Assembly: GCF_002727065.1 (NCBI RefSeq)
Contig: NZ_PDVP01000007.1
Span: 62,001 to 126,000, forward strand
Length of the DNA stretch: 64,000 nucleotides
Direction of reading: 5' to 3'
Origin: Zhengella mangrovi
GTDB taxonomy: Bacteria > Pseudomonadota > Alphaproteobacteria > Rhizobiales > Rhizobiaceae
This document shows positions 1 through 64,000 of the stretch, in pieces. The notes under the pieces are model-generated. The model ran no database searches. It was not told the origin of the DNA and was given only the letters and a program-made list of their open reading frames with translations. The position numbers and the translations under genes were made by a program. The first letter of the stretch is position 1. Each line of letters starts with the position of its first letter.

Positions 1-1
1 C

Positions 2-958
2 GAGGCGCAGGTCATGGTGACGACCTGGAAGCGCGAGGAGACGGGCTGGCACTGCGACCGCGGGCCGATGTCGCGCATTCCCGACCGCGACGAGGCGGAC
101 TACCGCGCCTGCATGCTGGGCCTGCGCGACTACGTGAACAAGAACGGCTTCAAGAACGTGGTTCTGGGGCTTTCCGGTGGCATCGATTCGGCGATCTGCG
201 CGGCCCTGGCCGTGGATGCGCTGGGCGAGGAGCGGGTGCGCTGCGTGATGCTGCCCTACCGGTACACATCGGAGGAATCCTTCTCCGACGCGGAGGCCTG
301 CGCGCGCGCGCTCGGCTGCCACTACGACATCGTGCCCATCGAGGCGCCGGTGCAGGGCTTCCTGGCCTCGCTGGCGGAGATGTTCGAGGGAACCGGCGAG
401 GGCATCACGGAAGAAAACCTGCAGAGCCGGGCGCGCGGGACCATCCTGATGGCGATCTCCAACAAGTTCGGCTCGATGGTCGTGACGACCGGCAACAAGA
501 GCGAAATGAGCGTCGGCTATGCGACGCTCTACGGCGACATGAACGGCGGGTTCAACCCGATCAAGGACCTCTACAAGATGCAGGTCTACGCGCTGTCGCG
601 CTGGCGCAACAGCCACGTGCCACCGACCGCGCTGGGGCCGACCGGCATGGTGATCCCGCAGAACATCATCGACAAGGCGCCGTCGGCCGAACTGAGACCC
701 GACCAGAAGGACGAGGATTCGCTGCCGCCCTATCCGGTGCTCGACGATATCCTGGAATGCCTGGTGGAGCACGAGATGGCGGTGGACGACATCGTGGCGC
801 GCGGACACGACCGGGCGCTTGTCCACCGGATCGAGCACCTGCTCTACATCGCCGAATACAAGCGGCGGCAATCGGCGCCCGGCGTGAAGATCACGCGCAA
901 GAACTTCGGCCGTGACCGGCGCTACCCGATCACCAACCGCTTCCGCGATCGGAGCTGA
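2..958 (+). CDS. nadE: Glutamine-dependent NAD+ synthetase, C-terminal part (5' end outside window)
   Basis: Catalyses ATP-dependent amidation of deamido-NAD to NAD+, the last step of NAD synthesis, in the cytoplasm. The frame is open to the left edge, so the gene continues upstream. What is visible is the synthetase (ATP pyrophosphatase) domain, with the P-loop SGGIDS near window residue 58 and the TTGNKSE stretch typical of NadE. The N-terminal nitrilase/glutaminase domain expected for an alphaproteobacterial enzyme of about 550 residues is off the window. The protein ends in a normal basic NadE tail (NFGRDRRYPITNRFRDRS). The stop lies about 20 bp before a tandem intergenic repeat. Confidence 0.93.
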   Translation, partial: EAQVMVTTWKREETGWHCDRGPMSRIPDRDEADYRACMLGLRDYVNKNGFKNVVLGLSGGIDSAICAALAVDALGEERVRCVMLPYRYTSEESFSDAEACARALGCHYDIVPIEAPVQGFLASLAEMFEGTGEGITEENLQSRARGTILMAISNKFGSMVVTTGNKSEMSVGYATLYGDMNGGFNPIKDLYKMQVYALSRWRNSHVPPTALGPTGMVIPQNIIDKAPSAELRPDQKDEDSLPPYPVLDDILECLVEHEMAVDDIVARGHDRALVHRIEHLLYIAEYKRRQSAPGVKITRKNFGRDRRYPITNRFRDRS

Positions 959-980
959 GCCGGCGGCTTTTTGAGCATCC

Positions 981-1082
981 CCGCAATTCCGGACGCGAAA
1001 CCGGTGCCCACTTTCGCTGGTATTGGCTTTTCCTTTGCCGCAATTCCGGACCCGAAACCGGTGCCCACTTTCGCCGGTATTG
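981..1082. repeat. Two tandem copies of a rhizobial-type intergenic repeat
   Basis: Two 45-bp units, 981-1025 and 1038-1082, differ at only two positions and lie 57 bp apart. Each begins CCGCAATTCCGGAC and contains GTGCCCACTTTCG; the second runs into ATTGCTCTA. This is the architecture of the short non-coding element (GCAATTCCGGAC...AATTGCTCTAG) scattered through many Rhizobiales genomes. Divergent relatives appear at 9497-9545 and possibly 22346-22391. The second copy runs into the TAG stop of the minus-strand gene at 1085. Confidence 0.8.
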
Positions 1083-1084
1083 CT

Positions 1085-1534
1085 CTAACTTTCCTTCAAC
1101 CAGATGCGCGCGGCGGCATGCATGATGGTGAGCACGGCAAGCGTGCCGGCGAAGAGCAGCCAGTGCCGGCGCCCGGGCGACGGGACCAGCCCGGCCCAGG
1201 TGGTGCCGCTCGCCCTGAAGGCCAGCGAGAGGACGTGCGGCGCAGCCACGAGCGCGATCGAATAGAGGGTGAGCACCCATTGCCGGGTGCGCGCATCGTC
1301 GATGTGCCGGACGTCTTCGATCCTGCCGGTCGCCAGCATGCGGATATCGGCCATGACCATGCGCATGTCCGACATGCTCTCCATGAACCCGGAAACCATG
1401 GAGACGAGGCCGACGCCAAGCGCCGCCAGGACCAGCCCCAAAGACCAGGGAACCCAGCTCGCGGCCTTTTCGCCGTCAAGCGGAATGCGCGAGGCAAGAA
1501 GGGCCACAAGGACAACGTAGACCACGAGGAACAT
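1085..1534 (-). CDS. Small four-TM membrane protein of unknown function
   Basis: A protein of about 149 residues with a hydrophobic N-terminus (MFLVVYVVLVALLAS), a second hydrophobic stretch (PWSLGLVLAALGVGLVSMV) and two near the C-terminus. These are separated by a charged loop (MADIRMLATGRIEDVRHIDDARTRQ) that is probably cytoplasmic. No family was recognised. The ATG at 1534 is preferred because a GGGA lies 7 nt upstream; a TTG at 1549 would add five residues. Its TAG stop coincides with the last bases of the adjoining repeat element. It is convergent with nadE and divergent from the diguanylate cyclase, with no operon partner. Confidence 0.6.
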   Translation of the reverse strand: MFLVVYVVLVALLASRIPLDGEKAASWVPWSLGLVLAALGVGLVSMVSGFMESMSDMRMVMADIRMLATGRIEDVRHIDDARTRQWVLTLYSIALVAAPHVLSLAFRASGTTWAGLVPSPGRRHWLLFAGTLAVLTIMHAAARIWLKES

Positions 1535-1711
1535 GAGCAGATCCCGCAACGACGACTGCCGTCCATATTCGCTGCATTTTCGAATTAGGCAATTGGCCCC
1601 CCCTGGTCGTCGCGGCCGTCGCGCGTACCATCCCGGTGGCCTTTTTCCGAAGCGACTGAAATCCCAAGGCTTTGTTTACCAGTTCGCTGAACGTGTAATT
1701 CACGTCTCACT

Positions 1712-1725
1712 GTATAAGCTTATAC
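1712..1725. promoter_or_regulatory. 14-bp perfect palindrome upstream of diguanylate cyclase
   Basis: GTATAAGCTTATAC reads identically on both strands and is flanked by CAC and GTG, which extends the dyad with one bulged base. It lies about 40 bp before the ATG of the diguanylate cyclase, in an AT-rich patch unlike the surrounding sequence. The position suits an operator of a dimeric regulator. No cognate regulator gene is adjacent. Confidence 0.45.
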
Positions 1726-1763
1726 GTGAATGTTAATTGGTTAGCGGCGGACGGTCAGGGATC

Positions 1764-3191
1764 ATGGCAGAGCAGAAAGCCTATCGCGGCATCTACATGG
1801 CCGCGTTCGCCATCGTCTTCGGTTTCGTCGCGGCCACGATTTTCGTCGTCGACCTCGCCTCGCGGGAAGCCGACCGGTTTTCGCTTGAATCGCAGGTGCG
1901 GATGGTGCGGCTCGAGTTCGAGCGGGCCCGCGACCTGGCTTTGCGGGAGCAGGCGGAAATTTCCAACTGGGACAAGGCGGTCGATGCGCTGGTGAAGAAG
2001 CCGACGCCCGACGCCGCGTTCGTCCGTGACGAGATGGCCGGCTGGATCGGCGAGGATTTCGGGTTTTCGCGCATTGCCGTCGTCACGCCGCGCGGTGACC
2101 TCGACACGCTGATCCGTGACAACCAGGTGCTTCCGGATGCGCGCGGGTCCCTCATGGTGGACGAGAACCTCGATCTCCTGCACGAAGCGCTGACGCTTTT
2201 CACCATGCGGCGGGTGCGCGCCGGCAAGGGCTGGTACGTTCCCGACGAACCCGGGAAAACGTCGCCGGCCATCCATGCCAGTGCATGGCGGATGATCGAC
2301 GGCATTCCGGGCCTCGTGACCGCGCAGGTGATCACGCCGGAGCAGGCGGATCTCGCCATTCGCGACGGGCAGGTCCGGGTTCTCATGGCTTTCAAACCGC
2401 TTACCGCCCCGGTTCTTGCCGCCGTCAGCCGTCGTCTGGACGTTGCCGATGCGCAGGTGCTGCCGCTCGGGGCAGGGGCCATGGCATGGCCCAACACGGC
2501 GCTCGCCGACGATGTCCGCCCGGATTCGCTGGCCTTTGCCTGGCGGCCCCATGCGCCGCGGCCCGCCATCATCGCGAACACCGCGCCCGCCGCCGTGGTG
2601 CTGCTGGTGTTCATCGCCGTGACCACCGGCTTCCTGGTGCGCCGGCATGCCGCCACCGTCCGGGCGCTGGCCGACAGCGAGAGCCGCAACCGCTTCCTGG
2701 CCGAACACGATCCGCTGACGGGGCTGGCCAACCGCGCCTGTCTCGATGCCCGCGTCGCGGCACTGATCGGCGAGGACAAGACCTTCGCCATTGCCTGCAT
2801 CGACCTGGACCGGTTCAAGGCGATCAACGACACCCGCGGCCACGAAGCCGGGGACGCGGTGCTTTGCGAAGTGGCGCGGCGTTTCGCCGACTGTGTCGAG
2901 CCCAACGGCTACGTGGCGCGCATCGGCGGCGACGAATTCATCGCGGTCATCACCGCGGGCACGAGCCCGGAGGAACTGGCCTGGATGGGCGACATGCTGG
3001 TCGACCGGGCCTGCGACCCGATCGCCTATGGCGGCGAGACGCTGCGGATCGGCGCCAGTGTCGGCGTCGCGGTCTTCCCGGACCATGGCCGCTCGCGCCG
3101 CGACCTTGTGGCGACGGCGGACGCGGCCCTCTACCGGGCCAAGGATTCGGGCCGCGGACGGGTGATGCTGGCCAGCCTGCTGGCCGCCTGA
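1764..3191 (+). CDS. Membrane-bound diguanylate cyclase with CHASE4-like sensor
   Basis: Predicted to make cyclic di-GMP from two GTP. Of 475 residues, about 11-30 form TM1. A periplasmic region with the SNWDKAVDAL pattern of CHASE4 domains follows, then TM2 at about 270-293 and a C-terminal GGDEF domain. The active-site motif is an intact GGDEF (about 388-392) preceded by NDTRGHEAGDAVL. The RxxD inhibitory I-site normally found just upstream of GGDEF is absent (the sequence there is DCVEPNGYVARI), so product inhibition may be lacking. The ATG at 1764 is chosen after CAGGG; a TTG at 1737 in the same frame is less likely. A palindromic candidate operator lies upstream. Confidence 0.88.
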   Translation: MAEQKAYRGIYMAAFAIVFGFVAATIFVVDLASREADRFSLESQVRMVRLEFERARDLALREQAEISNWDKAVDALVKKPTPDAAFVRDEMAGWIGEDFGFSRIAVVTPRGDLDTLIRDNQVLPDARGSLMVDENLDLLHEALTLFTMRRVRAGKGWYVPDEPGKTSPAIHASAWRMIDGIPGLVTAQVITPEQADLAIRDGQVRVLMAFKPLTAPVLAAVSRRLDVADAQVLPLGAGAMAWPNTALADDVRPDSLAFAWRPHAPRPAIIANTAPAAVVLLVFIAVTTGFLVRRHAATVRALADSESRNRFLAEHDPLTGLANRACLDARVAALIGEDKTFAIACIDLDRFKAINDTRGHEAGDAVLCEVARRFADCVEPNGYVARIGGDEFIAVITAGTSPEELAWMGDMLVDRACDPIAYGGETLRIGASVGVAVFPDHGRSRRDLVATADAALYRAKDSGRGRVMLASLLAA

Positions 3192-3255
3192 AGATATTTC
3201 CCGGAGGCTTCTTTTCGCGCTATCGCGACGGACTGACGCAGGCTATAGCGGGGCC

Positions 3256-4476
3256 ATGGACCTCCTTCTGTTTCTCCGCCGCAATGGCCGCTGGATTGGC
3301 GGCTGCTTCCTGCTCACCTTCTTTTCCTCCTTCGGCCAGACCTTCTTCATCTCGCTCTCGGCGGGCGAGATCCGGCGGGAATATGGCTTGAGCAACGGCG
3401 GGTTCGGTACGCTCTACATGGGCGCGACGCTGGCCAGCGCCCTGACGCTGCCCTGGCTCGGGCGCCTGGTGGACCGGTTCGGACCGGCGCAGGTGGCGCT
3501 GATCATCATGCCGGCGCTGGCGGCCGCCGCTCTTGGCATGGCCTTCTCCACCCATATCGCGCTGCTGTTCGTGACGATCTACATGCTGCGCCTGTTCGGG
3601 CAGGGCATGATGACCCAGAACGCGCTGACCGCGGCCGGACGCTGGTATGCCGCCAACCGGGGGCGGGCGGTGTCGCTGGTCAGCCTCGGCCATAATGCCG
3701 GCGAGGCGATCTTCCCCTACCTGTTCGTGGCGGTGGCCGGGATCATCGGATGGCGCATGAGCTGGGTGGCCGCGGCGGTTTTCCTGGTTCTCGTCGGGCT
3801 GCCAGCGATTTATGCGCTGGTGCGCGTGGAGCGCCAGCCGCAATCGTCCGACCCCGTCGTCCGGCGGCCGCCGGTGCGCGACTGGACGCGCACGGAAGTG
3901 CTGCGCGACCCGTTCTTCTGGCTGCTGCTGACCGGGGTCCTGGCGCCGCCGTTCATCGGCACGACGGTGTTCTTCCACCAGGTCTACCTCGTGGAACTGC
4001 GCGGCTGGGCGCTGACCGAATTCGCGGCGTCCTTCGCGGTGATGTCGGGCATGGTGATCGTCTTCTCGCTGATCTGCGGCGCGCTGATCGACCGCTTCTC
4101 GGCGGTCTCGGTGCTGCCGACCTTCCTGCTGCCGCTGGCCGGCGCCTGTTTCGTCCTCGGGGCCTTCGACGGCATCTGGAGCGCCTTTGCCTTCATGGCG
4201 CTGCTCGGCATCTCCTACGGCTTCTCCGCCACGCTGTTCGGGGCGCTGTGGCCGGAAATCTACGGGCTGAAACACCTCGGCGCGGTGCGGTCCGTCATCG
4301 TCGCCTTCATGGTGTTTTCCACGGCCATGGGGCCGGGCGTGACCGGCTTCCTGATCGACCAGGGCGTGTCCTACCCGGCGCAGATCATGGTCATGGGCGC
4401 CTATTGCCTGCTTGCCGCCGCCGTGCTGACGGTGATTTCACGGCGGCTCAAGGCGCGCATCGAGGCTGGCCCTTGA
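3256..4476 (+). CDS. MFS transporter
   Basis: A 406-residue inner-membrane protein with about 12 hydrophobic segments and a basic loop (LGRLVDRFG) after TM2 that matches the major facilitator motif A position. The layout is two six-helix halves with a cytoplasmic loop near residues 190-215 (RVERQPQSSDPVVRRPPVRDWTR). Substrate cannot be inferred; the general shape resembles oxalate/formate-antiporter-type or monocarboxylate MFS proteins. It stands alone, 64 bp after the diguanylate cyclase and 63 bp before gltX, on the same strand. Confidence 0.85.
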   Translation: MDLLLFLRRNGRWIGGCFLLTFFSSFGQTFFISLSAGEIRREYGLSNGGFGTLYMGATLASALTLPWLGRLVDRFGPAQVALIIMPALAAAALGMAFSTHIALLFVTIYMLRLFGQGMMTQNALTAAGRWYAANRGRAVSLVSLGHNAGEAIFPYLFVAVAGIIGWRMSWVAAAVFLVLVGLPAIYALVRVERQPQSSDPVVRRPPVRDWTRTEVLRDPFFWLLLTGVLAPPFIGTTVFFHQVYLVELRGWALTEFAASFAVMSGMVIVFSLICGALIDRFSAVSVLPTFLLPLAGACFVLGAFDGIWSAFAFMALLGISYGFSATLFGALWPEIYGLKHLGAVRSVIVAFMVFSTAMGPGVTGFLIDQGVSYPAQIMVMGAYCLLAAAVLTVISRRLKARIEAGP

Positions 4477-4539
4477 TCTCGGCGGGTCGCGGGGTTAGGC
4501 CCTTCGCCGACCCGATTTTCTCGTCCAGGTGCATCTGAC

Positions 4540-5913
4540 ATGACCGTTACCGTGCGTTTCGCCCCGTCGCCGACCGGCTTCATCCACATCGGCAATGCAC
4601 GCACCGCGCTCTTCAACTGGCTGTTCGCGCAGCAGCGGAACGGCCGGTTCATCCTGCGGTTCGACGATACCGATACCGCGCGGTCGGAGCAGCGGTTCGC
4701 CGACCAGATCGAGGCGGACCTCGCCTGGCTCGGCATCCGGCCCGACGCGGTCGAGCGGCAATCGGAACGCTCGGTGGCCCATGACGCGGCCGCGGAGACG
4801 CTGAAGGCGGCCGGCCTTCTCTATCCCTGCTACGAGACGGCGGAGGAACTGGAGCGCCGCCGCAAGATCCGGCTGTCGCGCCGCCTGCCGCCCGTCTATG
4901 GCCGCGAGGCGCTGAAGCTGACGGCCGACGAGACGGCGGCGTTCGAGGCCGAGGGCCGCAAGCCGCACTGGCGGTTCCTGCTGCCCAACCACGACGGCGA
5001 CCCGTTCCGTACCCGGCGCAGCGAGGTGCACTGGGACGACGTGATCCGCGGTCCGCAGACCGTCGACCTGGCATCCATGTCCGACCCGGTTCTCGTGCGC
5101 GAGGACGGCAGCTATCTCTACACGCTGCCGTCGGTGGCCGACGACATCGCCATGGGCGTGACCCATGTGATCCGCGGCGACGACCACGTCACCAATACCG
5201 GTGCGCAGATCGCGCTGTTCGAGGCGCTCGGCGGCCAAGCGCCGGCCTTCGGCCATCACAACCTGCTGACCACGGCCAGCGGCGAGGGCCTGTCCAAGCG
5301 CAGCGGCGCGCTCTCGGTGCACCAGCTGGCGCAGGCCGGCTACGAGCCGATGTCCGTGGCGTCGCTTGCCGTGCTGATCGGCACGTCGGAGGCCGTGCGG
5401 GCGGTGCCGGACATGGACACCCTGGCGCGCGATTTCGTTGCCGCCAGCGCCTCGAAATCGGCGGCGAAGTTCGATCCATCCGAGCTCGATACGCTCAACG
5501 CGGCGCTGGTGCACGAGATGGACTTTGCCGCCGTGCGCGACCGCCTTGCCGCCATCGGCGTCGGCGGCGAGAAGGCGGAGGCGTTCTGGCTGGCCGTGCG
5601 CGGCAACATCACCCGCGTGCCGGAGGCGGGCGCCTGGTGGGCCATCGTGACGGAAGGGCCGGACACGGCCGAGACCGTGGAGGCGGATGACCTCGATTTC
5701 GTCCGCGCGGCCTTCGACCTGCTGCCTCCCGATCCCTGGGACGGCACGACCTGGAAGACCTGGACCGAGGCGGTCAAGCAGGCCAGCGGGCGCAAGGGCC
5801 GCGGCCTTTTCATGCCGCTCCGGATCGCGATTACCGGACGGCGTTCCGGCCCGGAGCTTTCAGATCTAATGCCTCTTCTGGGTCGGGCAGAAACGCTGGC
5901 CCGACGACCCTGA
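4540..5913 (+). CDS. gltX: Glutamyl-tRNA synthetase
   Basis: Charges tRNA-Glu (and possibly tRNA-Gln, for later transamidation as in other alphaproteobacteria). The 457-residue protein is a class I synthetase: [20 protein letters not shown] holds the HIGH-type motif (HIGN, residues 16-19), and GLSKR at about 250-254 is the KMSKS-type loop. The C-terminus ([33 protein letters not shown]) is typical of GltX, so the stop at 5913 is trustworthy. Many alphaproteobacteria carry two gltX paralogues, and this could be either. Its last 83 bp overlap the 3' end of the convergent DUF2865 gene. Confidence 0.94.
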
Positions 5914-7003
5914 TCTTGCGTTCGCCGTCGCCGGCGGCGCTGGCCGGCGTCTTGTCGAGAAACGTCTTCAGCCTGGCAAGCGACAGGCCGCCGGCGACAT
6001 TGGCCGCGGTTTCGGGGTCGGCGGCCGGATCGGGCCGGGCAGCGGGAAGCGGGATCACCGGTTCTGCCGGCGGCGCTACGTCATCCTTCGGCGTGTCCCC
6101 GCCGATCACCGCGTAATTCCGGGGCGCGGCATTGCAGGTGCAGCCCTGCGGCGTGCTGAACTTCGGATCGCGGTAGGCAAAGGCGGTCGGAAGCGCGGTA
6201 TAGGGTTCGCCGGTCAGCGAGACCATGTCTTCCGATTCCTCGCCGAGGGTGCGATGGGCAAACAGGCGGACCTCCGTGCCAGGGCACATCGACTGGCAGG
6301 CTTCCTCGTCGCGGCCGAAGAATTCGGGCGTCGTGGAAAAGGACATCGGGAAATAGTAGCCGTCGCAGGTGCGCACACACAGGGTGCGGTAGGTGCCGTT
6401 GGCAAAGCCGTAACCGGCGCCGGGATTGATGACGATGACGTTGCGGTTCCCGGAGGGTTCGGCGCCGTCCTCGCGGTCCAGCAGGCGGCGGCGCAGATCC
6501 ATGTCCTGGCGCGCGGTGTCGATCGGGTCGGGCAGGCGGCGCACGACCTGTTTCTTCGGCGCCTCGCGGCAGCGGTTGGCCCTGATGCCGGCCATGATGC
6601 GGCGGCGTTCCGCGCTGGTGTCGAAGCCGCCGGCAGAGGCCTGGTCGAGCCGGTCTTGGAGTTCGTCGAGGTTGTCGCGCATGTCGAGGATGGCTTCGCG
6701 GATGCGGTCGCACTGGCGGCTGTCCTCGCGCCAGGCGGAAAACACCGACCCGGAACAGCCGATCTGGCGCGCGCGCTGCTTGGCGATCTGCAATTGCCGC
6801 CGCTGTTCGACGAGGGCGTTGCGATAGCGCCGGATCAGCGCGGGATTTCGCGACGGGCCGTCAGGCAGGCCGGCGAGGCGGGCTTCCAGCCGGCGGCACA
6901 GTGCCCCGGTGTCCGCGGCCGCCGGGGCGACCGGCGCCAGCACGGCCCAGGCGCCCAGCAGGGCCAGCGCGGAAAATCCGGATCTGGAAATACGCTCGGG
7001 CAC
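5831..7003 (-). CDS. DUF2865 secreted protein
   Basis: A 390-residue exported protein of a family common in Rhizobiales, function unknown. The N-terminus starting at GTG 7003 gives a Sec signal ([23 protein letters not shown]). A cysteine-containing helical region follows (CRRLEARL...[22 protein letters not shown]). The conserved block [22 protein letters not shown], with QSMCPG and [15 protein letters not shown], comes next, and the family ending [19 protein letters not shown] closes it. GTG 7003 is preferred over an ATG at 7060 because AGGAG sits 8-9 nt upstream and the signal peptide then starts cleanly. Its tail overlaps gltX by 83 bp on the opposite strand. Confidence 0.8.
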
Positions 7004-7116
7004 GCGCCAATCTCCTGGAGCATCTCGGCCAATCGTTGCCCGGCCATCCTGACCGGGCAAGGTTAACCGCTGCTTTCAGACTTGCCGCGAAATGGGGCCA
7101 AAACTGGTCCTGGGAC

Positions 7117-9429
7117 CTATTCCGCCGCCTCCGCGGCAAGCCGGGCCGGGTGCGATGCCTCGACGACCGACAGCGCGGTCATGTTGACGACGCCGCGCGA
7201 GGTGACCGACGGCGTGAGGATATGGGCCGGCTTGGCCGTTCCCAGCAGGATCGGCCCCACGTGCAGGGCATCCATCATCGTCTTGACCGTGGTCAGGGTG
7301 ATGTTGGCGGAATCGAGGTGCGGGAAGACCAGCAGGTTGGCTTCGCCGGTCAGTGTCGAGTGCGGGTAGACGCGCCTGCGCAAGACTTCCGACAGGGCAC
7401 TGTCGCCATGCATCTCGCCGTCTGCTTCGAGGTCGGGCGCAATCCGGCGCAGGATCTCGGCTGCCTTGCGCATCTTCTGGGCGGTGGAGGTGTCGCGGGA
7501 TCCGAAATCGGAGTGCGACAGCAGGGCGGCCTTGGGCTCGATGCCGAAGCGGCGGATTTCCTCGGCAGCCAGCAGCGTCATTTCCGCCACTTCGTCGCAT
7601 GTCGGGTCGACGGTGACATAGGTGTCGGTGAAGAAGGTGACGCCGCGCTGAGAAATCAGCATGGAGAGGGCGGAATAGTCGGCGACGCCCTCGCGCAGGC
7701 CGATGATGGAGCGGACCTGGCGCAGGTGCCGCTCGAAGCGGCCTTCCAGCCCGCAGATCATGGCGTCCGCCTCGTCGCGGGCCAGCGCCAGGCAGGCGAT
7801 CACCGTGTTGTTGGTGCGTACCAGGGTCCTGGCCGCTTCCACCGTGACGCCCTGGCGGCCGGTGCGGGCGATCAGTTCGTTGACGTAGTCGCGATAGCGC
7901 GGATCGTCCTCCGGGTTGACCAGTTCGAAGTCCGTGCCCGGGCGGATCTTGAGGCCGAACCGGGCGAGCCGGGTCTCGATGACCTGCGGACGGCCGATCA
8001 GGATGGGCGTGGCGATGCCTTCCTCCAGCACCACCTGGGCGGCGCGCAGGACGCGCTCGTCCTCGCCCTCGGCGAAGATGACCCGCTTGGCGGAAGCCTT
8101 CTTGGCCGCCGAGAACACCGGCTTCATCACCAGTCCGGACCGGAAGACAAAGCGGTTCAGCTTGTCGACATAGGCGTCCATGTCCTCGATCGGCCGGGCC
8201 GCGACACCGGTTTCCGCGGCGGCCTTGGCCACGGCCGGGGCGATCCGCAGGATCAGGCGCGGATCGAACGGCGAGGGGATGAGGAAATCCGGTCCGAAGG
8301 TCGGCGTGTCGCCGGTATAGGCGCGGGCGGCGACGTCGGAGACTTCCTCGCGGGCCAGCGCGGCGATGGCGCGCACGGCGGCGAGCTTCATTTCCTCGTT
8401 GATGGCGCGGGCGCCGCAGTCCAGCGCGCCGCGGAACATGTAGGGAAAGCACAGGACATTGTTGACCTGGTTGGGGAAGTCTGACCGGCCGGTGCAGATC
8501 ATGGCATCGGGACGGGCTTCGCGGGCCTTGTCCGGCATGATTTCGGGCACCGGGTTGGCCAGCGCGAGGATGAGCGGGCGCTCGGCCATGTCCTCCAGGA
8601 AGTGGGGCTTCAGCACGCCGGCGGCGGAGAGGCCGAGGAAGACATCGGCGCCGTCGATCACCTGGGCCAGGGTGCGCATGGGAGTGTCCTTGCAGTAAGG
8701 CTCCTTCCAGCGGTCCATTTCCTCGACACGGCCCTTGTAGGCCACGCCATGGCGGTCGGTGATCCAGATGTTGTCGATGTCGGCGCCCAGGGCGACGAGC
8801 AGGTTGAGGCAGGCGAGCGCCGCCGCGCCGGCACCGGAGGTGACGATCTTGACGTCGCGCAGGTGCTTGCCGGCCAGTTCGAGTCCGTTCAGGACCGCGG
8901 CCGCGACGATGATGGCCGTGCCATGCTGGTCGTCGTGGAAGACCGGGATGCCCATGCGGGCCTTCAACTGCTCCTCGACCTCGAAGCATTCCGGCGCCTT
9001 GATATCCTCCAGGTTGATGCCGCCGAAGGTCGGTTCGAGGGCCTGGACGGTGCTGACCATGCGCTCGACATCCGGGGCGTCGATCTCGACGTCGAAGACG
9101 TCGATGCCGGCGAATTTCTTGAACAGGACGGCCTTGCCCTCCATGACCGGCTTGGATGCCAGCGGGCCGATGTTGCCGAGGCCGAGGACGGCGGAGCCAT
9201 TGGAGACGACGCCGACGAGATTGGAGCGGGCGGTGTAGAGCGCGGCCTTGTTCGGATCGTCCTTGATGGCGAGGCAGGGGGCGGCCACGCCGGGCGAATA
9301 GGCCAGCGCCAGGTCGCGCTGGTTGCCCAGCGGCTTGGTTGCCTGGATCTCCAGCTTGCCGGGAACCGGATACTGGTGAAAGAAAAGGGCGTTTTCGTCG
9401 AGATCGCCCTTGGTGTCGCTGCTTTCCAT
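7117..9429 (-). CDS. maeB: NADP-dependent malic enzyme, malic-phosphotransacetylase hybrid
   Basis: Oxidatively decarboxylates malate to pyruvate, producing NADPH. The protein of about 770 residues has the two-part MaeB build. Residues about 1-430 form the malic enzyme domain, with YSPGVAAPC, the GxGxxG-like [18 protein letters not shown], and [13 protein letters not shown]-terminal phosphotransacetylase-like domain follows (from about [21 protein letters not shown]), which in this family is regulatory rather than catalytic. The ATG at 9429 is chosen for its GGGGGAGAGAG upstream. It is a single-gene unit, with a degenerate intergenic repeat between it and the SDR gene upstream. Confidence 0.94.
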
Positions 9430-9496
9430 GTCTCTCTCCCCCTGGGGCATGTCCGCGACCGGCCGGATCACGCCAATGCTCCCTCTGTGTGTTCCT

Positions 9497-9545
9497 GCGC
9501 AATTCCAGGCCCCGAACCGGCCCCGCTTCCGCTCGAATTGCTCTC
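9497..9545. repeat. Diverged copy of the rhizobial-type intergenic repeat
   Basis: GCGCAATTCCAGGCCCCGAA followed by an ending GAATTGCTCT retains both ends of the element found twice at 981-1082, with a degenerate centre. It lies 68 bp before the maeB start codon, in the 5' region of that gene. Confidence 0.6.
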
Positions 9546-9692
9546 GTCCAGCCGGCGGCCGCCGCTTCCAGTTGCCCCGGCCCCTTCCGCGCCAATCCTA
9601 CACCAGGCGGCGCGGAAGATTGCCAAGGAATTCAGGAAATTGTTTCTACGGCTTTCAAGACCGGTCCGGCGTGCTGCATGTCCCGTGGCCTG

Positions 9693-10472
9693 TCAGAAGG
9701 CGCTCGTGTAGAGGCCGCCGTCGACCAGGATGTTCTGCCCGGTGATGTAGCCGGCATGGGCGGAACACATGAAGGCGCAGGTCTGGCCGAACTCGTCGGA
9801 ATTGCCGAACCGGCGTGCCGGGATTTCGGCGGCCTGTGCGGCGGCGATGTCGTCGGTGCTGCGCCCGGTGCGTTCGGACACCATGCGGAACCCGCCGCGC
9901 AGGCGGTCGGTGTCCATCTTGCCGGGAAGCAGGTTGTTGATGGTCACGCCCTTGCCGGCGATGCCGCGGGACACGCCGGCGAGGAAGGACGTCAGGCCGG
10001 CGCGGGCACCGGACGACAGGTCCAGCCCCTCGATCGGCATGTAGACGGATAGCGAGGTGATGTTGATGATTCGCCCGAAGCCGCGCTCGGCCATGCCGTC
10101 GATCACGGCCTGGATGAGTTCCAGCGGTGTCACCATGTTCTGGATGACGCCGTCGATCATGGCGGCGCGGTCGAGGTCGCGGAAGTCCTTGCGCGGCGGG
10201 CCGCCGTTGTTGTTGACCAGGATGTCGGGCGCGGGGCAGACGGCGAGCAGCGCCTTCTGGCCTTCCGGCGTCGACACGTCGGCGGCAACGGCATGAACGG
10301 TCGCGCCGGTCGCCTGGCGGATTTCCTCGGCCGTCGCGTTCAGGACGGTCTCGTCGCGGCCGTTGATGGTGACCTCGCAGCCGGCCGCCGCCAGCGCCAT
10401 CGCGCAGCCCTTGCCGAGCCCGCGGCTGGACGCGCAGACGATGGCCTTGCGGCCGGAAATTCCAAGATCCAT
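9693..10472 (-). CDS. SDR-family oxidoreductase with non-canonical active site
   Basis: A 259-residue Rossmann-fold short-chain dehydrogenase/reductase. It has the nucleotide-binding CASSRGLGKG motif (about 13-22), the VNNNGGPP segment, and a C-terminus GGLYTSAF. The catalytic Tyr-x-x-x-Lys normally seen before AGL is replaced: the segment reads LSSGARAGLTSFLAG, with Arg where Lys is expected and no Tyr four residues earlier. A distinct SDR branch with NGGPP and LSNGARxGL is known, so this is probably not a mutated pseudogene. Substrate unknown. ATG 10472 has GGAGA about 9 nt upstream. It lies downstream of the epimerase gene and may share its transcript. Confidence 0.82.
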   Translation of the reverse strand: MDLGISGRKAIVCASSRGLGKGCAMALAAAGCEVTINGRDETVLNATAEEIRQATGATVHAVAADVSTPEGQKALLAVCPAPDILVNNNGGPPRKDFRDLDRAAMIDGVIQNMVTPLELIQAVIDGMAERGFGRIINITSLSVYMPIEGLDLSSGARAGLTSFLAGVSRGIAGKGVTINNLLPGKMDTDRLRGGFRMVSERTGRSTDDIAAAQAAEIPARRFGNSDEFGQTCAFMCSAHAGYITGQNILVDGGLYTSAF

Positions 10473-10533
10473 GTCGTTGTCTCCTCGTTCTTTCCGGCGC
10501 CGCAGCGCCGTCATGTGTTCGTCAAGGCCCGGC

Positions 10534-11517
10534 TCATCCCCAGAGGCCGGACTCGGGCGGGGAAATGATCGACCCGGAATAGCGCAACGGATGGTGGCGG
10601 TCACGGGCCAGGAGCAGCGGGCCGTCGAGGTCCACGAACTCGGCCTCCTGGGCGAGCAGCACGGCCGGCGCCATGGCCAGCGAGGTGCCGACCATGCAAC
10701 CGACCATGACGGCGAAACCCAGTTCATGCGCGGCGTCGCGCAATTGCAGCGCCGCGGTCAGGCCGCCGCTCTTGTCGAGCTTGATGTTGACCGCGTCGTA
10801 GAGGCCGGCCAGGTCCTTCAGGTCATCGACCGTGTGGACGCTCTCGTCGGCGCAGATCGGGACGGGATGGGGGATCTCGCGCAGGATGGCGTCCTGGCCT
10901 GCGGGAAGGGGCTGCTCGATGAGGACCGCGCGGTAATGGGCGGCGGCCAGCATGTTCTGGCGGATGTTGTCCTCGGTCCAGCCCTCGTTGGCATCGAGAA
11001 TGAAATGGGCGTTGGGCGCCGCGGCCGCCACGGCATGGAGGCGCTTGATATCGTCCTCGCCGCCGACCTTGATCTTGAGCACGCGGCGGTGGGCGGCCGC
11101 GCGGGCGCGATCGGCCATCTCCTCCGGGTGACCGAGCGATATCGTGTAGGCGGTCTCGACCGGGCGGGGCGGGAGGCGGCAGGCCTGGCGGTGGGCCGGC
11201 GTTCCCGCTGCCTTGGCCTCCAGGTCCCAGAGCGCGCAATCGACCGCGTTGCGGGCGGCGCCGGGGCGCATGGCGCCGAGCAGTTGCATCCGGTCCAGTC
11301 CGTCGGCGATGACCTGCTCCACCGCCATGATCTCGTCGATGACGCTCTCCAGCGATTCGCCGTAACGGCCATAGGGCACGCATTCGGCCCAGCCGCTGGC
11401 CGCGCCTTCGGTAATCCGCAGGGTGACCACCTCGGCGGTCGACTTGGATCCGCGGGAGATGGTGAAGCTTCCGGCGATCGGAAAGCTCTCCTGTGTGACG
11501 GAAAGGGTACGCGCCAT
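10534..11517 (-). CDS. dgcA: Enolase-superfamily dipeptide / N-acetyl-glutamate epimerase
   Basis: Predicted to epimerise L-Ala-D/L-Glu-type dipeptides or N-acetyl-D-glutamate, i.e. recycling of peptidoglycan peptides or D-amino acids. The 327-residue protein has the muconate-lactonizing subgroup signature. This includes the KIKVG lysine pair, the metal ligands in LDANEG, IEQPL and CADES, the opposite-face lysine in NIKLDKSGG, and a VDLDGPLLL segment matching the DxD motif of dipeptide epimerases. The N-terminus (FPIAGSFTISRGSKSTAEVV) resembles rhizobial DgcA proteins. The usual partner dgcN is not adjacent. ATG 11517 follows a strong GGAGGAGAGG site. Confidence 0.82.
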   Translation of the reverse strand: MARTLSVTQESFPIAGSFTISRGSKSTAEVVTLRITEGAASGWAECVPYGRYGESLESVIDEIMAVEQVIADGLDRMQLLGAMRPGAARNAVDCALWDLEAKAAGTPAHRQACRLPPRPVETAYTISLGHPEEMADRARAAAHRRVLKIKVGGEDDIKRLHAVAAAAPNAHFILDANEGWTEDNIRQNMLAAAHYRAVLIEQPLPAGQDAILREIPHPVPICADESVHTVDDLKDLAGLYDAVNIKLDKSGGLTAALQLRDAAHELGFAVMVGCMVGTSLAMAPAVLLAQEAEFVDLDGPLLLARDRHHPLRYSGSIISPPESGLWG

Positions 11518-11594
11518 GGTTTTCTTCCTCTCCTCCGGCGCGGCCGGTTGCGCACGAAGTGACATCGGCGGCAGCCGGCCTTAAAAAGAGTCCT

Positions 11595-12776
11595 ATGTTG
11601 AACGAGGCCGCCGGGCAAGCAGCGATGGAACCAGGTGCCGCCGGGGCCTTGCGACCGGTGCTCGAGCGCGTGCGCGCGGACGGGCGGTTGACGGTTCGTC
11701 TCGGCGGCGACTGGACCACGCGGACCGTCGCTTCCATCGATTCGGAGATGCGGACGCTGGAGAGCGAGGCGACCGGCCCGGTGCTGCTGGACCTTGCCGC
11801 CATCCGCGTGATGGATACCGCCGGTGCCTGGCTGGTGGAGCGGCTGGTCACCGCGCTGGACCGGCGCGGCCTTGCCGTCGAGGTGGGCGGGGCGACGGCC
11901 GGCATGACGACCCTCCTGACGGCGGTAAGCGATGCCGCCCGGCTGGAGCATCCGGCCCGCAGCAAGGGCGCCTTCGGCCTGACAGCGTTTTTCGCCACGA
12001 TCGGCATGCTGGTCTACCGCTTCTCCGAGCAGTTCATGATGGCCATGCACATTCTCGGGGCCACGGTGCGCGGCGCGCAGCTGAAATTCGGCCGCGGTCA
12101 CGCGATTTCCGTCACCGCGATCGTCCACCAGATGGACCGGGTGGGGATCGGGGCCATCCCCATCGTCATGCTGATGTCGGGCATCGTCGGGGCCATCATC
12201 GCCCAGCAGGGCGCGTTCCAGATGCGCTATTTCGGCACCGAGATCTTCGTCGTGAACCTGGTCTCGATCCTCGTCCTGCGCGAGATCGGGGTGCTGCTGA
12301 CCGCGATCATGGTGGCCGGCCGTTCCGGCAGCGCGATCACCGCCGAGCTCGGGTCGATGAAGATGCGCGAGGAAGTCGACGCGCTCACCGTCATCGGGCT
12401 CAACCCGGTCGGCGTGCTGGTGTTCCCGCGCCTGGTGGCGCTGGTGATCACCATGCCGATCCTGACCGTGGCGGCCAATGCCGCAGCGCTTGGCGGCGCG
12501 ATCCTGACGGCGTGGTTCTATTCCGGCATCGAGCCGGAGACCTTCATCCAGCGCATGCACACCGGCATCGACCTTTCGACCATCTTCTCGGGCCTGATCA
12601 AGGCGCCGTTCATGGGCCTGATCATCGGCGTGATCGCCGCCATGGAGGGCATGCGGGTGGAAGGCAGCGCGGAATCGCTCGGCCGCCACGTCACCGCGTC
12701 GGTGGTCAAGGCGATCTTCTGCGTCATCGTGGTCGACGGGCTGTTCGCCATGTTCTACGCGGCAATCGACTACTGA
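11595..12776 (+). CDS. mlaE: MlaE-family ABC permease with N-terminal STAS domain
   Basis: Inner-membrane subunit of a Mla-type phospholipid transporter. The first part of the 393-residue protein is a STAS-like domain (LRPVLERVRADGRLTVRLGG to about residue 120), fused in one chain where gammaproteobacteria use a separate MlaB. The remainder is an MlaE permease (GAIPIVMLMSGIVGAIIAQQG, AVTAIMVAGRSGSAITAELGSMK-type signature, VDALTVIGLNP). ATG 11595 is chosen; a GTG at 11559 in frame would add 12 residues. It begins a tight four-gene operon, with the ATPase starting 8 nt after its stop. Confidence 0.9.
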   Translation: MLNEAAGQAAMEPGAAGALRPVLERVRADGRLTVRLGGDWTTRTVASIDSEMRTLESEATGPVLLDLAAIRVMDTAGAWLVERLVTALDRRGLAVEVGGATAGMTTLLTAVSDAARLEHPARSKGAFGLTAFFATIGMLVYRFSEQFMMAMHILGATVRGAQLKFGRGHAISVTAIVHQMDRVGIGAIPIVMLMSGIVGAIIAQQGAFQMRYFGTEIFVVNLVSILVLREIGVLLTAIMVAGRSGSAITAELGSMKMREEVDALTVIGLNPVGVLVFPRLVALVITMPILTVAANAAALGGAILTAWFYSGIEPETFIQRMHTGIDLSTIFSGLIKAPFMGLIIGVIAAMEGMRVEGSAESLGRHVTASVVKAIFCVIVVDGLFAMFYAAIDY

Positions 12777-12784
12777 GGCCGGTG

Positions 12785-13582
12785 ATGGGTGGAGCGAACG
12801 GCACAGACGAGGTGATCCTGACCGCCCGCGGAGTGACCGTGGGATTCGGCAACAAGCTGGTGCTGGAAAACCTCGACATGGACGTGCGGCGCGGGGAAAT
12901 CCTCGGCTTCGTCGGCGCGTCGGGCGCCGGCAAGTCGGTGCTGCTGCGCACCATCCTGGGGCTCAACCGCAAGCGGGCAGGGCAGATCACGCTTTTCGGC
13001 CACGACCTGGACCACCTCAGCGAAGCGGACCGTTTCGACATCGACACCAACATGGGCGTTCTGTTCCAGCATGGTGCCCTGTTCTCCGCGCTCACGGTGA
13101 AGGAAAACATCCAGGTGCCGATGCGCGAATACCTCGACCTGCCAAGGGCGCTGATGGACGAACTGGCGCACCTGAAGATCGAACTCGTCGGCCTGGCGCC
13201 GGATGCGGCCGACAAGAAGCCGTCGGAACTGTCCGGCGGCATGATCAAGCGCGCGGCCCTTGCGCGGGCACTGGCGCTGGACCCGGCCATCGTCTTCCTC
13301 GACGAGCCGACCTCGGGCCTCGACCCGATCGGCGCGGCTGAATTCGATGAACTCGTCGCCAACCTTCGCGACACGATGGGCCTGACGGTCTATATGGTGA
13401 CCCATGATCTCGACAGCCTTTTCTCCGTCTGCGACCGCGTCGCGGTGCTCGGAGACCGCAAGGTGCTGGTCGAAGGGACGGTTGAAAGCATGCTGGAAGT
13501 GGACCACCCTTGGGTGAAGGCCTATTTCCGTGGCAAGCGGGCGCGGCAGATCGTGCGGCAGCCGGCAGGACAGGACAGCTGA
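12785..13582 (+). CDS. mlaF: Mla-type ABC transporter ATP-binding protein
   Basis: A cytoplasmic ATPase of 265 residues that powers the lipid transporter. Walker A is GASGAGKSV, the ABC signature LSGGM, Walker B IVFLDEP, and the switch His lies in MVTHDLDS. The closing segment (AYFRGKRARQIVRQP) resembles the basic C-terminal tail of MlaF ATPases. It sits between the permease and the MCE gene with only a few bases on either side, so the three are translated from one message. Confidence 0.93.
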   Translation: MGGANGTDEVILTARGVTVGFGNKLVLENLDMDVRRGEILGFVGASGAGKSVLLRTILGLNRKRAGQITLFGHDLDHLSEADRFDIDTNMGVLFQHGALFSALTVKENIQVPMREYLDLPRALMDELAHLKIELVGLAPDAADKKPSELSGGMIKRAALARALALDPAIVFLDEPTSGLDPIGAAEFDELVANLRDTMGLTVYMVTHDLDSLFSVCDRVAVLGDRKVLVEGTVESMLEVDHPWVKAYFRGKRARQIVRQPAGQDS

Positions 13583-13586
13583 GGCG

Positions 13587-15143
13587 ATGGAAACGAAAGC
13601 CAATTACGTCACCGTGGGCATCATCACGCTGGCCCTGATCGCGGCGGCCTTCGGCTTCGTCTACTGGACGGCGCGGCCGAACCAGTATGCCGACGCGCTG
13701 CCGCTGGAGATCGTGATCCCGGGCTCGGCGGCCGGCCTCGACCGCGGCTCCATCGTGATGTTCAACGGCGTGCGCGTGGGCCAGGTGGAGCAGGTCTACA
13801 TCGATCCCAAGAAGCCGGGGGTCGCCATCGCGCGCGCCAAGGTGGACCGGCAGACGCCGCTGACCCGTTCGACGACGGCCAATATCGTCATCGCCGGCTT
13901 GTCGTTCGCGGCCAACGTCGACCTGAAGGGCGGCAATGCCGACGAGCCGAACCTGCTGCTGGAGGCGGAAAAGGCGGGCACGGTGGCAAAGATCAGCGCC
14001 AATGCGTCCTCGGTCAACAATCTCACCAACACGGCGCAGGAACTGATGACGCGGGCCGACCGCGTGCTGACCAAACTGGAAGGCGTGGTCGACGACGTGC
14101 GCGAGCCGGTGACCAACACGGCCAAGAACGCGGAAACGTTTTCCAAGGCGCTGGCCGACAATGCGGAAGGCATCGACAAGTTTCTCGACAGCGTCGGCTC
14201 GCTGTCGGAAACGCTCAAGAGCGTGTCCGGCCGGCTCGACACGACGCTGGCGGCGGCCGAGGACGTGCTGAAGGCGGTCGATGCCGAGAAGGTTTCCAAG
14301 ATCGTCGACAATGCCGACGGCTTCATGCAGCGGCTCAACGAATCCACCGGCGACCTGAATACGATCATGGCGGACATCTCCAAGGCGTCCGCGTCGCTGG
14401 CCGACGTCGGCGGAAAGGCGTCCTCGACCTTCGACAAGGTCGACAAGATCATGGAAGGCGTGAAGCCGGAGGACGTTTCGGTCATGGTGTCGAACTTCCG
14501 CAAGGCGAGCGACGATATCTCGGCGATTTCCGAGCGCTTCGCGGCCAAGGGCGAGGATATCGACAAGATCATCGACAACGTTTCGAAGGGGTCGGCCTCG
14601 CTTGCCGACCTCGGCTCCAAGGCGTCCGGCACTTTCGAAAAGGTCGACAAGATCATGGAGGGCGTGAAGCCGGACGACGTCTCGGTCATGGTGTCGAACT
14701 TCCGCAAGGCGAGCGAGGACATCTCCTCGATTTCGAACCGCGTTGCCGGCAAGGGCGAGGACATCGACAAGATCATCGCCGACACGCGCCAGACGATGGA
14801 CCGGCTGAACGCCGCCTCGGCCCGGGTGGACGGGCTGCTGGAGAAAGTCGACACCATGCTCAATTCCGGCGACGGGGAAGGGCTGGTCGCCGAAGCGCGC
14901 GCCACGTTCAAGTCGTTCCGCCAGGTCGCCGATACGCTCAACGAGCGGCTTGGCCCGATCACCGCCGGCCTGTCGCGGTTCTCGACGACCGGCCTGCGCG
15001 ACGTGGAAGCCTTCGTGCGCGACGGACGGCGTGCCATCAACCGGATCGAATCGGCGATTTCGGACCTGGAGCGCAATCCGCAAAGGATCATCACCGGTGG
15101 AGCAGGGGAGGTTCGGACCATCGATGGTCGCAGGCGGCGTTGA
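13587..15143 (+). CDS. mlaD: MCE-domain lipid transport protein (MlaD-like)
   Basis: Periplasmic lipid-binding subunit anchored in the inner membrane. Of 518 residues, about 10-28 form the anchor helix. The MCE domain follows (about 39-117: ALPLEIVIPGSAAGLDRGSIVMFNGVRVGQVEQVYID), and then a long coiled-coil region of heptad-like SxxLxDVxxKA segments. This is much longer than E. coli MlaD (183 residues). Within the coiled coil a 68-residue segment is tandemly duplicated (about 79% identical; DNA 14379-14786). ATG 13587 is 4 bp after the mlaF stop. Confidence 0.92.
   Translation: METKANYVTVGIITLALIAAAFGFVYWTARPNQYADALPLEIVIPGSAAGLDRGSIVMFNGVRVGQVEQVYIDPKKPGVAIARAKVDRQTPLTRSTTANIVIAGLSFAANVDLKGGNADEPNLLLEAEKAGTVAKISANASSVNNLTNTAQELMTRADRVLTKLEGVVDDVREPVTNTAKNAETFSKALADNAEGIDKFLDSVGSLSETLKSVSGRLDTTLAAAEDVLKAVDAEKVSKIVDNADGFMQRLNESTGDLNTIMADISKASASLADVGGKASSTFDKVDKIMEGVKPEDVSVMVSNFRKASDDISAISERFAAKGEDIDKIIDNVSKGSASLADLGSKASGTFEKVDKIMEGVKPDDVSVMVSNFRKASEDISSISNRVAGKGEDIDKIIADTRQTMDRLNAASARVDGLLEKVDTMLNSGDGEGLVAEARATFKSFRQVADTLNERLGPITAGLSRFSTTGLRDVEAFVRDGRRAINRIESAISDLERNPQRIITGGAGEVRTIDGRRRR
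14379..14786 (+). repeat. 204-bp in-frame tandem duplication inside the MCE gene
   Basis: Units 14379-14582 and 14583-14786 encode two 68-residue blocks that both contain VDKIMEGVKP, DVSVMVSNFRKAS and KGEDIDKII. By eye, 54 of 68 residues match. The duplication preserves frame and coiled-coil phase and lengthens the predicted periplasmic rod. Similar tandem units in relatives would be informative about its age. Confidence 0.85.
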
Positions 15144-15186
15144 CTCCGGCGGTTCCGCAGCGCAAGAAGGCGCGGGGCGCAATTTC

Positions 15187-15894
15187 GTGTTGTCAGGGGG
15201 ACGGCCCGGAAAACCGGGACGAGTAAACGGTTTGACAGTAACCCGCGTAACGAACGGCATCGCCCCAGGCGCGCAGCATGCGCGCCGCGGCTGGCGCACG
15301 GGCCTGCGTGCGGCCCTGTTCGCCGGGATCGCCCTTGGCGTTTCTTCCTGCGCGCTCGTCGGCGGCAAGCCGAAGCCGCTCGACACGTTCGACCTCTCCG
15401 CCGTGCAGCCTTCGCAGAGCGGGCCGCGCGTGGTCCGCAAGCAGGTTCTCGTCAACGAACCGGTGGCCCTGAAGGCGCTGGACGGCGAGAACATCATGCT
15501 GCGGCCGGCACCCGGCGAGATCGCCTATCTCGGCGGTGCGCAGTGGAGCGACCGCCTGCCCAAGGTGATCCAGGCGCGCCTGATCGAGAGCTTCCAGCGG
15601 TCCGGGCGGATTCGGGGGATCGGGCGCCCGGGCGAAGGTCTGGCCATCGATTACCAGATGATCACCGACGTCCGCAGCTTCGAAGTGCTGCTCGACGGCG
15701 GCGCACCACGGGCCAGGGTGGCCCTGGCGGTGCGTCTCCTGAACGATCGCAGGGGCGTCGTGGCCCGCCAGAAGGTGTTCGAGGCGGAGGCTCCGCTGGC
15801 CGGACGATCCAACGGCGACTACGTGCGTGCGCTCGACGCGGCGTTCAACGACGTCTCGTCGCAGATCGTCGACTGGGTCCTCGGAACCATCTGA
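15187..15894 (+). CDS. ABC-transport auxiliary outer-membrane lipoprotein (PqiC/ABC_trans_aux type)
   Basis: Likely outer-membrane lipoprotein partner of the MCE transporter. A basic N-region (RRGWRTGLRAALFAG) leads to the lipobox VSSC, so the mature chain begins CALVGGKPKPLDTFDLS. The body carries the LxxxxxxGEIxYLxxAQWSDRLPKVIQARLIESF pattern of the auxiliary-component family. The start is uncertain: no ATG precedes the signal sequence, so GTG 15187 or TTG 15232 is used. The frame opens only 44 bp after the MCE stop, which makes it the last gene of the operon. A bidirectional terminator follows at 16015. Confidence 0.83.
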   Translation: MLSGGRPGKPGRVNGLTVTRVTNGIAPGAQHARRGWRTGLRAALFAGIALGVSSCALVGGKPKPLDTFDLSAVQPSQSGPRVVRKQVLVNEPVALKALDGENIMLRPAPGEIAYLGGAQWSDRLPKVIQARLIESFQRSGRIRGIGRPGEGLAIDYQMITDVRSFEVLLDGGAPRARVALAVRLLNDRRGVVARQKVFEAEAPLAGRSNGDYVRALDAAFNDVSSQIVDWVLGTI

Positions 15895-16014
15895 TCCTTC
15901 GTCTATCTCGCTGACAATCAGCACCGCCTTCGCCTGGGCCTCGCATCGGCGTGCCGGCGGCTGGCCGATCTCGGCGCGTGCCGGCGGCTGGCCGGAACCG
16001 GACCTCCAACAATG

Positions 16015-16043
16015 AAAAAAGGCGGGCACGCGGCCCGCCTTTT
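16015..16043. terminator. Bidirectional rho-independent terminator
   Basis: AAAAAA, then stem GGCGGGC (16021-16027), loop ACGCG, stem GCCCGCC (16033-16039), then TTTT. The A-run and T-run flank the stem on both sides, so it can end the lipid-transport operon (+) and the convergent GPR-like gene (-). Confidence 0.88.
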
Positions 16044-16067
16044 CCCGATTGACGCGGTCCTGCCGGA

Positions 16068-19000
16068 TCAGCGCAGCCGGCCGCTCGCGTGGGCGAGCAT
16101 GGTGTAGACCTTGCCCTGTTCCGAGGCGAGGTAGCTCTGCGCCACCGACGGATCGCGGTCGTTGCGGGTGACGTCGGCGAGCAGGCGTTCGAAATCGTCG
16201 CAATAGCGGTCGACCACGGTGCGGAATTCCGTGTCCGACTGGTACTTGCGGCGGATCTCGTCAAAGGTCTGCTGGCCTTTCAGCGTGTAGAGCCGGCGGG
16301 TGAAGACATTGCGCTCGCCGTTGGAATAGCGCTTCCACAGTTCCATCGCCGCCTCGTGGTCGATGGCCCGGGCGATATCGACGGAAATGGAGTTGAGCGA
16401 ATCCACCACCTGGCGCGGCGAGCGCGTGTCGGCGGCGGCGCGGCGCGGTGCCGGTGCCTCGTCGACTGACGCGCGGCGCAGAAGGTCCTGGACCCAGCCG
16501 CCCGTCTGGCCTGCCGGCGCAGGCGCCGGTTCCGCGGGGGCGGGCCTGCGCGGCTCGGGAGCGCGGGCCACCGGCTGGCTGGCCTGGGGTGCAGGCGCCG
16601 GGGCCGGGGCAGGTGCAGGGGCAGGCGGCGCCACCGGCTCGGTGCGGGCGGCCTGCTGCGAAACGCCGAAGGCGCGGCCCGAGCGGGTGACGATCTCGGA
16701 GAGCTCCTTCAGGGCATTGATCTGCTCCGACACGGCACGCCGCATGGCCGAGGTGGACTCGCGGGCCTCCTCGGGCATGTCGAGCACGCCGCGACGCAGT
16801 TCCTCGCGGGTCACTTCCAGCTCGGAGCGGATGGCGCCGGCGGTGCGGCGGATTTCCTCGGTCGCGCCGGAGAACCGCTCGGTGGCCGAATCGATGACCT
16901 CCTGGATGGCGTCGCGGATCTGCTCGGCCGTTTCCCGCGTGCGGCCCTGGGCCGTGTCCGCGGAGTGGACGACAAGCGCCTCGAAATTGCGCATCGCCTT
17001 CTGGATTTCCTCCGACTTGGCGATGAGCCCGCTGCTCAGGCGTTCGAGGGCCTCCTGGCGGTCGTTCAGCGTCGTGTTGAGGCTGCCCTGTGCCGCGCCG
17101 ATCATGGTGGAGGCATTGTTCAGAAGCTCGCCGTGCTCCTCGAAGGTGCGGGCCAGCGACGCGATCTGGGACAGCGCGCCGGTCGACAGTTCGCCGAGCT
17201 TGCCGGTGGAATTCTCGAGGATGCTCGCCGAGGCGCTGAAGGTCTGCGCGGCCTTCTCGGCCCGCGACGAGAAGGATTCGGTCGTCGCGGCAAGCTTCTC
17301 GTCCACTTCGCCCAGGTTGGTCCGCGCCAGATCGATGAGCTGGCCAAGGCGGGCGTTGGACGAGGTGAGGCGGCCGATCAGCGAATCGACGTTTTCGGTC
17401 AGCGAACTGCTGGCGCTCTCGACGGCCGACAGGGTCTCGGCGGTGCGGGCCTGAAGCGCGTTGACGAGGGCCTCGTTCTCGGCCCGCAGCCGCTCGGAGG
17501 CTTCTGCCGTGGCCTGTTCCAGCGTGCGCTTCATGGCGCCGCCGCTGGCGGCAAAGCGGTCGACCAGCGGGCGGGCTTCCTCTTCCAGAATGCGGGAGAT
17601 ATCGGCGGTGCGCTGCGACAGGCTGCTGGACAGTTCCTCCGCCTTGGCGGAAATCGTCCGCGCGGCGTCGTTGGTGCCCTGCGTGATGTGCTGGTTGACC
17701 GCGTGCAGCGTTCCGGCGATGGCCTCGGCCTTGGCGGCCAGCTGGCTCTCCGATTCCGCCACCTTCTCGCCAAGGCGGGAGGCGATCTGCTCGGCACCGT
17801 CGGCCAGGCGGCGTTCGGCGTCGGTGACCTGGTTGCCAAGGCGCTGGACGACCGCATCGGCTTCGCTGGACATGCGCGACTGGATCTCGGCGAAGACCTG
17901 GGAAATGGCGAGCGACCGGCTCTCCAGCTGTTCCGCGGTCGCCGTCGCGCGGTCGAGCAGACGGCCATCGACGGTCATGAAGGCGTTCTCGATGTCGGCG
18001 ATGGCGGTGCGGACCTGCTCGGCATTGCGGTCGATCAGTTCGCCGATGCGGGCATCCTTCGAGGACAGGGCGTCCATGATGGTGTCGATGCGCTGCTGCA
18101 GCGCGTTGGACGACGAGCCCACGGTGTCGGCCAGCACGCGATCGGCATCGACCAGGGCCTGCTCGACGCGGGCGACGGTCTGGTTGGCCGAGCCGTCGAA
18201 GCGCTGGGTGGCTTCGCTGAACACGCGTTCGAGCTCGGCGGTCCGCTCGGCCAGCTGGCGCTGCGCGGCGTCGAAGCTCTTGCCGGTTTCAAGCTGGAGG
18301 TGGGCCGTGGCCTCCACGATGCGTTCGCGCAGCGTCTGGGCAACCGTGCCGGCACTCTGCTCGAGCGCCTTGCGCACGTTGTCGACACCGAAGCTGAGCG
18401 CCTTCTCCATGGTCGAGGTGCGTTCGTCGATGATGCCGGTCTGGCGGGTGAAGGCCTCTTCGAGTTTCACCACGTCCTTTTCCACGTCGTCGGCGATCTG
18501 GCGGCGGATCGACTGGAAATTCTCCAGGTGGCGGCCGACGGCCTCCTTGAAGGCCTCGCGATCGTCGCCGGCACGGGCAAATTCATTCGCCATGGCGTCG
18601 AGAAGCTCGCGGCGGTGCCCGTCGATCTTCGAGACTTCCTCGCCGACCAGCGCCGCGATGCGGGCGCGATCTGCCTCCGCGCGGGTGATCTCGCCGGAAA
18701 TGAAGGTTGCCAGCTGGGCGCGGCTCTCCTCGGTCCGGGCGAAATCGGCGGAAAGCTGGCTGGCCAGGCTGTCGCGCGCGGCCGCGGCCTTTTCAAGGTC
18801 GTCGGCAAGCAGGCCGCTGATCTGCTGGCGTGCATCGTCGAGGCGGATCGCCATGCGGCTGGCGGTCTCGTCGAGCTGGCCGGTCAGCGTGTTGAAGGTC
18901 TCGTTCAGGCGCCCGGCGAGCGACGAGCTTGTCTGGTCCAGACGGCCGGTGACCTCGGTCGCGGTCTCGTCCATCCGCAGGCGGATCGTCTCGGAGGTTT

Positions 19001-21596
19001 CGCCGAGCTTGCCGACGACGGTGGAGCCGACCTCGGCCAGGCGGCCGGTCACGGCGCTGCCGGCGCTGTCGATGGTGCCGGTGACCTCGGATGCGGTGCG
19101 GGAGAGCTGCTCGCCGATCCTGCCGGCGGTCTCGTCGAGACGCCCGGTGATCGCGTTCGCCTTCTCGTCAAGCTGGCCGGTGATCGCGCCGGCGGTGCTG
19201 TCCAGGCGACCCGTCACGTTGGCCGCGGTGCTGTCCAGGTGGCCCGTGATCGCGCCGGCCGTCTCATCGAGCCGGAGGCGGATGCTCTCGGCGCTTTCGC
19301 CGATGCGATTCACCAGGTTGCCGGAGGTCTGGTCGATGCGGTCGGCCGCCGCGGTGGCGGACTGGTCGACGCGCGAGGTCAGGCTGCCGGTGCTCTCGTC
19401 GAGCCGGGCGGCAAGGGCAGCCGCACGCTCGTCAAACCCGGCGGTGATGGCCGTGGTCCTTTCGTCCAGCGCGCGGGTGATCTCCGTGGTCCGCTCGCCA
19501 AGGCTGCTGGCAATGGCCGCCGCGCGCTCGTCGAAGCCGGCGGTGATCGCCGTGGTTTTCTCGTCCAGCGCACCGGTGATGGCGTTGGTCCGCTCCTCCA
19601 GGCTGCCGGTAATGGCGGTGGCGTTTTCCTCCAGCCGGGATTTCAGCTCGGCAGTCTTCTCTTCCATCATGGCGCCGGTCGCGGCCACGAAGCCCGTCAT
19701 GTCCTCGCCGATGGCGGTCTTGCCGGATTCGATGAGGGCCGTCACCTCGTCGCGGCCCGTGGTGAAGGCGCCGGCGATCTCGCGGGTGCGCTCGAGCAGC
19801 GATTCGTTGATCTGGCGGGCGCGGGCTTCCAGCGCCTCGTTCAGGCGCTGCGTGCCGGTGTCGAGGGCATGCGCCCGGGTCTCGAACTCGCCGATCAGCG
19901 CCTGGCCGCGCTCGGCCAGCGTCGCCTGGATCTCGCCGAGGCGGCGGTCGAACTCGCTGTTGAGCGTGTTGGTGGTGTCGCCGAGCAGGGACACCAGGCC
20001 GGAGCCGCGCTCCTGGAGGATCGTGTTGAGGTTGTTGGTCTTTTCCTCGATGGCGGCGGCCAGGCTGCCGGCCCGTTCATCCAGCGTGGCCGACAGCGCG
20101 CCGGCCTTCTCGTCCAGCGTGCTGGACAGGTTGCCCGTGCGGTCATCGATGAGGGACGACAGCCGGCCGGTGCGCTCGTCGATGGCCGCCCCCAGGGTCC
20201 CGGCCCGCTCGTCGAGGACGCTCGTCAGGTTGGCCGAGCGTTCGTCCAGCGTGGAAGACAGGCTCGCCGAGCGCTGGTCGAGCGCCGTGGTGAGCGTGGC
20301 AGCGCTCTCGTTCAACCGTTCGACGAGGGCGCGGGTGCGGTCGTCGAGCGACGAGGCGAGGGTACCCGCGGCCGCCTCGGTCCGCTCGCTCAGCGTGGCG
20401 ATGCGCGTGTCGAGAAGGCTGGCGAAGGCCTCGCCGGACGTCGAGATGCGGTTGGTGATGTCGTCGGTGCGGTCCTCGATGGACTTGAAGATCGAGGTGC
20501 CACTCTCGTTGATGCGGCTGACCAGGTTGTCGCCGGACAGGTTGATCTGTGTGGCGAGCTGGCGCGCGGCCTCCAGGACATTGGTCTTGATGATGTCGGA
20601 GGAGCGCGACATCTCGTCCTTCAACTGCTCGTGCGTTCCGGCAATCGAGGAGCGGACGCGCTCGGCATGCGAAATGACCGCCTCGCGCTCGTTGCCGAGG
20701 CCATCGACCAGGGTGCGGATGCGGATCTCGTTGTCGGAATAGGCGCGCTCGAGCTCGTTGACCTCGGAATGGACCAGGGTTTCCAGTTCCACGGCGCGCG
20801 CCAGCGTGCGCTCGATGCCTTCGCCGAGCGCCTGGACCTCGCGGCGCACCGCCTGGCCGACCGTGGCGACGCGGTCGGTGGCCAGGTTCTCCGGCTCGGC
20901 GAGCCGGTAGGCGATCTCGGTCATGCTCTGGGCGGCCAGCTTCATGTCATGGGCGCGCCGGACCATGACGCCGAAGGCCCAGAACAGGAGGCAGGGCACC
21001 AGGATGGCGATGGACAGCCCGATGGCATAGGGGGTCGTTGCGAATTCGCGGAACGACGAAATCTGCCAGATCTGCGGCGAATAGAGCATGTCGGCGACAG
21101 CCATGCCGCCCAGAATCCAGACGACGCAAAGCCCGGCAATCCCCCAGTAGATGGCGGTCGACGAGCGGCGGTTCATTGCCTTGACGAGGGCGCGATGGTC
21201 CTTCTGGCGGTCGTCGTTGGCCGCGGCGATGGAGGCCGGCTGGCGCTGGGATTCCTGGCGGGCAGGCTCCGGCTGCGTCGATGGCTTGGGCTTGAGGGCG
21301 GCCTCGTCGGCCGGATCGATGACCGGTTCACGGCGCACGGTTGCCGCCGCGGTGGCCGCGGCTGCCGCCGTCGCGGCTGCTGCCCCGGCAGCGGTCGTGT
21401 CGGTGGCCGGCTCATCCTTGCCGGCGGCCGCGATCTCGTCGGCGGCTGCGTCGATCCGGGCTTCGAAATTGTCGAGGTCGAGGCCGATGTCGTCCACGTC
21501 GGCGGCGTCGAAATCGAAATCGATGTCGAGTTCTTCGTCGAGCGCCGAATCCACTGCCTTGTCCAAGTCAGCCGTCTGTTTGGGTGTCGTCGCCAT
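16068..21596 (-). CDS. Growth-pole-ring-like giant coiled-coil membrane protein
   Basis: A 1842-residue protein unlike ordinary enzymes. Residues 1-60 are acidic (DEELDIDFDFDAADVDDIGLDLDNFE) and about 65-90 are Ala-rich. Two TM helices lie at about 148-170 and 189-212. More than 1300 residues of amphipathic repeats follow (variants of LDERTxAITAxFDERAAA, RLDETAGAITGHLDSTA), of the kind scored as apolipoprotein A1/A4/E-like. A Pro/Ala linker (about 1700) and a conserved C-terminal domain (LYTLKGQQTFDEIRRKYQSD...LAHASGRLR) complete it. This architecture matches the Agrobacterium growth pole ring (GPR) protein, which organises unipolar growth in Rhizobiales. GAGAG precedes ATG 21596. The assignment rests on architecture and is inferred. 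Confidence 0.82.
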   Translation of the reverse strand: MATTPKQTADLDKAVDSALDEELDIDFDFDAADVDDIGLDLDNFEARIDAAADEIAAAGKDEPATDTTAAGAAAATAAAAATAAATVRREPVIDPADEAALKPKPSTQPEPARQESQRQPASIAAANDDRQKDHRALVKAMNRRSSTAIYWGIAGLCVVWILGGMAVADMLYSPQIWQISSFREFATTPYAIGLSIAILVPCLLFWAFGVMVRRAHDMKLAAQSMTEIAYRLAEPENLATDRVATVGQAVRREVQALGEGIERTLARAVELETLVHSEVNELERAYSDNEIRIRTLVDGLGNEREAVISHAERVRSSIAGTHEQLKDEMSRSSDIIKTNVLEAARQLATQINLSGDNLVSRINESGTSIFKSIEDRTDDITNRISTSGEAFASLLDTRIATLSERTEAAAGTLASSLDDRTRALVERLNESAATLTTALDQRSASLSSTLDERSANLTSVLDERAGTLGAAIDERTGRLSSLIDDRTGNLSSTLDEKAGALSATLDERAGSLAAAIEEKTNNLNTILQERGSGLVSLLGDTTNTLNSEFDRRLGEIQATLAERGQALIGEFETRAHALDTGTQRLNEALEARARQINESLLERTREIAGAFTTGRDEVTALIESGKTAIGEDMTGFVAATGAMMEEKTAELKSRLEENATAITGSLEERTNAITGALDEKTTAITAGFDERAAAIASSLGERTTEITRALDERTTAITAGFDERAAALAARLDESTGSLTSRVDQSATAAADRIDQTSGNLVNRIGESAESIRLRLDETAGAITGHLDSTAANVTGRLDSTAGAITGQLDEKANAITGRLDETAGRIGEQLSRTASEVTGTIDSAGSAVTGRLAEVGSTVVGKLGETSETIRLRMDETATEVTGRLDQTSSSLAGRLNETFNTLTGQLDETASRMAIRLDDARQQISGLLADDLEKAAAARDSLASQLSADFARTEESRAQLATFISGEITRAEADRARIAALVGEEVSKIDGHRRELLDAMANEFARAGDDREAFKEAVGRHLENFQSIRRQIADDVEKDVVKLEEAFTRQTGIIDERTSTMEKALSFGVDNVRKALEQSAGTVAQTLRERIVEATAHLQLETGKSFDAAQRQLAERTAELERVFSEATQRFDGSANQTVARVEQALVDADRVLADTVGSSSNALQQRIDTIMDALSSKDARIGELIDRNAEQVRTAIADIENAFMTVDGRLLDRATATAEQLESRSLAISQVFAEIQSRMSSEADAVVQRLGNQVTDAERRLADGAEQIASRLGEKVAESESQLAAKAEAIAGTLHAVNQHITQGTNDAARTISAKAEELSSSLSQRTADISRILEEEARPLVDRFAASGGAMKRTLEQATAEASERLRAENEALVNALQARTAETLSAVESASSSLTENVDSLIGRLTSSNARLGQLIDLARTNLGEVDEKLAATTESFSSRAEKAAQTFSASASILENSTGKLGELSTGALSQIASLARTFEEHGELLNNASTMIGAAQGSLNTTLNDRQEALERLSSGLIAKSEEIQKAMRNFEALVVHSADTAQGRTRETAEQIRDAIQEVIDSATERFSGATEEIRRTAGAIRSELEVTREELRRGVLDMPEEARESTSAMRRAVSEQINALKELSEIVTRSGRAFGVSQQAARTEPVAPPAPAPAPAPAPAPQASQPVARAPEPRRPAPAEPAPAPAGQTGGWVQDLLRRASVDEAPAPRRAAADTRSPRQVVDSLNSISVDIARAIDHEAAMELWKRYSNGERNVFTRRLYTLKGQQTFDEIRRKYQSDTEFRTVVDRYCDDFERLLADVTRNDRDPSVAQSYLASEQGKVYTMLAHASGRLR

Positions 21597-21919
21597 ACCG
21601 AATACTCTCTCGTTTGCAGAGCCTGTCTGTCGTGTTCACGCCCGCCGTTCTACACCGGCAGGCGCATTCCCAGCCCCATGCTACTCAACCGGGCGTATCG
21701 TACTGGCACACCGCGGCAATTGAAACCGCCTAAGGCGGCGATGCTTAAATGTTTAAACATAAGGTTAACAGCACATGTGAGCGGCCCGGACAATGACAAG
21801 TTTTCGAGGCGGAATCCGGCGATTCCGTGGTCGAAAAGGCAAGCGCGGCCTGACGTTAACGCATTGTCCACAGGAAACAGGGAGGATGGCCGAACAGCAG
21901 AGACGAGCGGGGACAAGCC
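21597..21919. promoter_or_regulatory. Divergent regulatory region between the GPR-like gene and the Hpt gene
   Basis: 323 bp without a gene. It contains a small hairpin ACCGCC-taa-GGCGGC (21725-21739). Then comes an AT-rich patch holding a 12-bp perfect palindrome ATGTTTAAACAT (21749-21760) and three TTAA tetranucleotides (21745, 21753, 21765; the last as TTAAC). The TTAA spacing is close to, but not exactly, the CtrA pattern TTAA-N7-TTAA. Promoters for both divergent genes presumably lie here. Confidence 0.4.
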
Positions 21920-22294
21920 ATGGCTGTGCAGAGACAGGAAACGGTTGCGTTCGACCGGCCCGGCGGAGAAACGTGCCCGGCACGGGCCGGACGGCCCATC
22001 GATTTCGAACAACTGGAACGCCAGACCTTCGGCGACCGGGCGCTGGAGCAGGAGGTGCTCGCCATGTTCATGCAGCAGGCGGCGCTGGCCGTGGATTCGC
22101 TTGCCAGCGCGGACCCGGCCACCAGCCAGCGGCTTGCCCATACGCTCAAGGGATCGTCGCGCAGCGTCGGCGCGGTTCGCCTTGCCGCCCTGTGCGAACG
22201 GCTCGAGGCTTCGCCCGGCGACCGGAAACTCGTGCGCGGCCTTGCCCGGGAACTCGGCGCGATCCGCGACCAGATCGCCTCGATCAGCCGTTGA
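21920..22294 (+). CDS. Hpt-domain phosphotransfer protein
   Basis: A 124-residue stand-alone histidine phosphotransfer protein. The conserved AHTLKGSSRSVGA motif places the phospho-accepting His at residue 74, followed by a second helix LAALCERLEAS, as in four-helix Hpt domains. No kinase or response regulator is adjacent, so the pathway is unknown. The hybrid kinase CckA at 33.3 kb is in the same window, but it normally signals through ChpT, which is not a canonical Hpt domain like this. GGGGA lies upstream of ATG 21920. Confidence 0.83.
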   Translation: MAVQRQETVAFDRPGGETCPARAGRPIDFEQLERQTFGDRALEQEVLAMFMQQAALAVDSLASADPATSQRLAHTLKGSSRSVGAVRLAALCERLEASPGDRKLVRGLARELGAIRDQIASISR

Positions 22295-22753
<459 letters not shown>

Positions 22754-22797
22754 CCGGTTTACCCGGCCCGGCGAGGGCAGCCCGCAAGAAAGACATG

Positions 22798-24318
22798 TCA
22801 CTCCGCTGCGGCGGCAAGGCTGTCCGGCCCGTCCGGATCGCCGGCGGCCGTTTCCGTTTCGAGGTCCGGAAAGGCGACGATCCGCCGGCCCTTGAGGTCG
22901 CTGCGCAGGACGACCAGGCCGTGCTCCTCGAAATAGGCGAGGAACCGGCGCGCCCGGCGCGGTGAATGGCTGCCGTAGGCGCGCGCCAGCGTGGCGTCGG
23001 AGGGGCAGGGCGCCCTTTCAATGGCCGCCCGGGCCACGAGCAGGAACACGCCCTGCAGATCTTCCGGAATCGACTGAGACAGGGCGATGGCCGAGGCCCA
23101 TTCCGTCGTCGCCGTGGTTTCCGCGCCGGCCCCGGCACGGGCAACGGCGAGGCGGTTGCGGAAGGCGCCCATGGCCGGCAGCGCGCCGGCGACCCGGCGG
23201 ATGCGGCAACGCACGAGGAAATCCTGGTAAAGCTCCGCGTCGGTGCGGAAACCGGCCTCCGGATCGGCCATGAGATCGGCCATGACGGCGTCCAGGGCCG
23301 CTTCCCGTTCGGCCTCGTCGACGGGCTCCGCCTCGGCGGCCGTCTCGGCTTCACTGACGGCCTGGGCCGCGCGCTGGTCGGCGGCGCGGGCGAGTTGCTC
23401 GAGAATGCCCTCGGCCGGGGGCGGCGGCGCGGGCCGCGGCGGCCTGCGCACGGGCCGGGCGGCCTCGACCGCGGCGTCCTTGAGGATCAGGTCGCGGGCA
23501 TCGGCCGGTGTCTCGGGCAGCGGCACGAGCTTGGGGCTGGAAGAGCGGGCCGAGGTTTCGACATTGCCGATGACATAGGGAACCGGGCGGCGCGACAGGG
23601 CGGGGCCGAGCGCGATGAAATGCCCGCGCTTCAGGTCGCGGAACATCTCGGCCTGGCGGCGCTCCATGCCGAGCAGGTCGGAGGCGCGCGCCATGTCGAT
23701 GTCGAGGAAGGTGCGGCCCATGAGGAAGTTGGAGGCTTCGGCGGCCACGTTCTTGGCCAGCTTGGCCAGTCGCTGGGTGGCGATGACGCCGGCAAGGCCG
23801 CGCTTGCGGCCGCGGCACATCAGGTTCGTCATGGCGCCGAGCGAGGCGCGGCGCGCATCGTCGGAGAATTCGCCGGCGGAAACGGGCGCGAACATCTGCG
23901 CCTCGTCGACGACGACGAGCATGGGATACCAGTGGTCGCGGTCCGCATCGAACAGCGCATTGAGAAAGGCGGCGGCGGCACGCATCTGGCCCTCGATCTC
24001 CAGCCCTTCGAGGTTGAGCACCGTGGATACGCGATGCTGGCGAACCCGCGCGGCGATGACTTCCAGTTCCTCCAGCGGCCGGTTGGCATCGACCACAAGA
24101 TGGCCGAAGCGGTCGGCCAGCGTGACGAAGTCGCCTTCGGGATCGACGATGCACTGCTGTACCCAGGGCGCGCTCTGCTCCAGCAGCCGGCGCAGCAGAT
24201 GCGACTTGCCGGAGCCGGAATTGCCCTGCACGAGGAGGCGCGTCGCCAGGAGTTCCTCCAGGTCGATCAATGCTTGCGCCCCGGCCGGCGCGGTTCCCAT
24301 TTCGATTTCGATCTTCAT
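22798..24318 (-). CDS. HerA-like ATP-binding protein (DUF853/DUF87 type)
   Basis: A 506-residue P-loop ATPase of the HerA/FtsK-like superfamily. Walker A is GNSGSGKS (residues 32-39), Walker B is MLVVVDEAQ, and GVIATQRLAKL acts as sensor/arginine region. After an Ala/Pro-rich linker (about 315-345) there is a helical C-terminal region with a possible winged-helix end. Related rhizobial proteins are annotated as ATPases of unknown role. No nuclease (NurA-like) or Sir2 partner is adjacent. ATG 24318 (MKIEIEMG) is chosen because homologous N-termini begin near the first strand; an upstream ATG at 24435 would add an atypical 39-residue leader. Confidence 0.75.
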   Translation of the reverse strand: MKIEIEMGTAPAGAQALIDLEELLATRLLVQGNSGSGKSHLLRRLLEQSAPWVQQCIVDPEGDFVTLADRFGHLVVDANRPLEELEVIAARVRQHRVSTVLNLEGLEIEGQMRAAAAFLNALFDADRDHWYPMLVVVDEAQMFAPVSAGEFSDDARRASLGAMTNLMCRGRKRGLAGVIATQRLAKLAKNVAAEASNFLMGRTFLDIDMARASDLLGMERRQAEMFRDLKRGHFIALGPALSRRPVPYVIGNVETSARSSSPKLVPLPETPADARDLILKDAAVEAARPVRRPPRPAPPPPAEGILEQLARAADQRAAQAVSEAETAAEAEPVDEAEREAALDAVMADLMADPEAGFRTDAELYQDFLVRCRIRRVAGALPAMGAFRNRLAVARAGAGAETTATTEWASAIALSQSIPEDLQGVFLLVARAAIERAPCPSDATLARAYGSHSPRRARRFLAYFEEHGLVVLRSDLKGRRIVAFPDLETETAAGDPDGPDSLAAAAE

Positions 24319-24557
24319 CGGCGAAGTGATGGTTGTGTCGCGTGCATCTTTTCCGGTTCCCCGCTCGTCGCAATGCGCCCAGGTCGCCGCATGGACGGCA
24401 CGGGCCACCAAAGCGGGTCCGCCGAATGCCGTCATGCCCGCACGGGCAGGGGCGATTCGCCGGGTCCCGGTCCTAGCTTCCTGTCTAGCCAGACGGCCAT
24501 GCCCGGTTCAAGCCGCGAGGCGCTGCGGGCGGCGCTAACCCACAGGGGAAATGCCGG

Positions 24558-25154
24558 TCAGTTCATCATGCCCCGGCGCTTGCCGATCAGGCCCCGAAGG
24601 CGGCGCTCGAACTCGTTGCCCTCCTTGCCGTCGAAGGCGGCATGGGCATCGTCGTTCTGCTTCATGATCCGGGCCGTGACGCGGGCGACCCGCGCTTCGA
24701 GCGCCTCGCAGCCCTGGCGGGACGTGAGGCCGGTAAGGGCGCTTTCGAGCCGCCGCGCATGCGTGGCTGCGATATCGGCATGGCGACGCTCGTGGCGCCG
24801 GATATCCTGGTCGAGCGCCTGCCAGAACAGGACGGTTTCGCGCGATGCGTTGCGCGGCTGGTTCCAGCGCGGCAGCGTCATTGTCGCGACGAGGCTCACA
24901 TGGGTGCTGGCCACCCGGCACAGGTGTTCGTGCTCGGCATAGTCGACGCGGGTCTTGAATTCCATGCGGGTGGCCGCCGGATGGCCGAGGTGGCCGCCAA
25001 GCTTCGGCCCCCGCCGTTCCAGCTGGCGCTCGATCTCCTGCATGGTGGCCCCGCGCACGGTGTAGTGCCGCTCCACGACGCGGACGTCGGCGGCCATGGC
25101 CGGCCGCCCCAGCGCGGCCAGGGTCACGAAAAGGATTGCCAGTCTTGCGTCCAT
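24558..25154 (-). CDS. DUF922 exported putative Zn-dependent protease
   Basis: A 198-residue protein with a Sec signal (MDARLAILFVTLAALGRPAMAAD). The mature part has two cysteines (HLCRV, QGCEAL), and the HERRHADIA segment fits a HExxH-like zinc site, the hallmark of the DUF922 group. The N-terminal stretch VVERHYTVRGATMQEIERQL also matches the family. Periplasmic location is inferred. It is divergent from folP and lies upstream of the HerA-like gene with a 239-bp gap. Confidence 0.75.
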   Translation of the reverse strand: MDARLAILFVTLAALGRPAMAADVRVVERHYTVRGATMQEIERQLERRGPKLGGHLGHPAATRMEFKTRVDYAEHEHLCRVASTHVSLVATMTLPRWNQPRNASRETVLFWQALDQDIRRHERRHADIAATHARRLESALTGLTSRQGCEALEARVARVTARIMKQNDDAHAAFDGKEGNEFERRLRGLIGKRRGMMN

Positions 25155-25204
25155 GAAACGGTCCCCGGTCAGATGGCCAGTTTGATCACTGCCCGGTCCA
25201 ATAG

Positions 25205-25260
25205 CAAATGATTTGACGGGTGGAACGTTTCGCCACGGGCATCAAAGCGTTTGATTTTTT
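25205..25260. promoter_or_regulatory. Inverted repeats upstream of folP
   Basis: The folP/DUF922 divergent gap holds CAAATGATTTG (25205-25215), a perfect 11-bp dyad. It also holds ATCAAA-GCG-TTTGAT (25241-25255), which is followed directly by six T. Both are AT-rich in a GC-rich context. They could be operator half-sites or, for the second, a weak attenuator-like hairpin in the folP leader. Nothing else identifies the factor. Confidence 0.35.
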
Positions 25261-25319
25261 TCACTCCGGCGCTCAAAACGGCGCCACGACCGAGCCGCCA
25301 TGCAAGGGAGACCGCGCGG

Positions 25320-26177
25320 ATGGAAACGAGGACCTGGACGCTGGCCCACGGGCGCCAGCTGGCGCTTGGGAACAGGGGGATCCTGATGGGAATCCTCAAT
25401 GTCACGCCCGATTCCTTTTCCGACGGCGGGCGGTTCGACGGTATCGGCGCCGCGGTGGACCAGGCCCGGCGGATGGTCGCCGAGGGTGCCGCGATCATCG
25501 ATGTCGGCGGCGAATCGACGCGCCCGGGCGCGGCTGCCGTGAGCGCGGCCGAAGAGCAGGCGCGGGTGCTGCCTGTGATCGAGGCGCTGGCCGGGGAAGG
25601 TGACGTCCTGCTCTCCGTCGATACCTACAGGGCCGACACCGCTGCCCTGGCGGTGAAGGCGGGAGCGCATATCGTCAACGACGTCTGGGGCCTGCAGCGG
25701 GAACCCGGCATTGCCCGGCTGGCGGCGGAGACGGGCGCCGGCCTGGTCATCATGCACACGGGGCGAGAGCGCGAGCGCCTGACGGACGTGATCGAGGACC
25801 AGCGGCTGTTCCTGGACCGCTCGCTGACGATCGCGCGGGAGGCCGGCGTGGCCGACAGCCAGATCATGCTCGACCCGGGGTTCGGTTTCGCCAAGGATCC
25901 GCACGAGAACTTCGCCCTGATGGCGCGGTTCGCCGAATTGCACGGTCTGGGCTACCCGCTGCTGGCGGGAACGTCGCGCAAGCGCTTCATCGGCCATGCA
26001 ACGGGCCGCGAGGCCGATGCGCGGGACGCCGGCACGGCGGCGACGACGGCGCTGCTGCGCGTTCGCGGGGCTGCCGTAATCCGGGTGCATGATGTCGCAA
26101 TCAATCGGGATGCGATGTGCATCGCGGATGCGATGATGGCGGAAATCCCCGGGGGCAAGGAAGAGGACCAGTCATGA
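25320..26177 (+). CDS. folP: Dihydropteroate synthase
   Basis: Condenses p-aminobenzoate with dihydropterin pyrophosphate, the sulfonamide-sensitive step of folate synthesis. The 285-residue TIM-barrel protein shows MGILNVTPDSFSDGG, IIDVGGESTRPGA, the NDVWGLQ segment, and the substrate loop GTSRKRF. ATG 25320 follows AAGGGAG. First gene of folP-folB-folK; its stop overlaps the folB start as ATGA. Confidence 0.95.
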   Translation: METRTWTLAHGRQLALGNRGILMGILNVTPDSFSDGGRFDGIGAAVDQARRMVAEGAAIIDVGGESTRPGAAAVSAAEEQARVLPVIEALAGEGDVLLSVDTYRADTAALAVKAGAHIVNDVWGLQREPGIARLAAETGAGLVIMHTGRERERLTDVIEDQRLFLDRSLTIAREAGVADSQIMLDPGFGFAKDPHENFALMARFAELHGLGYPLLAGTSRKRFIGHATGREADARDAGTAATTALLRVRGAAVIRVHDVAINRDAMCIADAMMAEIPGGKEEDQS

Positions 26178-26542
26178 GCGTCTATACGATCCGGATGAAG
26201 AATTGCGCCTTCTTCGCCCGGCACGGAGTGCTGGACGAGGAAGAGACGCTGGGACAGCGCTTCTATGTCGATGCCGTGCTGACCGTGAATGCCGGCGACG
26301 CGCTTGTCCGCGACACGATCGAACGGACGGTCGACTATGGCATTGCTTTCGTCACCATCGAAAAGATCATCACCGGCAAGCGCCGCTACCTGATCGAGGC
26401 GCTGGCGCTCGAATGCGCCAAGGCGATGTGCGAGCATTTTCCGCAGATCAGCCATGCCGAGATCACGGTGCGCAAGCCCAATGCACCGGTGCCGGGCGTG
26501 CTGGACCATGTCGAGGTGACGGTTGGCTGGCCCCAGTCCTGA
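26174..26542 (+). CDS. folB: Dihydroneopterin aldolase
   Basis: Cleaves dihydroneopterin to 6-hydroxymethyl-dihydropterin, supplying FolK. The 122-residue tunnelling-fold protein has the expected FFARHGVLDEEETLGQRFYVD start, the TVDYG segment and the VRKPNAPVPGVLDHVEV end. The ATG overlaps the folP stop by one base pair of codons (ATGA), indicating translational coupling. The folK start lies within its last codons. Confidence 0.94.
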   Translation: MSVYTIRMKNCAFFARHGVLDEEETLGQRFYVDAVLTVNAGDALVRDTIERTVDYGIAFVTIEKIITGKRRYLIEALALECAKAMCEHFPQISHAEITVRKPNAPVPGVLDHVEVTVGWPQS

Positions 26543-27059
26543 CGCGAAACGGACCGCATGGCTGGGACTTGGCGGCAACGTCGGCGACGTGGCCGCGGCC
26601 ATGGCCGGAGTGCTGCAGGCGCTGGACGGCCGGGCCGATACCGACGTGGCGGCGGTTTCCGGCCTGTACCGCACGCCGCCGTGGGGCGTGACGGACCAGC
26701 CCGATTTCCTCAACTGTTGTGCCGGTATCCGCACCGCGCTCGCGCCGGACGCCCTGCTCGATGCCTGCCTGACGCTGGAACGGGAGTGGCTGCGCGAACG
26801 CCAGATGCGCTGGGGTCCGCGCACGATCGACATCGACATCCTGGCCCATGACGGACCGCCGGTGGACGCGCCGGGCCTGACGATACCGCATCCGCGCGCA
26901 TCGGAACGGGCGTTCGTTCTGCTTCCGCTGGCCGAGATCGCGCCCGACCTTCGTCTGGCCGGGCGGCGCGTGGCCGACCTGGTGCGGGACGCCGACCGGA
27001 GCGGGATGACGCGCCTGGACCTGCCGGCGGACTGGTGGCGCGGCGGATCGACGGACTGA
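26523..27059 (+). CDS. folK: 2-amino-4-hydroxy-6-hydroxymethyldihydropteridine diphosphokinase
   Basis: Pyrophosphorylates 6-hydroxymethyl-dihydropterin to make the FolP substrate. The 178 residues include WLGLGGNVGD, SGLYRTPPWGVTDQPDFLNC and RWGPRTIDIDIL, the HPPK signatures. The only usable start before the GLGGN motif is TTG 26523, because an in-frame stop lies directly upstream and the first in-frame ATG is inside the domain. This makes a 20-bp overlap with folB and completes the three-gene folate operon. Confidence 0.93.
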   Translation: MAGPSPDAKRTAWLGLGGNVGDVAAAMAGVLQALDGRADTDVAAVSGLYRTPPWGVTDQPDFLNCCAGIRTALAPDALLDACLTLEREWLRERQMRWGPRTIDIDILAHDGPPVDAPGLTIPHPRASERAFVLLPLAEIAPDLRLAGRRVADLVRDADRSGMTRLDLPADWWRGGSTD

Positions 27060-27172
27060 GGACGCCGCCACCTTCGCTGGCGGGAGCGGGCGGCCGGCGA
27101 TCAGCACGCAACAGGCCCGGCAGCGCCGGCGCAAGCGCCGCCGGCCAGGCCCGGTCGCGGAAAATCCGTATT

Positions 27173-27709
27173 TTAGCGCTTGATGGAGCCGGTGGCCCGG
27201 TCGTCGACCCGCTTCAGGCTCATGCCGATGACGGGAACCATCTTCTTGTCGACCTTGACGGAGACGGTCACGTTCATCGCGTCCTTGCTCGCCAGGCGGG
27301 CGAGCATGGCGCCACGCAGCTTGTTGCGCACCAGCGACAGGACGACACGCTGGCCATCCACATTGCCGGACACGACGTCGAGGCCCTTGCCCTTGGCGCC
27401 ATCGAGGAACTTGCCGCGATAGCCGCGGCCGCGCTTCTCGATGCTGGCCTGCATCTTCTGGGAGAAGATGCCGACACGGCAGCTGCCGTCGAGGGTCACG
27501 CCGACGCGCGCACCAGGCGTCTCGCCGGTGAAATTGCACACGAACTTGGTGCCCTTGTACTTGCCGGCGACGATTTCGCCGGGGCCGGACCACTCGCCGG
27601 AGAGCGAACGGAAGAACTCATGGTCGCGATCCGCAGCCACGGCTCCTTCCATGGTGCCCGTGGCAGTGGCCAGAAGAATGGCGGCAGTCGTGGCGGCGCT
27701 TTTCAGCAT
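27173..27709 (-). CDS. Secreted protein of unknown function
   Basis: A 178-residue protein with a signal peptide (MLKSAATTAAILLATATGTMEGAVA). The mature part is rich in Gly and beta-prone segments (LSGEWSGPGEIVAGKYKGTKFVCNFTGETPG) and has two cysteines that could form a disulfide. The basic C-terminus is MSLKRVDDRATGSIKR. The shape suggests a small beta-barrel exported domain, but no family was recognised with confidence. It is convergent with folK and downstream of ycjF with a 116-bp gap. Confidence 0.65.
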   Translation of the reverse strand: MLKSAATTAAILLATATGTMEGAVAADRDHEFFRSLSGEWSGPGEIVAGKYKGTKFVCNFTGETPGARVGVTLDGSCRVGIFSQKMQASIEKRGRGYRGKFLDGAKGKGLDVVSGNVDGQRVVLSLVRNKLRGAMLARLASKDAMNVTVSVKVDKKMVPVIGMSLKRVDDRATGSIKR

Positions 27710-27825
27710 GATTCACCCGGTTGACGTGGCGTGGTCGATTGGCCCGAATGATTGCCAAGAATGGTTAAGGCTTTCTTTTCCGGACCGCTACAAGAGTGAT
27801 CGAGTCTGCCGCAAACGGCAATCCC

Positions 27826-28944
27826 TCAGCGCTCCGGAGCCTTCTCGCCGGCCGGCTGCTGCCCGGAAAACCGCGTCAGTGTTGCAAGGATGCCACCGAT
27901 TCCGGGTCTTTTCAGCGCAATGAACGGCATCGGACGGCAGGCGTCGATGGCCGCAAGGCCGATCCGCGCCGTCATCAGGCCGTTGACGACACCTTCGCCG
28001 AGACGCGCGGAAAGCCGGGAGGCGATGCCGTGGCCAAGGACCTGCCCGACCAGACTGTCGCTGGCGGCCATGGTTCCGGTCACGGCAAGGTGGGAGATCA
28101 CCGCGCGGGCCAGGCGAAAGAAGCCGATCGTGCCCGGGCGGCCGCCATAGACGGCGGAAACGCGGCGAATCAGGCGGGCGGCCTCGAACACCACGTAGCC
28201 GACATCGACGAGGGCGCGCGGGCTGACCGCGGTGACGACGGACACGCGCTTGGAGGCATCCATCACCAGCCGGTTGGCCTCGGCATCGAGCGGGCCGAGC
28301 AGGTCGCGCTCGGCCAGGGCGAGCAGGTCGGGCCCGTCGATCACCTCGTTCTCCTGGCGGGCGAGGAGGGCGCGCCCGGCGGCCAGTTCCGGCTTGTCCC
28401 TGACCAGCGAGAGGAGGTCGGCCGTGACGCCGCGCGCCTTGCGGATATCCTTGTGCACCACGGCATCGGCCGCCGCGGCCTGGATCCTGGCAATGCTGGA
28501 CAGGCGGCGAAGCGCCAGCAATTCGCGTGCGAGAATGGCCAGCAGGGCGAGGCCCGCCGTTGCCGCAAGGCCGGTCGCCGTCCAGCCGAGCCAGTCGGAC
28601 CTTGCGAACAGGGACCGGACGAAACTGTCGATCCAGAGACCGATGGCCAGCGATCCGAGCAGGCCGAGCGCCCAGAACAGGAGCCGGGCGAAGGAGAAGC
28701 GCCTGGCCGGCGCGGGCGGAACCGGGGCGACGGCATCCTCCAGCGCCTCGGCGAGGAACGGATCTTTGGCCTCCGGTGTCACGTGGGCCATGGCCTCGCC
28801 GCTGACCGCACGCGGCCTGCGGGGCGCGGCCGCGGCAGCGGGCTCCGGGTCTTTCCGGATGGCGTCGGCGCTTTCGGAACGGGGCTGCAGCTGCGGCTCC
28901 GGGGCGACGGCAAAGGCAGCGGGCCTGCGCGGGGTCTTGTTCAT
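27826..28944 (-). CDS. ycjF: YcjF-family (TIGR01620/UPF0283) membrane protein
   Basis: A 372-residue inner-membrane protein with a Pro/Ala-rich cytoplasmic N-terminus and two adjacent TM segments (ARLLFWALGLLGSLAIGLWI and GLAATAGLALLAILARELLAL). A DUF697-like C-terminal region follows, with RVSAVYGGRPGTIGFFRLARAVISHLAVTG and GIASRLSARLGEGVVNGLMTARIGLAAIDACRP. YcjF is paired with the GTPase-like YcjX across proteobacteria. Here its ATG overlaps the ycjX stop (ATGA). Role in envelope stress is inferred from family context only. Confidence 0.88.
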   Translation of the reverse strand: MNKTPRRPAAFAVAPEPQLQPRSESADAIRKDPEPAAAAAPRRPRAVSGEAMAHVTPEAKDPFLAEALEDAVAPVPPAPARRFSFARLLFWALGLLGSLAIGLWIDSFVRSLFARSDWLGWTATGLAATAGLALLAILARELLALRRLSSIARIQAAAADAVVHKDIRKARGVTADLLSLVRDKPELAAGRALLARQENEVIDGPDLLALAERDLLGPLDAEANRLVMDASKRVSVVTAVSPRALVDVGYVVFEAARLIRRVSAVYGGRPGTIGFFRLARAVISHLAVTGTMAASDSLVGQVLGHGIASRLSARLGEGVVNGLMTARIGLAAIDACRPMPFIALKRPGIGGILATLTRFSGQQPAGEKAPER

Positions 28945-30416
28945 GCCAGCCTGTCTCCGATGAGAAACTGCAGTGCCCGGTCGAGGCGGATGTGGGGCAG
29001 GGACAGGGTCAGGCCCTCCATGGTGCGTTCCAGCTTCGGCGGTCGGAAGCGGACGAAGCGGACAAGCGGCTCGTCGCCCTGCGGCGCGGACGCGGCCGCC
29101 TGTTGCAGAACCGAATCAGGATCAGATGGCAAGTCCCCGGGAAATATGGCCGTTTCCCGCTTCCCGCCGAAAGTCTCGTTACCGATCCGCTCGCCGGCCA
29201 GCGGCTGGCCGATGATGACCGGAAGCGTCTCGCCGCCCTGGCGCACCGTGCCTTCCCGGGTCGCGCGCACGGCGGCCATGGCCAGCACGTCGACCTCGGC
29301 GCCGGAGAAGCGGGCCCGCTTGACCGCGCGGTCGACGAGGCGGCCGACGATGGCCTGCAGGCGGTCGTGGCTTTCGTGGTGGATGTGGTCCGCCTTCGTG
29401 GCGGCGACGAGAATGCGCTCGATGCGGCGGGAAAACAGGCTGGTGAGGAAATTGCCGCTGCCCTGGCGGAAGCAGGACATGACGCCGGTCAGCGCCCGTT
29501 CGAGGTCCGCCATGGCGGCCGGCCCGGCATTGAGCGCCTGCATGGCGTCGATCAGGACGATCTGGCGATCGAGCCGGGTGATGTGTTCGCGGAAGAACGG
29601 CTTGACGACATGGGTCTTGTAGGCCTCGAAGCGGCGCTCCATCATTGCGGCCAGGCTGTCCCTGGGGATGGGTTTGCCGGGTTCCAGTCGCAACGGGGCG
29701 AAGGTCAGGGCCGGGGACCCGTCGAGGTCGCCTGGCATGAGGAAACGGCCCGGTGGAAGGGTGGACAGGGCGCGCTCGTCGCTGCGGCAGGCCCTCAGAT
29801 AGGCCGTGAAGGCCTGCGCGAGGACGACGGCGGTCTGTTCCTCCGCTGCCGCGTAGGGGTCCACCGTTGCCAGCCTTTCCAGCCAGGGGCCGGCGAGGTC
29901 GGCCCGGACGGGTGTCGACGCCAGCTCGAGCGATTCGCCGGCAAACGCGGCATATGTCTGCCCGAGCAGCGGCAGGTCGAGTAGCCATTCGCCGGGGTAA
30001 TCGACAATGTCGAGCGACAGGCGGCCGCCGGAAAACACGCGGCTCCAGCCGCTGGCCGATTCGTACTCGATGGTCAGGCGCAGTTGCGAGACGGCCCGGG
30101 TGGAATCGGGCCAGGTGCGGTCCTCGACCAGTGCGCGGACGTGATCCTCGTACTGGAACCGCGGCACCTGGTCGTCGGGCTGGGGCTGAAGGTAGGCGCG
30201 TTCGATGCGGCCCGACTTGTGCGGTTCGAACATCGGCAGCCGCCCGCCATGGATGAGATTGTGCACCAGCGCGGTGATGAAGACCGTCTTGCCGGAGCGG
30301 GAGAGGCCCGTCACCCCCAGGCGCAAGGCCGGTTCGCCCAGGCTCGTGAGGCGCTCGCCCAGCGTGTCGAGCGCGATGCGCGCCTCGTCGGCCATCGTCG
30401 TCATTGAATTCGCCAT
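28941..30416 (-). CDS. ycjX: YcjX-family (DUF463) GTPase-like protein
   Basis: A cytoplasmic P-loop protein of 491 residues. GVTGLSRSGKTVFITALVHNLI is the nucleotide-binding loop, LDIVDYPGEWLLDLPLL is switch/Walker B, and ILVAATKADHIHH is the specificity-like motif. The conserved end is LSLPHIRLDRALQFLIGDRL. ATG 30416 (MANSMTTMADE) is preferred; ATG 30449 would add 11 residues. It lies between sixA and ycjF in a three-gene minus-strand cluster. Confidence 0.88.
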   Translation of the reverse strand: MANSMTTMADEARIALDTLGERLTSLGEPALRLGVTGLSRSGKTVFITALVHNLIHGGRLPMFEPHKSGRIERAYLQPQPDDQVPRFQYEDHVRALVEDRTWPDSTRAVSQLRLTIEYESASGWSRVFSGGRLSLDIVDYPGEWLLDLPLLGQTYAAFAGESLELASTPVRADLAGPWLERLATVDPYAAAEEQTAVVLAQAFTAYLRACRSDERALSTLPPGRFLMPGDLDGSPALTFAPLRLEPGKPIPRDSLAAMMERRFEAYKTHVVKPFFREHITRLDRQIVLIDAMQALNAGPAAMADLERALTGVMSCFRQGSGNFLTSLFSRRIERILVAATKADHIHHESHDRLQAIVGRLVDRAVKRARFSGAEVDVLAMAAVRATREGTVRQGGETLPVIIGQPLAGERIGNETFGGKRETAIFPGDLPSDPDSVLQQAAASAPQGDEPLVRFVRFRPPKLERTMEGLTLSLPHIRLDRALQFLIGDRLA

Positions 30417-30494
30417 GCCAGCGGGCGCCCTTTCCTGTCTGCCGACCATATAGGTGCCGGCGAAACCATTTGAAAGGAAGGGCGGAACGCGCTG

Positions 30495-31004
30495 TCAGAG
30501 GTCTTCGGGCGTCATGAACAGGCGCAGCCGGCCCTTGCCCGGCGCGATCGCGGAAAGGGGCGTTTCGAAATCGATCACCGCGAGCCCGCAGGGCGCGAAA
30601 CCGTTTTCCATGGTCGTGCTTTCGCTCTCGCCGCCGCGCTTGCACAAGGCAAAGGCGAGATCCTCGAGCATCGGATTGTGGCCGATGACCATGATCGAGG
30701 CCGTGCGCGGGTGCTTGTGAACGATGTCGATGTAGCCGGCCGCATCGGTGCAATAGAGGTCGTCGAGGAATTCCGCGTTGTCCGGGTCCATCTCCAGGCC
30801 TTCGGCGAGACCGTCCCAGGTTTCCCGCGCCCGCCGCGATGTCGAGCAGATGACGGTGTCGGGCCGCTGGCCGTTCGCACGCATGGCGAGGCCGATCGCC
30901 TCGGCCTCGCCCCGGGCGCCGGGCTCGAGCGGGCGGTCGAAATCGCGCATGCCGGGCATCGGCCACGCGGCGCGGGCATGGCGTAGCAAATAAAGCCGAC
31001 TCAT
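30495..31004 (-). CDS. sixA: SixA-type histidine phosphatase
   Basis: A 169-residue RHG-family phosphatase. LYLLRHARAAW carries the phospho-accepting His, RARETWDGL the second arginine, and MVIGHNPMLEDLA the second catalytic His. SixA-like enzymes dephosphorylate phosphohistidine, for example on PTS proteins or Hpt domains; the natural substrate here is unknown. ATG 31004 follows a strong AAGGAG. The ycjX gene starts 78 bp downstream, so co-transcription is likely. Confidence 0.87.
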   Translation of the reverse strand: MSRLYLLRHARAAWPMPGMRDFDRPLEPGARGEAEAIGLAMRANGQRPDTVICSTSRRARETWDGLAEGLEMDPDNAEFLDDLYCTDAAGYIDIVHKHPRTASIMVIGHNPMLEDLAFALCKRGGESESTTMENGFAPCGLAVIDFETPLSAIAPGKGRLRLFMTPEDL

Positions 31005-31554
31005 CGGCGCTCCTTCCGCGGCGTGGCCGCCCGATTTCCGAAATTGGCACAAGGTATGTCCTGCGCCGGAGAAATCTGATATTGGTCCTGCCGAAAATAG
31101 GAAAGAGCCCCGGGCCGGCGCAATTGGCCGGATGGATAAGAGGGTTCGATCTGTTTGTTTCCCGGGCGGGCGACCGTTCCTCCGGGGCATTTTCCGTGCG
31201 GCTCGAATGCTGCTGAAACCCCAACAATTTGAATGCCTTGTATTGTGTTTCACAACGCCGTGGGCTAAAGGACGCCGCAGTCGCAAGGCGGCCGCGAAAC
31301 CGGTCTGTGATTCTTCGGGGTGTGCTGTCATTTCAGGCAGTTGCCCACAGGGGGATTTCGCATCGTCCTGCAACCAAGGCACGCCCCGCCAGACGGGCGG
31401 CAGAAATCGATTGCCGATAGGGAGATTGAATGGCACGACATTTGCTTCTTACGAGAAACGGCCCTTGTCGCATTTCCGTTGCGAAAAAGCGCTAGCGGCT
31501 TGCCTGCAGGGGCGGCCGTGAATATCTCTGGGTTCAGGAAAGCGGGTGAATTGC
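31005..31554. promoter_or_regulatory. 550-bp divergent intergenic region, sixA / dksA
   Basis: No convincing gene. The sixA-proximal half carries AT-richer stretches (for example TTGAATGCCTTGTATTGTG near 31230). The dksA-proximal part holds a perfect sigma-54-type promoter (listed separately). The length is unusual for this compact genome and would accommodate an upstream enhancer-binding protein site and a long dksA leader. Confidence 0.5.
31431..31446 (+). promoter_or_regulatory. Sigma-54 (RpoN) -24/-12 promoter upstream of dksA
   Basis: TGGCACGACATTTGCT matches the consensus TGGCACR-N4-TTGCW at every defined position. The GG (-24) and GC (-12) elements are in correct phase, which would put the start of transcription near 31458, about 97 bp before the dksA ATG. 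The orientation is toward dksA. No activator gene is adjacent. Confidence 0.7.
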
Positions 31555-31971
31555 ATGTCGGAAGTTATTGAAACGGGATACGTGCCGTCGGATGACGAGC
31601 CATTCATGAACGAGCGCCAGAAATCCTATTTCCGGGAAAAGCTCATCAACTGGAAAAGCGATATCCTGCGCGAGGCGCGTGAAACGCTGGAAACGCTGCA
31701 GCAGGAGAGCGAGAACCATCCGGACCTCGCCGACCGGGCCTCGTCGGAGACCGACCGGGCGATCGAACTGCGGGCACGGGACCGGCAGCGCAAGCTGATT
31801 TCCAAGATCGATGCCGCGCTGATGCGAATCGATGAGGGTACCTACGGCTATTGCGAAGAGACCGGGGAGCCGATCTCCCTGCGCCGTCTCGACGCGAGGC
31901 CGATCGCCACGCTGTCGATCGAGGCTCAGGAGCGCCACGAGCGCCGCGAAAAGGTGTATCGCGACGATTGA
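31555..31971 (+). CDS. dksA: RNA polymerase-binding transcription factor DksA
   Basis: Binds the RNA polymerase secondary channel and, with ppGpp, mediates the stringent response. The protein of about 138 residues has the coiled-coil tip region (DLADRASSETDRAIELRARDRQRKL) with the acidic pair, then GTYGYCEETGEPISLRRLDARPIATLSIEAQERHE. Only one cysteine occurs in the zinc-finger region, as in many alphaproteobacterial DksA proteins, so zinc binding as in E. coli is unlikely. ATG 31555 is chosen; a GTG at 31546 with AGGA upstream would add three residues. Confidence 0.93.
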   Translation: MSEVIETGYVPSDDEPFMNERQKSYFREKLINWKSDILREARETLETLQQESENHPDLADRASSETDRAIELRARDRQRKLISKIDAALMRIDEGTYGYCEETGEPISLRRLDARPIATLSIEAQERHERREKVYRDD

Positions 31972-32003
31972 GCCCTCGTTCGCGCGATACCGGCATGGAA
32001 TGG

Positions 32004-32033
32004 AAAAGCGGTCCCGGAGGGGGCCGCTTTTTT
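32004..32033. terminator. Rho-independent terminator after dksA
   Basis: A 12-bp stem AAAAGCGGTCCC (32004-32015) pairs with GGGGCCGCTTTT (32020-32031) with a GGAG loop and one G-U pair, followed by more T. A and T runs on both sides allow use by the convergent FliO-like gene as well. Confidence 0.9.
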
Positions 32034-32096
32034 CTTTGCGGGTGATGCCGCGATGTGCGGCCGGCAGGCGTCATGCCCCTGCCGGCGGCGGTGCGA

Positions 32097-33107
32097 TCAG
32101 CCCTTGCTGTCGCGGGTGAGATCCTGCAGCAGCAGCGACATTTCCTCTTCCAGCGACAGTTCCCTTTTTTCCGCCTGAGGCTGCGGCTCCGGCGTTTCGG
32201 CTTGGGGCGCAGGCGCCGGTTCGGGTGCCTGGGCCGGCTGCGGCTCGCGAACCGGGGCGAGGGTCTCCTGCAGTTCACGCATCAGGTCGCTGGTCAGGAC
32301 ATCGTCATCCTCGTCCTGCCCGGCGGCCGCCGCAGGTTCCGGTTCCGGCACCGGCGATGGTGCCGGCGCGGGCGGTGCGGCCTGTGTCAGTTGCCAGGTC
32401 GGCTGGTGCGTGCCCACCGGGGGCGCAGGCGCGGGCTCCTCGTAGGCCGGCATGTCGATACTGGCGGGGGCCGGTTCAGCGACCGGGGTCTCAGACGTCC
32501 GGGCGGCCGGCGGTACCGGCTCCCCGGTCGGCGGCGGGGGCGGCGCTTCCGGAACGGGTTCCGGCGCCGGTGCATGCTCCACGCCGTGATCCGGCGGCAG
32601 GGGCGGGGCGGCTTCTTCCCGCGGCTCCTCGCGATGGGTGGCCATGGCTGCTACCGCCGGCGCGGCGGCGACCGCCGCGGCGATCGATGCGGCGCGCTCC
32701 CGGTCCATTTCCTGCTCGGCGCGGGCCGGCTGGCGCGGCTGGGCCGGTGGCGCGGGCTGGCGGGCGGGACCTGCCGTCCGGCCCGGCCCCTGGGCGGGGC
32801 GTGGCATGGCGGCGGGCCCATGGCCGATGGCAGGCTCGACGACCACGTCGCCGGCGCCGCCGATGAGCAGGAGATGTTCGACACCGTCGCGCCGCACCAG
32901 GATCAGGCGCCGCTTGGCATCGACCGGTGCCGCATCGACAACGGCGAGGCGATGCTTGCTCTTTCCGCCGCGCACGTATGTGCCCGGCAGCATGGCCCTG
33001 ACCATGCGCAGCGCATGGAGGAAGAGAACCAGGATCACCAGGACCGCGACAATCCATGTCACCGCCGTTGCCGGTCCCTGTCCGATCGTGTCACCGAGCC
33101 AGTTCAT
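32097..33107 (-). CDS. FliO-like membrane protein with long Pro/Ala-rich tail
   Basis: A 336-residue protein. One N-terminal TM (AVTWIVAVLVILVLFLHAL) is followed by a FliO-like beta domain (HRLAVVDAAPVDAKRRLILVRRDGVEHLLLIGG). About 230 residues of Pro/Ala/Glu-rich disordered sequence come next, ending in a conserved amphipathic helix (LSLEEEMSLLLQDLT). FliO normally assists flagellar export-gate assembly, but no flagellar gene lies here. Such proteins next to cckA in Rhizobiales may have another job. AAGGA lies 8 nt before ATG 33107. Confidence 0.72.
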   Translation of the reverse strand: MNWLGDTIGQGPATAVTWIVAVLVILVLFLHALRMVRAMLPGTYVRGGKSKHRLAVVDAAPVDAKRRLILVRRDGVEHLLLIGGAGDVVVEPAIGHGPAAMPRPAQGPGRTAGPARQPAPPAQPRQPARAEQEMDRERAASIAAAVAAAPAVAAMATHREEPREEAAPPLPPDHGVEHAPAPEPVPEAPPPPPTGEPVPPAARTSETPVAEPAPASIDMPAYEEPAPAPPVGTHQPTWQLTQAAPPAPAPSPVPEPEPAAAAGQDEDDDVLTSDLMRELQETLAPVREPQPAQAPEPAPAPQAETPEPQPQAEKRELSLEEEMSLLLQDLTRDSKG

Positions 33108-33345
33108 TCTTCTATCCTTCCCCTCGAATTGCCCCGCACCGCCCGCGGTTATCCGGTAAACTCTAGGCCCTGGAAGGGGCTTCGCAAGGGAGAACGCTGC
33201 GAAGGGCATTGTTATCAACGCGTATTGGCGCTTTTCCCGGGCATTGTGAGCGCCGGGGCTTCCGGTCGGACGCGGAATGTGATCCAACCGGGCTTGAGCG
33301 CGGGACGCGGCAAATTCCAGACACGACATGCGGACGGCAGAGGCG

Positions 33346-35937
33346 ATGGCGCGGGAAAAACAGGGCGATTTCTATCCGGTACCGGTGATCGACAAGGGGG
33401 CCGGTCCGGGGCCGGTGGCGCGGCTCCTGATGTTCGGCGTGTCGCTGACCGTGGCGGCCTTCGCCTTCGTGATCTTCCGCGAACGGATCAGCGAATCCCT
33501 GCTGCTCGGCTTCCTCGGCCTGCTGGCGATGATCGGCGTGGGCTACCTGTTCGCCACCGTGACCGGCGTGGTGCGGGCCGCGCCGCAGTCGTCGGGCAAT
33601 GACCTTGCCAAGGCCTTCATCGATTCCATGCCGCAGGGCATGATCATCACCGATGCCAAGCAGCGGGTGATCTACGCCAACCGCGCCTACGCGTCACTGA
33701 CCGGCGCGACGTCGATTTCCGACATCCGGACATTGCGCAGCCTGCTGTCGACCAACCCGGAATCGGCCGAACCGGTTGCCCGCCTGACGCAAAGCCTGTC
33801 GGACGGGCAGGAGGCCGATGCCGAGTTCCGCCTGTCCACGCCGATCCGGCCGGGCGGGGAGCCCGGCGCGCGCTGGTACCGGCTGCGGGTGCGCCCGGTG
33901 ACCATGCCGGGCCATCGCCAGCCCTTCTCGAGCTGGCAGATCGCCGACATCACGGCGGAACGGGCCGAGCAGGAGCGCTATTTCCAGGACCTGCAGCAGG
34001 CCATCGACCACCTCGACCACGCGCCGGCGGGCTTCTTCGCCGCCGACGAGGACGGCCGCGTGACCTACCTGAACGCGACGCTGGCCGGCTGGCTGGGCGT
34101 CGACCTGGCGCGTTTCGCGCCGGGGTCGCTGTCGCTGGCCTCCATCGTGGCGGGCGACGGCATGGCGCAGGTCAATGCCGTGAAGGCGGAGCCGGGGGCC
34201 ATTCGCGATGCCGTCATCGATCTCGACATCACCACGGAAAACGGCGAGGCGCTGCCCGTCCGCTTCATGCACCGGGTGACCGCCAGCCGCGACGGGAAGC
34301 CGGGGCCGACGCGGTCGATCGTGCTCAACCGCGCCCAGGGCGACCACGCCGGGCTCGACGCGCGGGCCGCCGAGATCCGGTTCACGCGCTTCTTCAATTC
34401 CACGCCGATGGCGATTGCCGGGATCGACGGCGAAGGCCGCATCCTGCGCACCAACGCGCCGTTCCTGTCGCTGTTCTCCGGCATCGTGGACCGCGACACG
34501 GTGGACACGCATGCCACGCTGGACGCGGTGATCGCGCCGGACCAGCGCGACGACTTCGCCCGCGCGCTGGACGCGGCCAAGCAGGGCAAGGCCGAGATCG
34601 CGCCGATCGACACCACGCTGCCGGACGATCCGGAGCGGCACATGCGCTTCTACGTCAATGCCGTGGTGGACGGCGGCGGCGAGGAGGCAGAGGAAGCCGC
34701 GATCGTCTATGCGGTGGAGACGACGGAGCAGAAGGCGCTGGAAGCGCAGATGGCGCAGAGCCAGAAGATGCAGGCGGTGGGCCAGCTTGCCGGCGGCATT
34801 GCGCATGATTTCAACAATGTGCTGACGGCCATCATCATGGCCTCCGACCTGCTGCTCATCAATCACCGGGCGTCCGACCCGTCGTTCCCGGACATCATGA
34901 ACATCAAGCAGAACGCCAACCGCGCCGCCTCGCTGGTGCGCCAGCTGCTGGCGTTCTCGCGCCGGCAGACGCTGCGGCCGCAGGTGCTGGGGCTGACGGA
35001 CGTGCTGGCGGACCTGCGCATGCTGCTGGCGCGGCTGGCCGGAAACCAGGTCGACCTGAAGGTCGAACACGGCCGCGACCTGTGGCCGGTGAAGGCGGAC
35101 CTCGGCCAGTTCGAGCAGGTGATCGTCAACCTGGTGGTCAACGCGCGCGACGCCATGCCCGACGGCGGTACGATCACCGTGTCGACGCACAACATGGAGG
35201 CCGGCGAGGCCGAGGCGGCGCGCTGGAAAGGCCTGCCGGAGGGCGACTACGTGGCCGTCGAGGTGGCCGACACGGGCACGGGCATCGAACCGGACGTGCT
35301 GAAGAAGATCTTCGAGCCGTTCTTCACTACCAAGGAAGTGGGCAAGGGCACCGGGCTCGGCCTTTCGATGGTCTACGGGATCATCAAGCAGACCGGCGGC
35401 TTCATCTATTGCGATTCGGAGGTCGGCAAGGGGACTCGCTTCACCATCCTGCTGCCGCGCCACGTGCCGGCGGAAGTGGCACCGAAGGCGGAGGGCGAGG
35501 CCGCGACCGCGCCGTCCACCGAGGCGCCGGCGCAGGCCAGGCAGACCCAGACCGACCTGTCCGGCTCGGCCACCGTGCTGCTGGTGGAAGACGAGGACGC
35601 GGTGCGCATGGGCAGCCTGCGCGCACTGACGGCACGTGGCTACACGGTGCACGAGGCCTCGTCCGGCATCGAGGCGCTGGACGTGTTCGAGGAACTCGAC
35701 GGCGCGATCGACATCGTCGTCTCCGACGTGGTGATGCCGGAAATGGACGGGCCGACGCTGCTCGGCGAACTGCGCAAGCGCCGGCCGGACATCAAGTTCA
35801 TCTTCGTCTCCGGCTACGCCGAGGAAGCTTTCTCCAAGAACCTGCCGGCCGACGCCAAGTTCGGCTTCCTGCCCAAGCCCTTCTCGCTCAAGCAGCTGGC
35901 GCAGACGGTCAAGGACATGCTGGAAAGCGACGACTGA
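33346..35937 (+). CDS. cckA: Hybrid sensor histidine kinase CckA
   Basis: Cell-cycle kinase/phosphatase that, in alphaproteobacteria, feeds phosphate through ChpT to CtrA and CpdR. Of 863 residues, two TM helices lie at about 27-70. PAS domains follow ([23 protein letters not shown] and [22 protein letters not shown]; a third near 345). The H-box [14 protein letters not shown] has His487, and the ATPase motifs include TGTGIEPD and [11 protein letters not shown]. The receiver domain has phospho-acceptor Asp794 in [11 protein letters not shown]. Start 33346 is chosen; ATG 33328 would add six residues. Divergent from the FliO-like gene. Confidence 0.93.
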
Positions 35938-36095
35938 CGGCGGGTCCGTCCGGATCGTTCAAATGCGAGCGATGGCGGAAGGGGCCGGTTTACCGTGGTG
36001 CAAGAGCGGGGCCGGGAGGCGTGGCTGCGGCAACCGATCCTTAAGGCATGGCCCGCCAGCATGGCCGATCAAGACGGGGCAGATCGGGGACAACC

Positions 36096-36605
36096 ATGCC
36101 GCTCGCATTCACGGGACTGTTCAAGCTGGCGCTGCTGACCAACGGCGTGGCCCTGCGCAAGCTGGCCGCGACCCCGAACGTTCCGGCGGCGCCGCGCTTC
36201 ACCGCCGCCGATCTCGACCCGGCCAAGCTTGAGCCGGCGCCGATCCGGCCGGAATGGATCCTCGAGGGCGAGCCGGAAGCGCGCTGCGCCTACCTCGCCA
36301 CGGGCACGCTCGGCTGGGGCAACACCGCGCACTGGTCGTGCACGGCGGGCAGGTTCCGCTGGCATTTCGGCTGGGACGAGACCGTTCTCATCCTGGAGGG
36401 CGAGGTGATCGTCACGGATGACGACGGCACGGTCTACCATGGCGTTCCGGGAACGACCCTGTTCTTCCCTGCCGGATCATCGGCGGTGTGGGACGTGCCG
36501 CGCTACGTGCGCAAGATCGCCTTCAACCAGCGCGCCGTGCCGCTGCCGCTGCATATCGCCGAGCGCGTCGCCGCCCGCGTGGCCCGCCTCGTCGGCCGCG
36601 GCTGA
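36096..36605 (+). CDS. Cupin-domain protein
   Basis: A 169-residue protein with a single cupin barrel: TAGRFRWHFGWDETVLILEGEVIVTDDDG forms the first motif, and GVPGTTLFFPAGSSAVWDVP the second. An N-terminal hydrophobic segment (MPLAFTGLFKLALLTNGVALRKL) could be a membrane-associated or signal-like helix. The sequence resembles the cupin_3 (EutQ/ureidoglycine-like) class, but no reaction can be assigned. GGGGA precedes ATG 36096. The gene converges on the large restriction-modification gene. Confidence 0.75.
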   Translation: MPLAFTGLFKLALLTNGVALRKLAATPNVPAAPRFTAADLDPAKLEPAPIRPEWILEGEPEARCAYLATGTLGWGNTAHWSCTAGRFRWHFGWDETVLILEGEVIVTDDDGTVYHGVPGTTLFFPAGSSAVWDVPRYVRKIAFNQRAVPLPLHIAERVAARVARLVGRG

Positions 36606-36788
36606 CGGGGTCACGGCGCTCCCGGGCCCGGCACCTGCAACCTTGGCATCCCCGGGCATTTGCTGCCTCGCCATCCTTGTGCTTGTCCCGAGGACCCGGT
36701 TTCCATTTGGCGCGACATGACCCGGTGACGGGGTTGCTGCCCGGTTTTCCGGGGTTGGGCAGGTTGTGCACGGGAGGCGGGACGCAGA

Positions 36789-39700
36789 TCAGCGGGCGAC
36801 GAAATAGCGGGTTTCGCCCGCCTGCTGGCCGGTGCGGGCGCCGCCGGTTTCCACCAGCAGCGTGAGGATGTCGGCGACACGCCCGGCGCGGTTGCGGCCG
36901 CCGGAAAAGGCAGCCGAAATCTCGGCCGGCACGGCGGGCGAGGGTGCCTTGGCGAGCACGTCCTTGACGAGGCGGATCTGCTCGAAGGCGTCGGACGGCC
37001 AGGCCGGCCGGTTCCTGGCGGGCAGCACGATCAGGTCCGCCGCGGTCTGCTCGCCGTCGTCCGGGCGGGCCACTTTCGCGCCGAGCTTCGCGACCTGGTA
37101 ATCCGGTCGCAGCCAGCGCACCAGCCCGCGCGCCTCTTCCGCCTGCCGCTCGACATTGAGCGCGACAAGGCGGGACAACAGCTCTTCCTCCGCGGCCTCC
37201 TGGTCCGCGCCCTTGTGGTTGCTCGGCATGGTGGCGCCGAGCCGGCCGACGAGCCGGCTGCCGAGATCCTGCCAGCCATAGGCCTCGAAGACGGCGCGGT
37301 CGATGCCGTCGTGAATCTCCTTCAGAACGCCGACGAGGCCGGCGTCGTAGATGGCGCGTTCGGCTTCGGTGAGCGGCGGCACTTCCGCCCCGGCCTCCAG
37401 CTCGCGAACGTGCTCCAGCACGTTGTAAAGGCCGGTCATGGTGAGGAACCGGTGCGCCGCGAGGCGCTCCTTGCGGAAGGCGTCGAGACGCTCGCCCAGG
37501 TCCTCCAGCCGCTGGCGCAGGGCCGGGTTGCTGTCGTCGGTGACGCAGGCTGGGAAGGGAAAGGGATCGAAGGTCTTTGTCTTCGAATAGCGAGGATCAT
37601 TGCCGACGCCGAGCCAGCCACCGGACTGGATTGCCCAGTGAACATGAAGGCGGGACGACAGCACGGCCAGCGGTGTGGCGCCCTGCAGGCCGATGTTGAC
37701 CAGCATGTTGTCCGGCAGAACGCTGGCTTCGAGGAACTGAAAGAAGCGGTGCTTGGCGGTTTCGATGGTCGTGATGTAGCGGGGCATGCCCGAAGTGAAA
37801 TCCCTAAATTCGGTTCTGGTCCGGCCAAAGAGCCACCAGTTTTGTGAAATCCAAGCGTCGCGGTTTGCATCCCGCTCCGGTTTCACAGTGTCCAGCACAT
37901 GCTGGTAAACTGCGGGAAAGCGCTGCTGCGCCTCCGCCGCCTCCAGCCCGAAGAGATCGATGACCATGACGCCGCGTGGCCGCTGGGCGATATCCCTGCC
38001 GTTCCGGTAGTCACGGATGTGCCTTTCAAGGCCGGCGATCCGGCCCAGGCCAAGGGCAAAGGCCTGCTGCGGCGTGACGATGAAGCCGGCACCATGAAGT
38101 TTGACGCCAGCGCTTGAGATTTCCTCATTCGCCATCATCGGCCTGGCCTCGGCCAGATCGGCGCCGACGGTCAGTTTCGCGGTGATCTTTCCCTCGCGCT
38201 TCTCCAGGTCCACCTGCGGCGTGTCGGTGTTCAGCCCGCTCTCGTGGCGCAGGGTGGCCAGAACGCCGGTGCGCTCGCCGCGTGCGGCCACCGTCATGGC
38301 GATGCGCACGGCGGCCTTGTCGGAGGCCTTCAGCCAGGGATGGTCGGGAACGGCGAAGACGAGACTGAGCGGGTCCTTCGCCGCGAGGTGACGCTCGATC
38401 ACCCGGCGCGAGAAAGTCTGGGTGATGGAATTGGTGGTGATGAAACCGAAGCGGACCAGCGGATTCGCCTGCCTTGCCGTGCCCTTGCGGGCCAGCCGCG
38501 TGGCGGCCTCGTCCCAGAAATGCATGACGAAATCCGCTCCGCCGGGCATGTGCGGGCGGGCGGCCCAGCAGGCCTCTGCATAGCCGTCGCCCAGTTCGGC
38601 GCGCATGTCCTTGCCGCCGATGAAGGGCGGGTTGCCGACGATGAATTCCACCTCGGGCCAGGGCGCGGGGCGCGGGTTGGCATAGGTGTAAAGCGGGACG
38701 GTGGCCGCGGGGTCCGGCACCGGCTCGCCGGTGACCGGATGCGGCTTCGTGGTGATGCCGTCCCAGCGCGTGACCGGCCGGCCGTCGGCATCGCGCAGCA
38801 GCTCCCGCCGGTCGAAGGCGAGGATGGCGTCCTGCTGGCGGATGGTGCCATAGGCGTGCAGCACCGGCTCGGCGATGCCGTTCAGCCCCACGGTCTTCAA
38901 TTGCCACTTGATGTAGCCGATCCACAGCACGAGGTCGGCGATGGGCACGGCGCGCGGGTTCAGCTCCAGGCCGTAGAACTGGCTGGGGTTGACCGTCTCG
39001 CCCTGGAAGCCGAAGCCGATGTCGGCCTCGGTGCCTTCCAGCGCCTCCAGCACCTCGCCCTCCAGCTTCTTCATCAGTTCCAGCGCGACGTAAAGGAAAT
39101 TGCCGGTGCCGCAGGCGGGGTCCAGCACGCGGGTGGTGCAGAGCCGGTGGTGAAAGGCCGCCAGCTGCCGGCGTGCGGCGTCCAGCTTTCCTGCCGCGAT
39201 CATTTCCTGCGCGGCCGATTGCGCCACCTCCCAGTCGGCGCGCAACGGCTCGATGATGGTGGGCACGACGAGGCGCTCGACATAGGCACGCGGCGTGTAA
39301 TGGGCGCCGAGGCGCGACCGCTCGGCGGGGTCGAGCGCACGTTCCAGCAGGGTGCCGAAAATGGCGGGCTCCACCTCCGACCAGTCGCGCCCGGCGGCGA
39401 CGGCCAGTTCGGCGATTCCGTCGCCATCCAGCGCCAGGGCGCGGCGGTCCTTGAACAGCGATCCGTTGAAGCGGCGCAGCGTGCCCATCAGGCGCGGCTC
39501 GTAGCCGCCCTCGTCCATGGTTTTCCAGAGGTATTCCAGCGCCGGGACGAAGTGTTCCGGCCGGTCCTTCAGTTCCAGCAACAGTTTTTCGAACGCCTTG
39601 TCGGGCAGCAGCTTCACGTCTTCGGCGAACATGGTGAAGAGGCAGCGCATGAGGAACTCCGCCACGTCCTTCGGGTCGTGCCGGCCTTCCAGCCGGCGGG

Positions 39701-40382
39701 CGACGCGGGCCAGCCGGGCGGCGATGTCGCGGGTCACCTCGGCGGAGCGGCGGGCAGGGTCCAGCGACAGCGGGTCGGTCCAGATGGCGGCGAGGCGCGC
39801 CTGCACCGCCGCGTCGCGCAGGTCGTCCATGGTGATGCGGAAGGAGCGGCGGTCCGGGAACTGGGCGTAGTTCTTTCCCTGGCCGGAGAAATCCGCGTAG
39901 ACCTCGATGACGTGGCCGACGTCGACGATGAGCAGGAAGGGCGGATAGCCGTGGTCGACGGGCAGGGCGCGGGCATAGTCCTCGGCCTGCTTGCGCGCCG
40001 CCGCCATCACCCTGTCCCACTGGCGCGTGCCCTGGCGGGCATGGCCGGCCTTCACGCTGCGGCTTTCGGCTGGCAGGAGCTCGATCTGCGCGGTGCCGGT
40101 CTTCACCCGCTTGGCGGACTGCTTGGCCTCGAGGATGAAGCAGCCGCGCTTGTAGCAATCGATCCGTCCCGCCGTGGTGGAACCGTCGGCATGGCGGAAG
40201 GTGACGGCACGCTCGAAGACGTAGTCGTTGAGGCGGTTCTCCTCGGCCGCGAAATCGGGGTTCGGCAGGCCGAGCGCCGCGGTCAGCCGCTCGACGAACA
40301 ATTGCGCATTGGCCAGTTCCGCGCCGCCCGATGCCGAGACCGCGGCAATGAGATGCTCCAGCTTCTCCTGATCGACCGGCAT
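36789..40382 (-). CDS. MmeI-like (type IIL) fused restriction endonuclease / DNA adenine methyltransferase
   Basis: An 1197-residue single-chain restriction-modification candidate. Near the N-terminus Asp75, Glu85 and Lys87 (RIDCYKRGC...LEAK) reproduce the D-x9-E-x-K nuclease motif of MmeI. A helical linker follows, then a gamma-class N6-adenine methyltransferase with motif I DPACGTGNFL (421-430) and motif IV NPPF (584-587). A target-recognition region and an extended C-terminus complete it. No separate specificity subunit, helicase or controller gene flanks it, which suits a self-contained type IIL/IIG enzyme. It is longer than MmeI (about 920). A defence-system methylase of the BREX/DISARM type is an alternative, but partner genes are absent and the nuclease motif is present. 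Confidence 0.82.
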   Translation of the reverse strand: MPVDQEKLEHLIAAVSASGGAELANAQLFVERLTAALGLPNPDFAAEENRLNDYVFERAVTFRHADGSTTAGRIDCYKRGCFILEAKQSAKRVKTGTAQIELLPAESRSVKAGHARQGTRQWDRVMAAARKQAEDYARALPVDHGYPPFLLIVDVGHVIEVYADFSGQGKNYAQFPDRRSFRITMDDLRDAAVQARLAAIWTDPLSLDPARRSAEVTRDIAARLARVARRLEGRHDPKDVAEFLMRCLFTMFAEDVKLLPDKAFEKLLLELKDRPEHFVPALEYLWKTMDEGGYEPRLMGTLRRFNGSLFKDRRALALDGDGIAELAVAAGRDWSEVEPAIFGTLLERALDPAERSRLGAHYTPRAYVERLVVPTIIEPLRADWEVAQSAAQEMIAAGKLDAARRQLAAFHHRLCTTRVLDPACGTGNFLYVALELMKKLEGEVLEALEGTEADIGFGFQGETVNPSQFYGLELNPRAVPIADLVLWIGYIKWQLKTVGLNGIAEPVLHAYGTIRQQDAILAFDRRELLRDADGRPVTRWDGITTKPHPVTGEPVPDPAATVPLYTYANPRPAPWPEVEFIVGNPPFIGGKDMRAELGDGYAEACWAARPHMPGGADFVMHFWDEAATRLARKGTARQANPLVRFGFITTNSITQTFSRRVIERHLAAKDPLSLVFAVPDHPWLKASDKAAVRIAMTVAARGERTGVLATLRHESGLNTDTPQVDLEKREGKITAKLTVGADLAEARPMMANEEISSAGVKLHGAGFIVTPQQAFALGLGRIAGLERHIRDYRNGRDIAQRPRGVMVIDLFGLEAAEAQQRFPAVYQHVLDTVKPERDANRDAWISQNWWLFGRTRTEFRDFTSGMPRYITTIETAKHRFFQFLEASVLPDNMLVNIGLQGATPLAVLSSRLHVHWAIQSGGWLGVGNDPRYSKTKTFDPFPFPACVTDDSNPALRQRLEDLGERLDAFRKERLAAHRFLTMTGLYNVLEHVRELEAGAEVPPLTEAERAIYDAGLVGVLKEIHDGIDRAVFEAYGWQDLGSRLVGRLGATMPSNHKGADQEAAEEELLSRLVALNVERQAEEARGLVRWLRPDYQVAKLGAKVARPDDGEQTAADLIVLPARNRPAWPSDAFEQIRLVKDVLAKAPSPAVPAEISAAFSGGRNRAGRVADILTLLVETGGARTGQQAGETRYFVAR

Positions 40383-40522
40383 GCGCCCCCCGCTCCCCTT
40401 TCGGATGCGAGGGTAAAATCATGGGTAGCGGGAATGAAGCGGGTGCAATCTAAATTATGCGCGCCTGAATTGAAATTCCGGGACCCATGGCATGCGCTTG
40501 TTCGCCCGAGATGCCGTTGCGG

Positions 40523-41434
40523 TCAGGCGGTCAGCGCGGCGGCGATCTCGGCGGCCAGGCGGGCGTTGTTCTTCACCAGCGCGATGTTGGTGGCCAGGCT
40601 GCGGCCGCCGGTCAGTTCCACGATGCGGGCCAGCAGGAAGGGCGTGACCGCCTTGCCGGAGACGCCTTCAGCCTCGGCCTCGGCCTGCGCGGCGGCGATG
40701 TAGCCGGCCATTTCGCCGGCCGGGATCTCGTCTTCGGCGGGCACCGGGTTGGCAATCAGCATGCCGCCGCCGATGCCGAGCGCCGCGCGCATGGCCTGGA
40801 AGCGGGCAATGCCGGCGGCCGTGCCGATGGTGAGCGGCGCGGGATGGGGCGAGCTGCGCGACCAGAAGGCCGGCATGGTGTCCGTGGCAAAGCCGACGAC
40901 CGGCACGCCGTTGGTTTCCAGCACTTCCAGCGTCTTCGGCACGTCGAGAATCGCCTTGGCGCCGGCCGAGACCACGATGACCGGCGTTGCCGCCAGTTCG
41001 GTCAGGTCGGCGGAGATGTCGAAGCTGTGTTCGGCGCCCTTGTGGACGCCGCCGATGCCGCCGGTGGCAAAGACGGCGATGCCGGCGCGCGCGGCCGCGA
41101 TCATGGTGGCGGCGACCGTGGTGCCGCCGGTCGCGCCGGTGGCCATGGCGAAGGCGAGGTCGGCGCGGCTCAGCTTCATCGCGCCCCTGGTGCGGGCCAG
41201 CGCGTCGCGTTCGGACCGGGACAGGCCAACCTTCAGGCGGCCTTCCATGACCGCGATGGTGGCCGGGGTGGCGCCATGGGCGCGGATGATATCCTCCACG
41301 TCGCCAGCCATGGCGGCATTGTCCGGGAAGGGCATGCCGTGGGTGATGATGGTCGATTCCAGCGCCACCACGGGCCGGCGTTGCGCCAGCGCTTCGGCCA
41401 CGTCCGGGGCGATGTCGAGCGGCAGGTCGGTCAT
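40523..41434 (-). CDS. psuG: Pseudouridine-5'-phosphate glycosidase
   Basis: Cleaves pseudouridine 5'-phosphate to uracil and ribose 5-phosphate. The 303-residue protein has the family landmarks VVALESTIITHGMPFP, MEGRLKVGLS, GATGGTTVAATM, FATGGIGGVHKG and SAGAKAILD. The gene follows psuK with an ATGA overlap, so the two-step pseudouridine salvage route is encoded as one unit. Confidence 0.94.
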   Translation of the reverse strand: MTDLPLDIAPDVAEALAQRRPVVALESTIITHGMPFPDNAAMAGDVEDIIRAHGATPATIAVMEGRLKVGLSRSERDALARTRGAMKLSRADLAFAMATGATGGTTVAATMIAAARAGIAVFATGGIGGVHKGAEHSFDISADLTELAATPVIVVSAGAKAILDVPKTLEVLETNGVPVVGFATDTMPAFWSRSSPHPAPLTIGTAAGIARFQAMRAALGIGGGMLIANPVPAEDEIPAGEMAGYIAAAQAEAEAEGVSGKAVTPFLLARIVELTGGRSLATNIALVKNNARLAAEIAAALTA

Positions 41435-42375
41435 GACGGGTTCAGCCTCCGGGTTTCATCAAGGCGGGTCTGGAACGGCGCGCCGGCGAGATCCGGAGCG
41501 GACGCGGATGTTTCCACCGCCAGGGCGGCGGCTGCAAGCCCCTCGATGGCAGCATCACGCAGGGTCTCGCCGCGCATCAGCGCTGCGATGGCGGCGCCGG
41601 TCAGGGCATCGCCGGCACCGGTCACGTCAACCGGGCGGACCGGTGGCGGCAGGAGCGTCGCGACCGTGCCGTGGTCGAGGAGGGTGAGCGGGCGGGGGCC
41701 GGCGGAAACGAGGGCGCGGACAAGGCCCAGGCCGGCGAGCGCGCGGGCCAGGTCGCCGCCGGAAGCGTCTGCGGGCAGCCCGGTCAGCGCCGCGGCCTCC
41801 GCGCGGTTGCAGAAAAGACAGGCGAGGCGGTCCATGAGGTCCGACCAGCGGGGCGCCTTGGCCGGCGATACCGCCATGGCGAAAAGCGGTTTCCCGTCGG
41901 CCATGCGTGCGAGGCGGGCCAGCGCCGGGGCGGGCACATTAGCATCGGCCAGCAGCGCGCTAGCGCCGGCGATTGCGTCGCGTACCGGGCGGCGGCGCAG
42001 CAGGCGCTCGAACACGATCTCGTAGAGCGCCATGTCGGCGAGGCCGAGGATCTGCTCGCCATCGCGGTCGAGGATCGACGTGTAGGACGGTGTCGCGCGG
42101 TCGAGGAAGGTGGCGGACAGGTCCTGCAGGTGCGAGGCGGCAACCGCGTCGGCGACGATGCTGCCGGCGCCATCGCCAGCGCGGGCCGACAGAAGGGCTG
42201 CCGCGATGCCGCGCGACACGACGGCGCGCGCGGCATTGAACGCGCCACCGCCGATGGTTTCGCGCAGCGTGCCGGGATTGGAGGCGCCCGCTACGTAGGG
42301 CACGGACAGGCGGCCGCGCCGGTCGACATGGGCACCGCCAATGGCCAGCAGGCGGGGGCGATCCGCCTCCGTCAC
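41431..42375 (-). CDS. psuK: PfkB-family pseudouridine kinase
   Basis: Phosphorylates pseudouridine for PsuG. The 314-residue ribokinase-fold protein has the substrate-binding GGGAFNAARAVVSRG near residue 42 and the anion-hole/catalytic VDVTGAGDALTG near residue 245. The assignment to pseudouridine rests on the overlap with psuG. No transporter or regulator gene is adjacent. It is divergent from recA. Confidence 0.9.
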   Translation of the reverse strand: MTEADRPRLLAIGGAHVDRRGRLSVPYVAGASNPGTLRETIGGGAFNAARAVVSRGIAAALLSARAGDGAGSIVADAVAASHLQDLSATFLDRATPSYTSILDRDGEQILGLADMALYEIVFERLLRRRPVRDAIAGASALLADANVPAPALARLARMADGKPLFAMAVSPAKAPRWSDLMDRLACLFCNRAEAAALTGLPADASGGDLARALAGLGLVRALVSAGPRPLTLLDHGTVATLLPPPVRPVDVTGAGDALTGAAIAALMRGETLRDAAIEGLAAAALAVETSASAPDLAGAPFQTRLDETRRLNPS

Positions 42376-42509
42376 CGGCGTCCGCCCGTTGCCGTGCTGC
42401 CGGACCGCCGGGGTCGCGAATCGCCTGGCCCCGCAAGCGGGTGCAACGGCGCGCCAGGACCGCAGGAATTCATCACCGGCTTTTCCTCCGCCGCTGTTCG
42501 ACGATACGG

Positions 42510-42524
42510 GAACATAATTTGAAC
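42510..42524. promoter_or_regulatory. LexA (SOS) box of recA
   Basis: GAAC-ATAATTT-GAAC is an exact copy of the alphaproteobacterial direct-repeat SOS box GAAC-N7-GAAC (GTTC-N7-GTTC on the other strand). It is centred about 120 bp before the recA ATG in the psuK-recA divergent gap. Confidence 0.8.
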
Positions 42525-42563
42525 ATCCTTGTTTTTCAACGCTTTCACCACCTTGAAAAATGA

Positions 42564-42578
42564 GAACAAATGGCGTAC
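42564..42578. promoter_or_regulatory. Second, imperfect LexA-box-like site
   Basis: GAAC-AAATGGC-GTAC keeps the N7 spacing with one mismatch in the second half-site (GTAC for GAAC). It lies 54 bp downstream of the perfect box and about 60 bp before the recA start, close to where the promoter is expected. Confidence 0.45.
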
Positions 42579-42637
42579 AAATAATTCACGGCGTTGCGGC
42601 GTCCGGTCGTTCAAGTCGGGGAACAAGGTGGTATATC

Positions 42638-43726
<1,089 letters not shown>

Positions 43727-43780
43727 TGCCCGGGCCGGCCTGGCGGGTGCCGGGCGGGCCGACAGGGAAGACGGATCGGA

Positions 43781-43810
43781 CCGCCGGCCGGACAATGGCC
43801 GGCGGCTTTT
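43781..43810 (+). terminator. Rho-independent terminator after recA
   Basis: Stem CCGCCGGCC (43781-43789) pairs perfectly with GGCCGGCGG (43797-43805) across a GGACAAT loop, followed by CTTTT. Confidence 0.85.
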
Positions 43811-43884
43811 CGCGTCTGCCGCTTCAAAGCGCACGGGCATTCTGGACAGCGTGATTGACGAAAGCTAAAAGGCGGTTTCTTGAA

Positions 43885-43912
43885 GCCCGCCACATGGCGG
43901 GCGCCCTTTGTT
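43885..43912 (+). promoter_or_regulatory. Hairpin in the alaS 5' leader
   Basis: GCCCGCC...GGCGGGC (43885-43902) forms a tight stem, followed by GCCCTTTGTTT. It ends about 20 bp before the alaS start codon and just upstream of AGGACAGGA. It could modulate alaS initiation or termination. It is not a recognised T-box. Confidence 0.35.
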
Positions 43913-43927
43913 TGCAGGACAGGAACC

Positions 43928-46585
43928 ATGAGTGGCGTAAACGAAATCCGGTCGGCTTTCCTCGATTTCTTTGCCAAGAACGGACACGAGGTCGTTGCCT
44001 CGAGCCCGCTGGTTCCGCGCAACGATCCCACGCTGATGTTCACCAACGCCGGCATGGTGCAGTTCAAGAACGTCTTCACCGGGCTTGAGAAGCGGGATTA
44101 CAGCCGTGCAGCGACGTCGCAGAAATGCGTGCGCGCCGGTGGCAAGCACAACGACCTCGACAATGTCGGCTATACCGCGCGCCACCACACCTTCTTCGAA
44201 ATGCTCGGAAACTTTTCCTTCGGCGACTATTTCAAGGAAGAGGCGATCCGCCTTGCCTGGGACCTGATCACCAAGGAATTCGCGCTGCCGAAGGACCGCC
44301 TGCTGGTAACCGTCTACCATACCGACGACGATGCCGCGGCCCACTGGAAGAAGATTGCCGGGCTGTCCGACGACCGGATCATCCGCATCGCGACATCCGA
44401 CAATTTCTGGGCCATGGGCGATACCGGCCCCTGCGGCCCGTGCTCGGAGATCTTCTTCGATCACGGCGACAAGATTCCCGGCGGACCGCCCGGAAGCCCG
44501 GACGAGGACGGCGACCGGTTCATCGAGATCTGGAACCTTGTCTTCATGCAGTACGAGCAGGTGACCAAGGCCGAGCGGGTCGAACTGCCGCGGCCCTCGA
44601 TCGACACCGGCATGGGGCTGGAGCGCGTCGCCGCGGTGCTGCAGGGCGAGCACGACAATTACGACATCGACCTGTTCAAGGCCCTGATCCGCGCCTCGGA
44701 AGAGGCGACGGGCGTGGAAGCCGAGGGCAAGTTCCGCGCGAGCCACCGGGTCATCGCCGATCACCTGCGGGCTTCCAGCTTCCTGATCGCCGATGGCGTC
44801 CTGCCCTCGAACGAGGGGCGGGGCTACGTGCTCCGGCGCATCATGCGCCGCGCGATGCGCCATGCGCAGCTCCTCGGTGCGCAGGATCCGCTGATGTGGC
44901 GGCTGGTGCCGGCGCTGATCCGGGAGATGGGTCAGGCGTACCCGGAACTCGTTCGCGGCAAGGACCTGATCACGGAGACGCTGAAGCTGGAGGAAAGCCG
45001 CTTCCGCAAGACGCTGGCCCGGGGGCTGTCGCTGCTCGAGGACGCGACGGTGGATATCTCGACAGGCGGGGAACTGGATGGCGAGACCGCCTTCAAGCTC
45101 TACGATACCTACGGCTTCCCGCTCGACCTGACGCAGGATGCGCTGCGCCAGCGCGGCATCGGTGTCGATACCGACGGCTTCAGGACCGCGATGGAACGGC
45201 AGAAGGCGGAAGCGCGGGCCAATTGGGCCGGTTCCGGCGAAGCGACCACCGAGGCGGTCTGGTTCGGGCTGCGCGAGAAGCTCGGCGCGACGGAGTTCCT
45301 CGGCTACGAGACCGAAAGCGCGGAAGGCGTCGTCCTTGCGCTGGTCCAGGATGGCAAGTCCGTTGCGGAAGCGAAGCAGGGTGACAGCGTTGCCGTCATC
45401 GTGAACCAGACACCGTTCTACGGCGAATCCGGCGGCCAGATGGGCGATACCGGGCTGATCAAGGGCGACGACTTCCTGGTCCGCGTGACCGATACGCAGA
45501 AGAAGGCCGACGGCCTGTTCGTGCATGTCGGGACAGTGGCCGAAGGGACGGTGCGCAGCGGCGACGAGGTCGAACTGCTGGTCGATTCGTCGCGCCGGTC
45601 GCGCTTGCGGGCGAACCATTCGGCGACCCACCTCGTCCACGAAGCGCTGCGGGAGGTGCTTGGTACCCACGTGGCCCAGAAGGGGTCGCTCGTGGCGCCG
45701 GACCGCCTGCGTTTCGACTTTTCGCACCCCAAGCCGATCTCGCAGGACGAACTGGACAGGATCGAGGACATCGCCAACGAGATCGTGGTGCAGAACGCGC
45801 CGGTCTCCACGCGCCTCATGGCCGTCGATGACGCGATCGCCGAAGGCGCCATGGCGCTCTTCGGGGAGAAATACGGTGACGAGGTGCGGGTCGTGTCCAT
45901 GGGCACGGCGCTGCATGGCGACAAGGCCGGCAAGGCCTACTCGGTGGAACTGTGCGGCGGGACCCATGTCCGTGCCACCGGCGATATCGGGCTGGTTCGG
46001 CTGGTCGCGGAGAACGCGGTTGCCGCGGGCGTGCGCCGTATCGAGGCGCTGACGGGCGAGGACGCCCGGCGTTACCTCGACGAGCAGGACCGGCGCGTGC
46101 GCGAGATGGCGGCGGCGCTGAAAGTTGCGCCCGCAGACGCCGTGGCGCGGCTGGAGTCCGTCCTGGACGAGCGGCGCAAGCTGGAACGGGAACTCGCCGA
46201 GGCCCGGCGCAAGCTCGCGCTCGGCGGCGGCGGCTCGGACAACGGCGGTGCCGAGGACATTGGCGGCATCCGTTTCATGGGCCGGGTCGTCGAGGGGGTT
46301 TCCCCGAAGGATCTCAAGCCGCTGGCCGACGATGGCAAGCAGACGCTGGGAAGCGGCGTCGTCGTCTTCGTGGGCAAAGGCGAGGATGGAAAGGCCAGCG
46401 TCGTCGTGGCCGTGACCCAGGACCTCACCGAACGGTTCTCGGCCGTGGACCTTGTCCGGCTGGCGTCCGAAGCGCTGGGCGGAAAGGGCGGCGGCGGGCG
46501 GCCCGACATGGCGCAGGCCGGCGGTCCGGATGCCTCGAGGGCCGATGCCGCCATCGCGGCGGTCCGGGGTGCCCTGTCGGCCTGA
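43928..46585 (+). CDS. alaS: Alanyl-tRNA synthetase
   Basis: Charges tRNA-Ala and edits mischarged Ser/Gly. The 885-residue class II enzyme has the aminoacylation core ([43 protein letters not shown]). The editing domain carries zinc ligands in [12 protein letters not shown] and CGGTHV. A C-terminal oligomerisation region ends [15 protein letters not shown] 43928 ([15 protein letters not shown]) follows CAGGACAGGA. It follows recA in the conserved alphaproteobacterial order and ends at a strong terminator. Confidence 0.97.
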
Positions 46586-46616
46586 CCCGCGGCCATTTTC
46601 AGACTGACCTGTCATG

Positions 46617-46648
46617 CCAGGCGTCGCCTTCGCGGCGCCTGGTTTTTT
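46617..46648 (+). terminator. Rho-independent terminator after alaS
   Basis: CCAGGCG (46617-46623) pairs with CGCCTGG (46636-46642) around an inner GCC-ttc-GGC-like loop, followed by TTTTTT. Confidence 0.9.
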
Positions 46649-47221
46649 GTTCCGGTGGGTCGCCGGGCCAACCGGGCGGGCGGTGATGGCTCCCCGACCG
46701 GCCGCAGGCCAGACTTCGCATCGACACCGCGACACGATCCGTCCGGAACAACGGTCAGGCAGCTGACGGTTGCGTGTCGCTCAGGCAGATGGAACGTGAT
46801 GTCGGGGAAAGGCCCTGAAAGGGCGCGCTGCCGAAGACCGGGGGCGGTGGCAACGGCAGCGCTTCACAACGAAGCCGGATGTGTGCGGTGACCTCGTCGT
46901 GCAGTCGGCAATAAACAATGAAACACTAATAAATTCCAGTGCAAATTCATGCGGAAGTCAAAAATGAATCTCATTTTCCGCATTTTCGGAAATGCCTGTT
47001 GCAGCTTGGCGACTGCCGCCGCCCCGGCGGGCCGAAAATGCCGGGTCGAGGCGGGATTTTCCGCCGAAAAACCGGACCGCTTGCGAATCAGCCTGCGGGA
47101 TTCCGTTGCGTAAACAGATATTTGCCCTGTCACATGGCAGGTGCTCGCCGGTGATTCGGTTGTTGCCTTCATTGCCGGAGAACGCGCCACGCGACGCGGT
47201 GTGCGTAAAATCCAGGCAAAA

Positions 47222-47249
47222 GAAAACCGGCGCCCGGGCGCCGGTTTTC
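47222..47249 (-). terminator. Rho-independent terminator after icd
   Basis: A 28-bp perfect palindrome made of GAAAACCGGCGCCC and its complement. Read on the minus strand it is followed by TTTTG after a C, so the T-tract is on the icd side. It ends 29 bp beyond the icd stop. Confidence 0.88.
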
Positions 47250-47278
47250 GCATGTCATATCCAGATCGGACGTGCCGC

Positions 47279-48490
47279 TCAGGCCATGGCCTTCTGCAGG
47301 TTCTCGTCGATCTTGTCCAGGAAGCCGGTCGTGGACAGCCACGGCTGGTCCGGACCGATCAGCAGGGCGAGGTCCTTGGTCATGTATCCCGATTCGACCG
47401 TGTTGACGCAGACCTTCTCCAGCGTGTCGGCGAAGCGGGCCAGTTCGGCGTTTCCGTCCAGCTTGGCGCGGTGGGCGAGGCCACGGGTCCAGGCGAAGAT
47501 CGAGGCAATCGAGTTGGTCGAGGTTTCCTCGCCCTTCTGGTGCTGGCGGTAGTGACGGGTCACGGTGCCATGGGCGGCTTCCGCTTCCACCGTCTTGCCG
47601 TCCGGCGTCATCAGCACGGAGGTCATCAGGCCAAGCGAGCCGAAGCCCTGGGCGACGGTGTCGGACTGGACGTCACCGTCGTAGTTCTTGCAGGCCCAGA
47701 CGTAGCCGCCGGACCACTTCAGCGAAGCGGCGACCATGTCGTCGATCAGGCGGTGCTCGTACCAGATCTTGGCTTCCTTGAACTTCTCGACGAACTCGGC
47801 CTCGTAGATCTCCTGGAAGAGGTCCTTGAAGCGGCCGTCGTAGGCCTTCAGGATGGTGTTCTTGGTCGACAGGTAGCAGGGCACCTTGCGCTGCAGGGCG
47901 TAGTTCATCGAGGCGCGGGCGAAGTCGCGGATCGAGTCGTCCAGGTTGTACATGGCCATGGCAACGCCGGAGCCCGGTGCCTGGAAGACCTCGTGCTCGA
48001 TCTCGGTGCCGTCGTCGCCGACGAACTTGATCGTCAGCTTGCCCTTGCCGGGGAAGCGGAAGTCGGTGGCGCGGTACTGGTCGCCGAAGGCATGGCGGCC
48101 GACGATGATCGGCTGGGTCCAGCCCGGCACGAGGCGCGGCACGTTCTTGCAGATGATCGGCTCGCGGAAGATGACGCCGCCCAGGATGTTGCGGATGGTG
48201 CCGTTCGGCGAGCGGTACATGCGCTTCAGGCCGAATTCCTCGACGCGGGCCTCGTCCGGCGTGATGGTGGCGCATTTGACGCCGACGCCGTATTCCTTGA
48301 TGGCGTTGGCAGCGTCCACCGTGATCTGGTCATCGGTCTCGTCACGCTTCTCGATGCCGAGATCGTAATACTTCAGATCGATGTCGAGATAGGGATGGAT
48401 CAGCTTTTCCTTGATGAACTGCCAGATGATCCGGGTCATCTCGTCGCCGTCGAGTTCGACAACGGGGTTGGCCACCTTGATCTTCGCCAT
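47279..48490 (-). CDS. icd: NADP-dependent isocitrate dehydrogenase
   Basis: TCA-cycle enzyme converting isocitrate to 2-oxoglutarate with NADPH formation. The 403-residue protein is of the eukaryote-like homodimeric class: [40 protein letters not shown] and [17 protein letters not shown] 48490 ([17 protein letters not shown]) follows GAGGAAATCCC. Monocistronic, with its own terminator. Confidence 0.97.
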
Positions 48491-48646
48491 GGGATTTCCT
48501 CGTATTGGAGATGCGGCCGGAAGCCGCGGTTCGGACGGGAGTAAAAGTGTGGCCCCTATAGCACCAGCATTCGCCAAGGCAAAGTCATGCTCTAGGCGCA
48601 TGCCGGGGAAAACGCCTCGCATGGCGAAAAAGGAGGAAGAACGGGC

Positions 48647-49540
48647 ATGAGCATACGGTTTTCACAGGCGGATCTGCCCGCCGGGCGCTTCCATTTCGCC
48701 GAGGCGGGAGAGGCCGGCAGGCCGCTCCTGCTCTGCCTGCACGGGTTTCCGGAATCCTGGCTGGCCTACGAGGCGGTGATGCCGCTGCTGGCGGAGCGCT
48801 TCCATGTCGTTGCGCCGGACCAGCGCGGGTTCAACCGCTCGCCCAAGCCGGAGGGTGTCGAGGCCTACCAGGCGCGCTACCTGGTTGCGGACATGTTCGC
48901 CCTGGCCGACCGCCTGTCACCGGAACAGCCGATCACGCTCACGGGGCACGACTGGGGGTCGGCGGTCGCCTATGCCATGGCCTTTACGCGGCCGGAGCGC
49001 ATCGCCCGGCTGATCGTCGCCAATGGCGTCCATCCCTGGTGCTTCCAGAACGCCATCGTCAACGATGCCGGCCAGCGCGCCGCCAGCCAGTACATGACCA
49101 GGCTCAGGGCGCCGGATGCGGCCGGGTTGCTTGCCGCGAACGATTTCGAGAAGCTGATGAACATGATGGCCGGCTTTTCGGCGACGGGCTGGCTGACGCC
49201 TGCCTTGCAGGCGGCCTACAACGCGCAATGGCGCGAACCGGGCGCGCTGGAAGCCATGCTGAACTGGTATCGCGGCTCGCCCATCGTCGTGCCGGGACTG
49301 GAGGAGACGGCGGTGGCTGCGCCGCTGCTCGCGGCGCCCGAGGATGCGATGCGGGTGCGGATGCCCCACCTCGTGCTCTGGGGGCAGGAGGACATCGCGC
49401 TGACGCCGGCCTGCCTCGGCGGCCTGGAGCGTTTCGCCGCGGATCTTTCCATCCGGCCGGTCGACGGTGCCAGCCACTGGATCCTGCACGAGCAGCCGCA
49501 GCGGGTGGCGGCCGAAATCCTGGCCTTCGCGGCGTCCTGA
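48647..49540 (+). CDS. Alpha/beta hydrolase, epoxide-hydrolase-like
   Basis: A 297-residue cytoplasmic hydrolase. [10 protein letters not shown] holds the oxyanion-hole HGxP, GHDWGS gives an Asp nucleophile as in epoxide hydrolases and haloalkane dehalogenases, and [11 protein letters not shown] contains the catalytic His. An Asp nucleophile plus HGFPESW favours epoxide hydrolase or fluoroacetate-dehalogenase-like activity, but substrate is not determined. It is divergent from icd and 47 bp before trmJ; expression with trmJ-murI is possible. Confidence 0.82.
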
Positions 49541-49587
49541 TCGCGAAGGCTTTGACCGGACGCCGGTTTCAGGCTAACGCGGGCGCC

Positions 49588-50382
49588 ATGGCTGGAACAG
49601 ACAGACATCAGGATCTCATCGCCGACGGCCCGGTCGTCGTGCTGGTCGAACCGCAGCTTGGCGAGAACATCGGCATGGTGGCCCGCGCCATGGCGAATTT
49701 CGGCCTAGCGGAGCTTCGGCTCGTCAATCCGCGTGACGGGTGGCCCTCGGAGAAGGCGCGGGCGGCGGCCAGCAAGGCAGACCACGTGATCGACGGCACG
49801 CTGGTGTTCGACACGCTGGCGGAGGCCATTGCCGACATGGAATTCGTCTTCGCGACGACGGCACGGCTGCGCGACGGGTTCAAGACCGTGCGCGGACCGG
49901 TGGAGGCCTGCCGCATGCTGCGCCCGCGCCACGCGGCCGGGCAGCGCACGGCGATCCTGTTCGGGCGCGAGCGGTTCGGGCTGTCGAACGAGGAAGTGAG
50001 CCTGGCCGACGAGATCGTGACCTTCCCGGTCAATCCCGCCTTCGCATCGCTCAACATCGCCCAAGCGGTGCTGCTGATGAGCTACGAGTGGATGAAGAGC
50101 GGGCTGGAAAGCGAAACCTGGACGAATTTTTCCGGTCCGGAGATGGAGCCGGCGCGGCGCGGGCAACTGGTCAGCTTCCTCGGCTATCTCGAGGAGGCGC
50201 TGGACAAGCGGGGCTATTTCCGGCCGCCGGAAAAGCGGGCCAAGCTGGTGGACAACCTGCGCGCCGTGTTCACGCGGCCGGGCTTCTTCGCCCCCGAGAT
50301 CGACGTGCTGCGCGGCATCGTCACCTCGCTTGACAAGTTCACGCCGGACCGGAAACGTGGCGACGGACCGCCGGAACGCTGA
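49588..50382 (+). CDS. trmJ: SPOUT RNA 2'-O-methyltransferase, TrmJ-like
   Basis: Predicted to 2'-O-methylate position 32 of tRNA. The 264-residue protein starts with [25 protein letters not shown] and has the knot motifs [17 protein letters not shown] and [24 protein letters not shown]-terminal helical extension follows ([14 protein letters not shown]). These are hallmarks of TrmJ/LasT proteins. It sits 26 bp before murI, an order shared with many Rhizobiales. Confidence 0.9.
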
Positions 50383-50408
50383 CAGGTCCCAGGGACGCGG
50401 TGGCAGGC

Positions 50409-51206
50409 ATGAGCGGGACGATCCTCTTTTTCGACAGCGGCATTGGCGGGCTTTCCGTGGTCAAGGAAGCGCGCGTGCTGCTGCCCGATCACCGCTACAT
50501 CTACGTGGCCGACGATGCGGCCTTTCCCTATGGGGCCTGGCAGGAAGAGGCGCTGAAGCGGCGCATGACCGAGCTTTTTGCCACGCTGCTGGAGCGCTGG
50601 AAGCCCGACGTCGCGGTGATCGCCTGCAACACGGCCTCGACGCTGGCGATCGACCACCTTCGCGCCGTCTTTCCCGAACAGCCTTTCGTCGGCACGGTGC
50701 CTGCCATCAAGCCGGCGGCCGAGCGCACGGCCTCGGGGCTTGTCTCCGTGCTGGCGACACCCGGGACGGTGAAGCGGCAATACACCCGCGACCTGATCGC
50801 CAAGTGGGCCTCGAAATGCCACGTGCGGCTGGTCGGGTCGGAGAACCTGGCGCAACTGGCCGAGACCTACATGCGCACCGGGTTCGTGGACGAGGCGAAG
50901 GTGCGCGCGGAAATCGAGCCATGCTTCATCGAGCGTGACGGCAAGCGCACCGACATCATCGTGCTGGCCTGCACGCATTATCCCTTCCTGGTCAATCGCA
51001 TGCGCAAGACCGCGCCGTGGCCGGTGGACTGGATCGACACGTCGGAAGCGATTGCCCGGCGCGCCCTGGCGGTCCTGGAAGGGCAGGGCAATGGCCATCC
51101 GCCGGCGGGCGAGGCTTTGCCGGACATGGCCCATTTCACATCCGGAAACCCGGACCCGGCGCTGGCCCGGCTGATGCGCGGTTTCGGCTTCGCCACCTCC
51201 GGCTGA
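50409..51206 (+). CDS. murI: Glutamate racemase
   Basis: Interconverts L- and D-glutamate to supply peptidoglycan synthesis. The protein of 265 residues has [11 protein letters not shown] with the first Asp/Ser, the catalytic cysteines in IACNTAST and LACTHYPF, and PYGAW. ATG 50409 is used; GTG 50400 is in frame, with AGGGA 4 nt upstream, and would add three residues. It ends at a small terminator hairpin. Confidence 0.95.
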
Positions 51207-51208
51207 CT

Positions 51209-51229
51209 GGCCGGAAGCGCCGGCTTTTT
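51209..51229 (+). terminator. Likely terminator after murI
   Basis: Short stem GCCGG (51210-51214) / CCGGC (51220-51224) with loop AAGCG, followed by TTTTT. The stem is only five base pairs plus a possible G-U. Confidence 0.6.
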
Positions 51230-51322
51230 CGTCCGCCCGCCAGAAAAGCGTCATCGGCCCTTCATGAAGCGATCCTAGCTTCGCGGCCGGTTTCAAGACC
51301 CGTTTCGCGAAGGAAAATGACG

Positions 51323-53071
51323 ATGCTCAAACATGTCCTGATGATGACCACGACGCTGGCTGTCCTGCCGGCCGCCGCCCATGCCGCAGACCTGGCATTC
51401 GCGCCGGTGCCGGTTCCGCAAACGGATGCGGCCAAGCGGGCCGTCCAGGCCTCGCCGTCGGTCACGATCGACGGTACCGAGCACAAGATCGGTTATCACG
51501 TGCTGTACCGCTCGGGCGACATGGGGGCCGGCACGCTGATCGACGCGAAGGGCAATCCAGTCATGAATGACGACGGAACGCCTGCCGTTTCGGACTCGGC
51601 CGATTTCACCTCGCTGCTGCCGCGCGGCGACCGGCTGTTCAGCGTCACGCATTTCGAGGCGCGGCCCGGTGCGATGTATCTCAGCGAACTGAAGCAGGAT
51701 GCCGACGGCACTCTGACCGTGCTCTCCAGCAAGCCGATCGATTTCTCCTCCGTTGGCGGCCTGTGGGTGCCCTGTGCCGGTTCGGTGACGCCCTGGGGCA
51801 CGCATCTCGGTTCGGAGGAATACCCGGCCGACGCCCGCGCCATCGAGGCCGCGACGTCGCTCGACGAGATCGACGATTACACCAAGCCGATGGTGCGCTA
51901 CTTCGGCGTCGATCCCGACACCATGTCGCTGGATGATTTCCGCACCGCCTACAACCCGTACCGCTATGGCTTCGTGACGGAGATCGCCGTGTCGGATGAC
52001 GGCGAAGCCACGCCGCACAAGCACTACGCGGCCGGGCGTGTCGCGGTCGAACTGGGCTACGTGATGCCGGACCGGAAAACGGTCTACATTTCCGACGACG
52101 GCACCAACGTGGGCCTGTTCCGCTTCGTCGCGGACAAGGAAGACGACCTGTCGTCCGGCACGCTCTATGCCGCCAGGTGGACGCAGACCTCGGCCGACAA
52201 TGGCGGTGCGGCAGACCTGTCCTGGGTCGATCTCGGCCACGGCGATGACGCCTCGGTGCGCAAGCTCATCGACGACGGCATTTCCTTCTCCGACATTTTC
52301 GAGACGGCCGACATCGCCGATGACGGGTCCTGCGGCGACGGCTTCATGGCCTCCAATGCCGAGGGCCGCTCTGAATGCCTGAAGGTCAGGGACGGCATGG
52401 AACTGGCCGCCTCGCGGCTGGAGACGCGCCGTTACGCCTCGATGATGGGTGCGACGACCGAGTTCCGCAAGATGGAAGGCATCACCTTCAACCAGGCCGA
52501 CTCCAGGCTCTATCTCGCCATGTCGGAGGTCGAGCGCGGCATAGAAGACAATGCCAAGGGCGGCAAGGCGACCGACAAGTATGACAAGGGCGGCCGCAAC
52601 GACATCAGGCTGGAAGCTAATGGTTGCGGCACGGTCTACGAACTCGACATCGACGGGTCGATGACCGCCACGGCCATGCGCGGCCTGGTGTCCGGCAAGC
52701 CGACCCGGTACGAGGACGGTTCGCCCTACGCCGGCAACAGCTGTGATATCGACGGCATTGCCAACCCGGACAACCTGACGTTCATCAACGGCACGCGCAC
52801 GCTGATCATCGGCGAGGATACCGGTTCGGGCCACCAGAACGATGCGATCTGGGCCTACAATATCGACAGCAAGGACCTGACCCGCATCGAGACCACGCCC
52901 TACGGTTCGGAGACGACCTCGCCCTACTGGTATGGCGATATCAACGGCCATGGCTACCTGATGAGCGTCGTGCAGCATCCCTACGGCGAATCCGACGAGG
53001 ACAAGCTGGACGATCCGGCCGATGCCCGCGCCTATATCGGCTATGTCGGTCCGTTCCCCGCGATCAAATGA
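51323..53071 (+). CDS. PhoX-like (DUF839) secreted phosphatase-family protein
   Basis: A 582-residue protein with a Sec-type signal (MLKHVLMMTTTLAVLPAAAHA). The mature part carries PhoX/DUF839 landmarks: PCAGSVTPWGTHLGSEEY, GYVMPDRKTVYISDDG, GITFNQADSRLYLAMSE, NPDNLTFINGTRTLIIGEDTG. PhoX enzymes are Ca/Fe phosphatases; activity here is inferred. The twin-arginine signal common in PhoX proteins is absent. ATG 51323 has AAGGA 8 nt upstream; ATG 51317 is alternative. It ends at a strong hairpin shared with the convergent DUF4336 gene. Confidence 0.82.
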   Translation: MLKHVLMMTTTLAVLPAAAHAADLAFAPVPVPQTDAAKRAVQASPSVTIDGTEHKIGYHVLYRSGDMGAGTLIDAKGNPVMNDDGTPAVSDSADFTSLLPRGDRLFSVTHFEARPGAMYLSELKQDADGTLTVLSSKPIDFSSVGGLWVPCAGSVTPWGTHLGSEEYPADARAIEAATSLDEIDDYTKPMVRYFGVDPDTMSLDDFRTAYNPYRYGFVTEIAVSDDGEATPHKHYAAGRVAVELGYVMPDRKTVYISDDGTNVGLFRFVADKEDDLSSGTLYAARWTQTSADNGGAADLSWVDLGHGDDASVRKLIDDGISFSDIFETADIADDGSCGDGFMASNAEGRSECLKVRDGMELAASRLETRRYASMMGATTEFRKMEGITFNQADSRLYLAMSEVERGIEDNAKGGKATDKYDKGGRNDIRLEANGCGTVYELDIDGSMTATAMRGLVSGKPTRYEDGSPYAGNSCDIDGIANPDNLTFINGTRTLIIGEDTGSGHQNDAIWAYNIDSKDLTRIETTPYGSETTSPYWYGDINGHGYLMSVVQHPYGESDEDKLDDPADARAYIGYVGPFPAIK

Positions 53072-53101
53072 CCGTCATTGCCTGATGGATTGACGACATC
53101 A

Positions 53102-53130
53102 CGGGCCGGCGCAGCCACTGCGCCGGCCCG
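53102..53130. terminator. 13-bp GC-rich hairpin between convergent genes
   Basis: CGGGCCGGCGCAG (53102-53114) pairs perfectly with CTGCGCCGGCCCG (53118-53130) around a CCA loop. There is no T-tract on either side, so termination efficiency is uncertain. Its location between two convergent stops fits a bidirectional terminator. Confidence 0.6.
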
Positions 53131-53154
53131 CTTGCTGTCCGGAGAACTGCCGGT

Positions 53155-53898
53155 TCAGCCTTTCACCCAGTCGAAGGCGCGGCGCAGTTCCGCCGTACCG
53201 CCGGTCTCGAACCACTTGCCGTGGGCGATGACGATGCGCTCGGGATCGCAGGCGATCATCCAGTCGATCACCGGGCGCAACTGCTCGTGATGGCCGCGGA
53301 AGGTGGCGCGCAGGTCGCGCGGGGCGCGGCCGTGGGGCGCCATGACGCCGATGAGCCGGTACATGAACCGCGCCAGCCAGCCATGCAAGCGCTGATCCTC
53401 GAAGTTCTCGATCAGGTCGGCCAGGATCAGCGTGCGCGATGGCCTGTGGAAGAACACCACCTCGTTGAGGATGGAACTGCCGCGGGCGATGCGCTGGTCG
53501 ATCACCCCGGCCCATTCCGGCGGCGGCGTGTCGGCCAGGTCGTCGGTAAAGGCGACGTCCGAGCGCTTGCGGACGCCGGGCGAAGCCCAGGTGCGGGCTT
53601 CGGGGAAATGCTGCGACCACGGGCCGATCGAGACATGGTGGATCAGGTTGGGCGAGACGATGTGGCGCACCGGGCCGAGCGCGGCGATCGCTTCGGCCAG
53701 CGCCTCGTCCGGGTGGGTCGGCGAGTGCAGCCAGATGCCGCCATCGGGCAGGCGGACCACGGTCATGCGGGTCGGGAAGGGCCACTTGACGGGGATGCCG
53801 TAGCCCCATTTCAGCACCGGGCCGTCGACGATCCATATGTTTTCGGCGACGGGTTTGAGCACATCGAGCGGTTCGTAGGGATCGTAACTGCCGGTCAT
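53155..53898 (-). CDS. DUF4336 protein (metallo-beta-lactamase-like)
   Basis: A 247-residue protein matching the DUF4336 family: VLKPVAENIWIVDGPVLKWGYGIPVKWPFPTRMTVVRLPDGGIWLHSPTHPDEAL, then HIVSPNLIHHVSIGPW, LILADLIENFE and IVIAHGKWFETGG. The His/Asp positions recall the metallo-beta-lactamase fold, but the classical HxHxDH is absent. Reaction unknown. It converges with the PhoX-like gene and is downstream of the DMT transporter. Confidence 0.82.
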   Translation of the reverse strand: MTGSYDPYEPLDVLKPVAENIWIVDGPVLKWGYGIPVKWPFPTRMTVVRLPDGGIWLHSPTHPDEALAEAIAALGPVRHIVSPNLIHHVSIGPWSQHFPEARTWASPGVRKRSDVAFTDDLADTPPPEWAGVIDQRIARGSSILNEVVFFHRPSRTLILADLIENFEDQRLHGWLARFMYRLIGVMAPHGRAPRDLRATFRGHHEQLRPVIDWMIACDPERIVIAHGKWFETGGTAELRRAFDWVKG

Positions 53899-54002
53899 GT
53901 CTGCCTCCCGTTGCGGTCAGGTTGGCAAGCGATGATGACAAGTGCAAGGCGCGGCATGTCGCGGCCGTTCTTCCGCGTCTCCACGCAGGGGCGGGGGCGC
54001 GT

Positions 54003-54893
54003 TCAGCGGTTGAGAATCAGGGCCGAGCCTGTCACGACGAGTGCGGCGCCGATCCATGCGCCGGCGGCAGGCCGTTCGCCGGTACGGATCCAGAGTAGCG
54101 GCAGGAGAAGCGCCGGGGTGGTGGCGGAGAGGATCGAGACGATCCCCACCTTGCCGCCCGACAGCGCGAAGAGAAGCAGGGTGACCCCGAGCGCCATGCC
54201 GATGATGCCGGATGCAGCGGTGAGGCCGAGCAGCGTCCATGTCCATTGCGCCCGCTGGCGGGCGAACGGCGCGCCGGTTGCCATGACGAGGGAGAGCGCG
54301 GCTGCGGCCACGCCGATGCGCAGCGTGGACGCCACGACCGGGTCCATGCCGGCGGCCATGACCGGGCGCGCGATCAGCGAGCCTGCCGCTTGCGAGAGCG
54401 CGGCCGCCAGTCCGAAGGCAATGCCGGCCCAGAGCGGCCCGCGGACATGTTCCCACTGATGCAGCTGCGATGGCCGCTTGCCGTAGAGAATGGCAAGCGT
54501 GACACCGGCAAAAACGATGGCCATGCCGATCAAGGTCCAGTGCGACAGCACTTCGCCGAGCACGAGCCTGCCGAGAATGGCGGAGATCGGGGCATTGAGC
54601 GAGAACAGGATATTGGACCGGCGCGGACCGAGCCGGTTCATGGTGGCGAAGAGGGCTGTGTCGCCAAGGAATATGCCGACGAAGCCGGACAGCACCAGCA
54701 ACCAGGCATCGTCCACGGCAAGTCCCTGCCAGCCGCCGGTGACGGTCAGCCAACCCGCCAGAAGGACAAAGACGATGGTCATGCGGGCGCGCACGAAGGC
54801 AATCGGCCCCAGCGCCTGCGCGGGAACAGGCGATATGACACTGGTCAGGGCCCAGGTGAAAGCGGTGGCGAGCGCAGCCAGTTCGTAGATCAT
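54003..54893 (-). CDS. DMT-superfamily (EamA) transporter
   Basis: A 296-residue inner-membrane protein with about ten hydrophobic helices arranged as two EamA repeats. GDTALFATMNRLGPRRSNILFSLNAPISAILGRLVLGE ends the first half, and the analogous SILSATTPALLLPLLWIRTGERP the second. It probably exports small metabolites; substrate unknown. It is upstream of the DUF4336 gene on the same strand, 104 bp apart. Confidence 0.87.
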   Translation of the reverse strand: MIYELAALATAFTWALTSVISPVPAQALGPIAFVRARMTIVFVLLAGWLTVTGGWQGLAVDDAWLLVLSGFVGIFLGDTALFATMNRLGPRRSNILFSLNAPISAILGRLVLGEVLSHWTLIGMAIVFAGVTLAILYGKRPSQLHQWEHVRGPLWAGIAFGLAAALSQAAGSLIARPVMAAGMDPVVASTLRIGVAAAALSLVMATGAPFARQRAQWTWTLLGLTAASGIIGMALGVTLLLFALSGGKVGIVSILSATTPALLLPLLWIRTGERPAAGAWIGAALVVTGSALILNR

Positions 54894-55202
54894 GAAAGGA
54901 ATGTCCGGCGCCAGGGTTGGCGGCGGGGCTTATAGCGGCTGCGGGGCGCTGGTGGAAGCGGCCAGACGGGCAAGCGCGCTCAGCCTTGCGACACGAGGCT
55001 TGACATGGACTGCGCCAGGGCCTAGTGAACCGCCAGCGCCGGGCCGAAATGCCCGGTGTTTCATTTGACATGTCCCGTGGATCTTGTCCGCAAAGCGTGC
55101 GTGGAAGATCCTGTCAGGGAGCAAAAAAGGCTCCCAGAGGAGGGCGTGTTTCCTTCATCCGGTGCGTGAAGCGCCGGGTGTATCACTTTGAAAGGGAATG
55201 CG
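54894..55202. promoter_or_regulatory. 309-bp divergent region with structured rpsD leader
   Basis: The DMT-proximal half shows no clear motif. The rpsD side contains three consecutive stem-loops before the ribosome site. GGATCTT (55079-55085) pairs with AAGATCC (55105-55111), GGGAGC (55117-55122) with GCTCCC (55130-55135), and CTTCA (55153-55157) with TGAAG (55167-55171). Such a folded 5' UTR before the gene for S4, an autoregulatory protein in other bacteria, suggests translational control. Confidence 0.45.
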
Positions 55203-55820
55203 ATGAGCAAGCGCGAATCCGCCAAGTACAAACTCGACCGCCGTATGGGCGAAAACATCTGGGGCCGCCCGAAGTCCCCGGTCAACAAGCGTGAATACGG
55301 TCCGGGCCAGCACGGCCAGCGCCGCAAGGGCAAGATGTCCGACTTCGGTGTGCAGCTGCGCGCCAAGCAGAAGCTGAAGGGCCACTACGGCGACATCTCC
55401 GAGAAGCAGTTCCGCGCCATCTATGACGAGGCCGTGCGCCGCAAGGGCGACACGCCGGACACCCTGATCGGCCTGCTGGAATCGCGCCTCGACGCCATCG
55501 TCTACCGCGCCAAGTTCGTTCCGACGATCTTCGCCGCGCGCCAGTTCGTCAACCACGGCCACGTGATGGTCAACGGCAAGCGCACGAACATCCAGTCCTA
55601 CCGCTGCCGTCCGGGCGACGTCATCGAGGTCCGCGAGAAGTCCAAGCAGCTCGCCCTGGTGATCGAGGCCACGCAGCTCGCCGAGCGCGACGTGCCGGAC
55701 TACATCGACGCCGACCACAACAAGATGGTCGCCACCTTCGCCCGCATCCCGGGCCTGGCCGATGTGCCCTACGCCGTGCAGATGGAACCGAACCTGGTCG
55801 TCGAGTTCTACTCGCGCTGA
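55203..55820 (+). CDS. rpsD: 30S ribosomal protein S4
   Basis: 16S rRNA-binding primary assembly protein of the small subunit. The 205 residues start [20 protein letters not shown], and the S4 RNA-binding domain is [39 protein letters not shown]. The N-terminal zinc cysteines of some S4 proteins are absent, as in other alphaproteobacteria. AAAGGGAA lies upstream of ATG 55203. Monocistronic, as usual in this class, with structured leader and terminator. Confidence 0.98.
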
Positions 55821-55845
55821 TGGTTTGCCGGTTTCCGGCTATTGC

Positions 55846-55876
55846 GAAAGGCGGTCCACCCGGGCCGCCTTTTTCG
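55846..55876 (+). terminator. Rho-independent terminator after rpsD
   Basis: AAAGGCGGTCC (55847-55857) pairs with GGGCCGCCTTT (55862-55872) with one G-U and an ACCC loop, followed by more T. Confidence 0.9.
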
Positions 55877-55950
55877 TTTCCAGAGCGCGTCAGGTCCATC
55901 GCGGTGGCTGACAGGCGCGCCCGATCCGTCTATACGGGCGGCAAGCAGAC

Positions 55951-56931
55951 ATGATCCAGCGAGTTCCCGACATGACCGAGCCCTGCAAGCTGTGCGGATC
56001 GACCCGGCACGAGACCGTGTCCACCAAGGACCGGCACGGCAAGCCGCTGACGACGATCCTGTGCCTCGGCTGCGGTATCATCACCAACGACCCGATCCCC
56101 AGCGACGAAGACCTGGCGGCGTTCTACCGCACCGACTACCGCAAGGACTACAAGGGGGCGGACAAGCCGCGCATGCGGCAGGTCTGGCGCAATTTCCAGA
56201 GGCTGGAACGGCATGTGCAGGCCAATCGCGACGTCTATGCCGGGCGGAAGCGCTTTCTCGATCTCGGTTCCGGATCGGGCGAGTTTTCCTTCCTCGCCAA
56301 GCGGATGGGCATGGAGTGCCAGGCGGTGGAACCGAACGAGGCCTATGCCGCCTACAGTCGCGACGAACTGGGCCTCGACGTGGCCACGCAGACCCTCGAG
56401 GAGACCGTGTTCGCCGACGGTTCCTTCGACCTGATCCGGCTGTCACACGTGCTGGAACACATGCGCGACCCGGTGCGCTCGCTGTCGGTGCTGCGCCGCT
56501 GGCTGAGCGACGACGGCGTGCTCTACATCGAGGTGCCGAACATCGAGCAGGAAGCCGCGCTGAAGATGCACGGCAAGATGTTCCACTTCGGCCACATCTT
56601 CAACTACAACCCGGGGACGCTGCGGCTGGCTGCCGGCCTGGCGGGGCTGGAAGAGCTTCCAGCCGTGCGCGAGCGCAACGCGGAGACCTGCGGCACCTTC
56701 TTCGTCAAGGCGCCGGCGTCCTTCGTGCTGCCGGTGGACCTGGAGGCCAACGCGCGGCGCATGAAGGCGGCGATGGATGCCCACAACGCGCGCCGCCTGC
56801 CGAAACCCAAGGACGGAACCGCGCTTGGACGCTTCATCGCCATCAACCGGCAGCGCCTGTCGGAGGTGATGGCCGCGCGCCGGTTCGCCACGCACCGCCA
56901 AATCGCCGACCATTTCGGCAGCCGGATCTGA
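55951..56931 (+). CDS. Class I SAM-dependent methyltransferase with zinc-ribbon-like N-terminus
   Basis: A 326-residue protein. The N-terminus has two CxxC pairs (CKLCGS and CLGCGI), as in C-methyltransferases with zinc-binding lead domains. The Rossmann motif [19 protein letters not shown] and post-I acidic residue QAVEPNEAY follow, then [20 protein letters not shown] typical of Methyltransf_23. The substrate is unknown; sugar or quinone biosynthesis are possibilities. A second ATG at 55972 ([10 protein letters not shown]) may be the true start. ttcA begins 13 bp after the stop. Confidence 0.8.
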
Positions 56932-56944
56932 CGGGAGCATCTCC

Positions 56945-57805
56945 ATGACGGTTCACTCCGACATCGCGGAGGATGACAGCGCGACCTGCCACCCGCTCTT
57001 TGCCGGCATCGAGACGTCGGTGGAATTCAACAAGCTGCGCAAGCGCCTGTTGCGCCAGACCCGGCAGGCGATCGAGGACTACGGCATGGCGCGGCCCGGC
57101 GAACGCTGGCTGGTGGCCCTGTCGGGCGGCAAGGATTCCTACGGCCTGCTGGCCGTGCTGATGGACCTGAAATGGCGCGGCCTGCTGCCGGTCGACCTGC
57201 TCGCCTGCAACCTCGACCAGGGCCAGCCGAACTTTCCCAAGCACATCCTGCCGGACTGGCTGACGGCCAACGGGATCGAGCACCGGATCGAATACCAGGA
57301 CACCTATTCGGTGGTGACCGACAAGCTGCCGCAGGGCGCGACCTATTGCTCGCTCTGTTCGCGCTTGCGGCGCGGGCATCTCTACCGCATCGCGCGGGAA
57401 GAGGGGTGTTCAGCGCTGGTCCTGGGGCATCATCGTGAGGACATCCTGGAAACCTTCTTCATGAACCTGTTCCACGGCGGCCGGCTGGCGGCCATACCAC
57501 CGAAACTGGTCAACGACGAGGGCGACGTGGAGGTGCTGCGGCCGTTGGCCTTCTGCGCCGAGGCGGACCTGGAGAAGTTCGCGCGCCACATGGCCTTTCC
57601 GATCATTCCGTGCGACCTGTGCGGCAGCCAGGACGGGCTGCAGCGCAATGCCATGAAGGCGATGCTCACCGACATCGAGGCGCGCATGCCCGGGCGCAAG
57701 GACACGATGATCCGGGCGCTGACAACGGTCCGCCCAAGCCATCTCCTGGACCGGACGCTTTTCGACTTCGCCGCGCTGGCGGCCCATCCCGTGAAGGATT
57801 CATGA
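56945..57805 (+). CDS. ttcA: tRNA 2-thiocytidine(32) biosynthesis protein TtcA
   Basis: Fe-S-dependent thiolase that thiolates cytidine 32 of tRNA. The 286-residue protein has the PP-loop SGGKDS and the conserved cysteine pairs in [10 protein letters not shown] and CDLCGSQ that hold the cluster. [22 protein letters not shown] also matches the family. Interestingly, TrmJ encoded at 49.6 kb targets the same tRNA position. The stop overlaps the next ATG (ATGA). Confidence 0.93.
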
Positions 57806-58632
57806 TGCGGTTTTCCGATACCGACCTCGACTGGCTCGTCGATTGCCTGGAGCGTGCCGCGCAAGCGGAGATCCTGCCGCGGTTCCGCCATCTCTCCGAC
57901 AGCGATATCCGCGAGAAGACCTCCGGGTCCGACCTCGTGACGGAAGCCGACGTGAATGCCGAGCGGTTCATCACCGCCGAGCTTCGCGACCGCTTCGACG
58001 GGGTGCGGGTCGTCGGCGAGGAGGCCGTGGCCGCCAATCCGGACCTCCAGTACGGCTGGGCCGGTGAGGGCCTCGCGGTGACGGTGGACCCGGTCGACGG
58101 CACCTTCAACTTCGCCTCGGGTGTCACGGTGTTCGGCGTCATGGCCGCTGTCGTGCTGGACGGCGAGACGGTGGCCGGCGTGATCCACGACCCGGTCGGC
58201 GGCGATACCATGGTCGCCGCGCGTGGTGGCGGTGCCTTCGTGCGCCGCGAAGGCGCAGCTGCCCGGCGGCTGAAGGCGATGGATGCCCTGCCGGTCGAGC
58301 AGATGATCGGCTCGGTCTCGTGGCAGTTCGCCGAACCGGGGCTCAGGGCCCGGCTTGCGGCCAATCATACCCGGTTCCAGGCACCGGTCTGCTACCGCTG
58401 CGCGGCCCAGGATTATCGCATGCTGGCGGACGGCCACATGCATTTCGCCTTTTATTCGAAGCTCACCCCCTGGGATCATCCGGCGGGGGTCCTGATCCAC
58501 CAGGAAGCGGGCGGCCACGTCGCCAAGATGGACGGGACGGTCTACCGGCCAGACGATCTGGACGGCCACCTGCTGGCGGCGCCGGATGCCGAGAGCTGGA
58601 CGCTGATCCGGGATACGCTGCTGGCCGGCTGA
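57802..58632 (+). CDS. Inositol monophosphatase-family phosphatase (histidinol-phosphatase-like)
   Basis: A 276-residue Mg-dependent phosphatase. The metal-binding set is [17 protein letters not shown] and TPWDHPAG, the standard IMPase signature. Members act on inositol phosphates, PAP, fructose bisphosphate or histidinol phosphate; the sequence alone does not decide. ATG 57802 overlaps the ttcA stop, so the two are co-translated. It ends 7 bp from the convergent bufC stop. Confidence 0.87.
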
Positions 58633-58639
58633 ACCCGCG

Positions 58640-59452
58640 TCAGCCTGCCGGCGCCGGTGCTTCACTGCCGGTGGCGATGCCGGCGACCATCCCTGATTCG
58701 ATCCAGCCGCGCAGGTAGCCGGCGACGCGCGGCGCGGCGGTCCCGGGATCGGCCATCATGGCCGCCATCTCGCACAGCAGGCCGAAGGACCGGCCTGCCA
58801 TGGCTTCGGCGAGCAGCATGGCTTCCTCCGGTTCCAGCGGCCGGTAGCGCGCCTGCAGGTCCGCGCGCCAGACAAGCGTGGCACAGCCGTTTGGGAGCGA
58901 TGCGGCATCCGGTGGCGTCTCGTCCTGCCTCAGGGCTGACAGTATGGCCGCGGCATTGGTGCCCGGCGTCAGCAGGCGCACCGATGGCGTGAACGCCAGA
59001 ACCATGTCCATGGCGCGCTCCGGCGGCAGCGCGGCGAGGTCCTGCAGCGATGCGGCCTCGCGGTCGGCGGCATCGAAGGCACCGGCGAGGGCCCATTGCA
59101 GGGCGGCCAGATCGCCGATCACGGGATGGGCGTTCCATGGCGCGGTGGCGGCCGCGAAGGCGGGGAACCGGTCGGCAAACCAGCGGGCGTTCGGTGTCGA
59201 TGACGGGCAGGCCTCGATATAGGCCGCCGAGAGCGCCTCGAACTGCGCGTCGCCGAGGAAGGCGTGAACGGCATCGAAATCATCGCGCAGGATGGCAGCG
59301 AGGCGCAGGCGGTAGGCGTTGCGATAGGTCGCCAGCCGGTCCTCGCGGCTGTTGTGCGGCGGCGCGGCGATCAGCGCCAGCGCGTCGTCGTCGCCATCCT
59401 TGATCGCGGCCTGCATCCGGGCTTGCAATTCGGCGAGCGTTGGCCGGGTCAT
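58640..59452 (-). CDS. bufC: DUF2063 bufferin maturation partner BufC
   Basis: A 270-residue protein. The N-terminal DUF2063 region reads LAELQARMQAAI...NSREDRLATYRNAYRLRLAAILRDDFDAVHAFLG with YIEACPSSTPNARWFADRFPAFA. A C-terminal helical part with LVWRADLQARYRPLEPEEAMLLAEAMAG follows. Family members bind the precursor peptide and assist the MNIO enzyme. Its ATG overlaps the bufB stop (ATGA). No DoxX-like bufD follows; the next gene is convergent. Confidence 0.87.
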   Translation of the reverse strand: MTRPTLAELQARMQAAIKDGDDDALALIAAPPHNSREDRLATYRNAYRLRLAAILRDDFDAVHAFLGDAQFEALSAAYIEACPSSTPNARWFADRFPAFAAATAPWNAHPVIGDLAALQWALAGAFDAADREAASLQDLAALPPERAMDMVLAFTPSVRLLTPGTNAAAILSALRQDETPPDAASLPNGCATLVWRADLQARYRPLEPEEAMLLAEAMAGRSFGLLCEMAAMMADPGTAAPRVAGYLRGWIESGMVAGIATGSEAPAPAG

Positions 59453-60309
59453 GCCGCGCGGATCTCCGTCGCGTCGCCCAGGACCTCGCGGGCGATGGCG
59501 CGGGCGCGATCCAGTTCCGCCAGCAACTCGGCCAGGGGCGGGATGTTGTCGTCGCGCTCGATCATGGTGGAAACCGGGCCGAAGCGCTGCAGGGCCTGGC
59601 GGTAGAGGTGGAAGACCGCATCGCTGACCGGCTGGTCGTGGGTATCGATCAGGTGGCCGTTGCCTTCGGAGTGACCTGCAAGGTGGAACTGGACGACCCG
59701 GTCGACGGGTATGGTCTCGATGAATCGTGCGCCGTCAAAGGCATGGTTGGCACCGGAAACGAAGACGTTGTTCACGTCGAGCAGCAGCCAGCAATCGGCG
59801 CGGCGCGCCATCTCTGCCACGAAGTCCCATTCGCTCATCTCGCTGTCGGCATATTCGATGTAGGAGGACACGTTCTCGATGGCGATACGCCGGCCAAGGT
59901 AATCCTGGACGCGGGCGATCCGGTCACAGACATGATCCAGCGCCTCTTCGGTGTAGGGGACCGGCAGGAGGTCGTGCAGGTTGACGCCGTGGACGCCGGT
60001 CCAGCACAGGTGGTCGGAAATCCAGCGCGGGTTCACGCGGTCCGCGAGCGCCCTGAGCCGTTCAAGGTAGGTCATGTCGAGCGGGCTGGTGGAGGCGATC
60101 GACATGGAGACGCCGTGCATGACGAGCGGATAGCGTTCGGCGATGCGGTCCAGCATCCGCATGGGCTGGCCACCGGCCGCGAAATAGTTTTCCGAGATGA
60201 CCTCGAACCAGTCGACCTGCGGATTGCCGTCGAGGATCTCGCCATAGTGCTGCGGGCGCAGGCCGAGGCCAAAACCGAGGCTTTCGGGTTTTCCGTCCTG
60301 TGCGGGCAT
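59449..60309 (-). CDS. bufB: MNIO-family (DUF692) peptide-modifying enzyme BufB
   Basis: Multinuclear non-heme iron oxidase predicted to oxidise cysteines of the bufferin precursor to thiooxazole-type groups. The 286-residue TIM-barrel protein begins GFGLGLRPQHYGEILDG and shows DWFEVISENYF, MHGVSMSIAST, ISDHLCWTG, IENVSSYIEY, WLLLDVNNVFVSGANH, FHLAGHS and DTHDQPVSD. These supply the His/Asp/Glu metal ligands of the family. ATG 60309 follows AGGAGA. It lies 82 bp after bufA and overlaps bufC. Confidence 0.92.
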   Translation of the reverse strand: MPAQDGKPESLGFGLGLRPQHYGEILDGNPQVDWFEVISENYFAAGGQPMRMLDRIAERYPLVMHGVSMSIASTSPLDMTYLERLRALADRVNPRWISDHLCWTGVHGVNLHDLLPVPYTEEALDHVCDRIARVQDYLGRRIAIENVSSYIEYADSEMSEWDFVAEMARRADCWLLLDVNNVFVSGANHAFDGARFIETIPVDRVVQFHLAGHSEGNGHLIDTHDQPVSDAVFHLYRQALQRFGPVSTMIERDDNIPPLAELLAELDRARAIAREVLGDATEIRAA

Positions 60310-60391
60310 CGTTGTCTCCTGGAACTGCGGGAAACCGGGAAAGGGCAGGTGGAAAGCCCCCGCGTTCCACCTGCCGCGGGCGGTTCGGCTC

Positions 60392-60652
60392 TTACTTGAG
60401 CACCTTGCCGCCCTGAGCGTCACACTCGTCCTTGGAGAGTGAAATGAAGCCCTGGCCCTTGCAGGCGTTCTGGCCATTGCACGAATTGGAGGCCGTGGCG
60501 CATTCGCCGTGGCCCTTGCAGGAATTCACGCCCATGCACTTGACCATACCATCGGCGGCCTGCGCCGTGGTGACCATCGGGGCGGTTCCGGACAGGGCCA
60601 GGGTGAAGGCGGCGGCGGCCAGCGCGGCTCCGGACTTGCCGATATGTTTCAT
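60392..60652 (-). CDS. bufA: Bufferin precursor peptide BufA (BufA2-like, six cysteines)
   Basis: An 86-residue secreted peptide. Residues 1-33 are a Sec signal (KSGAALAAAAFTLALSG...TAQA). The mature part holds six cysteines at 39, 45, 51, 58, 64 and 77. Two copies of C-x-G-x-N-x-C-K-G-x-G are visible (CMGVNSCKGHG and CNGQNACKGQG). This pattern matches periplasmic bufferin metallophores of the BufA2 type, which are modified by BufB/BufC and bind copper. GGGAG lies upstream of the ATG. First gene of bufA-bufB-bufC. Confidence 0.88.
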   Translation of the reverse strand: MKHIGKSGAALAAAAFTLALSGTAPMVTTAQAADGMVKCMGVNSCKGHGECATASNSCNGQNACKGQGFISLSKDECDAQGGKVLK

Positions 60653-60707
60653 GATCTTTCTCCCATCAGTTTGCAAAGCACGCGTCCTGCGTGCATGTCC
60701 AGAAAAC

Positions 60708-60722
60708 TGAACACAGCGTTCA
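60708..60722. promoter_or_regulatory. Inverted repeat upstream of bufA
   Basis: TGAAC-ACAGC-GTTCA, five-base arms around a five-base spacer, lies about 56-70 bp before the bufA start in the 135-bp gap after the Bcr/CflA gene. It is in the right place for an operator. The GTAAC-type ECF sigma promoter reported for Caulobacter bufferins was not seen. Confidence 0.35.
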
Positions 60723-60787
60723 ATGGGAAGGCACGATCCCGTGAGGGCTTCGTGTGCGCCGATGACGGAAACGTGGCGGCGGCGCGA

Positions 60788-62023
60788 TCAGGCTTCCGCC
60801 GGGCCAATCGTGAAGAGGTGGCCGCGCTCGGCAACGAGGACGCAAAGCAGGGCGGCCAGGGATACGGCGGCGAACCCCGCCATGACCGGCGTGATGGTGC
60901 CGTCGAAGGACTGGCCGATGGCCGCGCCGATGAGGGCGCTGCCGGTCGTCTGAAAGAAGCCCTGCGCCGAGGAGGCGATGCCGGCGACCCGCCCGAGCGG
61001 CTCCATGGCGATGGAGCTGAAATTGGAAGTGAGCATGCCGAAGGCGCACATGGTCACCGTGAACAGGCCGAGGAACAGGGGCAGCGGGACGACGCCCTGC
61101 AACGACAGGAGATAGAGCGTCGTGCTCGTCGCCAGGAAGACAAGAAGGGCGGAATGGGAAACGCGGCGCATGCCGAAGCGCTGCACGATGCGCGAATTGA
61201 GCCAGGAAAACAGCGACATCGAGCCCGCGACCAGCGCGAAGACCAGCGGAAAGGCCGTGCCGAGGTCGTAGATGCCGATGTAGATCTGCTGGACGGTGTT
61301 GATGAAGCCGAAGAGCGACGACAGGATTGCCGTCATGGCCAGCGTGTACCAAAGGGACATGCGGTTGGTGGCCACGGCGTGGAACCCGGCGGCGACGGCC
61401 CGGAACGAGACCGGCCGGCGATGATCCTCGGCCAGCGTTTCGGGGATGCGTAGCGCCATCCAGGCGATGACGGCCGCGCCGCCGAAACCCATGAAGAGGA
61501 AGATCGTGTGCCATTCGCCGGCCAGAAGAATGGCCTGGCCAAGCGCCGGCGCGACGACCGGCATGATCATGAAGACCATGAAGACAAGCGACATGATCTC
61601 GGCCATGGCGCGCCCGCCGGCGACGTCGCGCACCATGGCGACGGTCAGCACGCGCGTCGAGGCGGCGCCGGCGCCTTGCAGCAGGCGGAGCAGCAGAAGC
61701 GTCTGGAAGTCGGGGGCGAAGGCGGCGGCGAGGGCGGCGAGCACGTAGATCGACAGTCCGGCCAGCAGCGGTCCCTTGCGGCCAAAACGGTCGGACAGGG
61801 GGCCGAAGACCAGCTGCATGGCGCCGAAGCCGAGCAGGTAGGCGGTGATGACGAACTGGCGCTCGTTCTCGTCGGATACGCCGAGCGATGCGCCGATCTG
61901 CTGCATGCCGGGCAGCATGATGTCGATGGCCAGGGCGTTCAGGGCCATCAGCGCGGCCATGACGGCGACGAACTCGGCGCGGCCGACCGGCAGCGGCCAG
62001 CTTCTCTCGGGGACAGGAGACAT
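60788..62023 (-). CDS. Bcr/CflA-type MFS multidrug efflux transporter
   Basis: A 411-residue inner-membrane protein with 12 predicted helices. AIDIMLPGMQQIGASLGVS after TM1, the motif A loop FGPLSDRFGRKGPLLAG, and RLLQGAGAASTRVLTVAMVRDVAGG are typical of the drug:H+ antiporter DHA1 Bcr/CflA group. It lies directly upstream of bufA on the same strand, with 135 bp between; functional linkage to the bufferin genes is possible but unproven. Confidence 0.88.
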   Translation of the reverse strand: MSPVPERSWPLPVGRAEFVAVMAALMALNALAIDIMLPGMQQIGASLGVSDENERQFVITAYLLGFGAMQLVFGPLSDRFGRKGPLLAGLSIYVLAALAAAFAPDFQTLLLLRLLQGAGAASTRVLTVAMVRDVAGGRAMAEIMSLVFMVFMIMPVVAPALGQAILLAGEWHTIFLFMGFGGAAVIAWMALRIPETLAEDHRRPVSFRAVAAGFHAVATNRMSLWYTLAMTAILSSLFGFINTVQQIYIGIYDLGTAFPLVFALVAGSMSLFSWLNSRIVQRFGMRRVSHSALLVFLATSTTLYLLSLQGVVPLPLFLGLFTVTMCAFGMLTSNFSSIAMEPLGRVAGIASSAQGFFQTTGSALIGAAIGQSFDGTITPVMAGFAAVSLAALLCVLVAERGHLFTIGPAEA

Positions 62024-62057
62024 CGCACACCTTCAGGGCAGATGGGACAGGGGTCGA

Positions 62058-62091
62058 AAACGAAAGCGGCGCGCCCGGTCAGGCGCGCCGC
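62058..62091 (-). terminator. Rho-independent terminator after grxD
   Basis: GCGGCGCGCC (62066-62075) pairs perfectly with GGCGCGCCGC (62082-62091) around CGGTCA. On the minus strand it is followed by TTTCGTTTTCG, so it ends the grxD transcript. Confidence 0.8.
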
Positions 62092-62124
62092 TCGAATCCG
62101 GCGAATGACCTGATAAAAAGGGGG

Positions 62125-62460
62125 TCAGGCAGCCGACGAGGTGGCGATGCCGTTCTGCGACAGGTGCTGCTGCAGTTCACCGGCCTGGAACATCTCGCGG
62201 ACGATGTCGCACCCGCCGACGAATTCGCCCTTCACGTAGAGCTGCGGGATCGTCGGCCAGTTCGAATAGTCCTTGATGCCCTGGCGCATCTCGTCGGAGG
62301 CAAGGACATTGATGCCCTTGTATTCCACGCCCAGGTAGTCGAGAATCTGGACGACCTGACCGGAAAAGCCGCACTGCGGAAAACCGGGCGTGCCCTTCAT
62401 GAACAGCACGACGTCGCCCGACTTCACTTCCTGGTCGATCAGTTCCTTGATGTCACTCAT
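62125..62460 (-). CDS. grxD: Monothiol glutaredoxin Grx4
   Basis: A 111-residue protein that carries [2Fe-2S] clusters for delivery and iron sensing. The active site is CGFS in [15 protein letters not shown], with [20 protein letters not shown] supplying the glutathione-binding loop. It works with BolA-type partners, and bolA is encoded at 63.7 kb. In many relatives the two genes are adjacent, but here a DUF2233 gene and a small basic gene separate them. Confidence 0.96.
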
Positions 62461-62573
62461 GGCTTGTATCCTCTTCCTGCCGGGTTCAAGGTCCGGCGGT
62501 TTCCTTGCCCTTCAGATAGCGCGACAGGACGGGCGGCACAAGCGGTGCGTACCCGAGAAAGGACGTCAAAAGC

Positions 62574-63398
62574 ATGAAACAGGGGCGCCAGCGGGGCTGG
62601 CGGGTGATGACGCTCCTCGTGCTGGCGCTGGCCATCGCCGGCGCGGCGGTCTACAGCTGGACCGTCCGCCACCAGCGCAGGCCGGTCAGGGAGAGCCGCG
62701 TGGAATCACTGCCGCAATTGCCGGAGGCCTGCCGCTTCGAGACGCACGAGGGGGCCGGTTACATCGCCTGCGTGCTCGATCCGCACTCCGTGCGTTTCCG
62801 CCTATATCTCGCGCGGCCGGACAGGCAGGCCTATGGAGCCGTTCCCGCGTTCCTCGACGCCATGGCGGGTGCAGGGACCGTGCCGCTGATCGCCATGAAT
62901 GCCGGCATGTACCATGCCGACATGACGCCGGTGGGCCTGTTCGTGGACGAGGGGCGCGAGACCGCAGCCCTGGAACTGGCCGATGGGGACGGCAATTTCT
63001 ATCTCAAGCCGAACGGCGTGTTCTTCATCGATTCGTCGGGCCGGGCCGGCGTGATGGAAACGCAGGCCTTTGCCGGGTCGGGCCTGACGGCGCGCCTGGC
63101 GACGCAATCCGGCCCGATGCTGGTCATCGACGGCGAGGTGCATCCGAAGTTTCTCGCCGACGGCACGTCACGCTACATCCGCAACGGCGTGGGCGTGCGG
63201 GCGGACGGCGCGGTGGTGCTGGCGATCAGCCGCGAAGCGGTGTCGCTCGGTGCCTTCGCACGGGCTTTCCGGGACGGGTTCGGCTGCCCGGATGCGCTGT
63301 TCCTCGACGGCGGGATTTCGGCCTTCGCGGCGTACGGGCAGATGGTGACCGGCGGCACGGACAAGTCGGGTCCGATCCTGGCTGTGTTCGCAAAGTAA
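62574..63398 (+). CDS. DUF2233 (phosphodiester-glycosidase-family) exported protein
   Basis: A 274-residue protein with an N-terminal signal anchor (VMTLLVLALAIAGAAVYSW). The body has AMNAGMYHADMTPVGLFVDEGRE, NGVFFIDSSGRAGV, QSGPMLVIDGEVHP, RNGVGVRADGAVVLAIS and ALFLDGGISAFAA. These are the conserved blocks of the phosphodiester glycosidase (NAGPA) family. Substrate in bacteria is unknown, with cell-envelope sugar phosphodiesters likely. It is inserted between grxD and bolA on the opposite strand. Confidence 0.86.
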   Translation: MKQGRQRGWRVMTLLVLALAIAGAAVYSWTVRHQRRPVRESRVESLPQLPEACRFETHEGAGYIACVLDPHSVRFRLYLARPDRQAYGAVPAFLDAMAGAGTVPLIAMNAGMYHADMTPVGLFVDEGRETAALELADGDGNFYLKPNGVFFIDSSGRAGVMETQAFAGSGLTARLATQSGPMLVIDGEVHPKFLADGTSRYIRNGVGVRADGAVVLAISREAVSLGAFARAFRDGFGCPDALFLDGGISAFAAYGQMVTGGTDKSGPILAVFAK

Positions 63399-63428
63399 AA
63401 TCGCTTGCGGGGCGCGACCGGCCGCGGA

Positions 63429-63686
63429 CTAGCGCTTCGTCCGGCGGCGGGTCGCGGTTTTCGCCCGTGTCTTGCGTTGCGTCGTCTTGGAGCGGCGGCG
63501 CGCCGTGGCCTTGCGGCTGGTCTGCTTCTTCGCCGGTGCGAGCATCTTTTCGAGTTCGCTGACGATCGTACCCGTGACGCCGGATGACCGGCGCCTGCGG
63601 CGGGTCGTGCGCCGCGGCTTTTTCAGGATTTCCTTCAGGGCCCCGTCGATGGTCTCGGAAATGATGTCCGTCAGGATGTTCGCCAT
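63429..63686 (-). CDS. Small Lys/Arg-rich protein, histone-H1-like tail
   Basis: An 85-residue protein. The first 23 residues form a plausible helix (MANILTDIISETIDGALKEILKK). About 60 residues rich in Arg, Lys, Ser and Thr follow (RRRRRSSGVTGTI; RKATARRRSKTTQRKTRAK), reminiscent of histone-H1-like or nucleic-acid-binding tails. The start is 13 bp downstream of bolA, suggesting co-transcription. No family was recognised and no strong ribosome site is visible, so existence is likely but not certain. Confidence 0.6.
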   Translation of the reverse strand: MANILTDIISETIDGALKEILKKPRRTTRRRRRSSGVTGTIVSELEKMLAPAKKQTSRKATARRRSKTTQRKTRAKTATRRRTKR

Positions 63687-63698
63687 CGCCGGTCCGCC

Positions 63699-63932
63699 TC
63701 AGTCCGGGGCGGAGGTCTGCAGGGCGAGCGCGTGCAGCACGCCGCCCATGTTGCCCTTCAGCGCCTCGTAGACCATCTGGTGCTGCTGGACGCGGGACTT
63801 GCCGCGAAAGCTCTCCGAGACGACCTCGGCGGCATAGTGATCGCCATCGCCGGCAAGGTCGCGGATCGTGACCTTCGCATCGGGGAGGGCTTCAAGGATC
63901 AGTTTCTTGATGTCGCCGGCGTCCATCGCCAT
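63699..63932 (-). CDS. bolA: BolA-family protein
   Basis: A 77-residue Fe-S-linked regulator of the BolA/IbaG group. It has the helix-turn-helix-like class II fold with AKVTIRDLAGDGDHYAAEVVSESFRGKSRVQQHQMVYEAL and the conserved C-terminal His in GGVLHALAL. Forms complexes with CGFS glutaredoxins such as the GrxD encoded nearby. It lies 13 bp after the purL stop. Confidence 0.95.
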   Translation of the reverse strand: MAMDAGDIKKLILEALPDAKVTIRDLAGDGDHYAAEVVSESFRGKSRVQQHQMVYEALKGNMGGVLHALALQTSAPD

Positions 63933-63945
63933 GGGTCTGGTCTCC

Positions 63946-64000
63946 TCAGGCTGCGTCTGCGCTCTCGACGAACTCGCCGGCCATGAAGTCCGGGAACCAC
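63946..64000 (-). CDS. purL: C-terminal end of phosphoribosylformylglycinamidine synthase subunit PurL (continues beyond window)
   Basis: The minus-strand frame entering from the right edge reads WFPDFMAGEFVESADAA and then stops. WFPxFM near the end is typical of alphaproteobacterial PurL, and purL-bolA-grxD is the usual order. Only 17 residues are visible, so the assignment depends on synteny. Confidence 0.6.
   Translation of the reverse strand, partial: WFPDFMAGEFVESADAA

Follow-up and report, generated by a model that had tools for sequence, protein, structure and literature searches.

A short inverted repeat, TCACG-N4-CGTGA, recurs in front of bufferin genes of both the Buf1 and the Buf2 type and in front of cytochrome c' genes, a distribution that suggests a shared regulator. 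One copy, with a single mismatch, precedes the compact operon bufA-bufB-bufC in the window (the whole stretch of 64,000 nucleotides analysed). The operon is one more member of the known bufferin family, and the palindrome matters more than the operon itself: a shared short operator would offer a direct way to find both the regulator and the signal that bufferins answer. If a shared factor does bind there, bufferins would belong to a wider periplasmic redox or metal-stress regulon.

Table 1. Features of the bufABC locus (positions in the window)
Feature	Position	Strand	Remarks
bufC	58640..59452	-	DUF2063 partner protein; C-terminal RRE-like domain
bufB	59449..60309	-	MNIO (DUF692) bufferin maturase
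bufA-bufB hairpin	60344..60375	-	11-bp stem GGCAGGTGGAA/TTCCACCTGCC; no T-run
bufA2	60392..60652	-	86-aa Buf2-type bufferin precursor; ATG to TAA
Second imperfect palindrome	60707..60723	-	TTGAACGCTGTGTTCAG; upstream of bufA
Putative operator	60731..60744	-	TCACGGGATCGTGC; consensus TCACG-N4-CGTGA, one mismatch; 92 bp before bufA ATG
Bcr/CflA-family MFS exporter	60788..62023	-	TIGR00710, 222.1 bits (cut-off 200.9)

A compact Buf2-type bufferin operon

The focal locus is a Buf2-type bufferin operon with the gene order bufA-bufB-bufC. The initial annotation had placed a six-Cys peptide gene, bufB and bufC on one strand with an ATGA overlap, and this layout is confirmed: all three genes lie on the minus strand at the coordinates in Table 1, bufB and bufC share 4 bases (ATGA), and bufA and bufB are separated by 82 bp. 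Upstream, 135 bp separate the stop codon of a Bcr/CflA exporter gene from the bufA ATG; at the other end, 7 bp lie between the bufC stop and the end of a convergent inositol-monophosphatase-family (IMPase) gene. Neither DoxX nor any sigma or regulator gene adjoins bufABC.

The assignment to the bufferins, proposed from the initial reading, was upheld by family models. The bufA peptide scores 95.3 bits against the curated BufA2 model NF050166 (cut-off 60), of which it is the sole match in the genome; BufB scores 392.5 bits against NF050167 (cut-off 310) and 383 bits against PF05114; and BufC scores 71.9 bits against PF09836 (DUF2063; cut-off 27.2). The scores against the curated models leave no room for a chance explanation. 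An HvfABC oxazolin cluster was rejected, as the HvfB (281.2 bits, cut-off 360) and HvfC (31.7 bits, cut-off 142) models both fall short; the HvfC model describes a subfamily other than that of the focal BufC.

The precursor has six cysteines (positions 39, 45, 51, 58, 64 and 77), with Cys-Lys motifs at Cys45 and Cys64. Its N-terminus, with a basic start and a hydrophobic stretch ending in AQA (AQA-AD, read by eye), likely forms a Sec signal peptide. Among the first five cysteines, Lys comes directly after the second and fifth alone, a pattern common to five of 139 distinct cores (a count from which five precursors off the Cys pattern were excluded).

The MNIO core residues of BufB are conserved. 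In an alignment of 12 Buf2-type sequences and one Buf1-type sequence, H65, H100, E145, D178, N180, H189, H209, H213, D222, H224, E251 and D253 are invariant, and we take these to include the iron ligands. Structure-database matches of BufB are 3bww, 8hci, 7dz9 and 7tcr. The focal enzyme reads ERDD, the second Asp lying beside the presumed catalytic-base Asp; this extra Asp occurs in 11 of the 12 Buf2-type sequences and is replaced by Ala in the Buf1-type one, the position being inferred from adjacent numbering in an alignment that does not contain FonB. An Asp beside the catalytic base is described, in passages of PMC13097082, for enzymes with Cys-Lys substrates.

For BufC, a fold predicted from 23 aligned sequences (pLDDT 92.7) has the DUF2063 structure 3DEE as its top match (E 1.2e-6), followed by TglHI chains (8hi7, 8hci). 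Likeness to lasso-peptide RRE proteins is weak (6jx3, E 0.33; 5v1v, E 1.3). Sequence searches of the PDB with BufC and with BufA gave no match.

The source assembly (5.07 Mb in 76 contigs) contains two MNIO genes. The second belongs to a Buf1 cluster on contig C44, bufA1-B-C-DoxX on one strand, whose products all exceed their cut-offs: the DUF2282 precursor (72.8 bits, cut-off 22.4), BufB (374.2, cut-off 310), the DUF2063 protein (72.1, cut-off 27.2) and the DoxX protein (28.1, cut-off 23.6).

A palindrome before bufferin and cytochrome c' genes

BufA2 scores above its cut-off in 47 of 397 genomes of the order. Set 1 comprises 54 loci, from BufA2-positive genomes of the order and three close genomes. 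A second set of 73 loci was drawn from 80 loci in named genomes after seven had been set aside: L091, L093, L100 and L140, which are on the same contigs as set-1 loci, and L095, L097 and L098, which are close relatives of set-1 loci. BufA matches in 64 of the 73 loci and in none of the remaining nine, and not all are proven Buf2 loci.

The palindrome was first noticed in an alignment of ten bufA2 upstream regions. All gapped palindromes with 5-base arms were then screened in the 250 bp upstream of bufA2, across 55 non-redundant set-1 regions. TCACG-N4-CGTGA ranked first: it occurs, with at most one mismatch, in 19 of the 55, whereas the top palindrome of a resampled set reached at most 10 regions (mean 6.9; 100 sets). 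For this and all other palindrome expectations, each sequence was resampled by its own dinucleotide transitions; relatedness within genera inflates the counts. Further alphaproteobacterial Buf2 loci have the palindrome in 8 of 19 regions (7 of 13 loci; 0.25 regions expected), or in 10 of 24 regions and 9 of 16 loci with L095, L097 and L098 restored, while none of 67 non-alphaproteobacterial Buf2 regions has it.

The same palindrome, with at most one mismatch, precedes genes of two other kinds. It is found in 17 of 36 Buf1 regions (0.4 expected), or in 15 of 33 later-fetched regions once prior sightings—the bufA1 of this genome and that of its congener—are excluded. Cytochrome c' regions have it in 8 of 29 cases (0.5 expected), or 6 of 27 without the two loci that prompted the search (L206, L207); start codons were picked by rule, and one of 30 loci (L235) yielded none.

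Several lines of evidence tie the palindrome to upstream regions. Firstly, its density before bufA exceeds that in the rest of the loci in the Buf2 discovery set (1.47 vs 0.038 per kb), the further alphaproteobacterial Buf2 loci (2.22 vs 0.032) and the Buf1 loci (2.23 vs 0.023). Secondly, 37 of 48 sites in these three sets lie 88–149 bp ahead of the start codon. Thirdly, three control palindromes have no sites before bufA in the three alphaproteobacterial sets, and one of them occurs in 2 of 67 regions of the non-alphaproteobacterial set. The palindrome is not universal, however: at one mismatch it is missing from 36 of 55, 11 of 19 and 19 of 36 upstream regions, respectively.

Perfect copies are rare. 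The 5.07-Mb genome holds only two, one of them before a cytochrome c' gene that adjoins a superoxide dismutase gene. A perfect copy also precedes cytochrome c' in the congener G397, and in both genomes cytochrome c' has a superoxide dismutase gene ahead of it and a c-type cytochrome gene behind it. Loci L173/L206, L185/L207, L187/L194, L214 and L223 have perfect copies ~90–140 bp before cytochrome c'. Across 12 genomes there are 35 perfect sites vs 13 for the reversed pattern, an uneven excess that comes mainly from G397, G045 and G164. Before this genome's bufA1, the palindrome is TCACGCGCAAGTGA, at -114 with one mismatch. Looser copies are less telling than perfect ones: eight of nine further sites in this genome that fit TCACG-N2-A-N-CGTG, and three of six in G397, lie inside ORFs (called by a GC-frame heuristic).

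Three minor observations concern other palindromic sites. The other perfect copy in this genome (L196:1501-1514; G000:C1:135165) lies ~80 bp before a gene whose 280-aa product has a signal-like start and belongs to the beta-lactamase superfamily (MBL fold). In G397, a one-mismatch copy stands ~110 bp before a cold-shock-domain gene (L183, contig C29). The second palindrome upstream of the focal bufA, TTGAACGCTGTGTTCAG, has related forms in G397 (L033) and in a Nitratireductor MAG (L159).

A conserved hairpin between bufA and bufB

Hairpins recur between bufA and bufB. The gap contains an uninterrupted stem of at least nine pairs in 74 of 101 distinct gaps (30–300 bp) vs 11 expected when gap sequences are resampled by their own dinucleotide transitions, and 27 of the 101 have a stem with four or more T among the eight bases that come after it. 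What is conserved in Buf2 operons is the position of the hairpin, not its sequence. The focal stem is identical in G397; the fold of the whole focal gap does not go beyond shuffled sequences (z -1.22; 25 of 200 shuffles fold as well).

Promoter context and a possible shared regulator

A SigF-type promoter (GTAAC, 15–18 bases, CGAA) is present in 9 of 36 Buf1 regions. In six of these nine the palindrome lies 4–16 bp before the -35 box (11–12 bp in four), indicating that it occurs together with SigF rather than simply in its place. Eight other Buf1 regions, that of this genome's bufA1 included, contain the conserved block TTGATTTCCAAGTGA or a near form of it, and five of the eight have the palindrome. 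The loci with this block (L002, L087, L278, L281, L292, L294, L295 and L296) lack a SigF-type promoter, and in them it sits ~83–112 bp ahead of bufA1. Upstream of the focal bufA2 there is neither a SigF-type promoter nor a block of the TTGATTTCCAAGTGA type: a SigF promoter was rejected because the 135-bp gap has no GTAAC, and no sigma-70 promoter was found by consensus. The palindrome thus stays constant while the promoter behind it varies, which fits a separate factor.

We lean towards a model in which one dimeric factor across Hyphomicrobiales, whose gene lies apart from its targets, recognises TCACG-N4-CGTGA and controls the Buf1 and Buf2 operons and a cytochrome c' gene. It would be layered on SigF where SigF is present, and act independently of SigF where no NrsF is found, as here. 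Gene neighbourhoods of the palindrome, IMPase and Buf1 loci yielded no regulator candidate, and a search for a recurring regulator beside Buf1 operons gave only sigma/NrsF-like pairs in some loci (Pfam-confirmed in one, L273). This genome has an RskA-type anti-sigma gene on contig C14 with a sigma-like ORF immediately upstream (by eye); it was rejected as the regulator since its locus, L238, lacks TCAC-N6-GTGA. The congener's RskA-type locus has fasciclin- and MsrB-like genes as neighbours (by eye). Open-licence PMC papers, covered by a meaning-based search that cannot find sequence motifs, gave no description of the operator or of a Buf2 regulator. Excerpts of this literature explain regulation for SigF-type clusters only and name no Buf2 regulator; those on B. 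japonicum EcfQ/EcfF describe other motifs.

Alternatively, the palindrome might not be a regulator's site: it could form part of an ECF or housekeeping promoter, or have been left over from an upstream region inherited from a common ancestor. In favour of this reading are the similar distance to the -35 box in six of nine SigF-type loci and the origin of several sequences from the same genus. Yet the palindrome is two-fold symmetric, and what lies downstream of it varies, with at least three contexts (GTAAC-N-CGAA, TTGATTTCCAAGTGA and others); it precedes the non-homologous genes bufA1, bufA2 and cytochrome c'; and the remaining upstream DNA of the ten bufA2 loci aligned poorly. We therefore consider this alternative unlikely, if worth keeping in mind, and prefer the separate dimeric factor.

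A second alternative concerns the signal. Bufferin-type genes elsewhere answer gold, chromate and cadmium (excerpts of PMC10304878 and PMC3511200), and an operator that a cytochrome c' gene shares would be in keeping with a broader regulon for redox or NO stress, so that the locus could be devoted to a metal other than copper or to a different stress (gold, chromate or cadmium; oxidants or NO). Against this, the bufferins and captophorins studied so far bind copper (PMC12452194, PMC13097082, as excerpted), and the family model is named for copper. In Caulobacter, moreover, copper induces bufferin-type operons and a sigF mutant is copper-sensitive, according to passages of PMC8224329. A role apart from copper is, in our judgement, rather improbable, and copper remains the preferred ligand in the mechanism below.

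Proposed mechanism

We are highly confident of the operon's identity as a compact Buf2-type bufferin operon and of its general mechanism. In this scheme (i) BufC would hold the precursor in the cytoplasm, (ii) BufB, a multi-iron oxidase, would convert the Cys of the Cys-Lys motifs (most likely Cys45 and Cys64) into 5-thiooxazoles, (iii) the modified peptide would leave via Sec, and (iv) the thiooxazole peptide would bind excess copper in the periplasm. The modification sites, copper binding and export of the focal peptide are predicted by analogy with systems described in excerpts of PMC12452194 and PMC13097082. The hairpin may terminate or shield some of the bufA transcripts, such that precursor exceeds enzyme. 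Expression would depend on a factor encoded elsewhere that binds TCACG-N4-CGTGA, in common with the Buf1 cluster and the cytochrome c' gene. Family membership, gene order, insertion context and the statistical conservation of palindrome and hairpin are established here; the regulator itself is putative.

Absence of bufD and of a sigma factor gene

The initial annotation singled out the absence of a bufD gene. The gene is indeed missing from the locus, but the absence is no oddity: a bufferin locus without nearby DoxX is the usual state of comparable loci, and bufD absence was rejected as a special feature. Of the 54 set-1 loci, 48 have BufB and 43 have enough flank to assess; DoxX is absent within 3.5 kb in 33 of the 43 and present in 10, only one of which has it directly downstream on the same strand. 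These counts include related genomes without thinning, and proximity was judged with a home-made model (up to 14 short sequences) that may miss divergent DoxX. Of 62 assessable loci in the second set, 53 lack nearby DoxX and nine have it, in three cases on the same strand and no more than 0.7 kb downstream. Genome-wide, DoxX matches twice, one match being that in the C44 cluster. NrsF has no match in the whole genome, in a search that detected the Caulobacter positive control.

Similarly, the absence of an adjacent sigma gene, and with it the claim that control differs from the SigF model, stands; as a peculiarity of the locus it does not, for PMC12452194, as excerpted, reports sigma/NrsF genes for Buf1 clusters and none for Buf2 clusters. 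There are exceptions. An ECF-type sigma gene with an RskA-type anti-sigma gene lies directly upstream of bufA2 in 3 of the 48 set-1 loci with BufB (L037, L044 and L046), in a search of loci L033–L170 with one ECF sigma and two RskA queries. Weaker sigma matches occur in L068 and six second-set loci; two of these loci, L152 and L144, have a Pfam-confirmed sigma gene near bufB, the L144 precursor not being typical of Buf2.

An unrelated variation occurs at L078 and L084, where bufA2 and bufB are separated by two extra same-strand ORFs (132 and 240 aa, called by a simple GC-frame heuristic). Those of L078 encode a thioredoxin and a DsbD-type membrane protein, and some Buf2 operons may thus have their own disulfide-reducing pair.

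These features place the focal operon among known systems. With the Buf2 clusters of PMC12452194 (as excerpted) it shares precursor, MNIO and DUF2063 genes without sigma/NrsF, six cysteines, Cys-Lys motifs and the Asp beside the BufB catalytic-base position; it differs in having Lys after the second and fifth Cys only and in its own insertion site. The SigF-regulated operons of Caulobacter (passages of PMC3511200) have the same BufA-BufB-BufC core, with DoxX in CC3254–3257 and without it in the likewise SigF-controlled CC2907–CC2905, so a compact form exists there too. However, their precursors are annotated DUF2282 (Buf1), the focal one being BufA2, and they are controlled by SigF-NrsF via GTAACC-N16-CGAA. 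With no GTAAC in the focal gap, no DoxX in the operon and no NrsF match in the genome, the locus is not of the Caulobacter bufABCD type. The gigPABT operon of Cupriavidus metallidurans, which is copper- and gold-induced (PMC10304878, in part), also combines a small secreted Cys peptide with MNIO-like GigA and DUF2063-like GigB; a DoxX-like GigT and the divergently oriented ECF sigma gene rpoQ set gig apart. Finally, captophorins (fontiphorin, bulbicupramide, gonophorin; excerpts of PMC13097082 and PMC12538549) pair an MNIO with a DUF2063-type partner and yield a thiooxazole product, as would be expected here, but their precursors have a Lys-Cys repeat or another arrangement and not the Buf2 six-Cys core.

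Insertion site and the Bcr/CflA exporter

The window and the congener G397 share the gene order TtcA-like PP-loop gene, IMPase, bufCBA, Bcr/CflA, glutaredoxin, and, among the genomes examined, this insertion site is common to these two only. Using IMPase as the query, 30 loci were recovered from 41 genomes (ORFs called by a simple GC-frame heuristic), two of which contain buf genes. In 12 others, all from the same family, Bcr/CflA adjoins IMPase and none of the three buf genes has a match; a second IMPase copy intervenes in L246, and a spacer of about 0.4 kb in L243. The remaining 16 have no Bcr/CflA in the flank covered, and 13 of them are weak IMPase paralogues. A further genome of the family, G398, has bufABC with neither neighbour within its 12-kb locus (L034). 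The focal lineage therefore probably acquired bufABC by insertion between two old neighbours, IMPase and Bcr/CflA, and the locus illustrates how the module spreads, seemingly dropped in whole.

This history bears on the exporter, which the initial annotation had correctly placed directly upstream but which does not signal a link: it is an old neighbour that most likely predates bufABC at this site, and so provides no evidence for a connection with copper or export. It might be argued that bufABC and Bcr/CflA work together as a unit, with the peptide or its complex with copper as the exporter's cargo, given their shared strand, the short distance between them and the retention of the arrangement in G397. 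The 12 genomes without buf genes in which Bcr/CflA nevertheless adjoins IMPase led us to reject this link; in addition, no other set-1 locus has an adjacent Bcr/CflA (tblastn, E 1e-5; one weak partial match, in L084), and the precursor seems to have a signal peptide of its own. We regard the functional-unit reading as extremely improbable, and retain that of insertion beside an older exporter gene. Further along the window, an 85-aa ORF without a Pfam match (63429-63686, minus strand) has a tail strongly rich in Lys, Arg and Thr and lies close to the BolA and glutaredoxin genes.
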